A stretch of 64,000 bases of DNA from Chthonomonas calidirosea T49 (GTDB lineage: Bacteria > Armatimonadota > Chthonomonadetes > Chthonomonadales > Chthonomonadaceae), in the NCBI RefSeq assembly GCF_000427095.1, contig NC_021487.1, forward strand, positions 3,337,501-3,401,500, in the 5' to 3' direction. Position 1 is the stretch's first letter. Each line of letters begins with the position of its first letter. The notes under the pieces are model-generated. The model was not told where the DNA came from. It worked only from the letters and a program-made list of their open reading frames with translations, and made no database searches. The position numbers and the translations under genes are program-made. Below, piece by piece: positions 1-64,000 of the stretch.

Positions 1-1
1 A

Positions 2-1615
2 GGCATTGGGCTAGACTGTAAACATCGGCAGATCGTACCTGCTAACGACGCCCTTATCGCCGACGACCTCGGCTGGATTTTATGGATTTTTGAGGTGGCT
101 CAGAAATATCAGCTCGAAATCGGAGAGGCTTTGGAGCCTGTCATTATCGAGCTATTGCGTTCTAAACCGGAAGTCCCTGCGGATCGTAGCATCCGTCAGG
201 TATTCACGCGGATTCTTTCGGCAACAGGCAAGGTCTATCCCATTCTGCAAAAGATGGCCGATTTGGGGGTACTGGGCTGGCTATTGCCGGAGTTCGGCGT
301 GTTGATGAATCTCATTCCCTATGACTCCGCCCATGAGTATACCGTGGGCCAGCATACTCTCTATGTGATCAAGCATCTTGAAGCGCTCTTGGAGCCGCAT
401 CCGACCAACGAAGAGCTATTGACCGAGATGCGCCGTCTTCTCCTTGAGCTTCCTCATCCCGAATGGCTTATGTTAGCGGCTCTACTTCACGATTGTGGAA
501 AGGCCATTCCCGATGTGCCGCATACCGAGAGCGGAGAGAGCATTGCTCGGACGATCTGCAAGCGACTGGAGTGGGATGAGGAGGCCACAGAGACCGTCTG
601 TTTTCTGGTGAAGAACCATCTTTTAATGGCGGAGACCTCGCGTCTCCGCGACCTCGATAGGGAACAGACCATTGCCGATTTTGTGCGCGTGGTGGACGAT
701 GTGGATCGCCTCAACATGCTTTTTTTACTAACCTACGCCGACACACGCGCTGTGGGTGAGGGGGTATGGACACCGGTAAAGGGGCATTTTTTGAGGACAC
801 TATGGCTGCGAGCTTTAGATGCCCTCTATGCCCGTGAAGAGGTTGAAGATGAGGAGGCACTGGTGGCACGTGCCCAGAGGGCGCTATTGAGAGACACCAG
901 TTTCCACACGCTTCCGACCGAGTTGGTGCAAGAACATATTCAGGCCATGCCAACGAGCTATCTATTGAATCAACCGGTGCAACGCATCGCCGCCCACATC
1001 GAGTACGTGCGGCGCGTGCGTGCAGGCGAGATGGTCATCGCATTTGAAGATGAGCCGACAGCGACCTACTCCGAATTAACGGTCTGTACCTATGACGACC
1101 CGCAGCCCGGGCTTTTGTCTAAGATCGCGCTAGCGCTCTTCTGTGCCGGGGTAACCGTTCATGCGGCCCAGGTGTTAACGCGTGTTGCTGGGGAAGAGCG
1201 TATCGCAATAGACACTCTTTGGGTAGATTATCGTGGGCGCCATCTCCTGCCCGGCAAGAGGAAAGAGGTGACCGAGCTCCTAAAAAAGGTTGTCCAAGGA
1301 GAGACGCTGGCCTTGCCAACAGCCTTGTTGCAGCAAGCAAAAAGGATGTATGTGCGAGAGGTACGTAGAAACGTAGAGGAGGAGATCGTGCTCATTGAGG
1401 TGGCTGGTGAGGAGCAGATGGGCGCGCTCTACTGGCCTGCTGCGGCTTTAGCGCGTTTAGGATGGAATATCCAGAGCGCACGGATATCTACGTGGCAGGG
1501 CGAAGCCCGTGCGGTTTTCTACGTGCAGATACCACAAAATCTGTCGGAGATCGAGATAGAGCACCGGTTAAGCGCCGCCTTACAGCTTGACAGGGGTGAG
1601 AGAAGCAAGACATAA
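2..1615 (+). CDS. glnD: [Protein-PII] uridylyltransferase/uridylyl-removing enzyme, 5' truncated by window
   Basis: C-terminal part of a GlnD-type bifunctional nitrogen sensor that would modify PII proteins in response to glutamine. The frame is open to the window edge without a stop, so the true start and the nucleotidyltransferase domain lie outside. Visible domains in order: a linker helix region; an HD domain with the metal motif HDCGK near 488-502 and the GlnD-typical FLVKNHLLM and LTYADTRAV segments; an ACT domain (PGLLSKIALALFCAGVTVHAA, about 1100-1300); and a second ACT-like domain near the C-terminus (RLGWNIQSARIST...AVFYVQIP). The second ACT lacks the usual DRPGL turn. A GTG at 95 could be mistaken for a start but sits inside the domain. 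Assignment rests on domain order and motifs. Confidence 0.88.
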   Translation, partial: GIGLDCKHRQIVPANDALIADDLGWILWIFEVAQKYQLEIGEALEPVIIELLRSKPEVPADRSIRQVFTRILSATGKVYPILQKMADLGVLGWLLPEFGVLMNLIPYDSAHEYTVGQHTLYVIKHLEALLEPHPTNEELLTEMRRLLLELPHPEWLMLAALLHDCGKAIPDVPHTESGESIARTICKRLEWDEEATETVCFLVKNHLLMAETSRLRDLDREQTIADFVRVVDDVDRLNMLFLLTYADTRAVGEGVWTPVKGHFLRTLWLRALDALYAREEVEDEEALVARAQRALLRDTSFHTLPTELVQEHIQAMPTSYLLNQPVQRIAAHIEYVRRVRAGEMVIAFEDEPTATYSELTVCTYDDPQPGLLSKIALALFCAGVTVHAAQVLTRVAGEERIAIDTLWVDYRGRHLLPGKRKEVTELLKKVVQGETLALPTALLQQAKRMYVREVRRNVEEEIVLIEVAGEEQMGALYWPAAALARLGWNIQSARISTWQGEARAVFYVQIPQNLSEIEIEHRLSAALQLDRGERSKT

Positions 1616-1670
1616 TGCGTATTCAGATTAGAGACCCAAAAAGGGTTGAGGAGGTTCAACGTTCTCGCTT

Positions 1671-2147
1671 ATGAAACGAAATTTCTCGTTAACTCAGTTA
1701 CTTATTGTTGTTTTGCTCATCGTGATCCTCTATTTAGGAGGACGCATGGTAGCACCGCCACCGGCTGCACCGCCCAAAGAGGATAATCAGGTAACAAACC
1801 TGCCATCGGCGCCGGCAAAACCCCCAAAACAGGCTCTCGTGCCGCTTCCTGCCGGTATGGACAAGAAGCTGTTGAAGCATGGAATCGCGAAAAAAACGGT
1901 GGAGCAGTGGAAGCAGAAAGGGATTCCTGCCCCCATGCTCAGCGAGCTTTATGAGATGGTGAATCATCCGGAGAAGCCTAAAAACTCCCTGCCGAATCCC
2001 TACACCATTGATGTCTCCGATAAATATTGGCATCAAGCTCAGATGGGGGAAGCGGGTATCAAGCAGCAGCGTGCTATCTTTCATAAGGAGATGGAGGAGC
2101 TGAAGGCGGCCACAATGAACCCTCAACCTCCATCATCGGCACAGTAG
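1671..2147 (+). CDS. Hypothetical membrane-anchored protein, 158 aa
   Basis: Family not recognised. The N-terminus (MKRNFSLTQ followed by about 16 very hydrophobic residues, then GGRMVAPPPAAPP) is a signal anchor followed by a Pro-rich stretch. The remainder is hydrophilic, Lys/Gln/Pro-rich and probably extracytoplasmic; it contains a predicted helical segment around MDKKLLKHGIAKKTVEQWKQ. It lies 55 nt after glnD and before a clear terminator, so it may be cotranscribed with glnD. A GGAGG sits unusually far (about 17 nt) upstream of the ATG, so initiation may be weak. No catalytic motif is visible. Confidence 0.6.
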   Translation: MKRNFSLTQLLIVVLLIVILYLGGRMVAPPPAAPPKEDNQVTNLPSAPAKPPKQALVPLPAGMDKKLLKHGIAKKTVEQWKQKGIPAPMLSELYEMVNHPEKPKNSLPNPYTIDVSDKYWHQAQMGEAGIKQQRAIFHKEMEELKAATMNPQPPSSAQ

Positions 2148-2169
2148 TTCCAAGATAGTTCGTGTTTAG

Positions 2170-2201
2170 CAGGGCGCGAAACTCGCGCCCTGTGATCTTT
2201 T
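2170..2201 (+). terminator. Rho-independent terminator after the 1671 gene
   Basis: A 10-bp GC-rich perfect stem (CAGGGCGCGA 2170-2179 with TCGCGCCCTG 2183-2192, loop of 3) is followed within 6 nt by TTTT. It ends the glnD/1671 transcription unit. Confidence 0.8.
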
Positions 2202-2268
2202 AACCGCCCACTATCAACAGACAAAGCGTGGAGATGGACGGTAGCAAAAAATTTTTGTCAAAAAACTC

Positions 2269-2297
2269 TTGACACATCTGCCCAATTGTGATAGAGT
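2269..2297 (+). promoter_or_regulatory. Sigma-70-type promoter of the stalk-domain gene
   Basis: TTGACA at 2269-2274 (perfect -35), 17-bp spacer, TAGAGT at 2292-2297 (4/6 to TATAAT), preceded by an A/T-rich tract. Predicted start near 2304, giving a leader of about 200 nt. Confidence 0.7.
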
Positions 2298-2303
2298 ATA
2301 TAG

Positions 2304-2502
2304 GCTCTAGAATGCCCATATGTCGTAGCAAGTATCACGACGCCTCTTGGGCACGGATTCCGAAATCTTCACGAACCTTCGGTTGCAATTTCTCCGCTAA
2401 GGCAGTGAAGTGCTGCATAACAAGCCACTTCGTCTGTTTTTAGCTTAGGTGGAATTGCGAAGGTAAGCGCAGCACCGCGCGGAAACAAAGGAGGCAAACT
2501 GC
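2304..2502 (+). promoter_or_regulatory. Structured 5' leader with attenuator-like hairpin
   Basis: The leader contains a two-tier hairpin (TGCCCA 2313-2318 with TGGGCA 2348-2353, inside it GTCGT 2322-2326 with ACGAC 2337-2341). A second hairpin (GAAGTG 2407-2412 with CACTTC 2426-2431, extendable through G-U pairs) is followed by TTTTT at 2437-2441. That second element has the shape of an intrinsic terminator placed about 60 nt before the start codon. I do not recognise a known riboswitch consensus. Confidence 0.45.
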
Positions 2503-4119
2503 ATGAAAAAACGTATGGCCTGGATGCTCGCCCTTGCTGCCGGCACAGGGCTTGGTCTAGCTGCAACCCCACCGAGCTTGGCAGACCACATCACAATGAC
2601 AAATGTGGGCGGGCTTCAACTCTCGATCTCTCCAGAGGCCACAGTCACGGAGGCCGGTAACGTTGCTCTAACGGTTCGCTACATCGGGGGCAACATCCGC
2701 TCGATAATGCTTTACATTGACGGAAATCTCCTCGAAAAAAGCGCACTGACAACCGACGCCAAAGTCGGCAAAATTCGTTTTGAGATCGATCCCTCCCTTG
2801 TGGAGGCCGGAGATCACATTGTCGTTGTAAAGGGAATAGATGCTAACGGACGGGTTGTGGTTGCCAAAGCCACCGTGCACTTTGGCGAAGGAGGTCCCGT
2901 TCGCCTAACATCGCCCATGCAAAATGCAGTTGTACAAGGGGTGGTGCCCATCGTTGTACAGGTTGACCCCTCTTTAAGTGGGGCGTTTGTTTCGTTCTAT
3001 GTGGACAATCGCTTCCTCATGATGAAGAACTATGCGCCCTACACCTTTAACTGGGACTCGACTCGTGTGGCCAACGGCAACCATGAGATCTACATCGAGG
3101 TCCTCGACGCTCAAACCCAGGCAGTGGTAAAGAAGATCCGCACCTTTGTAACCGTTAACAATGTGATGGGCTTTACCAATCGCCAAACCACCATTCCAGA
3201 CCTGCGTAACTCGCAGCCCTCTCCGGCACAAAATTTGGTTAATCGTGCGGTGGAAGCCACGCTAGCTCTTCAGCCGGAAGGACATTTGGAAGCAGATGCG
3301 GCTGTAGCACCAACGGAAGACGCCACCTCCGCGGCATCTCTCGTGGGTGGGTTGCGGGCCGCCGTGGTGCCACAGGAGGTAACGAAGGAGCATCCGCTGT
3401 TGGCACTTCCCGCACCGAACCGCTTCAAGGCGCCTACGCTGCCAGAAACTGCCTGGAGTACACCCGACCGACAAGTGCCTGCCGTGCATTTCGCGGTGCC
3501 CACCGCTTCGGTTGGTGTTCTGGCTATGCTGGCCGAGCCGAAAGGCGCGCTAAGCCTTAACAAAGAGGGGCTATCGTTCGTAAGTCGCACCTCCCAACCT
3601 TTGGTGGCTCCGCAACGCATCGGCAACTTCGCCGTTATGCCTCATGTGGCCGCTGCCGTAGGGGTAGGGACAAAGCCTCACGCCTTCACCGGCTTCGTGG
3701 CACAGCCTGTCGTGAAACGCATTCAGCATACGCGGCTGCTCGGCACCGGCACAACCGTTCATCGTGCCAGAACGCTACAGATCGCCTTCGACAACCAGTT
3801 GATCGCCTTCGATGTGCCGCCTCGAGTGGTCAACGGAATGCCGCTTGCGCCTTTCCGACAGATATTTGAACACACAGGAGGAACCGTGGAGTGGTATGCC
3901 CACTCGAAGACGGTGCGAGCCATTAACACCAGCCGCGAAATCGAGTTTCGCATTGGACACAAGACCGCCACTGTCAACGATCAGTCGCTCAAAATGCAAA
4001 CGGCGCCTTACATTGATAGAGGTCGGGCGATCGTGCCCCTTTCTTTCGTGAAGGATGCGCTCAATGTGAACGTTCAGTACGACCCACAAACCGGGCATAT
4101 CCTCATCCAGAGTAAGTAG
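2503..4119 (+). CDS. Secreted protein with Ig-like segments and C-terminal copper-amine-oxidase N-like (stalk) domain
   Basis: 538 aa, exported by a Sec-type signal peptide (MKKRMAWMLALAAGTGLGLAA, cleavage probably near residues 24-28). Residues about 35-125 and 130-220 look like two beta-sandwich, Ig/cadherin-like segments of the type found in cell-surface adhesive proteins (second one: VRLTSPMQNAVVQGVVPIVV). Residues 220-410 are low-complexity Ala/Pro/Val-rich. Residues about 425-538 match the copper amine oxidase N-terminal 'stalk' domain (VNGMPLAPFRQIFEHTGGTV...IDRGRAIVPLSFVKDAL), a wall/surface module in many bacteria that does not itself imply oxidase activity. AGGAGG 7 nt before the ATG fixes the start. 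It is monocistronic, between its own promoter and a strong terminator. Confidence 0.8.
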   Translation: MKKRMAWMLALAAGTGLGLAATPPSLADHITMTNVGGLQLSISPEATVTEAGNVALTVRYIGGNIRSIMLYIDGNLLEKSALTTDAKVGKIRFEIDPSLVEAGDHIVVVKGIDANGRVVVAKATVHFGEGGPVRLTSPMQNAVVQGVVPIVVQVDPSLSGAFVSFYVDNRFLMMKNYAPYTFNWDSTRVANGNHEIYIEVLDAQTQAVVKKIRTFVTVNNVMGFTNRQTTIPDLRNSQPSPAQNLVNRAVEATLALQPEGHLEADAAVAPTEDATSAASLVGGLRAAVVPQEVTKEHPLLALPAPNRFKAPTLPETAWSTPDRQVPAVHFAVPTASVGVLAMLAEPKGALSLNKEGLSFVSRTSQPLVAPQRIGNFAVMPHVAAAVGVGTKPHAFTGFVAQPVVKRIQHTRLLGTGTTVHRARTLQIAFDNQLIAFDVPPRVVNGMPLAPFRQIFEHTGGTVEWYAHSKTVRAINTSREIEFRIGHKTATVNDQSLKMQTAPYIDRGRAIVPLSFVKDALNVNVQYDPQTGHILIQSK

Positions 4120-4136
4120 CCCCACTGAATCGTAAC

Positions 4137-4173
4137 GAAGCCGCTCAATACGTATTGAGCGGCTTCTGTTTTT
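4137..4173 (+). terminator. Strong terminator between convergent genes
   Basis: A 30-bp perfect palindrome (arm GAAGCCGCTCAATAC 4137-4151, second arm 4152-4166) is followed by TGTTTTT. The T-run overlaps the stop codon of the convergent zinc-ribbon gene. In the minus direction the hairpin is present but no U-tract follows. Confidence 0.9.
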
Positions 4174-4423
4174 AAACGGCCGAATCGCTGCTTTTCGATT
4201 CAGAGGAACTGTCCGATGTTTTCTCGGTAGCAGAAGCGTTTTCTTGCTTGCGCGAATCGGTTATGTACCATCCGGAACCTTTGAAGATGATGCCCACAGG
4301 ATACAAAAGACGCTTTACGGGCCCGTTGCATTTAGGGCAGGTTTCAATGGGGGCTGCGCTAATGGTTTGAAACGCTTGAAACTCATGTTGGCACTCAGTG
4401 CATTGGTAGCCATAAGTTGGCAT
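4172..4423 (-). CDS. FmdB-family zinc-ribbon protein
   Basis: 83 aa. The N-terminal half is the FmdB/CxxC-CxxC-SSSS zinc ribbon: MPTYGYQCTECQHEF (first CxxC) and ETCPKCNGPVKRL (second CxxC), followed by the typical FKGSGWYITD motif. The C-terminal 25 residues are Ser/Lys/Glu-rich and disordered, as is usual for this family. FmdB proteins were first described as putative regulators of a formamidase operon; the true role is unsettled. It is transcribed divergently from anmK across a gap of about 110 bp. Family call secure, function unknown. Confidence 0.85.
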   Translation of the reverse strand: MPTYGYQCTECQHEFQAFQTISAAPIETCPKCNGPVKRLLYPVGIIFKGSGWYITDSRKQENASATEKTSDSSSESKSSDSAV

Positions 4424-4536
4424 AAATATCTCCTCCTTATCTTTAGATTACCTTGGCCGCTACTTTTTTCTATACTATCATTATCGTGTAAGAGCACGGA
4501 GGAGTTGCAACTTAAGCTAAGAAAGGAAGTGAGAAA

Positions 4537-5739
4537 GTGTCTGTGCACCCTATTCTCTATAACGTGCAAAAACCGGTCTTTATGGTAGGACTCATGTCGG
4601 GCACCTCGGTGGATGGCGTGCATGCCGCTCTTATTGAAATTGATGGAGAGGCTCAACAGCTCCGCTGGAAGTTGTTGGGTTGGTACTATCTACCATGGGA
4701 GCCGGAGCTGAAATCTGAGATTCTTGCCGCATGTCGCCCCGATACACCGCTCCAAAAGGTTGTCCTACTGAACTATCGGATCGCGGAGGTCTTTGCAGAG
4801 GCAGCCAAGAAAGTGATCGCACAATGCGGGCTAAAAACAGAGCAGATTGATGCCATTGCTTCACACGGACAAACCATCTGGCATCAGGCGGAGCCGATGC
4901 TGTTGGTGGGTAGGCTGACACGTGGCACCCTGCAAATTGGCGAGCCTGCTGTCATCGCTGCGAGCACGGGGTGCATGGTCATCGCGGACTTTCGGGCGGC
5001 GGATATAGCAGTAGGTGGGCAGGGAGCGCCGCTCGTTCCTGTAGCCGATCGCCTGTTATTCGGGTCGGATAAGGAGACACGTGTCGTACAAAATATTGGC
5101 GGCATCGCCAACGCCACCTATTTACCACAGGGCTGTCAAGCACGGGAAGATGCCGAGATCATCGCCTTTGACACAGGGCCAGGAAACATGGTGATGGACG
5201 AGATCGTCCGTGAGATGACAGCAGGGCTGCAAGAGTACGATCGAGAGGGGCAATGGGCAGCCCAAGGTCGGATTCAGGAAGACCTGCTAGCGGAGTGTTT
5301 GGCTCATCCCTATTTTCAGCAGCCGCCGCCGAAATCTACCGGCAGAGAGCAGTTTGGAAAAGCCTATGTCCAATGGTTTTGTCAACGTGCACGTGAACTC
5401 GGCCTGCGATGGGAGGATATGCTGGCCACGGCCTCGGCGCTTACCGTGGAGAGCATAGCGCAGGCCTATGAGCGTTGGCTACTACCAAAGGCGCCCATCC
5501 ATCGGGTTATCGTAGGTGGAGGAGGGGTGCACAATCGTTGGCTCATGCAGCAGTTACAGCGGCGGTTGGCGCCTATGACCCTCTCGACACATGAAGAGTT
5601 CGGCGTGCCTGACGATGCAAAAGAGGCCATTGCCTTTGCTCTCTTGGGCTATCTCACCCTACGGGGGATGCCGGGCAATCTGCCCTCAGCAACCGGTGCT
5701 ACGCGTCCGGTAGTGTTGGGGAAGATCGTATTTCCTTAA
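4537..5739 (+). CDS. anmK: Anhydro-N-acetylmuramic acid kinase
   Basis: 400 aa. It phosphorylates and opens 1,6-anhydro-MurNAc to MurNAc-6-P in peptidoglycan recycling (cytoplasmic). Family signatures: GLMSGTSVDGVHAALIEID near residue 18; ASHGQTIWH; DFRAADIAVGGQGAPLVP, which carries the catalytic Asp; QNIGGIANATYLP; FDTGPGNMVMD; and the C-terminal IVGGGGVHN. Length is typical for AnmK. The start is GTG with GGAAG about 9 nt upstream. No MurQ etherase is nearby. A D-aminoacylase gene two genes downstream might also handle wall-derived D-amino acids, but that link is only suggestive. Confidence 0.93.
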   Translation: MSVHPILYNVQKPVFMVGLMSGTSVDGVHAALIEIDGEAQQLRWKLLGWYYLPWEPELKSEILAACRPDTPLQKVVLLNYRIAEVFAEAAKKVIAQCGLKTEQIDAIASHGQTIWHQAEPMLLVGRLTRGTLQIGEPAVIAASTGCMVIADFRAADIAVGGQGAPLVPVADRLLFGSDKETRVVQNIGGIANATYLPQGCQAREDAEIIAFDTGPGNMVMDEIVREMTAGLQEYDREGQWAAQGRIQEDLLAECLAHPYFQQPPPKSTGREQFGKAYVQWFCQRARELGLRWEDMLATASALTVESIAQAYERWLLPKAPIHRVIVGGGGVHNRWLMQQLQRRLAPMTLSTHEEFGVPDDAKEAIAFALLGYLTLRGMPGNLPSATGATRPVVLGKIVFP

Positions 5740-5809
5740 AGGAAGGAAACTTCTTGCCTGAACGCGAACTCTAACTAAACAAACGCATGGCAAATGCCGG
5801 AGGTTTGAA

Positions 5810-6646
5810 ATGGTATTGACGGAAGCAGAGGTGCGCTCCTTCTGGGAGAACGGGTTTCTTGTGTACGGAAAAGTTCTGAGCGATGAAGAGCTGAGAGAGT
5901 TAAACGCCGCTTTGGATCGCGTTCTGCGGGGCGAGAGCGCTGCAAAACCCGAGTCCAATCGCAACCTTTTGGGCGACTCTTCCGAAGAGGTCGTTACGCA
6001 GGTTGTCAACATTTGGTTGGCTGAGCCGGCTTTCCGGCGCCATCTTTACCATCCGATCATCGTGCCCATTATTGCCCAGCTGATGAATACGGATACGGTA
6101 CGTGTCTGGCACGATCAGATACAGATTAAGCCGCCTCGTATTGGCGGCCCAACCATTTGGCATCAGGATCACCCCTACTGGCCGATCATTCAGCCACCCG
6201 ATCTCATCAGCGCCTGGGTTGCATTAGAAGATGCCACTGCCGAAAACGGTTGCATGCGCATGGTCAAACGAAGCTATAAGTGGGGGCCTTACCCTGGCGG
6301 CACCATCGGCAACGACCCCGTGACGCATTCACCTACTCCCAAACCGGGGTTTGTGCCGGAAGGTGAGACCATTGAGGAGGTGGTTTGCGAGGTGCCGGCG
6401 GGGCATGTGGTCTTTCATCACTGCCTCACATGGCACGGCGCACCGCCAAACCGTTCCGAAAGAAATCGCCCAGCCATCGCCGTGCACTATATGCCGGGCT
6501 ACACGCGGTTTGTGCCGACGGGGCATCATCTTGTGGAGGAGCACATACAGGTAGCTCCTGGCGAGGTGCTTAAGGGCGACTATTTCCCAACGGTCTACGA
6601 AAACGGTAGGCTCCTTCAACCAGCCGATCTATCGCCTGTAGGCTAG
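5810..6646 (+). CDS. Phytanoyl-CoA dioxygenase (PhyH) family protein
   Basis: 278 aa, Fe(II)/2-oxoglutarate-dependent dioxygenase fold. The metal triad is visible: H118 and D120 in TIWHQDHPYWP and the distal His about residue 209 in CLTWHGAPPNRS, with a 2OG-binding Arg about 10 residues later (SERNRPAIAVHY). The N-terminus (EAEVRSFWENGFLVYGKVLSDEEL) is the usual PhyH opening. Start ATG with CCGGAGG upstream. Substrate cannot be told: bacterial PhyH proteins hydroxylate very different small molecules. A second, divergent PhyH gene lies at 19592. Terminated by the hairpin at 6641. Confidence 0.85.
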   Translation: MVLTEAEVRSFWENGFLVYGKVLSDEELRELNAALDRVLRGESAAKPESNRNLLGDSSEEVVTQVVNIWLAEPAFRRHLYHPIIVPIIAQLMNTDTVRVWHDQIQIKPPRIGGPTIWHQDHPYWPIIQPPDLISAWVALEDATAENGCMRMVKRSYKWGPYPGGTIGNDPVTHSPTPKPGFVPEGETIEEVVCEVPAGHVVFHHCLTWHGAPPNRSERNRPAIAVHYMPGYTRFVPTGHHLVEEHIQVAPGEVLKGDYFPTVYENGRLLQPADLSPVG

Positions 6647-6671
6647 GGTGGCCGCCTCTAGCCGTCTCTTT
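6641..6671 (+). terminator. Terminator overlapping the PhyH stop codon
   Basis: GGCTAG 6641-6646 (containing the TAG stop) pairs with CTAGCC 6658-6663, with an inner GGC/GCC. It is followed by GTCTCTTTTCC. The U-tract is imperfect, so strength is uncertain. Confidence 0.55.
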
Positions 6672-6693
6672 TCCAACGGTAGCCGAAGCCCTC

Positions 6694-6722
6694 TTGACAA
6701 GAGGGTCGGAAAAGGCGATAAT
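6694..6722 (+). promoter_or_regulatory. Strong sigma-70-type promoter
   Basis: TTGACA at 6694-6699, exact 17-bp spacer, GATAAT at 6717-6722 (5/6). One of the best promoters in the window. Predicted start about 6729, leaving 220 nt before the D-aminoacylase start codon. Confidence 0.75.
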
Positions 6723-6728
6723 AGAGGC

Positions 6729-6936
6729 TAGACTGGGAAAGGAGGTGGTGTGTAGATTATGGATCACAGTCAACGAGGTGAGCAGGCGGTCTAAGCCTGT
6801 TTTAACCAAACTGTGTTCTCCTTGAGGCGTTTCTATGGGATGTCCTTAGGAGTACAGCGTAGTGATGAACGGGACGATCGTCCTGTTCGCCTGCTGAAGC
6901 CCGGCGTGTGCGCACGTCCGGGCTATAATTTTTGAA
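6729..6936 (+). ncRNA. Candidate structured leader RNA or small RNA
   Basis: Between a strong promoter and the D-aminoacylase gene lies a stretch with nested pairing: AAGGAG (about 6739) with CTCCTT (about 6818), CACAGT (about 6767) with ACTGTG (about 6810), and GCAGGC with GCCTGT at the tip. Then comes a palindromic hairpin (GAACGGGACG/CGTCCTGTTC, about 6868-6889). Last is a terminator-like hairpin (AGCCCGG ... CCGGGCT, 6898-6924) followed by ATAATTTTTG. The unit could be a free RNA of about 200 nt or an attenuated leader. A tiny ORF (ATG about 6759, 11 codons, MDHSQRGEQAV) lies inside. I recognise no Rfam family; it is not SRP, tmRNA or RNase P RNA. Confidence 0.4.
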
Positions 6937-6948
6937 AGGTGATCGCAG

Positions 6949-8523
6949 ATGTTCGATCTTGTTCTACGAAATGGAACCATTGTGGACGGCACGGGCGCTC
7001 CGAGCGTGAAGGCAGATATAGGCATCGTTGACGATCGAATTGAGGCGGTGGAAGAGCTTCCGGCCGGCGTGGATGCCGTCAGAACCCTGGAGTGCAGCGG
7101 GTTGATCGTGGCCCCGGGGTTTATTGACATCCATACGCATGCGGACATCGCTCTGCTAAATAGTCCAGAACACCTTGCAAAAGTCATGCAGGGGGTTACG
7201 ACGGAGGTTTTTTCTAATTGTGGGCTTGGTTTTGCTCCTGTTACCGACGACGGCATGCGGATCCAACGGCATTACATTGCGGGGCTGTTTGGCGATTCGG
7301 AGGCACGAAAGGATAAAGATACGCCTCGAGTCGATTGGAGTTGGCGTCGTGTTAGCGATCTGCTCGCGCGCTATGAGAGCGCTGGCATCGGTACCAATGT
7401 AGTCTATCTCATTCCTCACGGAGCCGTTCGTGTTTCTGTGATGGGCATGCAGGAGCGTCCTGCGACCTCAGAGGAGATCGCAGCGATGGAAAGAATGGTT
7501 ATGGAGGGGATGGCGGAGGGAGCATGGGGGCTATCAACTGGGCTTTGGTACGCCCCAATGCGTTCGGCCTCTCGCGAAGAGAATGTACGGCTTTGTAAAG
7601 CGGCCGGCTTTTTCGCAACGCATCAGCGCGACTATGGAGAGGGGCTTTTTGATGCGACCCTGGAGAGCATACAGATCGCACGGGAGGCTCAAGTTCCCGT
7701 CCAGATCGCTCATCTGCAGATGAATGGGGCGCAGAATCGGGGACGTGCCTCGGAGCTGTTAGAGATTTTAGAGCGGGCACGAGCCGATGGAATAGACGTA
7801 ACATGCGATACCTACCCCTATACCGCCGGTTCCACGTTTGTTCAATCGCTGTTGCCGGAGCAGTTTGTGGAAGGAGGGCCAGAGGCTTTGTTGCGGCGAC
7901 TCGGGCGCGCCGAAGAGCGCAAAGCGATTGCAGAGGCTCTAAACGATGGGCGTGACTGGTCGCTCTATGTGCTATCGGGTGCAACCTCTTCAGCGAATGC
8001 TGGGTTGGAAGGTCTCTCCTTCCCGGAAGCAGCTGCCAGGCGTGGGCTAACGGTTGGCGAATGGATATGTGCTCTACTAGAAGAGGAGCAGTTACGCGCC
8101 TGTTTCATTCATCATGCGGCGCATGAGGAGAACGTACGCACCATTTTACAGTGGGAGCACCAGATGGTGGGCAGCGATGGACTGCATTTGCCTGGGAAGT
8201 GCCATCCACGTCTGTTTGGAACGTTTCCGCGTGTGCTAGGCCGCTATGTGCGAGAGGAGAGAACGCTCTCTTTAGAACAGGCTATCCGCAAAATGAGTGG
8301 CGCGCCAGCGGCACGTTTGGGTTTACGGCGACGTGGCTTGTTGAAAGTTGGCTATGCAGCCGATATCGTTGTTTTCCATCCCCAGCAGGTTCAGGATCGG
8401 GCTACTTTCGAGAGCCCTAGAGAGTATCCAGAGGGCATTGTGCATGTGCTCTGTAACGGGGTCTTTGTCGTGGAAGAGGGCAGGCCCACGAAAGCCCTGC
8501 CGGGGCGGGTTCTTAGGCGATAA
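6949..8523 (+). CDS. N-acyl-D-amino-acid deacylase (D-aminoacylase), amidohydrolase superfamily
   Basis: 524 aa. It would hydrolyse N-acyl-D-amino acids (or a related N-acyl substrate) to the free D-amino acid and a carboxylate. Motifs: amidohydrolase opening DLVLRNGTIVDGTGAP; metal motif HTHAD at residues 62-66; VTTEVFSNCGLGFAP with the conserved metal-bridging Cys; IAHLQ; YPYTAGST; the C-terminal MVGSDGLH segment; and a composite beta-domain closing with GYAADIVVFHP. Length is typical. The start ATG has AAAGGTG 8 nt upstream. It sits behind the structured leader 6729-6936 and may be attenuated. Distinguishing D-aminoacylase from other N-acyl amidohydrolases needs more than sequence. Confidence 0.85.
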   Translation: MFDLVLRNGTIVDGTGAPSVKADIGIVDDRIEAVEELPAGVDAVRTLECSGLIVAPGFIDIHTHADIALLNSPEHLAKVMQGVTTEVFSNCGLGFAPVTDDGMRIQRHYIAGLFGDSEARKDKDTPRVDWSWRRVSDLLARYESAGIGTNVVYLIPHGAVRVSVMGMQERPATSEEIAAMERMVMEGMAEGAWGLSTGLWYAPMRSASREENVRLCKAAGFFATHQRDYGEGLFDATLESIQIAREAQVPVQIAHLQMNGAQNRGRASELLEILERARADGIDVTCDTYPYTAGSTFVQSLLPEQFVEGGPEALLRRLGRAEERKAIAEALNDGRDWSLYVLSGATSSANAGLEGLSFPEAAARRGLTVGEWICALLEEEQLRACFIHHAAHEENVRTILQWEHQMVGSDGLHLPGKCHPRLFGTFPRVLGRYVREERTLSLEQAIRKMSGAPAARLGLRRRGLLKVGYAADIVVFHPQQVQDRATFESPREYPEGIVHVLCNGVFVVEEGRPTKALPGRVLRR

Positions 8524-8694
8524 GAAGCAAGGAAAGATTTTTGCGATTTTTAGAAGGAGAAGCAGGAATTCGAGGAGGAGGTGTCGAAAACTTTAACTGC
8601 ATCAATCACACGCACGCGCAAGGGGCTATTCACCAGAAGTCGGCAACAACAGGACACGACTCTGTCTAAGGCTCCTTGCAAAGGAGGAGACTCT

Positions 8695-9225
8695 GTGAAG
8701 AAGCTCGGAACGCTATGCTCTCTCATGTTGGCGCTAGCACTCTGCATGGGGGGGCTGTTATTGGGAAGTCCTGCACGTGCGCAGGAGGATAACTATAGCC
8801 TGCCGGAGCTTAGCCGCGATTGGACGGTACGTATAGGTCTGTGGGTGGCACAAAGCAAAACGGCACGTAGCGTGGAAGGCGATGTGGGGATTAGCGGCCT
8901 CGTGCAGCGGCGCGTCTATGCCGGTGGTACGTATGATCTGCTTCTTGGCATCGGCTATAACGGCTTCGACAAGGTGTACAGTGTGCCGCTTACCTTGGAG
9001 ATTCAGGCCTTTCGTGGCAATCTTCGGTATGGCATTGGCGGTGGTTACTCTTTCGGTAAGCGCCTAAATGGCCGAGGAAGCAACGGGGCCGTGCTGAATC
9101 TCCTCGTTGGCTACCAGCTCACCCATGGAACAAATCCCGTTTCTGTCGATCTGCGCTACTTCTTTGTGTCGGGTTCAAACGATGAACTAGACGGCTATAG
9201 CTTAACGTTGGGCTACCAGTTCTAG
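8695..9225 (+). CDS. Secreted/outer-membrane beta-barrel-like protein
   Basis: 176 aa from the GTG at 8695, chosen because AAAGGAGG lies just upstream and the product then starts with a clean signal peptide (KKLGTLCSLMLALALCMGGLLLGSPARAQ). A GTG at 8581 in the same frame would add 38 polar residues before the signal. The mature part is a run of amphipathic strands rich in Tyr/Gly with alternating hydrophobicity (YDLLLGIGYNGF, LRYGIGGGYSFG, VDLRYFFVSG) and ends in LGYQF. A terminal Phe is the classical BAM-recognised end of an outer-membrane barrel. No specific family recognised; about 8 strands would fit. Confidence 0.7.
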   Translation: MKKLGTLCSLMLALALCMGGLLLGSPARAQEDNYSLPELSRDWTVRIGLWVAQSKTARSVEGDVGISGLVQRRVYAGGTYDLLLGIGYNGFDKVYSVPLTLEIQAFRGNLRYGIGGGYSFGKRLNGRGSNGAVLNLLVGYQLTHGTNPVSVDLRYFFVSGSNDELDGYSLTLGYQF

Positions 9226-9248
9226 CCTTCGCTTAGGTGCTTTTCCAA

Positions 9249-9276
9249 CCCCTGTTGCCAAAACAGGGGTTTTTTT
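9249..9276 (+). terminator. Rho-independent terminator
   Basis: CCCCTGTT (9249-9256) pairs with AACAGGGG (9262-9269), loop of 5, followed immediately by seven T. Textbook terminator of the beta-barrel gene. Confidence 0.92.
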
Positions 9277-9373
9277 ATAGACAGTGGCGGATGCAGGGTA
9301 AAATCTCTACGTCCTTAAAGAACGCGGCAAAGCCGCTAGATAGAGCACAATCTTGTTCTGTAGGAGGGAATCG

Positions 9374-10393
9374 GTGTCGCGTATACAGCCCCGCAAAGAG
9401 GCGCCTTATGTGGTAGGAGTAGACTTGGGAGGAACAAACGTTCGTGCGGCTGTGATAGATCGCAATGAAAAGCTTTTGGGTCGAGCGGAGAATTCGTCGG
9501 AGGCAAAAGGAGGGGTAGCGCGAACGGTGGCGGCCATCGCTACCGCCGTTCGTAATGCAGTGAAAGCGGCAAATGTCTCGATAGATGAGATCGGCGCGAT
9601 AGGGGTGGCCGTGCCGGGGCACATTGATGTACCTGCCGGCATGGTGCGATGGGCGCCCAACTTTGGAGATTATGTAGATGGCACCTATGTGCCCTACAAG
9701 GATGTGCCTTTGCGTGAGTTGGTAGAAAAAGAGCTAGGCATCGCCATGGTGATGGATAACGACGCTAATGTGGCGGCCTTAGGCGAGTTTCGATACGGCG
9801 CCGGCCGTGGAACCCGCCACCTCGTGATGTTTACCTTGGGAACGGGCATCGGTGGGGGAATCATTGTGGACGGTCAAGTGCTGCGCGGAGCAACCGGTGG
9901 TGCTGCAGAAGTGGGGCATATCATCATTGCGGACGGCAAAGGCTCCAGCCCCAACGGCCCGCACGGACGCCTGGAGGTTTTGGCGGGTCGTGATGGCATT
10001 GTGGAGCGCGCGGCCTTGAAAATGGAATCGGGGCGCGATACGCTGTTATGGAGGCATATCACCGGGCCGGAAGCCCTGCAGCAGTTTCTCACGCCAAAAC
10101 TCATTGATCAGGCTGCGGAAGAGGGCGATGCATTGGCGAGAGAGGTACTAGAGGAGATCGGACATTTCGTGGGGCTTGGCATTGCCAGCATGGTTAACGT
10201 GTTTAATCCGGAGGTCGTTGTTCTTGGCGGCAAAATCTCCAATTCGCGCACGCTCTTCGACGCCGCCGTCCGCACAGCACGTGCCTCTGCCATAGGGTCT
10301 ATTCTGGCGGCTGCCCGCATTGTGCGCGCTGAACTTGGGGATGACGCCGGCATTATGGGAGCCTCTGAACTTGCCTGGCGCGAGATGGCTTAA
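9374..10393 (+). CDS. ROK-family sugar kinase (glucokinase-like)
   Basis: 339 aa from the GTG at 9374, with TAGGAGGG ideally spaced; the in-frame TTG at 9353 lies before that ribosome site. ATP site VVGVDLGGTNVRAAVID, catalytic loop VMDNDANVAALGE, phosphate loop FTLGTGIGGGIIVDG, and GAAEVGHIII with the conserved His. Probable role: phosphorylation of glucose or a related hexose. Oddity: the ROK zinc motif CxCGxxGCxE is replaced by SSPNGPHGRLE, so all three Cys are missing while the His and the Glu remain. The 10406 gene follows at 12 nt, suggesting one operon. Confidence 0.85.
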   Translation: MSRIQPRKEAPYVVGVDLGGTNVRAAVIDRNEKLLGRAENSSEAKGGVARTVAAIATAVRNAVKAANVSIDEIGAIGVAVPGHIDVPAGMVRWAPNFGDYVDGTYVPYKDVPLRELVEKELGIAMVMDNDANVAALGEFRYGAGRGTRHLVMFTLGTGIGGGIIVDGQVLRGATGGAAEVGHIIIADGKGSSPNGPHGRLEVLAGRDGIVERAALKMESGRDTLLWRHITGPEALQQFLTPKLIDQAAEEGDALAREVLEEIGHFVGLGIASMVNVFNPEVVVLGGKISNSRTLFDAAVRTARASAIGSILAAARIVRAELGDDAGIMGASELAWREMA

Positions 10394-10405
10394 GGAAACA
10401 GCCTC

Positions 10406-10867
10406 ATGCCACGAATAGAGCAGAAGATTGAAATAGAGGCGCCCGTGGAGCGTGTCTATGCTATTGCACGCCATGTGGAGGCCTTTCCAGAGTTTATGGC
10501 CGACCTGCAGTCGCTGAAAGTGTTGGAGCGTAGTGAGGATGGGCGACGCACCGTGACGGAATGGGTGGGAATGATCCAGGCCGTGAAGATGAAGGTGCGT
10601 TGGACGCAGGAAGATCGCTGGGACGATACCAACTATCGGGATGATTTTCGCATGATACAGGGCGATCTTGACCGCATGGAAGGATATTGGCAGTTTACCC
10701 CTATAGCCGAGAATCGCACGCTTTTTGAGAGCGTTGTGGACTACGATATCAACATTCCCATGATAGGGCCTATGGTAAAAGGGCTGGTGAAGAAGCTCAT
10801 GACAGAAAACCTGCAGGCTACCTTAGAGGCCATTAAGCGGCGTGCGGAGAGTGAGCTGAGCTCATGA
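10406..10867 (+). CDS. SRPBCC/START-like (COQ10/RatA-type) protein
   Basis: 153 aa. The N-terminus RIEQKIEIEAPVERVYAIARHVEAFPEFM is the standard opening of the polyketide-cyclase/COQ10 START-like family, a helix-grip fold that binds hydrophobic ligands. The C-terminal helix (PMVKGLVKKLMTENLQATLEAIKRRAES) closes the fold. Members include ubiquinone-binding COQ10 and the so-called RatA proteins; neither function can be assigned here. The stop overlaps the next start by ATGA, so translation is probably coupled with the 10864 gene. Confidence 0.8.
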   Translation: MPRIEQKIEIEAPVERVYAIARHVEAFPEFMADLQSLKVLERSEDGRRTVTEWVGMIQAVKMKVRWTQEDRWDDTNYRDDFRMIQGDLDRMEGYWQFTPIAENRTLFESVVDYDINIPMIGPMVKGLVKKLMTENLQATLEAIKRRAESELSS

Positions 10868-11376
10868 AGGTCTTTTCGCCATCCGTTGAAACCGTGCGAC
10901 TCCGCGAGATTGCCGATCTCTTCAAAGCCAGCGGGCACTCGATTAGCATCAGCACCGGCATCGCTGGAGCGGCGACCCAGGAGGAGCTGGAGAACCCCAA
11001 TTGGGAAGCCGCCTTTGTGCGTTGGCATACCCCCGAGTTGCACGACGTCTATCTGTTAGAACGGAGTGTCGTTGAGGCGGAGGCGGAGGCGCGCGAGGCG
11101 GTTGAAGAGGCCTTGCGGTTCGCTTACAACTGGCCGGATACAGCAGCAAAGCTGATCACCATAGATGTGCTGAGGCGTACCCAGATCGTCTACGACGTTC
11201 AACTGCTCCCTGTGCTTTTCGAAGATCAGGATCATCCGGGATGGGAGACATTGGAGAGCCTTTTGCGTCTGCTGGCCGCTCCTGGAGATGGCGTCATCTT
11301 TGCCGAAGAAGAGGGGTTTTTCGATGCGGAGGGCATGCCTCTTATCCTTATGGAGGATGATGAGACATCGCCATAA
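10864..11376 (+). CDS. Conserved-looking hypothetical protein, 170 aa
   Basis: Not recognised. Acidic, soluble, no signal peptide or membrane segment. Features: a run of Glu/Ala-rich helix (VVEAEAEAREAVEEALRFAYN) in the middle and a very acidic C-terminus (LILMEDDETSP). The text SGHSISISTGIAGAATQEELENPNWEAAFVRWH suggests an alpha/beta domain. Coupled by a 4-nt overlap to the START-like gene upstream and followed by sucD after 32 nt. Coding status is supported by the overlap and by codon use matching the neighbours. Confidence 0.65.
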   Translation: MKVFSPSVETVRLREIADLFKASGHSISISTGIAGAATQEELENPNWEAAFVRWHTPELHDVYLLERSVVEAEAEAREAVEEALRFAYNWPDTAAKLITIDVLRRTQIVYDVQLLPVLFEDQDHPGWETLESLLRLLAAPGDGVIFAEEEGFFDAEGMPLILMEDDETSP

Positions 11377-11408
11377 CACGAAATCTAGAGGAGGCTTGAT
11401 GAGTAGGT

Positions 11409-12290
11409 ATGAGCATTCTCATTGACGAGAACACACGGGTTCTCGTTCAGGGTATTACTGGGCGCGATGGATCTTTTCATGCAGAACAGATGATAGCCTA
11501 TGGCACGCAGGTTGTTGGGGGTGTAACCCCTGGAAAGGGAGGCCAAACCGTTTTAGGGGGCGTGCCCGTTTTCAATACGGTGCAAGAGGCGGTGCAGGCG
11601 ACGGGCGCCAACACCTCGGTCATCTTTGTGCCCGCACGACTGAATGCGGCCGATGCCATTATAGAGGCGGCCAAAGCGGGAATTCGGCTGATCGTATGCA
11701 TTTCTGAGAACATCCCCACCCAAGATATGATCCGCGTTCATGCTATTCTGCGACGTATAGAGGGCGTACGCCTCATCGGCCCTAACTGTCCAGGGCTTAT
11801 CACCCCGGGAAAGTGTAAAGTTGGCATTATCCCTCCTACGTCGTTTGTGCCTGGAAGCATTGGGTTGGTTTCACGCAGTGGCACTTTGACCTATGAGATA
11901 GCAGATAGCCTTACACGTGCAGGATTAGGCCAGTCTACGGGAGTTGGCATTGGTGGCGATGCCATGATCGGCTCTACCTTTAGCGATATTTTGCCGTTGT
12001 TTGAAGCCGATCCGCAAACAGAGGCCGTGGTGTTGGTGGGAGAGATTGGCGGCAGTGATGAAGAGCGCGCGGCCGAGTACATCAAGCAGCACATGAAAAA
12101 ACCGGTGGTGGCCTTCATCGGGGGGCGCACCGCTCCTCCCGGAAAACGCATGGGCCATGCTGGGGCGATCATCAGCGGTAACACCGGAACGCCTCAGGCC
12201 AAGGTAGAGGCTCTTTTAGCGGCAGGAGTGCCGGTTGCCGAGACGATACAAGAGATTCCCGAACTTGTAAAGAAACGACTCAGACGCTAG
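11409..12290 (+). CDS. sucD: Succinate--CoA ligase (ADP/GDP-forming) alpha subunit
   Basis: 293 aa, typical SucD length. It catalyses the substrate-level phosphorylation step of the TCA cycle with SucC. N-terminal CoA-binding Rossmann domain ([33 protein letters not shown]), [19 protein letters not shown], the SRSGTLTYE segment, and [17 protein letters not shown] with the phosphohistidine. The usual partner sucC is not adjacent on either side within the window. Upstream GAGGAGG lies about 15 nt from the ATG with an intervening TGA. Confidence 0.95.
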
Positions 12291-12484
12291 CGAGTTGCTT
12301 TGGCTTTGCGATACGAGATGAGAGCCGCTCATCGGTTTGCACCATGGCGTTTCATCCCTATCTAGAGGCCTCTGCGGTTTTCTGAAGAATACGGTAAAAT
12401 AGAGAGTCCGTACCTTCGAATGCTCTTCACTTTGGGGGGAGTATTCCCCTCTCTTGCTCCTGCGTGTCCAGTTGGGATTGCCCT

Positions 12485-12511
12485 TAGACCTCGCGTTTGC
12501 GGAGAGGTCTA
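12485..12511 (+). promoter_or_regulatory. Hairpin in the 254-nt gap before the GT4 gene
   Basis: TAGACCTC (12485-12492) pairs with GAGGTCTA (12504-12511), about 30 nt before the start codon. A smaller GGGG/CCCC hairpin lies about 45 nt further upstream. A TAAAAT hexamer at 12395-12400 could be a -10, but no convincing -35 is present. Function not evident. Confidence 0.35.
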
Positions 12512-12544
12512 CCTCATTCTTGTTAGAAAGGAGATGGGTGACAG

Positions 12545-14863
12545 ATGAGGAGAAATACCGCGCTTCACAAAATAGCTTTTGTGGCGGATTATATTCCGCG
12601 CAAGTGTGGTATCGCCACTTTTACGGCCGATTTGCAACACGCCGTGGCCGGACAGTATCCGTCGGTAGAGTGTTTTGTTTGTGCGGTTAGCGAGCCGGAT
12701 CGCTCTTATGACTACCCGCCAGAGGTGCGCTTTGAGATCGAAGAGGAGGAGCCGGACTCCTATCGTCGCGCCGCCGACTTTCTTAACTTCAGCAATGCGG
12801 ACGTGGTCTGTTTGCAGCATGAGTATGGAATCTTCGGTGGACGAGCGGGGGGTTATGTGTTGCGCTTGCTGCGAGACTTGCGCATTCCCGTAGTCACCAC
12901 ACTGCACACGATTCTGCGTGAACCCGACCCCGATCAGCATCGCGTGTTACGGGATATCGTGGCGCTTTCGGCTCGAGTGGTAACGATGACGGAGAAAGGG
13001 CGTTGCTTTCTCCGCGACATCTATGGCGTTCCCGATGATAAGATCGATCTGATACCGCACGGCATTCCCGATATGCCTTTTGTAGATCCCAATTTCTATA
13101 AAGATCAGTTTGGCGTAGAGGGGAAGCATGTGCTTTTGACCTTTGGCCTGCTCTCGCCTAATAAGGGCATCGAGTATGTGTTGCGCGCCCTTCCGCAGAT
13201 TGTGGAGGTGTTTCCGGAGACGGTCTATATTGTGCTAGGCGCCACGCATCCGAACTTAGTTCGGGAACAGGGCGAGACCTACCGCTTAAGTCTAGAACGA
13301 TTAGCGCGCGATTTAGGAATCGAAAAGCACGTTATCTTCTATAATCGGTTTGTAGATATTGATGAGCTAAAAGAGTTCCTAGGCGCTGCGGACATCTATA
13401 TCACACCCTATCTAAATCCGGCTCAAATTACGTCGGGGACGCTCTCCTACGCTTTTGGTTGTGGCAAGGCGGTTATCTCCACCCCTTATTGGCACGCAGA
13501 GGAGCTGTTGGCGGAGGGACGAGGGGTTCTTGTTCCCTTTGCCGACTCCGAGGCCATTGCGCGCGAGGTAATTGGGCTTTTGCAAGATCCCACGCGGCGT
13601 CACGCCATGCGGAAACGAGCGTATATGTTGGGGCGAGAGATGGTTTGGAGCCATGTCGCTCACATGTATGTGGAATCGTTTGAGAAAGCGCGGCGGAGTC
13701 GCTGGGACAGCTCGCATCGTCCTTTGGTGATAAAGACGTTGGAGCAGAAGCCGCGCGAGTTGCCTACGCTTCGGCTCGACCACTTACGTCGCTTAACCGA
13801 TTCGACAGGTCTCTTACAGCATGCCACCTATGCATTGCCCAACTATGCGGAGGGCTACTGTTCGGATGACAATGCCCGTGCCCTTCTATTGACCATCAAT
13901 CTCGAAGGCATCGGGCACGAGATTCGCGAAGCGCAGCGTCTCGGCGTTATCTATGCAGCCTTCTTGAACAACGCCTTCGATAGAAAAACGGGTCGCTTCC
14001 GTAATTTCATGGGATACGACCGGCAGTGGTTAGAAGAGACCGGTTCGGATGATTGCCAAGGGCGTGTGATATGGGCGCTTGGAGCTTGCGTGGGGCGTTC
14101 GCGGGATAATGGGCTGCGGATGTGGGCAGCCGGCCTATTAGAAAGAGCGCTTACCACCATTCTCGATACCACCTCCCCGCGAGGTTGGGCCTTTGCATTG
14201 GTGGGAATTCATGAGTATTTTAGGCAATTAAGTGGCGACCGTCTTGTCAATCAGGTGCGAGAGACGCTCACCCAAAGGCTTATCGCACTGTATGACAACA
14301 CCGCCTCTGAAGATTGGCCTTGGTTTGAGCCGGTGGTCTCTTATGATAATGCCAAGCTACCCCACGCGCTGATCCTGAGCGGGCGGTGGGGGGATAACCC
14401 ACGCGCTTTTGACATTGGTTTAAGAACGCTGCGATGGCTTGCAGAGCTTCAGACCGCGGAGGCTGGGCACTTTCGACCGATTGGTTCGAACGGGTTCTAT
14501 CCGCGCGGAGGGGAGTGCGCTCGTTTCGACCAGCAGCCTATTGAAGCCTACAGCATGCTCTCCGCCTGTTTAGAGGCCTATCGCTCGACCAACGATGAGT
14601 ATTGGTTGCAGAAAGCGCGGGCAGCGCTCGACTGGTTTTTGGGGAGGAACGACTTAGGCATGGAGCTTGTGGATTACCGTACGGGTGGATGTCGAGATGG
14701 TCTGCACGTCGATCGGGTTAACCAGAACCAAGGTGCCGAATCCACCCTCGCGTTCCTGCTGTCGCTTACCGAAATGAAACTACAGGAGAATCTGTTAGGT
14801 GACCTACTGCCCATGGATAAAGACCTCCCTGAGTGGCAGCCAAGTGGACCAAGCGGACGCTAG
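12545..14863 (+). CDS. GT4 glycosyltransferase fused to a C-terminal alpha/alpha-barrel-like domain
   Basis: 772 aa. Residues about 8-385 form a GT-B, GT4-type glycosyltransferase: donor-side motifs LLTFGLLSPNKGIEYVLRALP and the EX7E-like region YLNPAQITSGTLSYAFGCGKAVIS. Residues about 395-765 form a separate helical domain (LPNYAEGYCSDDNARALLLTI, SDDCQGRVIWALG, EDWPWFEPVVSYDNAKLPHAL, RFDQQPIEAYSM) resembling six-hairpin (alpha/alpha)6 glycosidase folds, with conserved acidic and Trp residues. The next gene is a GH130, so the pair probably builds or recycles a mannose-containing glycan; that is inference. AAAGGAG precedes the ATG. Confidence 0.82.
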   Translation: MRRNTALHKIAFVADYIPRKCGIATFTADLQHAVAGQYPSVECFVCAVSEPDRSYDYPPEVRFEIEEEEPDSYRRAADFLNFSNADVVCLQHEYGIFGGRAGGYVLRLLRDLRIPVVTTLHTILREPDPDQHRVLRDIVALSARVVTMTEKGRCFLRDIYGVPDDKIDLIPHGIPDMPFVDPNFYKDQFGVEGKHVLLTFGLLSPNKGIEYVLRALPQIVEVFPETVYIVLGATHPNLVREQGETYRLSLERLARDLGIEKHVIFYNRFVDIDELKEFLGAADIYITPYLNPAQITSGTLSYAFGCGKAVISTPYWHAEELLAEGRGVLVPFADSEAIAREVIGLLQDPTRRHAMRKRAYMLGREMVWSHVAHMYVESFEKARRSRWDSSHRPLVIKTLEQKPRELPTLRLDHLRRLTDSTGLLQHATYALPNYAEGYCSDDNARALLLTINLEGIGHEIREAQRLGVIYAAFLNNAFDRKTGRFRNFMGYDRQWLEETGSDDCQGRVIWALGACVGRSRDNGLRMWAAGLLERALTTILDTTSPRGWAFALVGIHEYFRQLSGDRLVNQVRETLTQRLIALYDNTASEDWPWFEPVVSYDNAKLPHALILSGRWGDNPRAFDIGLRTLRWLAELQTAEAGHFRPIGSNGFYPRGGECARFDQQPIEAYSMLSACLEAYRSTNDEYWLQKARAALDWFLGRNDLGMELVDYRTGGCRDGLHVDRVNQNQGAESTLAFLLSLTEMKLQENLLGDLLPMDKDLPEWQPSGPSGR

Positions 14864-14938
14864 CAGCGCGGACGCTGCCAGAGACAGGTTTTGCTTTAGA
14901 CAAGCCAATAAAAAAACCATGAACACGAGGAGAAGAGT

Positions 14939-16390
14939 TTGCGCGTTCAACGCATAGGGCCTATTTTAAAGCCGGATAGCTCGCGTGTGCTCTTTAGGGC
15001 TTTCAACCCTATGGGAGATCGTCAAGACCTACACGTTGTCGCCCGCATCATGGCTTTACCGGAACAAGAGGTCTATAGGCTGCTTGAGCAGGTAATGAAG
15101 GAGTTTCAAGATAGGCACTACAAGCTGCGAAGCTTCTTCCTAAAGCGTTTCGAGGAGGTACGCCCTCTGTTGCTGACCGACGCTCCGCTGAGTGAGGAGC
15201 GCCGGTTGCTGATAGGTGCCTATTTCACCCATGAATATGCTTTAGAGGCCGCCGCCCTGTTTAACCCTTCCATCGTATGGCATCCCGATCAAAGCGGACT
15301 GCCGGAGGGCGTGCGTCGTTTTGTATTAAGTTTGCGGGCTACAGGAGAGGGGCATATCTCTTCCATCACTTTTCGGGAAGGAACCATAGATGCCGACAAC
15401 CATATCGTCCTCGAAAAGCCTACCCGCTACGTGTCTACGCCAGAGATCGTCCCTAACCCGACGTACGATCGGAACCTGTTTGAGCGGAAGTTATATGAAC
15501 TCGATCTGTGGGACGACTTCGCTGCGGAGGTTTTAGCCTGTCTGAACGAACAGTTCACTTTGGAGGAGTTAAAGGAGGCGCTGCAGTTTGTAGAAAAACA
15601 GCGTCGGGGGCGATACCGTGGTGAAGATCAGGTGGCGCGAGGCATTCTGGCGCTTGCACAGGCCAACTATGAGGTCTTCTTCTCTCCAGACGAGCCGCTC
15701 TCGGAGCGCGTTCTGTTCCCGACCTCCCCTACAGAGGTCAATGGGATGGAGGACGCCCGATTTGTGCAGTTTCATGAGGACGATGGTCGCGTCATCTACT
15801 ATGCCACCTATACCGCCTACGACGGCAAGGTGGTTTTTCCGCAGATCTTGGAGACCGAGGACTTCTTACATTTCCGGATCAGTACGTTGAACGGACCCGA
15901 AGTTCAAAACAAAGGAATGGCTCTCTTTCCACGGCGCATTCATGGTCGCTACGCCATGCTATCGCGGCAGGACAATGAGAATCTCTACATTATGTTTTCC
16001 GACATGTTGCATTTCTGGTACACCAAGCAACCCCTGCTAAAGCCGACTTATCCTTGGGAGTATGTTCAGGTTGGCAACTGCGGCTCGCCCATAGAGACCG
16101 AGGCGGGCTGGCTTGTTTTGAGCCATGGGGTAGGGCCGATGCGCAAGTACTCGATAGGGGCTTTCTTGTTAGATAGGGAAGATCCCACCAAAGTGATCGG
16201 GCGCCTTAAAGAGCCCTTGCTGATGCCAAATGCCGATGAGCGAGAGGGTTATGTGCCGAATGTGGTCTACAGCTGTGGGGGCGTTCTTCACAACGGCTAT
16301 CTTATTTTGCCTTACGCGATGTCAGACTACGCCAGTCGTTTCGCCATCGTGCCTTTGGAAGACATTCTTGAAGCAATGGTATGGGTTTAG
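14939..16390 (+). CDS. GH130 family glycosidase/phosphorylase (beta-mannoside active)
   Basis: 483 aa, five-bladed beta-propeller family acting on beta-mannosides, either phosphorylase or hydrolase. Signature blocks: EDARFVQF with the probable proton donor Asp about residue 272, YATYTAYDGKVVFPQI, NKGMALFPRRIHGRYAMLSRQD, WEYVQVGNCGSPIETEAGWLVLSHGVGP and YVPNVVYSCGGVLHNGYLILPYAMSD. An N-terminal extension of about 110 residues precedes the propeller, as in a GH130 subgroup that travels with GT4 genes. Start TTG with ACGAGGAGAAG upstream. It lies 75 nt after the GT4 gene with no terminator between, so they form an operon. Confidence 0.87.
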   Translation: MRVQRIGPILKPDSSRVLFRAFNPMGDRQDLHVVARIMALPEQEVYRLLEQVMKEFQDRHYKLRSFFLKRFEEVRPLLLTDAPLSEERRLLIGAYFTHEYALEAAALFNPSIVWHPDQSGLPEGVRRFVLSLRATGEGHISSITFREGTIDADNHIVLEKPTRYVSTPEIVPNPTYDRNLFERKLYELDLWDDFAAEVLACLNEQFTLEELKEALQFVEKQRRGRYRGEDQVARGILALAQANYEVFFSPDEPLSERVLFPTSPTEVNGMEDARFVQFHEDDGRVIYYATYTAYDGKVVFPQILETEDFLHFRISTLNGPEVQNKGMALFPRRIHGRYAMLSRQDNENLYIMFSDMLHFWYTKQPLLKPTYPWEYVQVGNCGSPIETEAGWLVLSHGVGPMRKYSIGAFLLDREDPTKVIGRLKEPLLMPNADEREGYVPNVVYSCGGVLHNGYLILPYAMSDYASRFAIVPLEDILEAMVWV

Positions 16391-16440
16391 GCGGTTTCCC
16401 TTACGAAAAGCCACCAATGTGTTATTCTTAGGCGGAGCGT

Positions 16441-16476
16441 AAAAATTCCCCTGCCTCCTTTTGCAAGGCAGGGGAA
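16441..16476 (-). terminator. groEL terminator (convergent with GH130)
   Basis: TTCCCCTGCC (16446-16455) pairs with GGCAGGGGAA (16467-16476). On the minus strand the hairpin is followed directly by TTTTT (16445-16441). Confidence 0.88.
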
Positions 16477-16495
16477 TGGAGAACGGAAGGAGATT

Positions 16496-18404
<1,909 letters not shown>

Positions 18405-18470
18405 TGTCTTGAGCCTCCCTTGCGTGTAGAATGGTGTGACGATGCCTCTGGGTGCAGTGGCATCCGCGGT

Positions 18471-18497
18471 TTAGCACTCAAACCGTTAGAGCGCTAA
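18471..18497 (-). promoter_or_regulatory. CIRCE operator 1 (HrcA binding site)
   Basis: TTAGCACTC, 9-nt spacer, GAGCGCTAA: one mismatch to the CIRCE inverted repeat (TTAGCACTC-N9-GAGTGCTAA). It lies downstream of the predicted -10, within the initially transcribed region of groESL. Confidence 0.9.
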
Positions 18498-18507
18498 TTC
18501 TGCCACC

Positions 18508-18537
18508 AATTTACCCGAATTAGCACTCGCCTGTCAA
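18508..18537 (-). promoter_or_regulatory. groESL promoter
   Basis: Minus strand: TTGACA at 18537-18532, then 17-18 nt, then GTAAAT or TAAATT around 18514-18508. The -35 is embedded in the second CIRCE element, so HrcA binding would block RNA polymerase. Confidence 0.65.
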
Positions 18538-18546
18538 GAGTGCGAA
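18520..18546 (-). promoter_or_regulatory. CIRCE operator 2
   Basis: TTAGCACTC, 9-nt spacer, GAGTGCGAA: one mismatch to consensus. It overlaps the -35 of the groESL promoter. Its centre is 49 bp from that of operator 1. Confidence 0.85.
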
Positions 18547-18593
18547 AATCGCGGTTTGGTCTATAGGGCGCCTCCTACACCGAAACACGTTGG

Positions 18594-19454
18594 CTATTTT
18601 CTGGCCGTTTCGCGGCCCGCTTGAACGACTTCGAGCGCGCCTTCCTCGATGTTCTTTCGATATTGCCGCGGCGATAGCCCCATCTCGCGTACGAAGACGC
18701 GGTGGAACTGCGCGTAGCTGCCGAAGCCAGCCTCCAAGGCAAGGTCGAGAAGCTCACGATGAGGGTAGGCCAGGCAGAGACGGCGAAACCGATGAAGTCG
18801 CTGTTGATTGCGATAGTCGGCCAGACTCATTCCAACATACTTGTGGAAGAGGCGTGACAGGTGAGAGGGGCTTTGATAGCACTGTTTTGCCAGGGCAGAC
18901 AAAGTCAGCGTTTCCTCATCTCTTAGCAGCCGAAGCGCTTTCTGGACAGAGGGAGGCATCCACGTTCCATAGGGTTGCTGTTCGGCCTCCAAGTAGAGCC
19001 TCCAGGCGAGCGCCAGGGCGAAGGCAAGCCCCAGGTTATAGAGGGGGCTATTGTCGTAATGGGCGCTCAGCTCGGTGAAGAGCCTTTCAAGACGCTCGCG
19101 CTGAGGGAAGGCAAGGGTGCGGCAAAAGCTCTCTTGAGGGGCGGCTGCACACAGTGGATGGGCTGCAATGGCCTGACACACCTGCTGGACAAGGTGTGGA
19201 CGAAAGACGCCTATCCACATACTGTAGTCCGGCGATTCGTTGACAAGCAGATGATCCTGTTCCGGAAAGAGCCAGACGAGGCTACCCTCGGTGAGCCGGT
19301 AGCTTCGACCTCGCAGAAGGTAGGTGCCTGTGCCGGAGAGGACGAGGTTCAGCTCAAGCTCATCGTGCCGATGCATGAAGCGTGGCACTCCGCTACGCCG
19401 GTAAAGCCAAAGGCTTCCATCCAGTTGAGAAGGAAGGTCAAGCGTCTCTTTCAT
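18594..19454 (-). CDS. AraC-family transcriptional regulator
   Basis: 286 aa from the ATG at 19454 (GGGAG upstream; an in-frame start at 19481 would add nine residues). The N-terminal half is a cupin-like sensor (PRFMHRHDELELNLVLSGTGTYLL, SLVWLFPEQDHLL). The C-terminal half is a double AraC HTH: first helix-turn-helix TLSALAKQCYQSPSHLSRLFHKYVGMS, second ELLDLALEAGFGSYAQFHRVFVREMGLSPRQYRK. Sugar-type ligands are common in this class. It is divergent from the PhyH gene at 19592 with a shared intergenic region of about 137 bp, so that gene is the likely target. Confidence 0.9.
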   Translation of the reverse strand: MKETLDLPSQLDGSLWLYRRSGVPRFMHRHDELELNLVLSGTGTYLLRGRSYRLTEGSLVWLFPEQDHLLVNESPDYSMWIGVFRPHLVQQVCQAIAAHPLCAAAPQESFCRTLAFPQRERLERLFTELSAHYDNSPLYNLGLAFALALAWRLYLEAEQQPYGTWMPPSVQKALRLLRDEETLTLSALAKQCYQSPSHLSRLFHKYVGMSLADYRNQQRLHRFRRLCLAYPHRELLDLALEAGFGSYAQFHRVFVREMGLSPRQYRKNIEEGALEVVQAGRETARK

Positions 19455-19591
19455 GGAGATTCTCCCTAGACAAGATAGCATAAAATGAGAGGAAAATGCG
19501 ATACCATGCGATGTTTTTCCTCAAGAAGAGGGCGAATAATAAGAAGTACCCTGATAAGGGAGTTTCAGAGAGGATGACGGAGGTTGGAAAA

Positions 19592-20362
19592 ATGGTTTTA
19601 GCGCCTGTGACGATCACGGAAGAGCAGCGAAGGCAGTATCAGGAGGAGGGTTATTTCATTCTCGAAGGTGTGATTTCTGCAGAGGTTCTTGAGGGGCTTC
19701 GTGCTGAATGCGACCGCTTGGTTCGGCAGAAGGATGAGGAGCTTGCCCGTCGTGGGGTGGAGAGCGAGGGGATTACGCATCGTGGAAGCCGTTACTTCAT
19801 CAGCTCGCATGGGCACGATAGCGAAACATTGGAGCGCTTTCTCTTCAGCGATCTCATGGCCTCGATCTGTTTAGCCACGTTGGGGCCGGACGCCTATCTG
19901 TTTAATGAGCAGTTTGTGGTAAAGCGCGATAGAGCGGGAATGAGGTTTGCGTGGCATCAGGATTCGGGGTATATCGGCCATCCGCACCGCCCCTACCTCA
20001 GCTGTTGGTGTGCCTTGGACGATGTCAGTGAGGAGAACGGCACGGTGTACATTCTCCCTTACTCTCGGGCCGGCACGCGGGAGTGGACTCCGCATCGGAA
20101 AGAGGAGGGCACCAACGATCTCGTGGGGTATTTTGGCGACGACCCCGGCATACCGGTCGTCGGCCCAGCCGGCACCATCGCGGTGTTTTCGAGTGTGACC
20201 TTTCACCGAAGCGGCGCCAACACCTCGCCCCATCTAAGGCGCATCTATCTCGCCCAGTATTCCGCGGAGCCCATCCTCAATAAAGAGGGCACGGCACTCT
20301 GGCACTGGGCCGATCCCTTCTTGAAAGGGGGGAGGCGGGTAGACCCCTTCGTAAGCAGGTAA
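19592..20362 (+). CDS. Phytanoyl-CoA dioxygenase (PhyH) family protein
   Basis: 256 aa from the ATG at 19592, which has ACGGAGG 8 nt upstream; in-frame ATGs at 19496 and 19574 lack such a site. Fe(II)/2OG dioxygenase: metal motif HQDSGYIGHPHR (His and Asp), distal His in TFHRSGANTSPHLRR with the following Arg for 2OG, and LDDVSEENGTVYILP before the distal strand. It differs from the PhyH at 5810 and is not a recent duplicate. Substrate unknown; the divergent AraC gene suggests induction by a small molecule. Confidence 0.85.
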   Translation: MVLAPVTITEEQRRQYQEEGYFILEGVISAEVLEGLRAECDRLVRQKDEELARRGVESEGITHRGSRYFISSHGHDSETLERFLFSDLMASICLATLGPDAYLFNEQFVVKRDRAGMRFAWHQDSGYIGHPHRPYLSCWCALDDVSEENGTVYILPYSRAGTREWTPHRKEEGTNDLVGYFGDDPGIPVVGPAGTIAVFSSVTFHRSGANTSPHLRRIYLAQYSAEPILNKEGTALWHWADPFLKGGRRVDPFVSR

Positions 20363-20425
20363 AATATCTCCACCAACCGCTCAACGTATCGAGCGGGGAG
20401 CATTCACGTGGAGAGGAGAGCAGGA

Positions 20426-22123
<1,698 letters not shown>

Positions 22124-22140
22124 CGTTCGCGGAAGGAACA

Positions 22141-22185
22141 AGGGTACCGGCAGGCCCTTACGACATGCTGGTACCCTGTTTTTTT
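22141..22185 (+). terminator. Terminator of ilvD
   Basis: AGGGTACC (22141-22148) pairs with GGTACCCT (22170-22177), with an inner GC-rich loop, followed by G and seven T (22179-22185). The T-run overlaps the end of the convergent esterase gene. Confidence 0.9.
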
Positions 22186-22957
22186 ATTTGGCCGGTCGCT
22201 GATGTTGTAGAAACCATTGAGGCAGGTTGGGGTCATCGTAGGCGTTATCCCACGAGTCGTGGCCAACCCCCGGATAGAGGGTGAACTGGATGTCGCCCCC
22301 TGCCGCTTTCACGGCATCAACGGTTTTCTGATCGGCTTCTGGAGAGACGACGGGGTCGGCGGCACCATGGAACACCCAGAGGGGGATCTTGGCTAACTCG
22401 GATGCCTGGTTGGGATCGCCAATGCCGCAGATCGGTGCCGCAGCGGCGAAGAGGTCGGGGTGCTTGGCGGCCAAAGCCCAGGTTCCAAAGCCCCCCTGAG
22501 AGAGACCGGTAAGGTAGAGGCGGGTTGTATCCACCCGATATTCGCGTTCGGTTTTTTTAAGCATGGCCATCAGCAGATCGTCGTACTGTGCCCATGTGTC
22601 GCGCACTTCGGGTTTCTGCGGAATGATAACAAGGAAGGGCCAGCGCTCGGCATGGCGCATGATGTGCGTGCCAATGCCCACCCCTAGCGGCTTGAGACCA
22701 TCGGTGCCACACTCCCCAGACCCGTGGAGGAAGAGGATGGTGGGCCAAGGATGATCGCGGGTATAGTCGGCGGGCACATAGACGAGGTACCGATAGGTAG
22801 TGCCTTGCCACTGAATGGTCTTTAAGAGGAAGCCTTTGGGGGTATTGTCGGCACGGCGGCTTTTTGCCGAGGCGGGCGCGGCGGTTGTGGCCAAACCGCA
22901 CACTGCAAACAGGGCGAGAGCCAGAGTTATGTTGCCAGACAGGCTCGTGGGCATCAT
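22184..22957 (-). CDS. Secreted alpha/beta-hydrolase (esterase, PHB-depolymerase/prolyl-oligopeptidase-like)
   Basis: 257 aa with a signal peptide (about residues 1-31, ending ...AAPASAKS). Alpha/beta-hydrolase fold: oxyanion region FLHGSGECGTDG, nucleophile elbow GLSQGGFG (Ser), acid in FHGAADPVVSPEA (Asp), and catalytic His in YPGVGHDSWDNAYDDP. It resembles the extracellular esterases that surround polysaccharide or polyester degradation, but the substrate is not determinable. Convergent with ilvD; its stop lies in the ilvD terminator T-run. Confidence 0.82.
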   Translation of the reverse strand: MMPTSLSGNITLALALFAVCGLATTAAPASAKSRRADNTPKGFLLKTIQWQGTTYRYLVYVPADYTRDHPWPTILFLHGSGECGTDGLKPLGVGIGTHIMRHAERWPFLVIIPQKPEVRDTWAQYDDLLMAMLKKTEREYRVDTTRLYLTGLSQGGFGTWALAAKHPDLFAAAAPICGIGDPNQASELAKIPLWVFHGAADPVVSPEADQKTVDAVKAAGGDIQFTLYPGVGHDSWDNAYDDPNLPQWFLQHQRPAK

Positions 22958-23215
22958 TCGCGATTCTCCTTTTTCAATGCGTGGATTTTGTGCATGACTC
23001 TGTGTACGTGGAAATATATCTTCCCCATAGGGGCGTTGCCTTCCTGCCCGCTTTTTCCATCGGCCCTATACGAGAAGGCCTCCTGCGCCTTGCGGCGTGC
23101 GGAATCTCTCCTCAACGAAGGCGCTGCCACCAACGCACCTGCTCGGTAGGCTTCTCGGTTAGGGGGCGTAGGGGACCCTCTCACAAAAAATTTTTTCTAT
23201 TTTTCCAAAAAACCC

Positions 23216-23245
23216 TTGACAACTTTGCACCCTGTGTGTTATACT
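23216..23245 (+). promoter_or_regulatory. Promoter of the RHS locus
   Basis: TTGACA at 23216-23221, 18-nt spacer, TATACT at 23240-23245. Upstream is an A/T-rich tract (AAAAAATTTTTTC). An 8-bp hairpin (AAGTGAGC 23254-23261 with GCTCACTT 23274-23281) sits right at the predicted transcript 5' end, where it could stabilise the mRNA. Between 22958 and 23215 I see no gene. Confidence 0.7.
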
Positions 23246-23426
23246 TACTTTGTAAGTGAGCTGCTTCTACATCGCTCACTTCCCTTACAAACCTATAACG
23301 CTTTCCCTGTGGCCATTCTGAGGCTCCTGAGAAGACCCCTCTGACCTCTAACCCCTTTTGAGAGGCCTCCCCAGCCCTCTTGGCATAGACCCTTTCAAAG
23401 CTTCCTGAAAAAGGAGAACTCAAACA

Positions 23427-23498
23427 ATGGCTAACCACAACAAGCGCAACAAGAAGCTGCAACAGGGAGAAGGGAGTGTCCCCCCCCGTAGGTGGTAA
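23427..23498 (+). other. Alternative upstream start/short ORF of the RHS gene, out of frame at a C8 tract
   Basis: ATG at 23427 with AAGGAG 10 nt upstream is the best start signal in the area. It encodes MANHNKRNKKLQQGEGSV, then runs through the C8 tract into PPRRW and a TAA at 23496. If the tract had seven C instead of eight, this ORF would continue in frame into the RHS protein. It may therefore be the true start of a frameshifted or phase-variable gene, or a leader ORF. The downstream GTG at 23476 lies inside it. Confidence 0.55.
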
Positions 23499-26400
23499 CC
23501 CACCGCAACCTTCTGCTCGTTCACGCGGCATCGCACGCCGCCAGTTCCTCACCTCCGCCCTCGCCAGCCTCGGCGCCGCTGTCTTTGCGGGGGCTTCCCT
23601 CGAAAGCGCTCAGAGCGCCCAAGCCCTCTCCACCGGCTCTCCGCCTCTGCCGCCTACCCCCGGCCCTGCACACTCCTGGCAGCCTCTCGTCTCTTTGGGC
23701 ATAGGGCAGTCCAACCTGGCCTCCGGCAACGCCCATGGCACCTTCCCTCTCTTTGGCTGGAGCGGAAGAGGAGGTGGGCTGAACTTCGCTCTCTTCTACA
23801 ACTCCCAATCCGCCCGCACCAGCCCCTTAGGCCCGAAATGGAGCCACAGCTATCGCAGCTACCTGCTGAATGTGCCCAACACCCAAAACGTGGTGTGGGT
23901 GCAAGAGAACGGAAGCGAAACCCTCTTCACCTGGAACGGCTCGGCCTATGTGCCTCCGGCCGGCTGCTACGACAGCTTGAGCCTCAACCCCGACGGCAGT
24001 TGGACGATCGTGCGCAAAGGAGGCACCAAATACTTCTTCTCCTCAACAGGGTGGTTAACCCAGATCACCGACCGCAACAGCAACACCACCACCTTCAGCT
24101 ACAACAGCGCCAACCTGCTGACCAGCGTGACGGATGCGGCCGGCCGAAGCCTCAGCTTAAGTTACGACGGTTCGGGACGGTTGACGAGCGCCGCGGACTG
24201 CGCAGGTCGGACATGGAGTTTTCAGTACGATGCCTCCAACCGGCTAGACACGGTGGTGTGGCCGTCGTTGAACGGCAACCTGTATGCGGAGCTGTTTGGC
24301 TACGATGCCTCCAACAACCTGACCGCCTACATCGACAGGCTGAACCGGAGTTGGAACTACACCTATGGCAGCAACGGGATAGTGACCGGTGAGGTCAACC
24401 CGGCCGGTTCCAAGAGCGGGAGTGGGTCTTATCAGGCGATAGCGGTTCAGTCGCAGACGCGCACTCAGGTGATCAGCAGTTCGAGCAGTTGGCCCAGTGG
24501 GACGACGGTGGTGGCGAGCTGGACGGACGCCAATCAAAACACCGTTCAGTATGGGATGGACAGCCAAGGTCAGCTGTTGGGGGTGGTAGATGCGTTGGGT
24601 CATCAGACCAGCTTCAGCTACGACAGCGCCCACAACCTTCTGTCAACGACGACGCCTTCGGGGAGCGTGTGGCAGCAGCAGTACGACAATCGGGGCAACA
24701 TGTTGGTATCGCAAGACCCGCTAGGCCACAGCACCCAGCTGGCCTATGGGGTGTTTGACCTGCTGGTGTCGGTGACCGACCCGTTGGGGAACAAGACGCT
24801 CTTCAGCCTGGATAGCAGCACGGGCAATGTGCTTCAGGTGACGGATGCCAACAACAACGTGAGCCGTTTCAGCTACAATGGGGATGGAAGCGTGGCGAGC
24901 GTGACCGACCCCGCGGGTCGCACCAAGCAGTTTGGGTACGACCAGTGGGGGCATCTGACGAGCCGCACAGACCCCTTGGGGAACGTAACCCGCTACAGCT
25001 ACTCGGTCGACAGCCTTTTGCAGCAGCGGGTGGACGCGTTGGGCTATGTGACGCAGTACAGTTATGACGGGTGGGGGAGGCTAGTTTCGGTCAGTTATCC
25101 TACCAGCGGGGCACCGGGGATCAGCTATAGCTGGGATGCAGGGGGTCAGTTGATCCAGAGCAGCGATAGCACCGGTGTCCGCAGCTACACCTACGACGTG
25201 TTGGGTCGGAAGGTGAAGGCGGTAGACCCTCGCGGGACGACGCAGGCCAGTTATGATGCGGTGGGCAACCTGTTGAGCCAGACCGATGTGACGGGTCGGG
25301 TTCTGACCAACAGCTACGATGCGGCGTATCATCTGACGAGCGTGGTAGATGGGAGCGACAACGCGCAGGTGAGCCTCAGCTACACGGCGGACGGTCAGGT
25401 GTCGAGCGTGATGTACCCCAACGGCGTGGAGGTGCAGTACAGCTACGATGCGGCGGGTCGTGTAACGAGCGTTCAGCACGTGCTGGTAAGCAGTGGGACG
25501 GTGTTGGTGGGCTACAGCGCCAGCTACGATGCGGCCGGTCGTTTGGTACAGGTGGTAGAGCAGCCGAGTGGGGATGTGACGGTGTACCAATACGACGCGG
25601 TGGGGAACCTGCTGAAGGAGCAGCGGAGCGGTTCACGCAGCTACAGCGGGAGCTACACGTACGACCCCTCGAACCTTCGTTTAAGCGCTCAGGTGGTGGT
25701 CAACGGGGTGCCGGTTCATATGGGCAGCTACAGTTACGACGGCGGGGGTCGTTTGGTACAGGTGGTAGACAGCGCGACGAACACGACGGAGGTGTACAGC
25801 TGGAACGCGACGGGGACGTTGTCGAGTGCCCCTGGTCCGGGCTACACGCGCGGTTTTATGTGGAATGAAGAGGGCCAGTTAGTGGGGATAGCGCACAACG
25901 GGGTTTTGGCGTACCAGTACGGTTATGGTGCGGACGGGAACCGTCGTTGGCGGAAGGACTTGGCGAACAACGTGTGGGTCTGGTATCCGTGTGGGGTAGC
26001 GTGCAGCGCTGGGGAGCTGGTGGAGGAGGTAAGCGACCTGAGCGGTGGGGTATGGAGTGTTCAGGCGTTGTATCTTCGTGTAGGCGGCGGCTGCAGCAGC
26101 CAGTTGGTTCGTCGGAACGGGGAGTACCATCACAGGGATGTGTTAGGCAACTATGGGGTGATAACAGACGGGAGTGGGAACGTGCTATCGAGTAATCTGT
26201 ACGATGCGTTTGGAGTGAGCATGTACACGAGCGGTAGCGCCCAGAGCCCGTATCGTCCAGCAGGAATGGTATTGGATGTGGAGGGGTTGGATTTCAGCGG
26301 ACCTCCGGTAGCCTGCCCTGCGTATGCCAACAGGGACTTGGTACTACAACCGCTGTGTACAGGAAGAAAACGGCGAAGGCCGCCCCACAGGCCCAAACCG

Positions 26401-26706
26401 CCTCATCCGCACCCACACCCACCGCTCCCACCACAACCACAGCCACCCAAACCAAATTGTGGCACTCTTCTGGCCCATTGCGATTCAGTCTGCTCAGGAC
26501 TCCTAACAGCTTGCTTAGCTGCATTTGGTGCTGGTGTTGCAGTGTGTCTGGCAGCGTGTTTAAATCCTACTTCCGTCGCTTGTTTAATAATTTGTGGTGT
26601 TCTAGTGGTAGGCCTCCTAGCATACTGTCTGATAAGCTTCCATATTTGTAAAGACGACTGCTTCAAGGCATATCAGCAGTGTGTGGCTCACGGTGGCACG
26701 CCCTAA
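23476..26706 (+). CDS. Tat-exported RHS/YD-repeat protein with a C-terminal 12-Cys module
   Basis: 1076 aa from the GTG at 23476 (AGGGAGAAGGGA just upstream; see the alternative ATG at 23427). Residues 15-45 are a twin-arginine signal (SRGIARRQFLTSALASLGAAV). Residues about 75-900 are RHS/YD repeats: many copies of YDxxGRLTS-type motifs (YDAAGRVTS, YDAVGNLL, YSYDGGGRLVQV) that in relatives form a beta-shell cage. Residues about 910-960 correspond to the RHS core end (GNYGVITDGSGNVLSSNLYDAFG), but the usual RYYDPxxGRF is not legible in this frame. A Pro/His-rich linker (960-993) leads to residues 994-1076, with 12 Cys spaced 6-3-6-10-3-7-3-10-6-3-6. Likely an exported delivery or surface protein with a disulfide-rich effector or anchor; function unknown. 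Confidence 0.8.
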   Translation: MSPPVGGNPPQPSARSRGIARRQFLTSALASLGAAVFAGASLESAQSAQALSTGSPPLPPTPGPAHSWQPLVSLGIGQSNLASGNAHGTFPLFGWSGRGGGLNFALFYNSQSARTSPLGPKWSHSYRSYLLNVPNTQNVVWVQENGSETLFTWNGSAYVPPAGCYDSLSLNPDGSWTIVRKGGTKYFFSSTGWLTQITDRNSNTTTFSYNSANLLTSVTDAAGRSLSLSYDGSGRLTSAADCAGRTWSFQYDASNRLDTVVWPSLNGNLYAELFGYDASNNLTAYIDRLNRSWNYTYGSNGIVTGEVNPAGSKSGSGSYQAIAVQSQTRTQVISSSSSWPSGTTVVASWTDANQNTVQYGMDSQGQLLGVVDALGHQTSFSYDSAHNLLSTTTPSGSVWQQQYDNRGNMLVSQDPLGHSTQLAYGVFDLLVSVTDPLGNKTLFSLDSSTGNVLQVTDANNNVSRFSYNGDGSVASVTDPAGRTKQFGYDQWGHLTSRTDPLGNVTRYSYSVDSLLQQRVDALGYVTQYSYDGWGRLVSVSYPTSGAPGISYSWDAGGQLIQSSDSTGVRSYTYDVLGRKVKAVDPRGTTQASYDAVGNLLSQTDVTGRVLTNSYDAAYHLTSVVDGSDNAQVSLSYTADGQVSSVMYPNGVEVQYSYDAAGRVTSVQHVLVSSGTVLVGYSASYDAAGRLVQVVEQPSGDVTVYQYDAVGNLLKEQRSGSRSYSGSYTYDPSNLRLSAQVVVNGVPVHMGSYSYDGGGRLVQVVDSATNTTEVYSWNATGTLSSAPGPGYTRGFMWNEEGQLVGIAHNGVLAYQYGYGADGNRRWRKDLANNVWVWYPCGVACSAGELVEEVSDLSGGVWSVQALYLRVGGGCSSQLVRRNGEYHHRDVLGNYGVITDGSGNVLSSNLYDAFGVSMYTSGSAQSPYRPAGMVLDVEGLDFSGPPVACPAYANRDLVLQPLCTGRKRRRPPHRPKPPHPHPHPPLPPQPQPPKPNCGTLLAHCDSVCSGLLTACLAAFGAGVAVCLAACLNPTSVACLIICGVLVVGLLAYCLISFHICKDDCFKAYQQCVAHGGTP
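23480..23487 (+). repeat. Poly-C (C8) homopolymer, candidate slippage tract
   Basis: Eight consecutive C, four nucleotides into the GTG-initiated RHS frame and inside the ATG-initiated frame. Change of one C switches which start codon feeds the long RHS frame. Confidence 0.8.
25537..25769 (+). repeat. Exact 23-nt direct repeats inside the RHS gene
   Basis: The 23 nt at 25537-25559 recur exactly at 25747-25769, 210 nt (70 codons) apart, each encoding GRLVQVV of a YD repeat. Exact identity at DNA level within a divergent repeat protein suggests recent internal duplication or gene conversion, and allows in-frame deletion of 70 codons. Confidence 0.75.
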
Positions 26707-26725
26707 ACACCTTGGAGGAGTAGGA

Positions 26726-26758
26726 GGTAGGAGAAGGGTGAAACCGCCTTCTCCTACT
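26726..26758 (+). other. Hairpin between the RHS gene and the membrane-protein gene
   Basis: GTAGGAGAAGG (26727-26737) pairs perfectly with CCTTCTCCTAC (26747-26757). No U-tract follows, so it is more likely an mRNA-stability or processing element than a terminator; the two genes may still be cotranscribed. Confidence 0.5.
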
Positions 26759-26787
26759 CCTCGTCTATTGGCTAGGAGGTTGGACGG

Positions 26788-28200
26788 ATGAAACTATGGC
26801 AACAACTGGTTACGAGGCTCCAGGCCATTAAACCAAGAGGTTCCACAAAGGCCCCTCAGCTAGGAGAAAAGCTATTTTCGATAAAGGGGTCAAGCAAGAA
26901 GGTGGGCTTTAGGCTCCTAACTCTTGGTCTACCTTTTAGTCTATTGCTGTTATTCGTTCTTTTTGTGGTTAGATGGATCTATCTCTTCCTGACATCGGTT
27001 AGCTTGCAATCTCCACATCCATCGGATGTCCTTAACTGGCAGGCGCTCATGGTGCTGAAGCTTCTGACACTTCTTACAGGGGTTGAAGGAGTGCTTTTGA
27101 TAGCCAGTTACTTTATCAACTCATGGCGTGGGGAGATCAGCGTGTGGCAGGGTGGACTGTGTATTGAGAGCCTACTATCCACAGTGAGGTTACCATGGGA
27201 TGAGGTTCTGGATGTGGTGGAGCGCAACATAGGAAACAAAAACGAGCCAACCCTGCTTATTCTTACCACAAAAGGTTGGCTCTCGTTGCCAGCGCAGTCG
27301 GAGGAGGCGCAGCAGCTAAAGAGCCACCTCCTCAACCATCTAAAACGCGATCACCCTATTCCTCACGACCGAAGTCGTGGCAACCCTCCATCCTACTTGC
27401 TCAATACCATAAGATTTATAAGTCTTCTAATGTTTATGTCGTCAGTGACGTTCTACATCATCAACAAAAACTTCAATCCTGAGTTTGTAAGTATTTCTGT
27501 CAATCTTGAGTTGGTAATTTATTTTGTCAGTATATCTCTAGTTTGTGTATTGGCATCCTTGGTGCTCTTGTGGGAATTCACGACCTATCCTCTTCGCTCC
27601 TACGGGAATCAACGTGACGTCTTTCATTTGTCCTCGCTCGTCAAAGAGATATTCCGTATGAAGAGGTTGCGAAAGACCTTTTCTGATTTACTATTGTCCC
27701 CGCACAACCATCCTAGAACACTGCTGGCCGTGTACAAAGCGTTGGCGCTCAGAGTGCTTGCCGCCTATGCTTCCGACGATGTCCGCAAAATTGACGAAAA
27801 AACGCGACGCTCACTTCACAAGCTGCTCCGCAGCGAAACAGATCCAGAGTTCCTCTGTGCTTTCCTGCAGTCATATCGGCCCCTTGTAGTTCCCAGCGAT
27901 GCACCTGTGATGGAAGCGTTGGTGCAGGGCAAGACCGCTCTGGGATATCATGCGGAGGTAGCCCAAGAGGCTCAAACATGTTTGGATGTTATCAGGGAGC
28001 TGACCAACCCACAGACGCTTTTGCGGGCAGGTACGTTGACTTCGGAGCATCTGTTACGCCCGGTTTCGAACCCCACACCTGCAGAAAATCTGCTGAGGAG
28101 CGTGACAAACCCTTCGGAGACGTTAGAGGAGGATCGAAAAGAGCCACTAACGCCTGCCACCAGGTTGCAGGCGGAGCCGCAAGAACAGGCAGCAAGCTAG
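26788..28200 (+). CDS. Multi-pass membrane protein with PH-like segment, 470 aa (possible RHS partner)
   Basis: Family not recognised. Four hydrophobic segments are seen: about residues 47-70, 88-111, 208-228 and 238-265. Between the second and third lies a bacterial PH-like stretch (GEISVWQGGLCIESLLSTVRLPWDEVLDVVE...LLILTTKGWLSLP). The C-terminal 200 residues are soluble, helical and HEAT-like (TLLAVYKALALRVLAAYASDD). They are followed by a short imperfect repeat (NPQTLLRAG, NPTPAENLLRSV, NPSETLEE). AGGAGG precedes the ATG. It starts 81 nt after the RHS gene on the same strand. The position is that of an immunity or export partner, but nothing in the sequence proves this. Confidence 0.65.
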   Translation: MKLWQQLVTRLQAIKPRGSTKAPQLGEKLFSIKGSSKKVGFRLLTLGLPFSLLLLFVLFVVRWIYLFLTSVSLQSPHPSDVLNWQALMVLKLLTLLTGVEGVLLIASYFINSWRGEISVWQGGLCIESLLSTVRLPWDEVLDVVERNIGNKNEPTLLILTTKGWLSLPAQSEEAQQLKSHLLNHLKRDHPIPHDRSRGNPPSYLLNTIRFISLLMFMSSVTFYIINKNFNPEFVSISVNLELVIYFVSISLVCVLASLVLLWEFTTYPLRSYGNQRDVFHLSSLVKEIFRMKRLRKTFSDLLLSPHNHPRTLLAVYKALALRVLAAYASDDVRKIDEKTRRSLHKLLRSETDPEFLCAFLQSYRPLVVPSDAPVMEALVQGKTALGYHAEVAQEAQTCLDVIRELTNPQTLLRAGTLTSEHLLRPVSNPTPAENLLRSVTNPSETLEEDRKEPLTPATRLQAEPQEQAAS

Positions 28201-28294
28201 AGGGTGGCTCACCTTCCTGTTTCAACGATGCTGGGACTTCACCAAAAGGAGGGAACTCGACGGAGAGCCGCCCGATAGACCCAAATCAACATCC

Positions 28295-28633
28295 TTGTGC
28301 AGGAGCCAAGAAACTCCGCAGAGTGGAGGTTCCACCTGCAAACAAAAAGCGTACAAAGCCCCCGGCTTGCTGATGCTGGCCTGCGCTAGCTGTCTGTTAG
28401 GCGGTTGTCAGTTCGTCCTCTATGAAGACAGCAATGGAATCTACGGCCTTGACCCAGTAATGCATCAAATTTTCACCCTTGATGCGAACAACCAACCTCA
28501 CACGGTCTTTCGGTTTGCGGGGAGCAGGTTAAAACGTGTTGGGGCTGTTGGTGCTGCTGCCACTGCCACATTGCAGCGTTCGTTGCTGCCCACGGAAGAG
28601 AGGGTGGATGACGTAGGGAGCAAGGCCGGATAG
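28295..28633 (+). CDS. Putative small lipoprotein
   Basis: Up to 112 aa from the TTG at 28295. The segment KQKAYKAPGLLMLACASCLLGGCQF has a basic n-region, hydrophobic core and a lipobox (LLGGC), predicting lipidation at Cys about residue 38. The remainder (YEDSNGIYGLDPVMHQIFTLDANNQPHTVFRFAG) looks like a small beta structure. The start is uncertain and no strong ribosome site was found; a frameshifted 5' end is possible. It lies 95 nt after the membrane-protein gene in the RHS locus. Confidence 0.45.
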   Translation: MCRSQETPQSGGSTCKQKAYKAPGLLMLACASCLLGGCQFVLYEDSNGIYGLDPVMHQIFTLDANNQPHTVFRFAGSRLKRVGAVGAAATATLQRSLLPTEERVDDVGSKAG

Positions 28634-29136
28634 TTGAGCGAGGTGCTCCGTTCGCGACATTTGAAACGATAGCACGTGAAGGAACACTCCACGGCTTGAT
28701 CGTTGGTAAGCGTCTCGATCCTGGGTGTTGGGGGAACGTGCCCAAGGAAGAGCGGAGGCGCTTACCGATGCGGCCATAGCGCTACGCACACCGGCCAGCT
28801 GAGCACCAGTAAGATGGTCACCATGAGGACGACAATAAGGCGATCGAGCGTTTTGATAAGTTGCGCTGACATGTTTTTGTGTTCCTGTAGATTGTTAGGT
28901 TGGAAACCAAGAGGCTCAAATTCCCGATCGCTGAGGCCCAACCTCCTGCTGGGAAAGCCGGCAAGGGCTTGTGGCATGAGCGCACTCGGTTTCCAAAACC
29001 TCGCTTTTGGGCATTCACAAGGGTTGTTCCTTTTCGTATAGAAACTGTGGGCTGATGAGATCACGGGTTTTTGGGGTGGCTAAGAGAACAGCACCTTTTG
29101 AAAAGTCGTCTGATCAAGTTGGGAGGAGTGGAAACC
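28634..29136. other. 503-nt region without a confident gene
   Basis: No convincing long gene on either strand, and no clear promoter or terminator. It contains one possible small membrane ORF on the minus strand (28762-28872, listed separately). Several overlapping minus-strand frames have no coherent domain text and were not accepted. Confidence 0.6.
28762..28872 (-). CDS. Possible small single-pass membrane protein, 36 aa
   Basis: ATG at 28872 with AGGA 9 nt upstream. The product begins MSAQLIKTLDRLIVVLMVT and continues with ILLVLSWPVCVALWPHR. It has an amphipathic N-terminus, one transmembrane helix and a positively charged end, a common layout for small membrane proteins. Support is only the ribosome site and the composition, so it may be chance. 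Confidence 0.3.
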   Translation of the reverse strand: MSAQLIKTLDRLIVVLMVTILLVLSWPVCVALWPHR

Positions 29137-29970
29137 ATGTGTCAGCAGAAGCGATATTGTGGCAACCCAGCTGTTGAGAAGGTTTTGAAAGAGGCAGAGC
29201 GCAAATCGCGGCGCCAGTTTTTGCGGGAGCTGACAACCGGCGGGTTATTGGTGGCCTTAGCAACAATGGACGAGAAAGCTCGTGCCGACATCTTTATGCC
29301 GAGCATTTCTGAGCAGAAGAGGGTGGGGCAACAGGCCGAGCGGCAGATACTGCAGCAGTACCGCGTTGTTCATGGGGCTCAGGAGAGACGGTTGCAGCGC
29401 GTGGGCGAGCGACTGCGTGCCGCTCTGGATGAAAAAGACAGAACGACGTGGGATTACCGATTTCATGTGATAGAGAGTAAGGAGATCAATGCATTTGCGT
29501 TGCCGGGTGGGCCTATCTTTATGTTTACCGGGTTGATGGATCGCATTCATGACGATTCAGAGCTGGCTGCTGTTACCGGCCATGAGATGACCCATGTGCG
29601 TCTACAGCACTGGGCGCGGGCGGTGGCGGCTCAGCGCAAAGAGGAGCTGGGCTTCTTAGGCATTGTGCTGTTGACCCACGCCAATCGCACGCTGCAGAGT
29701 TTGGGGGATCTCGCTTTAAGCGCCATAGACCTGAAATACTCTCGTGATGAGGAGAAACAGGCGGATATAGGCGGTTTGGAGGATATGGTGGCTGCCGGAT
29801 ATAACCCCAACGGCATGTTGGAACTGTTTGACATGTTGGAGCAGGCTACGAAGGGGCAGCCACAGCCACCGGAGTTTCTTAGCGATCACCCTCTCACACG
29901 GGAGCGTATCCGTTACGTGCAGCAGCTTATCCAGGAGAAGTACAGCGCCTATACCGATCGGCCGATGTAG
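29137..29970 (+). CDS. M48-family zinc metalloprotease with twin-arginine-like signal
   Basis: 277 aa from the ATG at 29137 (GGGAGGAG 8 nt upstream; the frame is open further upstream but without such a site). Residues about 24-52 (KSRRQFLRELTTGGLLVALATM) are a Tat-type signal with RRQFL. Peptidase motif HEMTH at residues 149-153 within TGHEMTHVRLQHW. The third ligand region is YSRDEEKQADIGGLEDMVAAGYNP (usually ExEAD), then SDHPLTRERI, conserved in the M48/BepA-LoiP group that handles outer-membrane or periplasmic proteins. No TPR domain. It lies 0.5 kb after the RHS locus; no operon link is visible. Confidence 0.87.
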   Translation: MCQQKRYCGNPAVEKVLKEAERKSRRQFLRELTTGGLLVALATMDEKARADIFMPSISEQKRVGQQAERQILQQYRVVHGAQERRLQRVGERLRAALDEKDRTTWDYRFHVIESKEINAFALPGGPIFMFTGLMDRIHDDSELAAVTGHEMTHVRLQHWARAVAAQRKEELGFLGIVLLTHANRTLQSLGDLALSAIDLKYSRDEEKQADIGGLEDMVAAGYNPNGMLELFDMLEQATKGQPQPPEFLSDHPLTRERIRYVQQLIQEKYSAYTDRPM

Positions 29971-30010
29971 TGAGAGGGCGATCTTGGCGAAGAGGGGCGG
30001 GAACGGAGGG

Positions 30011-31189
30011 TCAATCTTTATAGGGATCGACTACGCCGCGCCCTGCCATGGCGACGCCGATGGGTTTGAGGGTATGAAGAATACGCACCGTTTTCCCTTG
30101 ATGGCGTAGCACCTCATCGAGGCGCTTGTAGCACTCGGGGCTTTCATCCACATCGCCGCCACGTAGCGTAACACCTGCACGCCGTACCCAGTTCTGCATG
30201 CTATCTCGGGAGAGCGTGCGCTTCGCTTGGTTGCGCCCAAGCACGCGACCGGCACCGTGTACCGTGGAAAAGAGCGTGTAGTGCAGCAGCGGCACGTTCT
30301 GATACTTTTCGCTCTTTTCAGGCGCAACTCCCTCCAGAATAACCGCTGGCTCGCCCATGGTGCCGCCGACGAAACTTTTCTGGCCTGGGTAGGACGGCGT
30401 AGCCCCTTTGCGTACAACCCATACCTCGACCCCATCAATGGTCTCTTTCCAAGCGAAGTTGTGGTGGTTATGCACCTCCTCCACGATATTGGCCCCAATG
30501 ATTTTGGCTACCTTCTCGCAAACCCAATCGCGGCCGGCATAGGCATAGCGACCAGCGAGGTGCATGCACTGAAGGTAGAGTTGGCCTAACTCCTCTTTCA
30601 GCGGCAACACCAGCGGGTCCACCATCATGCCATCTTTGGTGCCCGTCTTCTTTAAGAACCAGGTGAGGGTGCGATGCCCTAGCCCGCGGCTCCCAAAGTG
30701 AACGCCAACCCACACGCGATCCTCTTCATCCACGAAAATATCCACATAGTGGTTGCCACTGCCCACGGTGCCAAGCTGTTCGTAGGCCATCTGCTTAAGG
30801 TCACGCACCGGTTCCAGCTTCCAAGCCGGGTCGTCAAAGAGCGGGTGATCTACCGGCTCCTTGTTAACGCGGCCAAGGCCGAAGGAGATCTGTGAAACAA
30901 TGTCGTCCATAATGCGGCCAATGTTAGCCCTTACCTCTTCGGCCGGAACGTCAAGGCGCACCGCCTTGTTGCCGCAAGCGATGTCGAAGCCGACTCCCGA
31001 AGGGGAGATGGCGTCGTAATAGGCGATCACCCCTCCAATGGGCACCGCGTAACCCACATGGTGATCGGCCATAAGGGCTGCGCGGTAGGCGTTCTTGTGC
31101 CTCATGCAGTTTTTGATCTGTGTTACAGCGCTCTCTTGAGGCTCTCCGAAGACAGGGATACCCTCGATGAACTGCACCTTTGCGCTCAT
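30011..31189 (-). CDS. rtcB: RtcB-family RNA ligase-like protein
   Basis: 392 aa from the ATG at 31189 (MSAKVQFIEGIPVFGEP is the normal family start; in-frame ATGs at 31201, 31207 and 31249 are alternatives). RtcB joins 2',3'-cyclic phosphate or 3'-phosphate RNA ends to 5'-OH using GTP and Mn2+. Motifs: GVGFDIACGNKAVRLD (metal Cys), GTVGSGNHYVDI, GVHFGSRGLGHR, HNHHNFAWKE, STVHGAGRVLGR with the guanylylated His, and GGDVDESPECYK. No rtcA or archease gene is nearby. It is transcribed away from the str operon. It could serve RNA repair or tRNA splicing-type repair; the exact substrate is unknown. Confidence 0.9.
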   Translation of the reverse strand: MSAKVQFIEGIPVFGEPQESAVTQIKNCMRHKNAYRAALMADHHVGYAVPIGGVIAYYDAISPSGVGFDIACGNKAVRLDVPAEEVRANIGRIMDDIVSQISFGLGRVNKEPVDHPLFDDPAWKLEPVRDLKQMAYEQLGTVGSGNHYVDIFVDEEDRVWVGVHFGSRGLGHRTLTWFLKKTGTKDGMMVDPLVLPLKEELGQLYLQCMHLAGRYAYAGRDWVCEKVAKIIGANIVEEVHNHHNFAWKETIDGVEVWVVRKGATPSYPGQKSFVGGTMGEPAVILEGVAPEKSEKYQNVPLLHYTLFSTVHGAGRVLGRNQAKRTLSRDSMQNWVRRAGVTLRGGDVDESPECYKRLDEVLRHQGKTVRILHTLKPIGVAMAGRGVVDPYKD

Positions 31190-31362
31190 ATTTGGTTCCA
31201 TAAGCATGTCAAGCTTTCTATTGGAGTTTACCGTAAAATCCCTACGCAAATCTCTATCGAAAAGTTATCCACAAAAAGTAAAGAGATCGTCGGATGTGCC
31301 CTTAAAGCGGAGGCCGTTTTGAGGCCAAGGCGGCCAATTTCGGGAAAACGACCCGAAAAAGG

Positions 31363-31392
31363 TTGACAAAAAGAGAAGAGTTGGAGTAAACT
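31363..31392 (+). promoter_or_regulatory. Promoter of the str-S10-spc-alpha block
   Basis: TTGACA at 31363-31368, 18-nt spacer, TAAACT at 31387-31392 (4/6). Just upstream is a CGGG/CCCG hairpin with A-rich flanks. Predicted start about 31399. Confidence 0.65.
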
Positions 31393-31660
31393 ACACAGGT
31401 TCTCGCGCTAGGAAGTTTGTGGCGCGGTAGGACAGACGCACTTAAGGTAAAGGAGGCGGTTAAAAGCGGGGTTTCTCCCGACTTCATGAGACTTCCGTAA
31501 CGACGATACAACTCCTGTGCGCGTGTTGTCCTGCCCTGCCGTCGGCTGAGGGCATTTTTAATGTCTTTCCTCATTATCTGTGCGTGAACCATGGTTTCAT
31601 AGGATCTCTTGAGGAGATCGTAAAAAAACTCTGCTTTGGGTTAAGGAAGCGGCAAAACGT
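31393..31660 (+). promoter_or_regulatory. Long rpsL leader with attenuator-like hairpin
   Basis: A 260-nt untranslated leader. TGCCC (31532-31536) pairs with GGGCA (31550-31554), with an inner GCC/GGC pairing, followed by TTTTT (31555-31559). This intrinsic-terminator shape lies about 100 nt before rpsL. It may allow transcription attenuation of the ribosomal block. No coding sequence is convincing in the leader. Confidence 0.45.
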
Positions 31661-32032
31661 ATGCCAACAATCAATCAGCTCGTACGAAAAGGCCGTAAAC
31701 GGCTTATTAAAAAGACGAAAGCGCCCGCACTGCGAGGACATCCGCAGCTGCGCGGGGTCTGTTTAAGCGTGCGAACCGTGTCGCCTAAGAAGCCGAACTC
31801 GGCCTTGCGCAAGATCGCGCGCGTACGCCTCACCAACAAGGTAGAGGTGACGGCTTATATTCCGGGTATCGGCCATAATCTGCAAGAGCACTCGGTGGTG
31901 CTGGTGCGTGGTGGCCGCGTGAAAGACCTGCCCGGAGTGCGCTATCATATCGTGCGCGGCGCCCTCGATGCGGCAGGCACGCGCGACAGAAAGTCGAGCC
32001 GCTCGAAATACGGAACAAAGCGTCCTAAATAA
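31661..32032 (+). CDS. rpsL: 30S ribosomal protein S12
   Basis: 123 aa. Decoding-centre protein of the small subunit. Conserved blocks: [74 protein letters not shown]. The Lys residues in PKKPNSA and GRVKDLPG that are mutated in streptomycin-resistant strains are wild type, predicting sensitivity at this target. The usual Cys-Thr segment reads [14 protein letters not shown], slightly diverged. AAGGAAG lies upstream. First gene of the ribosomal block. Confidence 0.98.
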
Positions 32033-32047
32033 AGCGAGGAGAGAGAG

Positions 32048-32527
32048 ATGCCGAGAAATGCGCCTGAGGGCGGTGTTCGCCCGCGTGTGATCCCGCCGGA
32101 TCCGATCTACAATAGCGTGATGGTGCAGAAGTTTATCAATCGCCTTATGAAGGACGGAAAGAAGAGCGTTGCCGAGACCATCTTTTACAAGGCGATGGAG
32201 CAGATAGAGCGTCGCACCCAGCGGCCTGCGCTCGAAGTGTTCGATCAGGCCATTCGCAATGTGGCGCCGGTGGTGGAGGTAAGGCCGCGGCGTGTTGGCG
32301 GGCAGACCTACCAGGTGCCGGTGCCGGTGCGGGAAGCTCGTCGCTTCTCATTAGCTATCCGCTGGATCGTTCTTAATGCGCGTAAGCGGTCGGGGCGTAA
32401 CATGATAGACAAGTTGGCGGCAGAGCTGATAGATGCGGCCAACAACACGGGCGCTTCGGTGCGACGCCGCGAAGAGGTGCACCGCATGGCCGACGCCAAT
32501 AAGGCCTTCGCGCATTATCGTATTTGA
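32048..32527 (+). CDS. rpsG: 30S ribosomal protein S7
   Basis: 159 aa, normal length. Primary 16S-binding protein of the 30S head. Recognised from [59 protein letters not shown] and [19 protein letters not shown]. It follows rpsL by 15 nt. The 156-nt gap to fusA holds no gene that I can support. Confidence 0.98.
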
Positions 32528-32683
32528 CGGTTTTGTTGCTTTGGGAGAGAGCGTAGAGCCGACAAGGTTTGAAGCGGAAGGGGAATATAACCCTAAAGCG
32601 CCAGGGAAAACGAAAGGATACCTAACCCGCGTTGCACCCGTCAACGAGCGTGGTGTTAGCAAGGGAGAAGTGAGTGGAGAGTT

Positions 32684-34810
32684 ATGGCAAGAGAGTACGC
32701 CTTAAATAAAACGCGAAACATCGGTATCGCTGCCCATATTGATGCAGGGAAAACCACCTGCACCGAACGGATTCTGTTTTACACGGGTCGAACCTATAAG
32801 ATCGGGGAGGTCCATGAGGGCTCTGCCACAATGGACTGGATGGTGCAGGAGCAGGAACGGGGTATCACTATCACCTCCGCGGCGACCACCTGCTTCTGGG
32901 GCGTTCAGCGCGATGCCAAAGGGGAACGCATAAAAGATCATCGCATCAACATTATTGACACGCCTGGCCACGTGGATTTTACCGTGGAGGTGGAGCGCTC
33001 TTTGCGGGTTTTGGACGGGGTGATCGCCATCTTTTGTGCCGTCGGCGGGGTGCAGCCGCAGTCGGAAACGGTGTGGCGACAAGCCAATAAATACCATGTA
33101 CCCCGAATCGCTTTCATTAATAAAATGGACCGCATGGGCGCGAATTTCTACGGGGTGGTCGAAAAGATTCGAGAGCGCCTCGGCGCTAACGCCGTACCTA
33201 TTCAGCTACCTATAGGCAGCGAGGCCGACTTCGTTGGGGTGGTAGACCTCGTCGAAATGAAGGCGATCCGCTACCTCGATGACATCGGCCAGAAGTACGA
33301 AGTTGTGGATATTCCTTCCGACCTTTTGGATAAGGCGAATGAGTATCATACGCGGTTGGTGGAGGCGGCCGCCGAGGTAGATGAAGACCTTATTGAGAAG
33401 TACCTTGAAGGGGAACCGATCTCGGTGGAGGAGATCCGCAAGGCCCTGCGCAAAGGGACCATCTCCGGTGCCATTGTGCCGGTGTTGTGCGGCTCGGCCT
33501 ACAAAAATAAGGGGATTCAACCGCTGCTTGACGCGGTAATCTACTACCTTCCAGCACCAGATGATATCCCGGCCATCGTGGGGAAACACCCCGATACGGG
33601 GGCGGAAGAGATCCGCAAGCCCTCCGACGATGAGCCGTTCTGTGCGCTAGCTTTCAAAATTGCAACCGATAAGTACGGCCTGCTGACCTTCTTCCGCGTC
33701 TACTCGGGCACCCTCGCCACCGGCCAAACGGTGTTAAACGCCTCCACTGGTAAGAAGGAGCGCGTGGGACGCATTGTGCGCATGCACGCCAACAACCGGG
33801 AGGATGTGGATGCCGTCTACGCCGGCGATATCGCGGCCATCGTCGGGTTGAAGGATACCCGCACCGGCGATACGCTGTGCGATGAAAAACATCCCATTCT
33901 TTTGGAGTCTATCTCCTTCCCAGAACCGGTTATCTCGATCGCCATCGAGCCGAAAACAAAGGCCGATCAGGATAAGCTGGCCACCGCCTTGCAGAAGTTG
34001 GCCAGCGAAGATCCTACCTTCCGCGTCTCCACCGATCCGGAGACCGGACAGACCATCCTGAGCGGTATGGGCGAGCTTCAGCTCGACATCAAAATTGACA
34101 TTTTGAAGAGAGAGTACGGCATTGAGGCCAACTACGGGGCACCTCAGGTGGCCTATCGCGAGGCGATTCGCCATAAAGCCTCCGCACGCGTGCCGTTTAA
34201 ACGGCAGACAGGTGGGTCTGGGCAGTATGGCGACTGCGAACTCGAAATTGAGCCTCTAGAAACCGGCGAAGGGTTCGAGTTTGTGAACAAGATCACCGGC
34301 GGAGTGATTCCAAAAGAGTTTATCCCTGCCGTGGAGAAAGGCGTGCGCGAAGCCATGGAATCCGGCGTGTTGGCCGGTTATCCAGTGGTGGATGTACGCG
34401 TCTCGGTAGTGGATGGCTCTTATCATGAGGTGGACTCCAGCGAGATCGCCTTTAAGGTGGCCGCCAACCAGACCATGAAAGAGGCGCTGCGACGTGCCGA
34501 CCCCTACCTCAAAGAGCCGATTATGGAGGTTGAGATCGTCACCCCTGAAAACTACATGGGCGACGTTATCGGCGACATCAATCGGCGCCGCGGTCGTGTG
34601 GAGGGAATGGAGCCGGGGCCTGGTGGCACTCAAACCATTCGGGCGCTGGTGCCGCTGGCTGAGATGTTCGGCTACGCAACCGACCTGCGTGGCATGACTC
34701 AGGGACGAGCTACCTTTACCATGCAGCCGTCCCACTATGAAGAGGTTCCTCGCCATGTGGCGGAGGAGATTTTGGCTAAAACCGGGCAGAAACAGCCCGT
34801 TAAGACCTGA
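32684..34810 (+). CDS. fusA: Translation elongation factor G
   Basis: 708 aa, canonical EF-G driving ribosomal translocation. G1 [19 protein letters not shown], switch region [15 protein letters not shown]3 [22 protein letters not shown]4 NKMDRMGA, then domains II-V (domain [16 protein letters not shown]; domain [28 protein letters not shown]). All catalytic positions are present. Thr codons are mostly ACC, in contrast to the following tuf gene. A hairpin with a T-rich tail follows. Confidence 0.98.
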
Positions 34811-34820
34811 TAGGTGGATT

Positions 34821-34880
34821 GGCTCCGATGAGAACAGGATCTCTTCCAGCATCTTCGGAGCCTTCCTTTTACTTTATTCA
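34821..34880 (+). terminator. Hairpin/partial terminator between fusA and tuf
   Basis: GGCTCCGA (34821-34828) pairs with TCGGAGCC (34855-34862), with an inner AGA/TCT pairing, followed by TTCCTTTTACTTTATT. It probably trims read-through from fusA into tuf. No convincing independent tuf promoter was found in the 52 nt that follow. Confidence 0.6.
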
Positions 34881-34932
34881 ATTCTAATAGAACGGTGAAC
34901 GCTGCACTAGGTGGAGAATAGGAGACTGATTT

Positions 34933-36160
<1,228 letters not shown>

Positions 36161-36186
<26 letters not shown>

Positions 36187-36481
36187 GGTGCGCATTCGCC
36201 TGAGGGCGTTTGACCATCGTATCCTGGATCAGTCGGCAGAGAAGATCGTGGAGACGGCGAGGCGTACAGGGGCGCGTGTTTCCGGCCCAGTGTTGTTGCC
36301 TACCGAACGCCAGATCTTCTGCGTGATCCGCGGTCCCAATATTGATAAGGAGAGCATGGAGCATTTCGAACAGAGGACCCATAAGCGCCTGATTGATATT
36401 TTAGAGCCAGGGCCGAAAACGATTGACGCCCTCATGCGGCTCGATCTGCCGAGCGGTGTAGACATCGAAATCAAACTGTAG
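36161..36481 (+). CDS. rpsJ: 30S ribosomal protein S10
   Basis: 106 aa from the ATG at 36161, with AGGAGGAAAGG upstream. 30S head protein and NusG/NusB partner in antitermination. Recognised by [41 protein letters not shown] and [34 protein letters not shown]. Its first 26 nt overlap the end of tuf in another frame, joining the str and S10 clusters tightly. Confidence 0.97.
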
Positions 36482-36493
36482 AAGGAGACATCG

Positions 36494-37120
36494 GTGGTAG
36501 ACACAATTTTGGGCAGGAAGATCGGCATGACCCAGATTTTCAATGAAAACGGGGAGGTAGTGCCGGTCACCGTGATAGAGGCAGGTCCCTGCATTGTCAC
36601 GCAGCTCAAGAGTGTTGAGACGGATGGCTATACGGCCATTCAAGTGGGGTTTGGAGAGGTGAGCGAGCGGCACGTCAACCGCCCTCTCAAGGGACACTTT
36701 CAGCGTGCAGGTGTAGCGCCAACGCGATACCTGCGCGAGATACGCACGGACAATATCGAAGAGTATAAGGTGGGCGACAGCATCCGATGCGATATTTTTC
36801 GCCCTGGGATGCGTGTGAAGGTCACCGGGATCTCGAAGGGAAAAGGGTTTCAAGGGGTCGTGAAGCGCTTCCATTTCCATGGAGCCGATATGACCCATGG
36901 TTCGATGATCCACCGAAAGCCTCAGTCAAGTGGTGCAACCGATGCCGCACGTACCTTTAAGGGAACAAAGAAACCAGGCCATATGGGGGCTAAGCAGGTG
37001 ACGGTGCGCGGGCTGCAGGTGGTACGCGTGGATGTAGATAGGAATCTCATTTTCATCAAAGGGGCGGTGCCGGGGGCGGAAGGCGAGCTTGTCCGCATCC
37101 AGCGCTTGCCGATCCGCTAG
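36494..37120 (+). CDS. rplC: 50S ribosomal protein L3
   Basis: 208 aa, GTG start with GAAGGAGA upstream. Early 50S assembly protein near the peptidyl-transferase centre. Blocks: ILGRKIGMTQIFNENGEVVPVTVIEAGPC, KGKGFQGVVKRFHFHGADMTHGS, and KKPGHMGAKQVTVRGLQVV (the loop reaching the PTC). Normal length. Part of the S10 cluster. Confidence 0.98.
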   Translation: MVDTILGRKIGMTQIFNENGEVVPVTVIEAGPCIVTQLKSVETDGYTAIQVGFGEVSERHVNRPLKGHFQRAGVAPTRYLREIRTDNIEEYKVGDSIRCDIFRPGMRVKVTGISKGKGFQGVVKRFHFHGADMTHGSMIHRKPQSSGATDAARTFKGTKKPGHMGAKQVTVRGLQVVRVDVDRNLIFIKGAVPGAEGELVRIQRLPIR

Positions 37121-37137
37121 GAAGGGAGAGTAAAGAG

Positions 37138-37800
37138 ATGGCGTCAGTACCTTTGTATAATATGGAAGGCAACGAGATAGGTTCTCTATCTCTCCCGGAT
37201 TCGATATTCGGTGTGGAGTTTCGTGAGGCTTTGGTGCATCAGGTGGTTGTGGCCGAGGAGGCCAACCAGCGACAAGGCACCCACGACACGAAACAGCGCT
37301 CTGAGGTGCGCGGAGGTGGAAGAAAACCCTGGCGGCAAAAGGGAACCGGTCGCGCTCGCCAAGGCTCTATTCGTGCACCGCATTGGCGTGGCGGAGGCGT
37401 GGTTTTTGGACCGCACCCGCGCGACTATCGAAAAGATCTTCCAGTGAAAATGCGGCGAAGCGCCATGCGCTCGGCGCTTTCGGCTAAAGTGCGCGAAGGC
37501 GCCGTGATCGGGCTGGAGAAATTGGCGTTCGATGCTATCAAAACAAAGCAGGCGGTGGCTCTTCTGAAAGCGTTGGGGCTTGAGTCGGAACGACGTGTGC
37601 TGATCATAGTGCCGGAGTACGATAAAACAGCGCTGCTGAGCACACGTAACCTGCCAATGGTAACGTTGCGCTATGCGCCCAATTTCTCGGTTCGCGATGT
37701 CATGGTGGCGCACAAGATTGTGCTGGTAGCCGCTGCGGTGGAGAAAATTGCGGCGGCTTGGGCGCCAGAAGAGAGTAAAGAGGAGGTAGCGGTAGTATGA
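37138..37800 (+). CDS. rplD: 50S ribosomal protein L4
   Basis: 220 aa. Exit-tunnel protein and, in E. coli, the S10-operon autorepressor. Recognised by [45 protein letters not shown] (tunnel loop), [30 protein letters not shown] and the C-terminal [20 protein letters not shown]. The stop overlaps rplW by four nt. No E. coli-type S10 leader precedes the cluster because rpsJ abuts tuf. Confidence 0.97.
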
Positions 37801-38096
37801 GAGATCCTCATGAGATTATTGAACGTCCTCTCTTAACGGAGAAGACCAACGCTCAGGCTGGACTCAACAAATACCATTTCCGAGTGCGGCTCGATGCCAA
37901 CAAATTCGAGATCGCTCAGGCCATTCAAACCATCTATGCGCACCAGGGGGTGAAGGTGCTTTCCGTAAACACCATGCGGGTTAAGGGCAAGAAGCGCCGT
38001 GCGCTGGTGCGCGGGGGCAAGCCGGGCTATAGCCCGACCTGGAAAAAAGCGATTGTAACGACAGATCGTCCTCTTACACTGTTTGAGGGGGTCTAA
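37797..38096 (+). CDS. rplW: 50S ribosomal protein L23
   Basis: 99 aa. Docking site for trigger factor and SRP at the tunnel exit. DPHEIIERPLLTEKTNAQAGLNKYHFRV, KFEIAQAIQTIYAHQGVKVLSVNTMRVKGKKRR and KKAIVTTDRPLTLFEG match the family. The ATG overlaps the rplD stop (ATGA), indicating coupled translation. Confidence 0.97.
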   Translation: MRDPHEIIERPLLTEKTNAQAGLNKYHFRVRLDANKFEIAQAIQTIYAHQGVKVLSVNTMRVKGKKRRALVRGGKPGYSPTWKKAIVTTDRPLTLFEGV

Positions 38097-38118
38097 TTCT
38101 TGAGAATGAGAGAGAAAG

Positions 38119-38973
38119 ATGCCCATTCGTAAGCATAAACCTATAACGCCGGGGAGACGATGGCGGGCAACCCCAACCTATTCGGAGCTGACGCGCGCCG
38201 AGGGAAAGAACCAACCGGTTGAGCCGTATAAGCCGCTTCTTGAACCACTCAAGAAGAGTGGGGGACGCAATAACAAGGGGCGCATCACCGCCAGGTTTCG
38301 CGGTGGCGGCAACAAACGGATGTACCGGATTATTGATTTTAAGCGCGATAAGCTGGACGTGCCCGGCAAGGTGCTGACCATCGAGTACGATCCGAATAGA
38401 ACGTGCCGTATCTCGTTGGTCGAGTATGAGGATGGAGAAAAACGCTACATCCTAACCCCTCTGGGATTAAAAGAGGGAGACACGGTTATTTCCAGCGATA
38501 CGGCCGACATTCGTCCTGGCAATGCACTGCCCTTACGGGCAATTCCTGTGGGTACAACCATTCACAATATTGAGCTTTACCCAGGACGCGGAGGGCAACT
38601 GGTGCGCTCGGCCGGTACCGGGGCGCAACTGATGGCAAAGGAAGGCAAGTATGCCCAGGTGCGTCTGCCTTCCGGAGAGACGCGACTCATTCGGCTTGAC
38701 TGCCGTGCCACCGTGGGGCAGGTGGGCAACCCAGAGCATGAGAATATCTCGTTGGGCAAGGCTGGGGCCACTCGCTGGCGAGGCCGAAGGGGTCACGTGC
38801 GCGGTGTGGCCATGACCCCACGGGATCACCCGCACGGTGGAGGTGAGGCGCAAAGCCCGATTGGGCGCAAGAAGGGGCCGGCCTCTCCTTGGGGCAAACC
38901 GGCTTTGGGACGCAAGACACGGCGGAATAAGGCGACCGACAAATACATTGTGCGCCGACGCAACCAAAAGTAA
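38119..38973 (+). CDS. rplB: 50S ribosomal protein L2
   Basis: 284 aa, required for subunit association and peptidyl transfer. Seen: [83 protein letters not shown], and [22 protein letters not shown], which includes the PTC-proximal His loop. Length is about 10 residues above the E. coli protein. Confidence 0.98.
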
Positions 38974-38985
38974 AGGAGGAGCGAT

Positions 38986-39273
38986 ATGGGACGTTCTTTG
39001 AAAAAGGGGCCTTATGCCGACCCGAAGCTTTTGGAGAAGGTGCGGGCGATGAACGCGCGCGGCGAGAAACGGGCTATTAAAACCTGGTCGCGGCGTTCCA
39101 CCATCTTCCCCGAGTTTATTGGGCACACCTTCTTAGTGCACGATGGACGTAAACACGTTCCTATCTTTGTAACCGAAAACATGGTGGGCCATAAGCTGGG
39201 CGAGTTTGCCCCGACCCGCACCTTCCGAGGCCATGCCGGACAGCAGGTGGAACGACGGACGGGTATTAAGTGA
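38986..39273 (+). CDS. rpsS: 30S ribosomal protein S19
   Basis: 95 aa. 30S head protein paired with S13. [79 protein letters not shown] precedes the ATG. The stop overlaps an unused in-frame GTG of the rplV frame. Confidence 0.97.
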
Positions 39274-39290
39274 TAGGAAGGATAGAGAGA

Positions 39291-39965
39291 ATGGCGGAAG
39301 ATAAGGAAGCGGATATCCTAGAGCGCCCCAAAACACACCGGGAAAACCGCAAGAAGAATCGGCCGAGAAGGGTCGCAAAGAATCAGGCCATGGCAGTCGC
39401 CAAGTTTGTTCGGGTGCCTCCGCGCAAGGCACGCCTGGTGATAGACGAGATTCGAGGCCTCTATGCGCAGGACGCGCTTGCGTTTTTGAAATTCGTACCA
39501 AACCGAGCGGCTGGTTTTATCTATCGCGTGCTGGACTCGGCGGTGGCGAACGCCGTGAACAACCACTCGCTCGACGCAGAACGCTTGAAGGTGGTATCGG
39601 CCCGAGTGGATGAGGGGCCGCGCATCAAGCGCATTCATCCTCGGGCACAGGGGCGAGTCTATCGCATTCTGCATCGTACAAGCCACATTACCATTGTGGT
39701 GGAGGAGAGCGAGCCCAAGCCGAGACGTGTTCGTCGCGCCACTCGCTCGCGCGCCGAGGCCGCACGGGCCGCACGTGCTGCAAAGGCGGCTGAAGCGACC
39801 CCAATATCTGCTCCTGAAACCACGGAGGCTGTGGCCACCGTGGTCAGCGAACAGAGACCGGAAGAGCTGGTACCGCAGGAGCTGGAAGCTGAAGAGATGA
39901 AGGCGGAGGCGACTGCATCCAGCGAGCCGGCATCACCTGAAGGTAACAACAAAGAAGAAAGCTGA
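39291..39965 (+). CDS. rplV: 50S ribosomal protein L22 with N- and C-terminal extensions
   Basis: 224 aa from the ATG at 39291 (AGGAAGGA upstream), about twice the usual 110. The core, about residues 30-145, is normal L22 (AVAKFVRVPPRKARLVIDEIRGL ... VDEGPRIKRIHPRAQGRVYRILHRTSHITIVVEE). The N-terminal 30 residues are charged. The C-terminal 80 residues are an Ala/Glu-rich, low-complexity tail (ARAARAAKAAEATPISAPETTEA...), probably disordered and solvent-exposed. Such tails recur in L17 and RpoA of this window. Confidence 0.96.
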   Translation: MAEDKEADILERPKTHRENRKKNRPRRVAKNQAMAVAKFVRVPPRKARLVIDEIRGLYAQDALAFLKFVPNRAAGFIYRVLDSAVANAVNNHSLDAERLKVVSARVDEGPRIKRIHPRAQGRVYRILHRTSHITIVVEESEPKPRRVRRATRSRAEAARAARAAKAAEATPISAPETTEAVATVVSEQRPEELVPQELEAEEMKAEATASSEPASPEGNNKEES

Positions 39966-39987
39966 TTCTGCGAGAAGGGAAGAGAAC

Positions 39988-40764
39988 TTGGGACAAAAGG
40001 TTCACCCCATCGGGTTTCGTATCGGTGTTATCCGCGAGCCGGATAGCAAGTGGTACCTGCCAAAGCGCGGCTTTGCCGAAGCGGTTCATGAGGACTACCT
40101 CATACGCCGCTATGTAAAGGAGCAGTTGCCGAACGCGGCGGTATCGCGTGTGGAGATCGAACGAGCGGGCAATCGCATTAAGATAACGCTGCACACGGCC
40201 AAGCCAGGCGTGATCATCGGCAAGAGCGGCAAAGGGGCGGAAGAGCTCCGTGCAGCGCTTGAAAAGCTTATTAAGAAGCCTTTGCTGCCGATCAGCGTGC
40301 AGGAGATACCTCACGCCGATCTCGACGCACAGTTGGTTGCCGAATCGATCGCCATGCAGATATCCAAACGCATCGCCTATAAGCGCGCGATGCGTCAGGC
40401 CGTGTTGCGCGCGATGAAGTTGGGAGCGAAGGGCATCCGTGTGATGTGCTCGGGGCGGTTGGCCGGTGCCGAAATGGCCCGACGTGAGCAAGACCGGCAG
40501 GGAAAGATCCCGCTCCAAACGCTGCGCGCCGATATAGACTACGGTTTTGCGGAAGCGCCTACAACCTACGGGAACATCGGCGTAAAGGTTTGGATATATA
40601 AAGGCGATGTTCTGCCTGGCCAACCGCGACAGTCGGAGCTTCCGCCCACGCGCCAAGCCCGTTATGAGGCACGTGCCGATCGGACGGCCGCTCGTGGTGG
40701 GCGTTCTCGGCGCTCTGGGCGGCGTGGCTCCCGCCCGCGACCGGCAGCTTCTAACGGCTCATAA
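39988..40764 (+). CDS. rpsC: 30S ribosomal protein S3
   Basis: 258 aa, TTG start with GAAGGGAAGAG upstream. KH-domain protein at the mRNA entry. GQKVHPIGFRIGVIREPDSKWY, the KH motif KPGVIIGKSGKGAEELR, LDAQLVAESIAMQISKRIAYKRAMRQAVLRAMKLGAKGIRVMCSGRLAGAEMARRE, and TTYGNIGVKVWIYKGDVLPG. The last 45 residues are an Arg/Ala/Gly-rich tail. Confidence 0.97.
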   Translation: MGQKVHPIGFRIGVIREPDSKWYLPKRGFAEAVHEDYLIRRYVKEQLPNAAVSRVEIERAGNRIKITLHTAKPGVIIGKSGKGAEELRAALEKLIKKPLLPISVQEIPHADLDAQLVAESIAMQISKRIAYKRAMRQAVLRAMKLGAKGIRVMCSGRLAGAEMARREQDRQGKIPLQTLRADIDYGFAEAPTTYGNIGVKVWIYKGDVLPGQPRQSELPPTRQARYEARADRTAARGGRSRRSGRRGSRPRPAASNGS

Positions 40765-40790
40765 AACGATCCAAGGCATTAGAGCCTTAC

Positions 40791-40828
40791 GGCGGCGCAG
40801 GCTTCCGCTGAGGGAGCGCTGCGCCGCC
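40791..40828 (+). promoter_or_regulatory. Strong hairpin before rplP
   Basis: GGCGGCGCAG (40791-40800) pairs perfectly with CTGCGCCGCC (40819-40828), ending 20 nt before the rplP start and 2-3 nt before its ribosome site. A smaller AAGGC/GCCTT hairpin precedes it. No U-tract follows. It could be a processing or translational control element. Confidence 0.55.
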
Positions 40829-40848
40829 TTATGGAGGAGAAATAGACG

Positions 40849-41334
40849 ATGTTGATGCCAAAACGCACAAAGTACCGCAAGCAACAGCGAGGTACGATGG
40901 CAGGAAAGGCCACACGGGGAAATACGGTGGCCTTTGGGGAGTACGGGCTGCAGGCTCTGGAGCCTTGTTGGCTAACAGCCAACCAAATTGAGGCCGCCCG
41001 TATCGCCATGAACCGCTATATACGACGCCAAGGCAAAATCTGGATACGTGTCTTTCCGGATAAACCCTTCACTAAAAAACCAGCGGAGACCCGCATGGGG
41101 TCTGGAAAGGGTTCCCCGGAAGGATGGGTTGCCGTGGTAAAACCGGGGCGTATCCTCTTTGAGATGGGGGGCGTACCCGAAGAGGTGGCCAAAGAGGCGA
41201 TGCGCCTAGCTTCGCATAAATTGCCAATCGATGTGAAGTTTGTGCGACGCATAGACCAGGAACAGGCCAAAAACTCGCCGCAAAATACGGGAGAGGTCGC
41301 TGTAACCAGTGCAGAGGAGACGAGCAATGGCTGA
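40849..41334 (+). CDS. rplP: 50S ribosomal protein L16
   Basis: 161 aa. A-site tRNA contact protein. [100 protein letters not shown] match well. It has a C-terminal tail about 20 residues beyond the usual end ([25 protein letters not shown]). GGAGGAGAAA precedes the ATG. It overlaps rpmC by 8 nt. Confidence 0.97.
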
Positions 41335-41560
41335 GTTGAAGCTGAAGGAGATACGTCGCCAACTGCGCGAGATGAGCGATGAGGATTTACGCAAGGAGAT
41401 CGCTGCCAACAGGGCTGCCCTCTACGATATGCGTCGTCAGAACGCGCTGCATCAACTAAAAGACACGGCGGCCATTCGCAAAGCACGCCGCCAAATTGCA
41501 CGAGCACTAACCATTTTGCGTGAGCGCGAGCTTGCACGCGAGCGGGAGGGAAAGAAGTAA
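41327..41560 (+). CDS. rpmC: 50S ribosomal protein L29
   Basis: 77 aa from the ATG at 41327. Tunnel-exit protein next to L23. [67 protein letters not shown] is the L29 two-helix hairpin. The start overlaps the rplP end, so the two are translationally coupled. An in-frame ATG at 41309 is further inside rplP and less likely. Confidence 0.96.
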
Positions 41561-41561
41561 G

Positions 41562-41852
41562 ATGGCAGATGAGCAGATGCAGCAGCCTGCGTCGTCGCCT
41601 CAGAGGGGGCGACGTAAGGTGCGCCAGGGTAAGGTTGTGAGCAATAAGATGGATAAGACCGTGGTGGTGGCTGTGGAACGCCGCGTGCGCCACCCTCTTT
41701 ATGGAAAAATCGTTCGCAAAACCACCAAATTTAAGGCGCACGATGAAGAGAACGCCTGCAATGAGGGCGATATCGTGGAGATTATGGAGACACGCCCGCT
41801 CTCGAAAGAGAAATGTTGGCGGGTCGTGCGCATTCTAGAGAGGGCGAAGTAA
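41562..41852 (+). CDS. rpsQ: 30S ribosomal protein S17
   Basis: 96 aa from the ATG at 41562. 16S rRNA primary binder. The core [78 protein letters not shown] is typical. A short Gln/Pro-rich N-terminal extension ([13 protein letters not shown]) precedes it. Confidence 0.96.
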
Positions 41853-41854
41853 CC

Positions 41855-42223
41855 ATGATACAGCCGTATACGCGACTAAAATGCGCCGATAACTCCGGGG
41901 CGCGTGAGATAATGTGTGTGCGTGTATTAAAAGGCTCTAACGCACGCTATGCCCATGTGGGCGACATCATTGTGGGCGTGGTAAAGTCGGCAACGCCAAA
42001 TCAGGCCGTGAAGAAGAGCGACGTGGTGAAGTGTGTGGTGGTACGCACCCGACAGCCCATTCGTCGCCCCGATGGCTCCGTGCTGCGGTTTGATGACAAC
42101 GCTGCGGTGGTCATCCAAAACAATCTGGAGCCACGCGGAACGCGCATCTTCGGCCCCGTAGCCCGGGAGCTGCGAGACCGTGACTTCATGAAGATCATCT
42201 CGTTGGCGCCGGAGGTGCTGTAA
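41855..42223 (+). CDS. rplN: 50S ribosomal protein L14
   Basis: 122 aa from the ATG at 41855, exact family length. Forms an intersubunit bridge. [111 protein letters not shown]. It starts 2 nt after the rpsQ stop. First spc-type gene. Confidence 0.98.
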
Positions 42224-42225
42224 GG

Positions 42226-42630
42226 ATGGAAAAACTAAAGCGCGCGATTCCAAAGAAGCCGGTTAAGTTGCGCATTAAGAAGGGCGACCTTGTCGAGGTG
42301 ATCTCCGGCAAGGACAAAGGCCGCCGCGGCGAGGTGATCCAGGCCTTTCCAAAACTGAATAAGGTGAAGGTAAAGGGGATCAACATCATTACTCGACACC
42401 GCAAAGAGCGCGTGCGACGGGGAGCAGACCCCAACGATCCGGCCCGGGTAATACCCGGTGGCCGTATCGAGGAAGAGGCACCCCTCTACGCCTCGAAGGT
42501 CATGCTGGTGTGCCCAAACTGCAATCGGCCAACGCGCGTTGGCTACGCCTACAGAGAGGGTGAGGCCAAACCGGCGAGACGAAAATATCGCGTTTGCAAA
42601 CACCCGGATTGCGGAAAAGAGATCGGGTAG
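42226..42630 (+). CDS. rplX: 50S ribosomal protein L24, zinc-ribbon form
   Basis: 134 aa. 50S assembly initiator with a KOW motif (IKKGDLVEVISGKDKGRRGEVIQAFPKLNKVKVKGINIITRH). The C-terminal 40 residues carry CPNCNRPTRVGY...RVCKHPDCGKEIG, four Cys in a plausible zinc ribbon; many L24s keep only part of this. It starts 2 nt after rplN. Confidence 0.96.
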   Translation: MEKLKRAIPKKPVKLRIKKGDLVEVISGKDKGRRGEVIQAFPKLNKVKVKGINIITRHRKERVRRGADPNDPARVIPGGRIEEEAPLYASKVMLVCPNCNRPTRVGYAYREGEAKPARRKYRVCKHPDCGKEIG

Positions 42631-42651
42631 TGAAACACAAGAGGTATAACA

Positions 42652-42670
42652 GACCGGTCGGAAATCGGTC
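42652..42670 (+). promoter_or_regulatory. Hairpin before rplE with loop GTCGGAAAT
   Basis: GACCG (42652-42656), loop GTCGGAAAT (42657-42665), CGGTC (42666-42670), directly before AGGAGAGG and the rplE ATG. The same 9-nt loop on a different stem precedes rplR at 46981-47003. Confidence 0.6.
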
Positions 42671-42685
42671 AGGAGAGGTGAGAGA

Positions 42686-43240
42686 ATGGCTCGACTAAAA
42701 GAACGCTACCGTAAAGAGGTGGTGCCTGCCCTGATGAAGGCGTTCGGCTACCGCAATGTGATGCAGGTGCCCAAACTCGAGAAGATCGTGATCAATATGG
42801 GGGTAGGGCGTGCCGGCCAAACCGGCGGACAGTATGCATCCGAGTTAGATGGGGCGATGCGCGACATGGCCACCATTTCAGGGCAGAAGCCGGTAGTTAC
42901 GCTGGCACGCAAATCCATCTCGAACTTCAAGATACGTGCGGGCGCCAAAGTGGGGTGTAAGGTAACCTTGCGCGGCGATAGAATGTACGAATTTTTGGAC
43001 CGTCTTGTGAACGTGGCCTTGCCCCGCATTCGAGACTTTCAGGGGGTCTCGCCCAACTCGTTCGATGGACGTGGCAACTTTGCTATGGGAATTAAAGAGC
43101 AGCTGGTCTTTCCGGAGATAGATTACGATAAGATCGATAAGGTGCGTGGTATGGACGTGATCATCTGTACCACCGCCCGCACCGATGAGGAGGCCAGAGC
43201 GCTGCTAAGAGAACTTGGTATGCCATTCCGTGCGCGCTAA
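42686..43240 (+). CDS. rplE: 50S ribosomal protein L5
   Basis: 184 aa, 5S rRNA-binding protein of the central protuberance. [151 protein letters not shown]. In most genomes rpsN follows immediately; here an EF-G paralog intervenes. Confidence 0.98.
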
Positions 43241-43310
43241 CCGGCATTGCCCTTTGTTGCGAGCGCCAATGTGAGAAATAAGGCAGGAATTCGCCTTAAG
43301 ATGCATAAAT

Positions 43311-43407
43311 ATCTCCCTTGCAAGCATGCTAGGGAGATGAAAGGCCGCGCTTTCAGCGTTTCGGAAGGACATCTCCCAACAGGCTGATGAGGATTTCCAT
43401 CAGCCTG
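43311..43407 (+). promoter_or_regulatory. Two strong hairpins between rplE and the EF-G paralog
   Basis: ATCTCCC (43311-43317) pairs with GGGAGAT (43332-43338), with an inner GCA/TGC pairing. CAGGCTGATG (43380-43389) pairs with CATCAGCCTG (43398-43407). Neither has a U-tract. They lie in the 199-nt gap before the inserted EF-G-like gene, where no -35/-10 pair stands out. Confidence 0.6.
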
Positions 43408-43439
43408 CCAACATCCTAATCTTTGGTGGAGATCTGTCC

Positions 43440-45518
43440 ATGAGGAGCTATAGTATCGAGGCGATACGGAATGTGGGCCTGTTTGGTCATCAGGGAAGTG
43501 GCAAAACGTCGCTAGCAGAGGCTTTGCTCTATACGACCGGCGCCATAGATAGGCTTGGGCGTGTAGATGATGGCACGGCTACGTGCGATTTCGATCCGGA
43601 AGAGCAGCGACGACATATTAGCATCAATATTGCATTGGCACCTTGCGAGTGGCACGGCACCAAGATCAATTTTGTGGACGCGCCCGGCTATCTCGACTTT
43701 GTTGGTGAGGTCGGCAGTGCGCTTGACGTGGTGGAGGCGGCCATCTTGGTAACTCCAGCACAGGGGGCGCCCGAGGTCGGTTTTGAGATCGCCTGGGAGA
43801 TGGCGGCGAGCCGTAACCTGCCGCGTGCCGTGTTCGTGAACAAAATGGATCGGGAGAATGCCGACTACCAAGGCGTGGTGGGCGCGTTGCGCCAACGCTA
43901 TGGCAACACCATCGCGCCGTTGCAGCTGCCGATAGGGAGCGCCGCCTCGTTTCAAGGCGTTATTGATCTGGTAGAGATGAAGGCCTTTATCGGCAGTGGC
44001 AAAGAGGTGACGTGCGTGGAGATACCTGAGGAGTATAAAGAGGAGGCCGCCCGCTATCGGGAGCTGCTGGTGGAATCGGCAGCTGAGGGAGATGACGAGC
44101 TGATCGAAAAGTTTTTAAGCGGTGAGGAGCTTACCCATGATGAGGTAGTGCGTGGCCTTCATGAGGGCATTGACGCCGGTAAGGTGGTGCCGGTGCTCTG
44201 TGGCTCCGCCTTGAAAGATATAGGGATGACCGATCTGCTCGATATTATCGTGCACGAGTTTCCGAACCCATTGGAGTTCGGGGCGGTGCACGGTAAGAAC
44301 CCGCAAACCGGTGCGGAGGAGGTGCGTGAAGCCTCTGAGAGCGCGCCGTTGGCGGCGCTGGTGTTTAAGACAATCGCCGATCCATTTTTGGGCACCCTGA
44401 GCTACTTTCGCGTGAAGTCGGGCGTTATCAAGATGGGCAGCACGGTGTTGAACGCCAGCCGAGGTAAGGAGGAGCGTGTAGGACAGCTCTACTTCGTGCG
44501 CGGAAAAAACCAGGAGCCAACGTCGGAGATAAAGGCCGGAGATATCGGGGTAACGGCTAAACTTGCCGATACGCGCACAGGGGATACCTTGTGCGACCCT
44601 GCGAAACCGATCGTGCTTGACCATACGCCGTTTCCCGAGCCGGTATTTGAGCAGGCGATCGTGGCGAAGTCGAAGGTGGACGAAGACAAAATGGGGCCGG
44701 CACTCCAACGGGTGGCCGTGGCGGATCCGGCATTTCGGTACTATCGTGATCCGGAAACCGGTCAAACGGTGATCGCAGGAGCCGGCGAGACGCACTTGGC
44801 GATCGTGGTGGAGCGGCTCAAGAAGTTTGGGGCTAATGTGGAGGTCGTAGAACGAAAAGTGCCCTATCGCGAGACCATCAAGGCCAAAGCGGAAGGGCAG
44901 GGCAAGCACAAGAAGCAGACGGGAGGGCGTGGCCAGTATGGCGATTGCTGGATACGGCTTGAGCCCAACCCGGGCGGCGGCATCGAGTTTGTGGATGCCA
45001 TCGTAGGTGGGGTGATACCACGCCAGTTCATTCCGGCCGTGGAAAAGGGGATTCGGCAGGCCGCTGAGACGGGGGTGCTGGCCGGCTATCCCGTGGTGGA
45101 TTTCAAAGTAACTTGCTACGACGGCTCGTATCATGAGGTAGACTCATCGGAGGCCGCCTTCATTATGGCCGGTATTCTGGCGTTTAATAATGTGGCGCCA
45201 AAGGCCAACCCGGTTCTGTTGGAGCCTATCCTCAACGTAGAGGTGGTCGTGCCCAGCGAGATGATGGGCGATGTGATGAGCGATCTCTCCACACGTAGAG
45301 GCCGGATCTTGGGCAACGAAAGCCTTGGTAATGGGCGCATGTTGTTGCGAGCTCAGGTGCCTCAGGCGGAGATGTTGCGTTACGCTATAGACCTTCGTTC
45401 GATCACACGGGGGCGTGGCACCTTCTCGACCTCGTTTTCGCACTATGAGGAGGTGCCGGCGCATATCGCACAGAGCATCATTGCAAAGCATAAACAGGAG
45501 ATGGCTCACGCCGGTTAA
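43440..45518 (+). CDS. EF-G-like translational GTPase (EF-G paralog)
   Basis: 692 aa. GTPase with all five EF-G domains but clearly diverged from the EF-G at 32684: G1 GHQGSGKTSLAEALLYTTGAIDRLGRVDDGTATCDFDPEEQRR, G3 VDAPGYLDFVGEVGSALDVVEAA, G4 NKMDREN, domain IV KKQTGGRGQYGDCWIRLEPNPGG, domain V RSITRGRGTFSTSFSHYEEVPAHIA. This matches the 'elongation factor G-like' / EF-G2 group, for which roles in recycling, stress or weak translocation are proposed in different species. It sits inside the spc cluster between rplE and rpsN, with hairpins on both sides. Confidence 0.92.
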   Translation: MRSYSIEAIRNVGLFGHQGSGKTSLAEALLYTTGAIDRLGRVDDGTATCDFDPEEQRRHISINIALAPCEWHGTKINFVDAPGYLDFVGEVGSALDVVEAAILVTPAQGAPEVGFEIAWEMAASRNLPRAVFVNKMDRENADYQGVVGALRQRYGNTIAPLQLPIGSAASFQGVIDLVEMKAFIGSGKEVTCVEIPEEYKEEAARYRELLVESAAEGDDELIEKFLSGEELTHDEVVRGLHEGIDAGKVVPVLCGSALKDIGMTDLLDIIVHEFPNPLEFGAVHGKNPQTGAEEVREASESAPLAALVFKTIADPFLGTLSYFRVKSGVIKMGSTVLNASRGKEERVGQLYFVRGKNQEPTSEIKAGDIGVTAKLADTRTGDTLCDPAKPIVLDHTPFPEPVFEQAIVAKSKVDEDKMGPALQRVAVADPAFRYYRDPETGQTVIAGAGETHLAIVVERLKKFGANVEVVERKVPYRETIKAKAEGQGKHKKQTGGRGQYGDCWIRLEPNPGGGIEFVDAIVGGVIPRQFIPAVEKGIRQAAETGVLAGYPVVDFKVTCYDGSYHEVDSSEAAFIMAGILAFNNVAPKANPVLLEPILNVEVVVPSEMMGDVMSDLSTRRGRILGNESLGNGRMLLRAQVPQAEMLRYAIDLRSITRGRGTFSTSFSHYEEVPAHIAQSIIAKHKQEMAHAG

Positions 45519-45532
45519 GCGAGAACATCAAA

Positions 45533-45660
45533 GATCGAGCGAGAAGCCTCTCGCTCGATCCGCATCGCGAACCACAAGAAGGAGCGCGAGGCAAGGGAGA
45601 CCTTGCAGATTCTTGGCACAGAGAGACAACATCCTGTGACAAGGGCGAGCTTGTCGCCCT
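45533..45660 (+). promoter_or_regulatory. Hairpins between the EF-G paralog and rpsN
   Basis: GATCGAGCGAGA (45533-45544) pairs perfectly with TCTCGCTCGATC (45549-45560) around a 4-nt loop. AGGGCGA (45642-45648) pairs with TCGCCCT (45654-45660), with a competing GACAAG/CTTGTC pairing over the same bases. No U-tracts. Possibly processing sites or remnants of an insertion. Confidence 0.6.
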
Positions 45661-45685
45661 GAAAACCTAGATAGAAGGAGCAAAA

Positions 45686-45871
45686 ATGCCAAAGAAAGCG
45701 TTAATTGAGAAAGCGAAAAGAAAGCCAAAGTTCGCTGTGCGAGCCTATACGCGCTGCAGCATTTGCGGCAGAGCCCGGGCTGTTTTTCGTAAGTTTGGGC
45801 TATGCCGCATCTGTTTGCGCGAGAGGGCGCTGCGCGGGGAAATTCCCGGAATCCGAAAGGCGAGTTGGTAG
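45686..45871 (+). CDS. rpsN: 30S ribosomal protein S14, zinc-binding type
   Basis: 61 aa, short C+ form. [60 protein letters not shown] holds the two CxxC pairs (CSIC, CRIC) that bind zinc. The preceding AGAAGGAG sets the start. The next gene begins 9 nt later. Confidence 0.97.
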
Positions 45872-45880
45872 GAGGAGACG

Positions 45881-46282
45881 ATGGCCTATACAACCGACCC
45901 TATCGCCGATCTGTTGACTCGGATCCGCAACGCCAACATGGCCGAGCATGAGAGCGTGGAGGTTTCTGCTTCGCGTTTGAAGCAGGAGATCGTGCGTATT
46001 CTGCACAAAGAGGGCTTTATTAAGGGGTACGAGGTGATCGAGCAGACCCCTCAAAACAAGATAAAAATATATCTCAAGTACGGCCCACGCCGCGAGAAGA
46101 TCATCACCAACTTAAAGCGAATAAGCAAACCCGGTCGTCGGGTCTACTGCAAGAAGGACGAGGTGCCGCGTGTTCTGCGTGGTTTAGGGATAGCGATTAT
46201 CTCTACATCACAAGGTGTAATGACCGATAGAGAAGCGCGCCGGCGCGGTGTTGGCGGCGAAGTTATCTGCTACGTGTACTAA
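45881..46282 (+). CDS. rpsH: 30S ribosomal protein S8
   Basis: 133 aa. Central-domain 16S binder and spc-operon repressor in E. coli. [47 protein letters not shown], then [55 protein letters not shown]. Typical length and ending. Confidence 0.97.
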
Positions 46283-46297
46283 GAAGGAGTTGAAGCG

Positions 46298-46894
46298 ATG
46301 TCACGAATCGGCAAACGACCTATAGTGCTGCCTGCTGGGGTCAGCGTTACGCAAGATGAGCGGGGCGTGGTCACTGTAAAGGGCCCGAAGGGAACCCTCC
46401 AAAAAGCGCTTCATCCGTCTATAAAGGTAGTGCAAGAGGACAACATCGTGCGAGTGGAGCGCCCAAGCGAGGAAGAAACCGGCACCAACCGTAATGAGAA
46501 TTTTCGTGCGTTGCACGGGTTAAGCCGAACCCTCGTCGCCAACATGGTGGAGGGTGTCACCAAGGGGTTTGAGAAACAGCTTGAGATACAAGGGGTTGGC
46601 TTTCGCGCTGCAATGCAGGGCAAAGTGTTACAGCTCAACGTGGGTTATTCTCACGCGATTGAGGTACTGCCACGCGAGGGAATCGATTTCAACGTTACCA
46701 CCGACCCCCAAACACGCAACCCTGTGATCGTGGTAAGCGGTATAGATAAAGAACGCGTAGGGCAGACGGCTGCCGAGATACGCTCCCTGCGCAAACCGGA
46801 GCCTTATAAGGGGAAAGGTATTCGTTATAAGGGCGAGGTGATCCGCCTGAAACAGGGCAAGTCCGGTAAGCGAGGTGCCAAAGGGAAAAAGTAG
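46298..46894 (+). CDS. rplF: 50S ribosomal protein L6
   Basis: 198 aa, slightly longer than usual. Two-domain L6 near the factor-binding site: [71 protein letters not shown], then [47 protein letters not shown]. The C-terminus is Lys/Gly-rich. Confidence 0.97.
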
Positions 46895-46980
46895 GCGCAT
46901 TTGGAGTATAATAACGGACTGCGTCTGCCTATGGCGTTTCATGTCTAGTGATCGAAAAGACATTGGGAAAACTATAAAAA

Positions 46981-47003
46981 GCGTCGGGTCGGAAATCCGA
47001 CGC
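46981..47003 (+). promoter_or_regulatory. Hairpin before rplR with loop GTCGGAAAT
   Basis: GCGTCGG (46981-46987), loop GTCGGAAAT (46988-46996), CCGACGC (46997-47003), directly followed by GGGAGAAGAGA and the rplR ATG. Loop identical to that before rplE, stem different. The 120-nt gap also has a TATAAT at 46907-46912 without a -35. Confidence 0.6.
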
Positions 47004-47014
47004 GGGAGAAGAGA

Positions 47015-47380
47015 ATGCGACCTGATCTGAAAGAGAGCCTAAGAAAGCGTCGTCATCGGCGTGTACGGGCAAAGATATTTGGTACGCCGGAGCGACCTCG
47101 GCTGAACGTATCCCGTAGCCTACAGCACATTTACGCTCAGTTAATTGATGATACGGTAGGTCACACCTTGGTTTGTGCCTCTACGGTGGACAAGGCACTC
47201 CGCTCAACCCTGAAAACAGGAGGTAACGTGGAGGCGGCTAAGGCGGTGGGGAAGCTTTTGGCCGAGCGTGCGCTGCAGAAAGGCATTACCTCGGTGGTTT
47301 TCGATAGAGGTGGATACAAATATCATGGCCGGGTTCGCGCATTGGCAGAGGCTGCGCGAGAAGGCGGGCTTAGATTTTAG
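47015..47380 (+). CDS. rplR: 50S ribosomal protein L18
   Basis: 121 aa, 5S rRNA-binding protein. [112 protein letters not shown]. Standard length. It is separated from rplF by an unusually long 120-nt gap holding the hairpin. Confidence 0.97.
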
Positions 47381-47392
47381 GAGAGGATATCC

Positions 47393-47944
47393 GTGTTAAC
47401 CACAAAGATAGACCCTGACAAGCTAAGTTTGGAGGAGCGAGTCGTCCGCACCAACAAGTGCCAAAAAACCAAGAAAGGTGGGCGTACCCTCAGCTGGAGC
47501 GCCTTGGTGGTTGTTGGTGACGGCAACGGGTATGTAGGAGCCGGCTTGGGGAAGGCTCGTGCCATCCCTGATGCGATTCGCAAAGGGGTGGAGGCTGCCA
47601 AGAAAAACATTATCTATGTGCCCATTGTAAACAACACCTTGCCGCACGAGATCCTCGTGAAAGAAGGCGCTGCTGAGGTGCTCCTCAAGCCGGCCTCCGA
47701 CGGTACGGGCATCGTGGCCGGCAGCAGCATCCGTGTTATTTTGGAGCTAGCGGGCGTGCGTAACGCCCTGGCCAAATCGCTCGGATCGTCCAACGCTATC
47801 AACATCTGTTGGGCTACGATGAAAGCGCTGAAGCAGATGAAACGCCCCGATGAGGTGGCTACTCTGCGAGAGACCTCTTTACGCACTCTGATGCCCTGGG
47901 CAGCGCCTATGGAGGAGGAAAGCGTAGCGAATGAAGAGCAGTAA
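47393..47944 (+). CDS. rpsE: 30S ribosomal protein S5
   Basis: 183 aa, GTG start. Fidelity protein at the mRNA entry. LEERVVRTNKCQKTKKGGRTLSWSALVVVGDGNGYVGAGLGKARAIPDAIRKGVEAAKKNI, PASDGTGIVAGSSIRVILELAGVRNALAKSLGSSNAINICWATMKALKQM. A C-terminal acidic tail ends [10 protein letters not shown]. It overlaps rpmD by 14 nt. Confidence 0.97.
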   Translation: MLTTKIDPDKLSLEERVVRTNKCQKTKKGGRTLSWSALVVVGDGNGYVGAGLGKARAIPDAIRKGVEAAKKNIIYVPIVNNTLPHEILVKEGAAEVLLKPASDGTGIVAGSSIRVILELAGVRNALAKSLGSSNAINICWATMKALKQMKRPDEVATLRETSLRTLMPWAAPMEEESVANEEQ

Positions 47945-48140
47945 ACTTCGAATTACCCTGCGACGTAGTCCCATCGGCTATGAGAAATCGCAGGGGCTGA
48001 CATTGCGGGCGTTAGGGTTGCGCCACCTTCATCAAACAGTGGAAAAGGCCGACACGCCGGCTATTCGTGGGATGATCAAAAAGGTGATTCACCTGGTGAC
48101 GGTAGAGACGGCAAATCAAGAAGGAGCAAAAGGAAACTAA
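47931..48140 (+). CDS. rpmD: 50S ribosomal protein L30
   Basis: 69 aa. [55 protein letters not shown] is the complete L30 fold. The start lies inside the rpsE end, indicating translational coupling. rplO follows after 2 nt. Confidence 0.96.
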
Positions 48141-48142
48141 CA

Positions 48143-48604
48143 ATGGCCATCGGATTACACACACTGGAGCCAGCAGAAGGGGCAAAGCACCGACGGAAGC
48201 GACTCGGTCGCGGAATCGGTTCCGGTCATGGAAAGACCTGTGGTCGTGGTACGAAGGGAAACAAAGCCCGTGACCAGATCAAGCCCAATTTTGAGGGTGG
48301 CCAGACCCCGTTGCATCGGAGGTTGCCACAGAAACGTGGTTTTAAGCCGGTGAATAAAAAGATCTATTCTGTCGTAAATCTATATGTGCTGGAAGAGCAC
48401 TTCTCCGACGGGGCTGAAGTAACCCCAGAGGTCTTAATACAGCAGGGGTTTGTGCGTGAGCTGCACGATGGCCTCAAAATTCTCGGTGAGGGCAACCTAA
48501 CAAAAAAACTCACCGTGAGAGCGCATCGATTCAGCGAGCGCGCCAAGGAAGCCATCGAGGCGGCGGGTGGCACGGTTGAGGTCTTGCCGTCGTTAGCGAG
48601 GTAA
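48143..48604 (+). CDS. rplO: 50S ribosomal protein L15
   Basis: 153 aa. Late assembly protein. [106 protein letters not shown]. The Gly/Arg-rich N-terminal extension threads into 23S rRNA. secY follows within 5 nt. Confidence 0.97.
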
Positions 48605-48608
48605 TGTG

Positions 48609-49955
48609 ATGATCGAGGCACTGCAGAGAGCTTGGGAAATACCGGAACTGAGGCGTCGTATCCGCTTCTTGATGCTGATGTTTCTTATCTATGCCTTTGG
48701 GGCCTTCATTCCCATTCCCGGCATAGATTTGCGTAACGCTGCAAACGGTTTTGCGGGCAACGGCGCCGCTAGTAACGTTTTTAATCTTATCAATATCTTT
48801 ACCGGCGGCTCTCTACGTCGTGGCTCGGTCTTTGCGATGGGCATTACCCCTTACATCAATGCCTCCATCCTGTTTCAGATGCTCACCGTTGCCTTTCCGT
48901 CCCTGGATGCGCTTCAGAAAGAGGGCGAGGCCGGTCGAAAACAGATCGCTAGATATACTCGATGGACCACCATCGGCCTCTCTATTCTACAGGCCTTTGG
49001 GGTGATCGTGCTCTTCAAATCTTTCGGCATCAATATCGGGCTGTTCTCTCCGGCAAGCTTTCTCGCGGTAACCGCTATGGTGGCCGGCTCTATGTTTCTG
49101 TTGTGGCTGGGCGAGCAGGTAACCGAAAAAGGGGTTGGTAACGGCGTCTCTCTGGTCATTTTTGCTGGAATTTTGTTGAACCTACCGCAGCAGGTAAGCA
49201 ACATGGTTCAAGAGATCGAGAGCGGAACCGCCTCTTGGTTCAATCTGTTGCTCCTTCTTGCCCTCTTTTACGTCACCGTGCTTGGGGTTGTGTATTTGGT
49301 GCAGGGCACGCGCCGAATACCCGTTCAGCACAACAAGCGTGTCATCGGTATGCGCCAAATACAGGCTGGAGGCGGTGCCTACCTACCGATTAAGGTCAAC
49401 ACAGCTGGCGTCATGCCCATCATCTTTGCCATTTCGCTGTTACTGCTGCCAGCGACCTTGGCTAGCTCGCTGAAAGCGTTGCTATCGCACAATACAACGG
49501 GCTTCTTGGGGTTTTTCTATCATTTTGCCGACTGGCTTACACCCATCGCCAATAAGCTCAGTCCTGGAGCCAGCTGGATAGCGGCCGTTCTTTATGCGCT
49601 CTTAACCATTTTCTTCACCTACTTCTACACGGCCATCGTGTTGAACGTGGAGGATATGGCGGAAAACCTTAAGAAGTATGGAAGCTATATCCCAGGAATT
49701 CGTCCTGGCAAGCCAACCTTTGAGTATCTGGATGGCGTCGTATCGCGTATCACGTTGGCCGGGGCTGTCTTCTTAGCGGTTATTGCGCTCTTACCCTATC
49801 TTGTACCGATTATCACCCATTTCTACTCCTTCTCTTTGATTGGAGGGACGTCCCTTCTGATCGTCGTTGGGGTAGCTATTGAGACCCTGCAGGCCATCGA
49901 GGCGCAGCTTCTGCTTCGCAACTACGAAGGGTTCATTAAGAGCAGCGCTAAGTAG
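48609..49955 (+). CDS. secY: Preprotein translocase subunit SecY
   Basis: 448 aa from the ATG at 48609 (an adjacent in-frame GTG at 48606 is an alternative). Ten-TM core of the SecYEG channel. IPELRRRIRFLMLMFLIYAFGAFIPIPGID, the plug region, GSLRRGSVFAMGITPYINASILFQMLTVAFP, TRWTTIGLSILQAFG, QHNKRVIGMRQIQAGGGAYLPIKVNTAGVMPIIFA, and the cytoplasmic loop NLKKYGSYIPGIRPGKPTFEYLDGVVSRIT. Normal spc position after rplO. Confidence 0.98.
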   Translation: MIEALQRAWEIPELRRRIRFLMLMFLIYAFGAFIPIPGIDLRNAANGFAGNGAASNVFNLINIFTGGSLRRGSVFAMGITPYINASILFQMLTVAFPSLDALQKEGEAGRKQIARYTRWTTIGLSILQAFGVIVLFKSFGINIGLFSPASFLAVTAMVAGSMFLLWLGEQVTEKGVGNGVSLVIFAGILLNLPQQVSNMVQEIESGTASWFNLLLLLALFYVTVLGVVYLVQGTRRIPVQHNKRVIGMRQIQAGGGAYLPIKVNTAGVMPIIFAISLLLLPATLASSLKALLSHNTTGFLGFFYHFADWLTPIANKLSPGASWIAAVLYALLTIFFTYFYTAIVLNVEDMAENLKKYGSYIPGIRPGKPTFEYLDGVVSRITLAGAVFLAVIALLPYLVPIITHFYSFSLIGGTSLLIVVGVAIETLQAIEAQLLLRNYEGFIKSSAK

Positions 49956-50038
49956 GAGAATGTTTCTGTGTTTGCCGCTTCACGACGGGTGGGAATGGGA
50001 TGTTACGTTAAGGCGTATCCTCAAAGGTGCGGTGGGTA

Positions 50039-50716
50039 ATGATTATTGTGCTATTGGGGCCTCCTGGCGTCGGGAAGGGAACGCAGGGGGCACGCATTTC
50101 TCAACACTTCGGTATACCCGCCATCTCGACCGGGGCGATGTTTCGTGAAGCCATTGCCAAGGGAACGCCGCTTGGAAAAGAGCTTCAAAAATACCACATT
50201 GAGAGGGGAGAGTACGTGCCCGACAATGTGGTCATTCGCGCGATAGAGGAGCGCATCACACAGCCCGACTGTAGTAACGGTTTTCTGCTCGACGGGTTTC
50301 CGCGCACAGTAGCCCAGGCAGAGGCTTTTGCTCAGCTCCTCGAACAGCAACAGCGGCGGCTTACGGCGGTTTTGGATTTCGAGGCTCCCCAAGAGCTGCT
50401 GATACGTCGTTTTAGCGGGCGTCGCGAGTGTCCCAATGACGGTTCAACCTACAATCTTGAGACAAACCCGCCTCGCCGGCCTGGTCTGTGCGATCTTTGT
50501 GGTGCGCCGCTCGTGATGCGGGAAGATGATCGGCCCGAGGTAGTGCAGCGCCGTCTTGAGGCCTATAAAGAGAAAACGGCACCGCTTATCAACTACTATC
50601 GGGACAAGGGGGTGCTCTATAGTGTGGATGCCGATGCCGACCCAGATGTTGTATTTGAACGGGTTCTGGCACTGTTGAACCGACTGCGTGGCGAGGCCGG
50701 CAAGGAGATACAATGA
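50039..50716 (+). CDS. adk: Adenylate kinase, zinc-lid type
   Basis: 225 aa from the ATG at 50039. Converts AMP + ATP to 2 ADP. P-loop LLGPPGVGKGTQGARIS, AMP site HFGIPAISTGAMFREA, FLLDGFPRTVAQAEAF, lid and C-terminal DDRPEVVQRRLEAYKEKTAPLINYY. The lid has CPND and later CDLC: one Cys of the first CxxC is Asp, so the ligand set would be C-D-C-C rather than the more usual C-C-C-C or C-C-C-D. It overlaps map by ATGA. Confidence 0.96.
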   Translation: MIIVLLGPPGVGKGTQGARISQHFGIPAISTGAMFREAIAKGTPLGKELQKYHIERGEYVPDNVVIRAIEERITQPDCSNGFLLDGFPRTVAQAEAFAQLLEQQQRRLTAVLDFEAPQELLIRRFSGRRECPNDGSTYNLETNPPRRPGLCDLCGAPLVMREDDRPEVVQRRLEAYKEKTAPLINYYRDKGVLYSVDADADPDVVFERVLALLNRLRGEAGKEIQ

Positions 50717-51477
50717 TACGCTTAAAAACGCCGCAGGAGATCGAGCGGATACGTGCTGCAGGAAAATTGGCACGGAAGGTGATTGATGTAGTTCGAGAGG
50801 TGGCCGAGCCGGGGATGACCACCGGAGAACTCGAAGAGATTGCGATTCAGATTATCACGGAGCAGGGGGGGCGTTCTCCTTGTTTGGGCTATGCTCCGCC
50901 GGGACACCCGCCCTATCCGGCATGGACGTGCATCTCGGTGAATGAGGAGATCGTGCATGCCATTCCCGGCAGTAGGGTGTTGAAGGCGGGAGACATCGTA
51001 ACAATGGACTGCTGTGTTGAGCTAAACGGCTATATTGCTGACACCGCCTACACGTTTGGAGTGGGCCCTCTAAGCCCTCAAGCCGAGAGACTGCTAAGGG
51101 TTACAGAGGAGGCGCTCTATAAAGGGATTGAGAAGGCCAAGCCGGGAAACCGGTTAGGAGATATTGGGCATGCAATACAAAAGTTTGTTGAGGCACACGG
51201 CTATTCTGTGGTGCGCGAGTTACACGGGCATGGCGTGGGGCTGCGCATGCACGAGTCGGAAATAGATGTGCCTAACTATGGACGGCCTGGAACAGGCTTA
51301 CGTCTGGAGTGTGGAATGACATTTGCTATTGAGCCGATGGTCAACATGGGTCGTAAAGAGATACGGACCCTTGAAGACGGTTGGACGGTGGTGACGGCCG
51401 ATGGGAAGCTATCGGCCCATTTTGAACACACGGTAGCGATCGTGCCCCATGGGGCCGAGATACTCACACAGGGCTGA
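50713..51477 (+). CDS. map: Methionine aminopeptidase, type I
   Basis: 254 aa. Removes the initiator Met. [72 protein letters not shown] (metal Asp pair), [20 protein letters not shown] (metal His), [12 protein letters not shown] (Glu), [15 protein letters not shown] (Glu). All five metal ligands are present. Coupled to adk by a 4-nt overlap. Confidence 0.97.
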
Positions 51478-51499
51478 TTCTCTGTGGACTGGAGAGTGC

Positions 51500-51835
51500 A
51501 TGCAAACACCTAGGAAAAAAGGGACATCGAAAAGCTCTAAGGGGGGCGGTGGGCGTCCTACTGGTGGGCATACGTCGTCAGGAGGGACGCATAAGCCGGC
51601 GCCAGAGACGACCAAGGAAGAGGGCATTAAGGTCGAGGGGGTAGTGACGGAAGTGCTACCAAACGCCATGTTCCGCGTGGAGATACCCGTGGGCGATCAA
51701 AAACGCTACATCTTGGCCTATATCTCTGGCCGAATGCGTCGCAATGAGATACGCATTTTGCCTGGGGATAGGGTTTTAGTGGAGCTATCGCCCTACGATC
51801 TAGAACGTGGCCGCATAACCCACCGCTGGAAATAG
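51500..51835 (+). CDS. infA: Translation initiation factor IF-1 with N-terminal extension
   Basis: 111 aa from the ATG at 51500 (TGGAGAG upstream); IF-1 is normally about 72. The C-terminal OB fold is intact: [68 protein letters not shown]. The first 40 residues ([20 protein letters not shown], then [21 protein letters not shown]) are Gly/Lys/Ser-rich and disordered. Without a later in-frame Met before the OB fold, the extension must be translated. Confidence 0.94.
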
Positions 51836-51937
51836 AGGCCTTTTAGAGCTTTTTCGCAAAAGAGCGCGTACGGCGACACATTTTTCTTGTGTTTTGGGGT
51901 ATACTTTAGCGCTCAAACTCCAGAAGGAGGTAAGCGT

Positions 51938-52051
51938 ATGAAGGTACGCGCGTCTGTCAAAAAGATCTGTAACAAGTGCAAAGTCATCAAGCGCGAAGGG
52001 GTTGTTCGCGTTATCTGTGTTAATCCGAAACATAAACAGCGTCAGGGATAG
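51938..52051 (+). CDS. rpmJ: 50S ribosomal protein L36
   Basis: 37 aa: begins [17 protein letters not shown] and ends [10 protein letters not shown]. Zinc-binding form with CNKC, a third Cys and the His of PKHK. AGAAGGAGG lies 8 nt before the ATG. The 102-nt gap after infA contains a TATACT hexamer at 51900-51905 without a good -35. Placed as usual between infA and rpsM. Confidence 0.96.
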
Positions 52052-52052
52052 G

Positions 52053-52071
52053 GATCGGTTAGAAGCCGATC
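52053..52071 (+). promoter_or_regulatory. Hairpin before rpsM
   Basis: GATCGG (52053-52058), loop TTAGAAG, CCGATC (52066-52071), starting 2 nt after the rpmJ stop and just before the rpsM ribosome site. Placement is the same as the rplE and rplR hairpins but the loop differs. Confidence 0.5.
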
Positions 52072-52089
52072 GATACGAGGAGGAGTAGC

Positions 52090-52467
52090 TTGGCACGTAT
52101 TGCAGGCGTGGATCTACCACGCGATAAACGAATCGAATATGCGTTGCCTTATATCTACGGGATCGGTTTGCCGAGCGCGAAGAAGATTGTGGCGCAGGCG
52201 GGAATTGACCCATCGCGCCGTGTTCGTGACCTCACCGAGGCCGAGTTAGGGCGTCTACGTGAGATCATCGAGCGGGAGTATCGCGTGGAGGGTGACCTCC
52301 GGCGTGAGGTTCAGTTGAACATCCGGCGACTGATGGAGATACAGTGTTATCGAGGTCTGCGCCATCGGCGCGGGCTGCCGGTGCGCGGCCAGCGCACCAA
52401 GACCAATGCGCGTACTCGCAAAGGAAAACGGCGCACGGTTGCCGGTAAGAAAAAGGCGAAGAAGTAG
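52090..52467 (+). CDS. rpsM: 30S ribosomal protein S13
   Basis: 125 aa, TTG start with CGAGGAGGAG upstream. [111 protein letters not shown]. The Lys-rich C-terminus reaches the P-site tRNA. First gene of the alpha cluster. Confidence 0.97.
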
Positions 52468-52479
52468 GAGCGACTTTAT

Positions 52480-52884
52480 ATGGCAAATAAGCAGACGGCT
52501 ACACGAAGTGGGCGTGCCCGGGCGAAGGAGAAAAAGAATGTCGTTCAGGGAATCGCCCACATCCAAGCCACTTTTAATAACACGCTGGTCACCTTAACCG
52601 ATATGCAGGGCAATACTATTTCCTGGGCGAGCGCGGGCACGGTGGGTTTTAAAGGCACACGCAAAGGAACCCCTTTTGCCGCCCAGGTGGCAGCAGAGCG
52701 GGCTGCACGGGCTGCCATGGAACATGGAATGCGGCAGGTGGAAGTTTATGTGAAAGGGCCGGGGCCTGGTCGTGAAACAGCGATCCGCTCTTTAATGGCG
52801 GCCGGGCTCGAAATCACTTTAATTAAGGATGTTACCCCACTGCCTCATAACGGGTGCCGTCCTCCCAAGCGACGACGTATCTGA
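52480..52884 (+). CDS. rpsK: 30S ribosomal protein S11
   Basis: 134 aa. 30S platform protein. [119 protein letters not shown], all family blocks present. It follows rpsM by 12 nt. Confidence 0.98.
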
Positions 52885-52914
52885 GGCGAATCGAAGGAGT
52901 GTTTTAGAGGGACT

Positions 52915-53592
52915 ATGGCAAATAATCACGATCCAAGGTGTCGTCAATGTCGCCGCGAAGGAGTGAAGCTGTTTCTTAAAGGCGACAAATGCTACACCAA
53001 GTGCACTTTAGAAAAAACGAGCAAGGATGGGAAAACCAAGTGGCGCGATAAACCCCCTGGGTGGGGAAGTGCCATTAGCCAGATTGCCGCACCTCAACGC
53101 AAGATCACAGAATATGGCATGCAGCTTCGAGAAAAGCAGAAGCTGAAGCGTATCTACCGCGTTCTCGAAAAACCGTTTCGGCGCTATCTCGATGAGGCTA
53201 TGCGCCGTTCTGGTGTGTCGGGCGACAACTTGGTGACGCTGCTGGAGACCCGGTTGGATAATGTGGTCTACCGTCTAGGGTTAGCTGCCTCACGGGCACA
53301 GGCCCGCCAAATGGTAAGCCATCGCTTCTTTACGGTGAACGGCGAACGGGTGAACATTCCCTCGTATCAGGTGAAGCCCGGCGACGTGATCGGCGTCCAT
53401 GAAAGCAAAGCTCAAAAAGCCTGCATTAAAGAGGTACGGGAGCGCTTACATACGCGTCCTAGCTTGCCGGAATGGTTGGAGCTGAACCCTCAAACCCTGG
53501 AAGGGCGCGTGCTCGCCATACCGTCTCACGACCAGATTGACACCCATAACGTGGTGCAAGTTCAACAGATCATCGAATTCTATTCGCGCTAA
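52915..53592 (+). CDS. rpsD: 30S ribosomal protein S4, zinc-containing
   Basis: 225 aa. 16S assembly protein. The N-terminus CRQCRREGVKLFLKGDKCYTKC holds four Cys for zinc. The S4 domain VSGDNLVTLLETRLDNVVYRLGLAASRAQARQMVSHRFFTVNGERVNIPSYQVKPGDVI is intact. About 15-20 residues longer than average, mainly in the segment TSKDGKTKWRDKPPGWGSAI. Confidence 0.97.
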   Translation: MANNHDPRCRQCRREGVKLFLKGDKCYTKCTLEKTSKDGKTKWRDKPPGWGSAISQIAAPQRKITEYGMQLREKQKLKRIYRVLEKPFRRYLDEAMRRSGVSGDNLVTLLETRLDNVVYRLGLAASRAQARQMVSHRFFTVNGERVNIPSYQVKPGDVIGVHESKAQKACIKEVRERLHTRPSLPEWLELNPQTLEGRVLAIPSHDQIDTHNVVQVQQIIEFYSR

Positions 53593-53619
53593 GCCGCCCA
53601 TTCGAGGAGAGAGAAACTT

Positions 53620-54684
53620 ATGGAAATCACCCTGCCGAACATCCAGACGCTCGAAAAGAGTCGAACTTACGGAAAGTTTGTCGTCGAGCCGCTGGAACGT
53701 GGGTATGGGGTAACGCTCGGAAACTCCCTGCGGCGTGTGCTCCTATCGTCCATTCCGGGAGCTGCCATCACCTACGTTAAAATAGATAAGGTGCTGCACG
53801 AGTTCGACACCATTCCCGGTGTGAAAGAGGACACCACAGAGCTGTTGCTCAACCTTAAGGAGCTGCATATAAAAGTCTATCACGATGGCAGCGAGGGACG
53901 AAAGAGCGAGCCGAGAAAGCTGCGCATTGATGTTCATGGAGAAGGGGTTGTTACAGGGGCCGACGTGATCTGCCCAGAAGACGTTGAGGTAGTAAACCCT
54001 GAGGTTTATCTTGCCACCCTCTCCGATGAGAACGCTCATCTCTCTATGGAGATGGAAGTGGAGATCGGAAAAGGCTATGTGCTTCCCGATCGGCAGGAAC
54101 GTCGCAGCCAGATGGGGATAGGTGTCATCGCCGTAGGTGCGGCCTTTACACCGGTTCGTAAGGTGAACTACACTGTGGAAGCGACGCGAGTGGCCTCTGA
54201 TACGAGCTACGAGCGCCTTATCCTAGAGATATGGACGAACGGAACGATCTTCCCCGATGCCGCCCTTCGTGAGGCCGCCCGTATTCTCAATCGCTACTTC
54301 AATCTCTTCGCAGAGTATGAGGACGGTGGCTTGCCCCTCTCTTATGAAGAAGGCCCCCTGTCCAATCCCGAAGCGATACCCCATGTACGTATCGAAGAGC
54401 TCGATTTCTCTGTACGTACCTATAACTGCCTGAAAAAAGCCGGTATTCTCACCATCGCCGACCTCGTGCGCTACAACGAGGAAGAACTCATGCAGATTCG
54501 TAACTTCGGGCGGAAATCGCTCGATGAAGTGCGCGAGCGTCTTGCCATCTATGGCCTGCATCTAAAGGGGGAGACGGCTCTGCCTCCGGGTACCAAACGC
54601 CCCACCTCCGATACCGGTACGGAAGATGAGGAGAACGGGGAGGATGAGGAGGAAGAGGCCACTGCCGGCGCTGAGGCAGAATAG
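53620..54684 (+). CDS. rpoA: DNA-directed RNA polymerase subunit alpha
   Basis: 354 aa. NTD for dimerisation (YGKFVVEPLERGYGVTLGNSLRRVLLSSIPGAAI, EFDTIPGVKEDTTELLLNLK) and CTD with the helix-hairpin-helix that binds UP elements and activators (IEELDFSVRTYNCLKKAGILTIADLVRYNEEELMQIRNFGRKSLDEVRERLA). The last about 35 residues are strongly acidic (EDEENGEDEEEEATAGAEAE), an extension beyond the usual end. Confidence 0.98.
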   Translation: MEITLPNIQTLEKSRTYGKFVVEPLERGYGVTLGNSLRRVLLSSIPGAAITYVKIDKVLHEFDTIPGVKEDTTELLLNLKELHIKVYHDGSEGRKSEPRKLRIDVHGEGVVTGADVICPEDVEVVNPEVYLATLSDENAHLSMEMEVEIGKGYVLPDRQERRSQMGIGVIAVGAAFTPVRKVNYTVEATRVASDTSYERLILEIWTNGTIFPDAALREAARILNRYFNLFAEYEDGGLPLSYEEGPLSNPEAIPHVRIEELDFSVRTYNCLKKAGILTIADLVRYNEEELMQIRNFGRKSLDEVRERLAIYGLHLKGETALPPGTKRPTSDTGTEDEENGEDEEEEATAGAEAE

Positions 54685-54717
54685 AGCGACCCTATTGAGA
54701 AAGGAACCTGAAAGAAG

Positions 54718-55254
54718 ATGCGACATCGCAAGGCCTATCGGAAGTTCGGTCTACCCAGCGACCAGCGCCGTGCCTTACTTAAGAGTCTGACGCGCAGCCT
54801 TTTGCTGCACGACCGAATCATAACCACGGAAGCGAGGGCCAAAGAGGTTCGTGCGATTGCAGAAAAGCTTGTTACTATCGCGCGCGAAGGAGGTGCCGAC
54901 GCTCCGATAGAAAAACGGCTTCATGCGCGCCGACTTGTGCGTCGCTTTATAGATAGCAATATAGACGAGTTCGTGCGCGATACCGAACATCGCGGCCCTA
55001 AGGGGGGCGCGACCATTGCGCGGAACCCCTACTATGTTATCCCGCGCCTTTTCGATGAGATAGCCCCGCGCTATGTGGGGCGCAATGGGGGCTATACCCG
55101 CATCACGAAGATAGGCTTTCGTCGTGGCGATGGGGCTCCTCTCGTTCTGCTTGAGTTCGTGGAGGGCCTGCCAACTGCCCCAACCACTGAGACGGCTGCC
55201 CCGACTAAAGAAGGACGCCGCGGGCTTCTTGGGTTGGGCCGTCGGCGAAAGTAG
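54718..55254 (+). CDS. rplQ: 50S ribosomal protein L17
   Basis: 178 aa, against about 120 usually. [83 protein letters not shown]. The extra length is a 30-residue tail after the core plus an insertion in the middle ([48 protein letters not shown] is longer than in E. coli). Confidence 0.96.
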
Positions 55255-55267
55255 CGCACCCTAAGGC

Positions 55268-56071
55268 ATGGGGCGTTTGGTGCATGTCAGGGCTGTCGTG
55301 GAGTACGACGGCACCGATTTCTCTGGATTTCAGCGCCAGCGCCATGCGCGAACGGTGCAGGAAGTGCTGGAGGAAGCAATTGCCAAAAGGCTGGGCCAAC
55401 CGCTCCATTTTGCCTGTGCTGGTAGGACGGATGCGGGTGTACACGCGCTCGGCCAAGTGGTGAGTTTCGACTGTGAAACACGTGTGCCGAGCGAGAGAAT
55501 GGCAGTGGCCCTTAACAGTGTGCTGCCGCCAGATGTCTGTGTGAAACAGGCCGAAGAGGTAGATCCGAGCTTTCATGCACGCTATTCGGCGTCGTCGCGA
55601 GTCTATCTCTACGTGATCCTAAACCGCAGCACACCTTCCGCGCTACTACATCGCTATAGCGCCTTCTGCTCGGCACCTTTGGATGTCGAGGCCATGCGAA
55701 AAGCGGGCAACTGCCTGCTGGGTGAGCATGACTTCGCCTCGTTTGCTAATGAGCTCCTACCAGGGGAGCCTACCGCAAGAGAGCTGATGGCCTGCCACAT
55801 TCGACGCAGGGGTGAGTTAGTGACCATTCGTGTGGAAGCAAACGCCTTCTTGCGCGGCATGGTGCGTACCATTGTGGGTACGCTCATGGAGATAGGCAAG
55901 GGAAAACGTGCTTGGGAGGATGTGCCCTGCCTACTGGCTGCGCGTGATAGGCGCCTCGCAGGGCCCACAGCACCGCCACAAGGGCTTTTCTTGCTTCATG
56001 TGCGTTATGGGCAACGAAAACGTTATGGTGAGCAGAAGGATAAAGATTCTTGTGAAGAGTACGGAGAATAG
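55268..56071 (+). CDS. truA: tRNA pseudouridine(38-40) synthase
   Basis: 267 aa. Isomerises U38-U40 in the anticodon arm. VRAVVEYDGTDFSGFQRQRHARTVQEVLEEAI, catalytic Asp in CAGRTDAGVHALGQVVSF, FHARYSASSRVYLYVILN, HDFASFAN, VEANAFLRGMVRTIVGTLMEIGKG. 14 nt after rplQ and 4 nt before rplM, so it is part of the ribosomal transcription unit, a common arrangement. Confidence 0.97.
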   Translation: MGRLVHVRAVVEYDGTDFSGFQRQRHARTVQEVLEEAIAKRLGQPLHFACAGRTDAGVHALGQVVSFDCETRVPSERMAVALNSVLPPDVCVKQAEEVDPSFHARYSASSRVYLYVILNRSTPSALLHRYSAFCSAPLDVEAMRKAGNCLLGEHDFASFANELLPGEPTARELMACHIRRRGELVTIRVEANAFLRGMVRTIVGTLMEIGKGKRAWEDVPCLLAARDRRLAGPTAPPQGLFLLHVRYGQRKRYGEQKDKDSCEEYGE

Positions 56072-56074
56072 TAT

Positions 56075-56536
56075 ATGAGAAAGCATGGAACCTATTTTGC
56101 ACGCAAAGAGGATGTGGAGGCACAGCGCCTCTGGTATGTAGTGGATGCCACGGGGCGCCCTCTTGGGCGTCTAGCTGCAGAGGTCGCGCGCCTTTTGCGA
56201 GGTAAGCATAAGCCTATCTTCACCCCGAACGTAGATACGGGCGACCATGTGATCGTAATCAACGCCGAAAAAGTAGTGTTAACGGGTAGAAAATCCCATG
56301 AGGTGGTTCGACATCATTCCGGATGGCCTGGCGCTCTTAAAGAGATCGAAAGGCGCTATGAGTTAGAACGGCATCCAGAGGAGGCGATTCGGCGCGTTGT
56401 ACGAGGCATGCTTCCGCATAATCGGTTGGGCGATGCCATCATAAAGAAGCTGAAGGTCTATCGCGGACCGGAGCATCCTCATGCGGCTCAAAAGCCTGTC
56501 GTCTATCAACACGGCGCTCGAAAAGGAGGAGAATAG
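56075..56536 (+). CDS. rplM: 50S ribosomal protein L13
   Basis: 153 aa. Early 50S assembly protein. [97 protein letters not shown]. Typical length. It forms the usual pair with rpsI. Confidence 0.98.
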
Positions 56537-56539
56537 CCC

Positions 56540-56938
56540 ATGGTGATGGAAGCGGTACGTTACTACGGTACGGGAAAACGGAAGAATGCCGTTGCACGCG
56601 TGTGGCTTAAACCCGGAACGGGGAATCTCGTTATCAACGGACGTCCTGGCGAGAAGTATCTAGGCCGGCGACTGCTTCTCCATATGGTTCAGCAGCCTTT
56701 TGTATTGACGAATCGAGTAGGCCAGTTCGACGTGATTGCACGGTGCCATGGGGGAGGCATATCCGGTCAGGCAGGAGCTATCCGCCACGGGATCGCTAAG
56801 GCGCTTTTAGAAGTGGATCCGGAGCTGCGGCCTATTTTAAGACGAAATGGGCTGCTGACGCGTGACCCACGCGTGAAAGAGCGCAAGAAGTATGGGCGCA
56901 AGCGTGCTCGACGGGGATTCCAGTTCAGCAAGCGCTAG
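56540..56938 (+). CDS. rpsI: 30S ribosomal protein S9
   Basis: 132 aa. 30S head protein whose C-terminal Arg contacts P-site t[105 protein letters not shown], ending in the canonical QFSKR. Last gene of the 25-kb ribosomal block. No clear terminator follows. Confidence 0.98.
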
Positions 56939-56997
56939 GCAGTGGGGTTTGGTGAAACATGCAGAGGTGCTGCATATCCCAACGATGGAAAAAGCCG

Positions 56998-57921
56998 ATG
57001 AGAGGAACGCTTCTGTTTCTCTCTTCGGCTTTCGCCTTCTTCTGGTTTGCAGGGGCTTGTCCCTCCGCCCTCGGCGATGCGACCCTTACGCTGCAGCTAC
57101 CTCCCTCAAAGGCTGCTCTTCAAGCGAAGGCCGAAGCGGAACGCGCCGCGTTAGCCCGGCGACAGGCAGAACGGCGAACAGCTTCCCATAAAACACAGGC
57201 GAGCGCTCTCTCCGATCGTTTACTGCCCTCACGAGGATGGTCGCATGGGCGCTACGTAGTGGGCGGCCTAGGTGTCATCGTTCATCCAAGCGGCATCTAT
57301 CGTCTGTACACTTCACGCTCGGCACAACTATCGCGCGTGGTTCCCGGAACCGATGTAGCCATTGTGGACAGCCGAGGTGGATGGCTGGGTATCCTTATGA
57401 GCGACTACTCGACCGGCTGGATACCTGCCGATCGTGTGAAGATCATTCCCGACTATCAGGTTACCTCAGATACGCCAGTAGAACCCCGCTCAAACGCCCT
57501 ATTGGGCAGCTATCCTGACATCTATCCCCATACCGACACCCCTTTCTTCCAAGGCAATGCCCAGGAGCTGCTTTCCATAGCCTATAGCTACTTGGGAGTT
57601 CCCTACGTTTGGGGAGGAGAAAGCCGCGAAGGACTGGACTGTTCCGGCTTTGTGCAGAAGGTGTTTGGCAAGTTAGGCTACCATCTACCACGCACCGCAG
57701 CCGAACAGATGGCTGTTGGTATCCCTGTGCCTGTTGACCAGTTGCAACCTGGCGACCGTCTCTATTTCGAGCCTTCCTCAACGCCACCCTACGTTCGACA
57801 TACCGGAATCTACATAGGGAACGGTTACTTTATCCACTCTTCTGTTAGCGGGCACGGCGTAGCAATCAACCGCCTTGATGAAGGAATGTGGCCGCGTATT
57901 TTTGTTTGTGCCCGCCGCTAA
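56998..57921 (+). CDS. Secreted NlpC/P60 cell-wall hydrolase with SH3-like domain
   Basis: 307 aa from the ATG at 56998, which gives a clean signal peptide (RGTLLFLSSAFAFFWFAGA, cut near residue 25); an in-frame ATG at 56959 would put 13 polar residues before it. Residues about 30-80 are Ala/Arg-rich coiled-coil, 85-160 SH3-like (VHPSGIYRLYTSRSAQLSRV, GGWLGILMSDYSTGWIPADRV), 190-307 NlpC/P60. Catalytic Cys in LDCSGFVQKVF, His in VRHTGIYIGNGYF and third polar residue in FIHSS. Predicted gamma-D-Glu-diamino-acid endopeptidase acting on peptidoglycan. Confidence 0.9.
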   Translation: MRGTLLFLSSAFAFFWFAGACPSALGDATLTLQLPPSKAALQAKAEAERAALARRQAERRTASHKTQASALSDRLLPSRGWSHGRYVVGGLGVIVHPSGIYRLYTSRSAQLSRVVPGTDVAIVDSRGGWLGILMSDYSTGWIPADRVKIIPDYQVTSDTPVEPRSNALLGSYPDIYPHTDTPFFQGNAQELLSIAYSYLGVPYVWGGESREGLDCSGFVQKVFGKLGYHLPRTAAEQMAVGIPVPVDQLQPGDRLYFEPSSTPPYVRHTGIYIGNGYFIHSSVSGHGVAINRLDEGMWPRIFVCARR

Positions 57922-57972
57922 AAGAGTAATTGGGGGCATTTCTCCGCTTATTTATGAAACGAAGGCTTTTCC

Positions 57973-58353
57973 CTAAGGAGAGACGGCAACAACCTCGTTC
58001 GAAGGTACCTTTTGCGAGCCCTGTATATGCAAAAGGTGGATTCTAGCTCCCGGTTTCCAGATAGGGGTCGTGCTGTTCCAATAGGCACAGTAAGCTTTGC
58101 GGCCATCAATGGTGTCAGTCCAGCCATCTTCCCCTTTGCCGTGTAGGAGGACGACACGGGTATAGGGTTGAATGGCCTCGTCGGCTTTGAAGATATAGAT
58201 CTCCTGGGCTAGGCGTTCGGGGTCGTTCTGTAGGTAGGCTTCCGAGCAGATGGCCCATCCCTTTAGGTTAACCGAGACAAGGCCGCAATTTTGTAGAACG
58301 ACGTAGCCTCCACGTCCTCGGGTGGAGGGGCATATTTCCACGATTCGCAGCAT
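57973..58353 (-). CDS. Lamin-tail-domain-like protein
   Basis: 126 aa. It shows the strand pattern of a lamin-tail (LTD) Ig-like fold: VVLQNCGLVSVNLKGWAICSE, then PYTRVVLLHGKGEDGWTDTIDGRKAYCAYWNSTTPIWKPGARIHLLHIQG. The 'NxG/WxxxN..D.a.L' logic of LTD is kept as WNSTTPIWKPG. No signal peptide, so cytoplasmic unless exported otherwise. AAAGGAGAGAG precedes the ATG. It is downstream of nrdJ on the same strand, separated by a palindrome. Domain call moderately sure; function unknown. Confidence 0.65.
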   Translation of the reverse strand: MLRIVEICPSTRGRGGYVVLQNCGLVSVNLKGWAICSEAYLQNDPERLAQEIYIFKADEAIQPYTRVVLLHGKGEDGWTDTIDGRKAYCAYWNSTTPIWKPGARIHLLHIQGSQKVPSNEVVAVSP

Positions 58354-58374
58354 GTCGCTCTCTCCTTTGCAAGG

Positions 58375-58400
58375 GCGCCCTAGGGTTAACCCTAGGGCGC
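58375..58400. repeat. 26-bp perfect palindrome between nrdJ and the LTD gene
   Basis: Left arm GCGCCCTAGGGTT (58375-58387), right arm AACCCTAGGGCGC (58388-58400), with no mismatch. As RNA it folds into a long hairpin, but neither strand has an adjacent U-tract. It begins 16 nt beyond the nrdJ stop and 21 nt before the downstream ATG. It may be a factor-dependent terminator, an mRNA 3' stabiliser or a dyad operator for the LTD gene. Confidence 0.75.
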
Positions 58401-58416
58401 TAGTGGTGGTTTTCAG

Positions 58417-61392
58417 TTAGGAGCAACCGTAGACAGAGCCGCAGTTGAGGCACTTGAAGCAGGCCCCGTTGCGCACCATAAGGCTCCCACAATCTATGCA
58501 GATAGGAGCATCGGACTGGTTTTGAAATGTCTCTTTTTCGTGCGCCAATAGGGCTTCGCTGGAAAGAGCAGGGGACGGGGTGGAGAGCGTGCGCTCCAAC
58601 GAAGAGGTTTCCTCGACCCCATTGCCCGATAGGGCCGGCTTCTCCGGTTGCGGCACACGATTTAGGAACTTCATTCCCAGATAGCGGAAGATGTAGTCCG
58701 ATATGGATTTCGCGATGGGAATATCTGGGTTATTGGTATATCCTGCCGGCTCATAGCGTGTGTGGGCAAATTTGTCTACCAGAGTTTGAAGTGGCACGCC
58801 ATATTGCAGGGCCAGTGAGACCGCTGTGGCGAAGGAGTCCATGAGGCCGGAGATGGTAGACCCCTCTTTGCTCATGGTCAGAAAGATCTCACCGGGTTGG
58901 CCATCAGGATAGAGCCCCACCGTAAGATAGCCTTCATGGCCGGCAATACTGAACTTATGGGTAATAGCTTGCCGTTCATCGGGCAGCTTACGGCGCAAGG
59001 GGCGCACGATCACTTTCTCCTGAGAGGTGGCTGGCGCGGTAGGTTGGGCAGTAACGGGTGACTCGGCAGGTTGCTCCTCGACCTTTTTGGTGGTCAGAGG
59101 CTGAGTGCGTTTCGAGCCGTCCCGATAGATGGCGATGGCTTTCAGGCCGAGTTTCCAGCCCTCCATATAGACGCCCATAATATCCTCTGGAGTGGCCTCG
59201 TTGGGCATGTTAACGGTTTTTGAGATCGCGCCAGAGATGAAAGGTTGGACGGCAGCCATCATACGAATGTGCCCCATGTAGTGAATGGAGCGGGAGCCAT
59301 TGGCCGGCTTGAAGGCACAGTCGAAGACGGGTAGATGCTCCGGTTTTAAGTGCGGGGCGCCCTCGATGGTGTCCTGACGGTCAATATAGGCCAGGATATC
59401 TTCGATCTGCTCTTGGCTATAGCCCAGTTTGCGGAGCGCTTCGGGCACCGTTGTATTGACGATCTTCATAACGCCCCCCCCAACGAGGTTCTTGTACTTC
59501 ACGATGGCGATATCGGGTTCAATGCCGGTTGTGTCGCAGTCCATCATGAAGCCAATGGTGCCTGTTGGTGCCAGCACGGTGGCCTGTGCATTGCGATAGC
59601 CATATTGGCTCCCAAGGCGGATGCCTTCGTCCCAGCATTGCCGTGCAGCTTCAAGCATTGTAGGAGGCACATAGCGCGCATCTATGTTTTCAACGGCATC
59701 GCGGTGCATCTGCATCACTTCAAGGAAAGGCTCACGGTTCCGCTCAAAGCCGGGGAAAGGCCAACCGTGATCGCGGGCAATGATGGCGGATTGTCGGTAG
59801 GCTTCGCCGGTCATGATGGCGGTAATGGCTGCCGCGTAAGCGCGTCCCTCATCGCTATCATAGGGTAGACCTCGCGCCATAAGAAGAGCACCAAGGTTGG
59901 CGTAGCCAAGCCCAAGTGGGCGGTAGTCATGGCTGTTTTCTGCGATGCGCTGGGTGGGGTAAGAGGCGTTATCTACGATAATCTCTTGAGCCGTAATAAG
60001 AATCCGACAGGCATGCCGGAAGGCGTCAATATCGAAATCGCCACTTGGGGTTCGGAATTTCATGAGGTTAAGTGAGGCGAGGTTGCAGGCGCTGTCGTTG
60101 AGGAACATATACTCGCTGCAGGGGTTGCTGGCATAGATGCGGTCGGTGTTTTTGCAGGTATGCCAGCGGTTGATGGTTGTATCGTACTGGATGCCGGGGT
60201 CTCCACAAACCCACGCGCTCTGGGCGATCATATGCATGAGATCGCGGGCACGGTAGGTATCGGCGATTTTTGTTTTATCCAAAACGAAGCGGGTGTGCCA
60301 CTCTTTATCCTCTTCAACAGCTCGCATGAACTCGTCAGTTACGCGAACGGAGTGGTTTGCATTTTGAAAGTTTACGCTATCGTAGGCCCCACCGGGCACG
60401 TTGAACATGCCGCTGTAGCCGGCCTCAATAAGGGCCCAGGCTTTTTTCTCCTCCTTCTCTTTGCACTGAATAAACTCCACAATGTCGGGGTGGTCAATAT
60501 CGAGAATGACCATCTTCGCCGCACGGCGAGTCTTACCTCCGCTTTTAATGGCCCCAGCGAACTGGTCGAATCCACGCATAAAGGAGACAGGGCCGGAGGC
60601 CGTGCCACCCCCATGAAGAGGTTCGCGAGAAGAACGGATCGTCGAGAAGTTTGTGCCGGTGCCGCTACCGTATTTGAAAAGCATGCCCTCCGTTTTCGCA
60701 AGTGTGAGAATGGATTCCATTGTGTCTTCTACGCTATTGATAAAGCAGGCAGAACACTGTGGTTTCGGTTGGTCGGGCAAGCCTACATTGAACCACACCG
60801 GCGAGTTGAAAGAGGCTTTTTGATAGAGAAGAATGTGAGTTAGCTCGTCTTGGAAGGCTTGAGCATCCTCTTCCGTGGCGAAGTACTCCATTTTGCGACC
60901 CCAATCGGCGATGGTGTCGGCCACACGGCGGATGAGCTGTCGCACGGAGCGTTCTCGTTGGGGCGTACCTAGGTGTCCTCGGAAGTATTTAGAGACCACG
61001 ACGTTGGTGGCCAGTTGCGACCAGAAGGCAGGCACTTCCACGTCTTTTTGCTCAAACACCTTTTCGCCACGTTCGTTGGTGATCGTGGCATCGCGTAGTT
61101 CCCAGTCACAGGTAGCGTAGACGTCCTCACCGGGACGAGTAAAGCGGCGCTCTATGGTTAGTCCTGGCGCGTTTAGGCCGCGTTTTATAGCAGGTTTGTT
61201 CCCGTCGACGGGAACGGCTCTCTCTTTCACCACGGCTTGCTCCTTATCGTTGGTATAGTTTGCAGCACCTTCCGCTCCAAGAGGAGTTGTCGAGACGGAC
61301 GGTAACTCGGTAGGTTCGGGGTGAATATTTTCCCCTTCTGTAGGCAGTACCGAGTCGATGCTTGTTTGATGAGGCATAGGGTCTTGATTCAA
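58417..61392 (-). CDS. nrdJ: Adenosylcobalamin-dependent (class II) ribonucleoside-diphosphate reductase
   Basis: 991 aa, TTG start with AAGGAG 8 nt upstream. Makes dNTP precursors oxygen-independently using B12. Motifs: FNSPVWFNVGLPDQPKPQCSACFINSVEDTMESIL, GSGTGTNFSTIRSSREPLHGGG, NPCSEYMFLNDSACNLASLNLMKF (active-site Cys), ATVLAPTGTIGFMMDCDTTGIEPDIA. The C-terminal TSCPD-like region is followed by a four-Cys ribbon (CIDCGSLMVRNGACFKCLNCG) and a final YGCS. Cotranscribed with nrdR 66 nt upstream. No other RNR class is in the window. Confidence 0.97.
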   Translation of the reverse strand: MNQDPMPHQTSIDSVLPTEGENIHPEPTELPSVSTTPLGAEGAANYTNDKEQAVVKERAVPVDGNKPAIKRGLNAPGLTIERRFTRPGEDVYATCDWELRDATITNERGEKVFEQKDVEVPAFWSQLATNVVVSKYFRGHLGTPQRERSVRQLIRRVADTIADWGRKMEYFATEEDAQAFQDELTHILLYQKASFNSPVWFNVGLPDQPKPQCSACFINSVEDTMESILTLAKTEGMLFKYGSGTGTNFSTIRSSREPLHGGGTASGPVSFMRGFDQFAGAIKSGGKTRRAAKMVILDIDHPDIVEFIQCKEKEEKKAWALIEAGYSGMFNVPGGAYDSVNFQNANHSVRVTDEFMRAVEEDKEWHTRFVLDKTKIADTYRARDLMHMIAQSAWVCGDPGIQYDTTINRWHTCKNTDRIYASNPCSEYMFLNDSACNLASLNLMKFRTPSGDFDIDAFRHACRILITAQEIIVDNASYPTQRIAENSHDYRPLGLGYANLGALLMARGLPYDSDEGRAYAAAITAIMTGEAYRQSAIIARDHGWPFPGFERNREPFLEVMQMHRDAVENIDARYVPPTMLEAARQCWDEGIRLGSQYGYRNAQATVLAPTGTIGFMMDCDTTGIEPDIAIVKYKNLVGGGVMKIVNTTVPEALRKLGYSQEQIEDILAYIDRQDTIEGAPHLKPEHLPVFDCAFKPANGSRSIHYMGHIRMMAAVQPFISGAISKTVNMPNEATPEDIMGVYMEGWKLGLKAIAIYRDGSKRTQPLTTKKVEEQPAESPVTAQPTAPATSQEKVIVRPLRRKLPDERQAITHKFSIAGHEGYLTVGLYPDGQPGEIFLTMSKEGSTISGLMDSFATAVSLALQYGVPLQTLVDKFAHTRYEPAGYTNNPDIPIAKSISDYIFRYLGMKFLNRVPQPEKPALSGNGVEETSSLERTLSTPSPALSSEALLAHEKETFQNQSDAPICIDCGSLMVRNGACFKCLNCGSVYGCS

Positions 61393-61458
61393 TTTTTCTG
61401 CTCCTTGTTCAGCGATATGCAGGTGTCTCCAAGAAAAAGAGGCACCCGCGCTAGAGAC

Positions 61459-61932
61459 TCAGCCGGATTTGCGGTTTCCCTGACGTCGAAGCATGTTCAC
61501 GATCTCTCGGAATTGGGTGGCATCCTCGAACTGCCGATAGACCGACGCGAAGCGCACATAGGCCACCTGATCGAGCGCTTTCAGTTTTTCCATCACCATC
61601 TCCCCAATTTCACGTGAGGAGACCTCTTTTTCAAGGCGATTATAGAGTTTGCGTTCGATATCTTCGGCGGCTTCTTCGAGGGTTTCGGTGCTGATTTTGC
61701 GGCCGGTGCAGGCAAGCTGCATGCCTCGCACGATCTTCCGTCGGTCGAACGGTTCCCTCCGTTTATCGTTTTTGATGACAAAAAGTTGCATCTCTTCGAT
61801 CTCTTCGAGGGTTGTGAAGCGCCTTCCGCAGGCCTCGCACTCTCGACGTCGTTTAATTGTCGCCCCCTCGTTGATCGCCCGTGTTTCAAGCACACGGTCT
61901 TGGTTGAGGGCACCGCAGAACGGACATTTCAT
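61459..61932 (-). CDS. nrdR: Transcriptional repressor NrdR
   Basis: 157 aa. Nucleotide-sensing repressor of ribonucleotide reductase genes. Zinc ribbon MKCPFCGALNQDRVLETRAI...RRRECEACGRRFTTLEEIE, then ATP-cone VIKNDKRREPFDRRKIVRGMQLACTGRKIS...IERKLYNRLEKEVSSREIGEMVMEKLKALDQVAYVRFASVYRQFED. It lies directly upstream of nrdJ and carries an NrdR box in its own promoter, so autoregulation of the nrdR-nrdJ unit is likely. Confidence 0.97.
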   Translation of the reverse strand: MKCPFCGALNQDRVLETRAINEGATIKRRRECEACGRRFTTLEEIEEMQLFVIKNDKRREPFDRRKIVRGMQLACTGRKISTETLEEAAEDIERKLYNRLEKEVSSREIGEMVMEKLKALDQVAYVRFASVYRQFEDATQFREIVNMLRRQGNRKSG

Positions 61933-61999
61933 CTTCGCTTTGTCTTTGCTGGCGATTGGTAGCCGGCGCCGTTGCTACCTATATGCAGGGACACTCTAT

Positions 62000-62028
62000 A
62001 GGATAACACACTATATTTAGTTTGTCAA
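62000..62028 (-). promoter_or_regulatory. nrdR-nrdJ promoter with NrdR box
   Basis: Minus strand TTGACA (62028-62023), 17-nt spacer, TATCCT (62005-62000). On the plus strand ACACTATATTTAGTTT (62008-62023) matches the NrdR box ACACwATATwTwGTGT closely and fills the spacer, ideal for repression. A second, poorer copy (ACACTCTATAGG, 61991-62002) lies next to it. Confidence 0.75.
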
Positions 62029-62166
62029 GGGCTATTTTGGCGGCGTACCCTGATCATAGGCTGGCCTTGGGGCCGTTTCATCTATGGCAATGGAAGGCGG
62101 CAGAGAATGTTAAATTTGCGTTAAAGGGAACGATAAGCTGTTGGCGATGGGTATACTAGAGATGTC

Positions 62167-62889
62167 ATGAGCGCCTCAACAACAGAGTTTATGCCTGTGT
62201 CTTCTGCAACCGAACGCGCCCGACCAAAACGTGGCAAGCGTTTCCTGCTGGGATCCATTTTTGTTTTCCTCTTGCTAATAGCCCTACTCTGGTGGATAGG
62301 CGTATTCGGTGGAAATGTACGAGTGGTTGTACCAGGGCGTGTTTATCGAAGCGCCCAGCTTACCGGCAACAACTACACCGCCGACACCGCTCGCTTGATA
62401 GGCGACGATCTAAACGATGTGTTGCACCGCTACCATATCCGTACGGTTATTAACCTGCGTGGTGGAAACATGGCCAACGATTACTATCGTCAAGAGATCG
62501 CCGACTGCAGGCGTTATGGGGCAGTTCATGTGGATATCTCAATGAGCGCCCATCATCTGCCACCTCCCCAATCGCTGCGGCAGCTACTGGCCGCCTTCGA
62601 TTCTCTGCCCTATCCCATTCTCTTCCACTGCCAGGGCGGGGCCGATCGTTCCGGACTTGTGGGCGCGCTCTATCTCAATATCTATCAGGGAGTTCCCCTC
62701 CAAGAGGCTTTACGCCGTGAGCTTACCTGGCGCTATGGTCATTTCGCCTTTACAGCAGCCGGGCGAATGAACGATTTCTTCGCACTCTATCAGCGTACAT
62801 CACATGGCTTAAGCTTACGGGATTGGATCAACACGGTCTATCCCAATCTCTACCCAAAGGTCTCCCGCTCCGCTGCTTCGTCCAATTAA
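62167..62889 (+). CDS. Membrane-anchored CX5R tyrosine/dual-specificity-like phosphatase
   Basis: 240 aa. N-terminal transmembrane anchor (RFLLGSIFVFLLLIALLWWIGVF, about residues 23-47), then a phosphatase domain outside or inside depending on topology (positive-inside rule puts it outside). Conserved: VPGRVYRSAQL, HRYHIRTVINLRGG, and the signature HCQGGADRSG, a CX5R loop with catalytic Cys and Arg, then GVPLQEALRRELTWRYGHF. This resembles bacterial DSP-like 'tyrosine/serine phosphatase' proteins; substrates may be phospholipid or phosphoprotein. Not in an evident operon. Confidence 0.82.
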   Translation: MSASTTEFMPVSSATERARPKRGKRFLLGSIFVFLLLIALLWWIGVFGGNVRVVVPGRVYRSAQLTGNNYTADTARLIGDDLNDVLHRYHIRTVINLRGGNMANDYYRQEIADCRRYGAVHVDISMSAHHLPPPQSLRQLLAAFDSLPYPILFHCQGGADRSGLVGALYLNIYQGVPLQEALRRELTWRYGHFAFTAAGRMNDFFALYQRTSHGLSLRDWINTVYPNLYPKVSRSAASSN

Positions 62890-63032
62890 GTACATGGGGC
62901 AATGAGACCGACGTCATAGGCTCTCTAAAAAACCGCTTCTTCGCTCGATAGATAAAGAAAATCCAATAGCACGCGGTTTTCTAAGGTCGCGGGGGCTATT
63001 GCGTGTTCGATTTCGAAAACGGAGATGTTGCG

Positions 63033-64000
63033 ATGATCTCACAAACAAAGCCTACTTCACGAGCTCTCTTCCTTGGTTTTGGTCTTTTCGTCGTCTGTTG
63101 TATGGCTATAGGGATTGCCCGAGGGCGCCAGTCTACGAACACCGCCCATCAACTGCCTACCGGTCGAACCGTTGCGCCTGTGGGTCAACAGGACGATGTG
63201 GGCAGTTTCCCCGCTAACATGGCATTAAGCCCGGACGGGAGATGGTTAGCCGTTACCGACACCGGTTTTCGGCAGTATCTATCCATTGTGGATGCACAGA
63301 GCGGGCAACGGGTCTCGCAACTGGCCTTCAACGGTAGAACCAACGGACTTTACTACGGATTGGCCTGGGCACCTACTCTGCAACAAGACGGCTCGCGCCT
63401 GCTCTATGCCTCGTGTGGAGCGCTCGATCGTGTCGCGGTGCTTTCAGTGGACGCTTATGGAGTGGTGCACGATACGGGGAGAGTTTTGGAAGACCCCTCC
63501 AGTTTACCCAAGGAGGCGGGCAACGCACGACCAAATTTTGAGGCGGGTATCGCGCTCAGCAGCGATGGCTCAAAACTCTATGTAGCCCACAATGAGAGTA
63601 GCCTCTATACAAACTTTAAGGGCTCTGTGAGCATCCTAGATACGCGAACCGGAAAGCGTTTAGGAGAGGTAACTACGGCTGGCTTTCCCTATGCCGTCGT
63701 GGCAATAACGGCAGGGCCTAATGCCGATAAACGACTCTACGTTTCTAGCGAAATGGGTGGGGTCGTCTCCGACATTGACGTTTCCGACCCCGAGCATCCA
63801 AAGGTGCTGCATGAGATCCCCACCGGCGATCATCCTATAGCGCTTCTTCTAAACCCTGCGCAGGATCGCCTTTTTGTGGCCAACGCCTCTTCTGATTCGG
63901 TCTCATTGGTGGATACCAGCACCGATCGGGTGCTGCAGACTTTGTCGCTGCGCGGTAAGAATGGTCTTCCTGGAATAACGCCTACCGGCCTTGCGCTTGA
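63033..64000 (+). CDS. YVTN-type beta-propeller protein, 3' truncated by window end
   Basis: 322 codons visible and still open at the window end. ATG at 63033 with GGAGA 7 nt upstream. N-terminal signal or anchor (RALFLGFGLFVVCCMAIGIA), then propeller blades with repeats such as MALSPDGRWLAVTDTG, IALSSDGSKLYVAHNE, KRLYVSSEMGGVVSDIDVSDP and DRLFVANASSDSVSLVDTSTDRVLQTL. Blades of this YVTN/YncE type often precede a phosphoesterase (alkaline-phosphatase-like) domain in a longer protein; the window ends too early to tell. Confidence 0.82.
   Translation, partial: MISQTKPTSRALFLGFGLFVVCCMAIGIARGRQSTNTAHQLPTGRTVAPVGQQDDVGSFPANMALSPDGRWLAVTDTGFRQYLSIVDAQSGQRVSQLAFNGRTNGLYYGLAWAPTLQQDGSRLLYASCGALDRVAVLSVDAYGVVHDTGRVLEDPSSLPKEAGNARPNFEAGIALSSDGSKLYVAHNESSLYTNFKGSVSILDTRTGKRLGEVTTAGFPYAVVAITAGPNADKRLYVSSEMGGVVSDIDVSDPEHPKVLHEIPTGDHPIALLLNPAQDRLFVANASSDSVSLVDTSTDRVLQTLSLRGKNGLPGITPTGLAL

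Follow-up and report, generated by a model that had tools for sequence, protein, structure and literature searches.

The C-terminal 83 residues of an RHS protein of Chthonomonas calidirosea T49 carry 12 cysteines spaced as an exact palindrome, and this module belongs to a family of mirror-symmetric cysteine modules, predicted to fold as helical hairpins, at the ends of RHS proteins of Armatimonadota. It lies in a window of 64,000 nucleotides, the whole stretch of DNA analysed here. In the interpretation that we favour and consider fairly probable, the RHS protein is exported by Tat and ends in this module as its polymorphic tip, which would be zipped into a hairpin by disulfides and is a putative membrane-acting effector with a possible downstream protector. 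The tip class looks new, whereas the system itself, that of polymorphic Rhs tips, is already known. More tentatively, the hairpins may represent a new effector fold class: a hendecad hairpin with four to six nested disulfides, evolving by whole cross-links, that would serve as a membrane-attacking tip within a venom-like Cys-rich repertoire folding outside the cytoplasm.

The mirror-symmetric module and its relatives

The module is encoded by window positions 26455-26706 (+) and forms residues 994-1076 of a 1076-aa RHS/YD-repeat protein with a GTG start (23476-26706, +); its 83 residues and 12 Cys were delineated from the translation, homologs and AlphaFold2. The RHS ORF matches PF05593 RHS_repeat (E 9e-98, 14 stretches), PF20148 and TIGR01643 (E 1e-64). 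Translation reproduced exactly the palindromic gaps given in an earlier note on this DNA, 6-3-6-10-3-7-3-10-6-3-6, and the mirror Cys pairs each sum to 78 (2+76, 9+69, 13+65, 20+58, 31+47 and 35+43). The hydrophobic centre proposed in the same note is likewise supported: the central 45 residues contain no charge and have a GRAVY of 2.07, and the ends are polar. The GC content of the module is 48.6%, compared with 60.8% for the RHS core.

The protein carries a Tat-type signal, SRGIARRQFLTSALASLGAAVFAGA...AQA (23521-23625, +), a motif read in the sequence as SRGIARRQFLTSALASLGAAVFA; the RHS relative in genome G015 likewise has ESRRRFLKQAVTAGVTAALL (ESRRRFLKQAV...). The twin-arginine signal supports the earlier suggestion that the window protein is exported, which would then take place through Tat. 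Two other long RHS relatives have no obvious Tat signal. Both TatC and a VKOR-type disulfide-forming enzyme are encoded in the window's own genome. A PxxxxDPxGL-type demarcation motif is absent from the window protein, and a basic Pro/His-rich linker, GRKRRRPPHRPKPPHPHPHPPLPPQPQPPKP (26362-26454, +, from the sequence), precedes the module instead; because the DPxGL motif is missing, the protein is a variant rather than a canonical Rhs-CT/RhsI member.

Relatives were sought in 291 Armatimonadota genomes, using the single module as a query and then two profiles, A1 and A2. The first good homolog in the single-module search was the end of a 1086-aa RHS protein in G015 (E 1.9e-6), with weaker ones besides, and the profile searches gave matches at E <= 0.01 in 15 of the 291 genomes. 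The search of other RHS C-termini that the earlier note had proposed yielded a curated set of 20 related modules, all at or near the C-terminus of an RHS/YD-repeat protein or RHS fragment. Exact palindromes of 8-12 Cys occur in 12 of the 20, with several spacings. The string 6-10-10-3-x-3-10-10-6 was found with x = 9, 10 and 11, and 6-10-3-10-3-x-3-10-3-10-6 with x = 11 and 12; further palindromes are 6-10-3-6-3-9-3-6-3-10-6, 6-10-14-11-14-10-6, 6-10-14-3-13-3-14-10-6, 10-14-6-3-13-3-6-14-10 and 3-6-14-6-3-10-3-6-14-6-3. The remaining eight modules are off by one Cys, by one residue or by an extra Cys, with G183b and G191 off by more. Mirrored tips found later read 6-3-6-14-13-14-6-3-6 and 6-3-21-16-21-3-6.

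By sequence comparison, cysteines among the relatives have usually been gained or lost as mirror partners. The G015 module (6-10-10-3-11-3-10-10-6) lacks exactly Cys3 and Cys10, which are mirror partners, the pair at offset 29 is missing from the G089 module on both sides of the mirror, and the G183 and G271 modules have four extra residues in both arms. Conservation of the Cys positions in homologs, which had been named as a check on the module, was thus found, with changes falling mainly on mirror partners. The earlier remark that no known family has this 12-Cys pattern holds in that the window module has no Pfam, NCBIfam or PDB sequence match, and a profile search of PDB sequences with the module returned nothing; it does not hold in that the module belongs to a family with many spacings.

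When second arms were permuted among the members, 12 palindromes were reached in 0 of 20,000 trials (maximum 8), and no more than 5 arose when the gaps were shuffled, compared with the 12 observed. Because profile searches favour matching Cys columns and could therefore favour mirrored members, tips were also picked by their upstream RHS junction, blind to Cys spacing; 11 of the 66 Cys-rich tips of this set contained complete mirror runs with 8 Cys or more, compared with a mean of 0.47 and a maximum of 3 in gap shuffles. An ORF scan of 368 loci confined palindromes of at least 8 Cys to the mirror-Cys hairpin family, plus one tandem repeat. The mirrored Cys pattern is not chance. That it is a side effect of a duplication within the module or of an inverted repeat in the DNA, or a chance arrangement, is very improbable: regular Cys patterns do often arise from two-fold repeats, but duplication would give a repeated rather than a mirrored gap order, a Cys codon read on the opposite strand does not encode Cys, and the palindrome counts were not reproduced by the shuffle controls. 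Internal duplication was rejected on the observation of direct-sense symmetry in 1 of 20 members versus mirrored symmetry in 12.

Outside the phylum, a light sample of about 70 genomes gave one match (E 0.009), which was not Cys-rich, and the hairpin family was not found there. Searches by tblastn of plasmids and phages with the module revealed no relatives, and neither did scanning genome and viral contigs with the single sequence. The matches to an 8-Cys DNA pattern in genome contigs and to two 10-Cys patterns in viral contigs were overwhelmingly low-complexity poly-Cys frames; the non-repetitive matches in genome contigs were DUF4215-like or tandem repeats and were set aside as lying outside the hairpin family.

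Predicted hairpin and proposed nested cross-links

AlphaFold2 modeling with a 20-sequence alignment of homologs confidently predicted the window module to be an antiparallel two-helix hairpin with a short turn (pLDDT 94.7), in agreement with the paired helices suggested in the earlier note. Predicted helix 1 spans module residues 2-34 (26458-26556, +), the turn CLNPTS residues 35-40 (26557-26574, +) and helix 2 residues 41-78 (26575-26688, +). For the 3-6-14-6-3-10-... member, a two-sequence alignment gave helices at 2-39 and 44-89 (pLDDT 96.2). A Foldseek search of the PDB with the hairpin model returned nothing below E 3.5.

Counted from the outermost Cys, the Cys offsets are 0, 4 or 7 modulo 11 in 160 of 172 cases, and these are hendecad core positions, for which helices run straight at 3.67 residues per turn. 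The stripe of Cys on one helix face described previously is retained, with its alpha-helical register corrected to the 11-residue one. When the two helices were modelled coarsely as straight and antiparallel, with 98.2 degrees per residue, all six window pairs came to a CB-CB distance of 3.8 A; their deviation is 0.0 at 98.2 degrees and 0.5 at 100 degrees, compared with a median of 3.3 A (minimum 0.9) for random mirrored six-position sets. The common distance of 3.8 A makes the simultaneous formation of nested disulfides in the window module geometrically plausible, and we infer that they form. The module would fold as two straight antiparallel alpha-helices with Cys on one face at hendecad positions, the Cys at residue i would face that at residue 78-i, and the hairpin could be zipped by as many as six nested disulfides in an oxidising compartment, most likely outside the cytoplasm. 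Serratia T6SS effectors offer a precedent for periplasmic effectors that depend on disulfides for their activation (PMC5792426). The proposed pairing rule, Cys i with Cys S-i at offsets 0, 4 and 7 modulo 11, would allow disulfide pairs to be read from the sequence alone and is testable, and natural variants in which one putative cross-link is gained or missing provide ready-made experiments.

Helices with CX3C pairs are textbook ligands of Cu(I) and Zn, and the Cys stripes could accordingly bind one of these metals between the two helices, as copper storage proteins and reduced twin-CX3C proteins do, instead of forming disulfides; reduced small Tim proteins bind zinc via twin CX3C (PMC3759932). 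We judge metal binding to be improbable, since the partner-wise loss of Cys across the hairpin is expected of covalent pairs and not of a metal-lined tube, the Tat-type export signal and VKOR indicate an oxidising location, and the 20 members have no above-threshold Pfam match to any metal-binding Cys family. With regard to copper storage proteins (Csp) in particular, no Pfam match was found, and the model has two helices rather than a four-helix bundle.

Closest in shape to the predicted disulfide-zipped hairpin are alpha-hairpinins and twin CX3C/CX9C proteins, which are unrelated to it by sequence in the searches made. Alpha-hairpinins are plant antimicrobial helix-loop-helix peptides with a palindromic CX3C-Xn-CX3C arrangement and 2-3 disulfides formed by 4 or 6 Cys (PMC11591084). 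The modules share with them two antiparallel helices, here predicted, joined by a loop, and the CX3C-Xn-CX3C core; however, alpha-hairpinins are short plant peptides of 4-6 Cys, whereas the present family has mostly 8-12 Cys over 75-90 residues, a hendecad pattern, a hydrophobic centre and a bacterial Rhs context. Alpha-hairpinins have been delimited by a 4C/6C core with at most 1-2 further Cys (PMC11591084), and the window module contains 8 further Cys around its CX3C-X7-CX3C core. The small Tim (twin CX3C) and twin CX9C (CHCH) proteins form a helical hairpin closed by an inner C2-C3 and an outer C1-C4 disulfide (PMC3759932); they are mitochondrial and have four Cys, compared with 12 in the window module, which has no sequence match to them. 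The twin-Cx9C likeness noted earlier found no sequence support, as the CHCH/small Tim family is absent from the Pfam matches of the 20 members. Halocin C8, to which a looser resemblance had been drawn, is Cys-rich, exported and antimicrobial. It is not known to have a mirrored Cys spacing, and sequence support for this likeness was not found either: the module has no NCBIfam match at E <= 1 in a release that presumably includes the halocin model.

The polar base and strongly hydrophobic closed end of the hairpin make action at a membrane likely. The module would act on the envelope of neighbouring or competing cells, its hydrophobic closed end inserting into the membrane. A hydrophobic centre (positive GRAVY) is present in 18 of the 20 modules; the centres of the other two, G187b and G179c, are polar, so membrane insertion cannot apply to every member. 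If hairpins do insert into membranes, they would constitute a compact, extremely cross-linked class of antibacterial proteins. CDI ionophore toxins are C-terminal helical toxins of a polymorphic system that act on the membrane potential and have specific immunity proteins (PMC11630599); they are work-alikes only, being five-helix bundles on CdiA, and no Cys stripe or disulfide zipper is mentioned in the abstract of that paper. One further tip, L404 (ORF ~1632-869, -; G047:C126), has a C6C10C ... C10C6C hairpin base around an 83-residue glycine-zipper-like hydrophobic insert, and a pore or membrane device is possible for it.

Tip exchange, orphan arrays and downstream partners

The earlier idea that the module is a variable C-terminus is supported by near-identical RHS cores that carry different tips in one genome. 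DNA comparison identified a second RHS gene that is 98% identical over 1884 bp to the core segment at 24411-26289 (+); the identity stops abruptly at 26289, and another Cys-rich tip follows. The post-core region and start of the Pro-rich linker (26241-26423, +), in turn, share 94% DNA identity with an orphan tip cassette at another place in the genome; this cassette runs on into a third, different tip. In nine relatives the junction sequence recurs many times, often every 1.1-1.6 kb, in short ORFs that lack the repeat core, i.e., tandem orphan tips, each with its own downstream ORF. Such arrays were located at L371, L372, L373, L370, L415, L417, L383, L418, L419 and L420 (G184, G179, G050, G047, G054 and G180). 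At least 8 Cys are present in 66 of the 71 untruncated tips surveyed, and other Cys-rich tip types recur in the arrays, with spacings that include 5-0-11-0-5, 7-3-11-3-7 and 3-13-3-10-3, several of them with matching neighbours.

A co-directional ORF follows every hairpin tip and 52 of 53 other tips. Of the ORFs behind hairpin tips, 15 of 17 contain a predicted TM or signal segment, as do 42 of 52 of those behind other tips, and on the latter count such neighbours were rejected as a hairpin-specific feature. Neighbours are alike in 21 of 57 similar-tip pairs versus 5 of 2549 unrelated-tip pairs; as far as these similarities indicate, the downstream ORF tracks the tip type at the family level. 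Self-protection would be provided by the envelope protein encoded just downstream, which in the window is a 470-aa ORF (26788-28200, +) with about 4 TM segments and, like the tip, a GC content of 49%. Its position and composition make this protein a candidate for the cognate immunity protein, and a rather doubtful one. The role is rated low because a paralog exists free of RHS and an inverted repeat intervenes. This repeat, read from the sequence as GTAGGAGAAGG/CCTTCTCCTAC (26727-26757, no strand assigned; ~11 bp stem, 9 nt loop, no T run), sits between the tip gene and the 470-aa ORF. The paralog, 80% identical and frame-split, is located at G000:C1:1680036-1681360 (L443) with no RHS gene beside it and adjoins a large ORF resembling ileS; the C-terminal part of the 470-aa protein also recurs in RHS-unlinked proteins of G041, G038, G046, G044 and G036.

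The RHS-free paralog would also suit a non-toxic hairpin that forms a structural cap, an anchor or an adhesive end of a Tat-exported RHS surface protein, its disulfides conferring heat or protease stability. Such a stability role fits the disulfide zipping, a catalytic signature and any Pfam or PDB match are absent, and the window protein lacks the canonical cleavage motif for release. We nevertheless consider a cap or anchor unlikely, because tips swapped on a near-identical core, orphan arrays and a co-varying neighbour amount to a toxin/immunity organisation, and a structural cap needs neither a repertoire nor a cognate partner. Moreover, in G038a, G038b, G084 and G191 the module follows an RHS core end with a DPxG-type motif.

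The arrangement of the tips and their neighbours matches that described for polymorphic rhs-CT/rhsI toxin/immunity modules, including orphan modules (PMC3150448). Common to both are a YD-repeat core, abrupt C-terminal divergence, a downstream ORF, tandem orphan tips and co-variation of tip and neighbour. Unlike Rhs-CT/RhsI, the window protein has no DPxGL motif and bears a Tat-type signal in place of a known T6SS/PAAR adaptor; nearly the entire tip repertoire is Cys-rich, and no described counterpart of the mirror-Cys hairpin was found. In the papers searched, the hairpin class is undescribed among Rhs proteins with Cys-rich or disulfide hairpin tips, and no description of polymorphic toxins or tip arrays of Armatimonadota was found. 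Judged by its sequences, the module belongs to a wider repertoire of polymorphic Rhs tips in Armatimonadota. The large repertoire exposed here comprises effectors seemingly suited to an oxidising place and partners suited to the envelope.

In the orphan hairpin tips L025 (G184:C4) and L399/L045 (G181:C118), the reading frame is broken or contains a TGA, and in G181, at least, the partner ORF downstream of the broken tip is still readable, as if the partner alone had been kept. The RHS tip L428 (ORF from ~366, +; G179:C22) contains the phospholipase A2 signature CCxxHDxC as CCMAHDTCY; its match to PF08398 has an E value of 0.021, under the Pfam cut-off, and a TM/signal-bearing ORF adjoins it. 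At L372, L375, L374, L384 and L426 (G183, G184 and G187), the translated stretch RLPSPxRRGxGGEVxQPG recurs ahead of RHS fragments; it is probably a dispersed repeat that has entered RHS genes by insertion.
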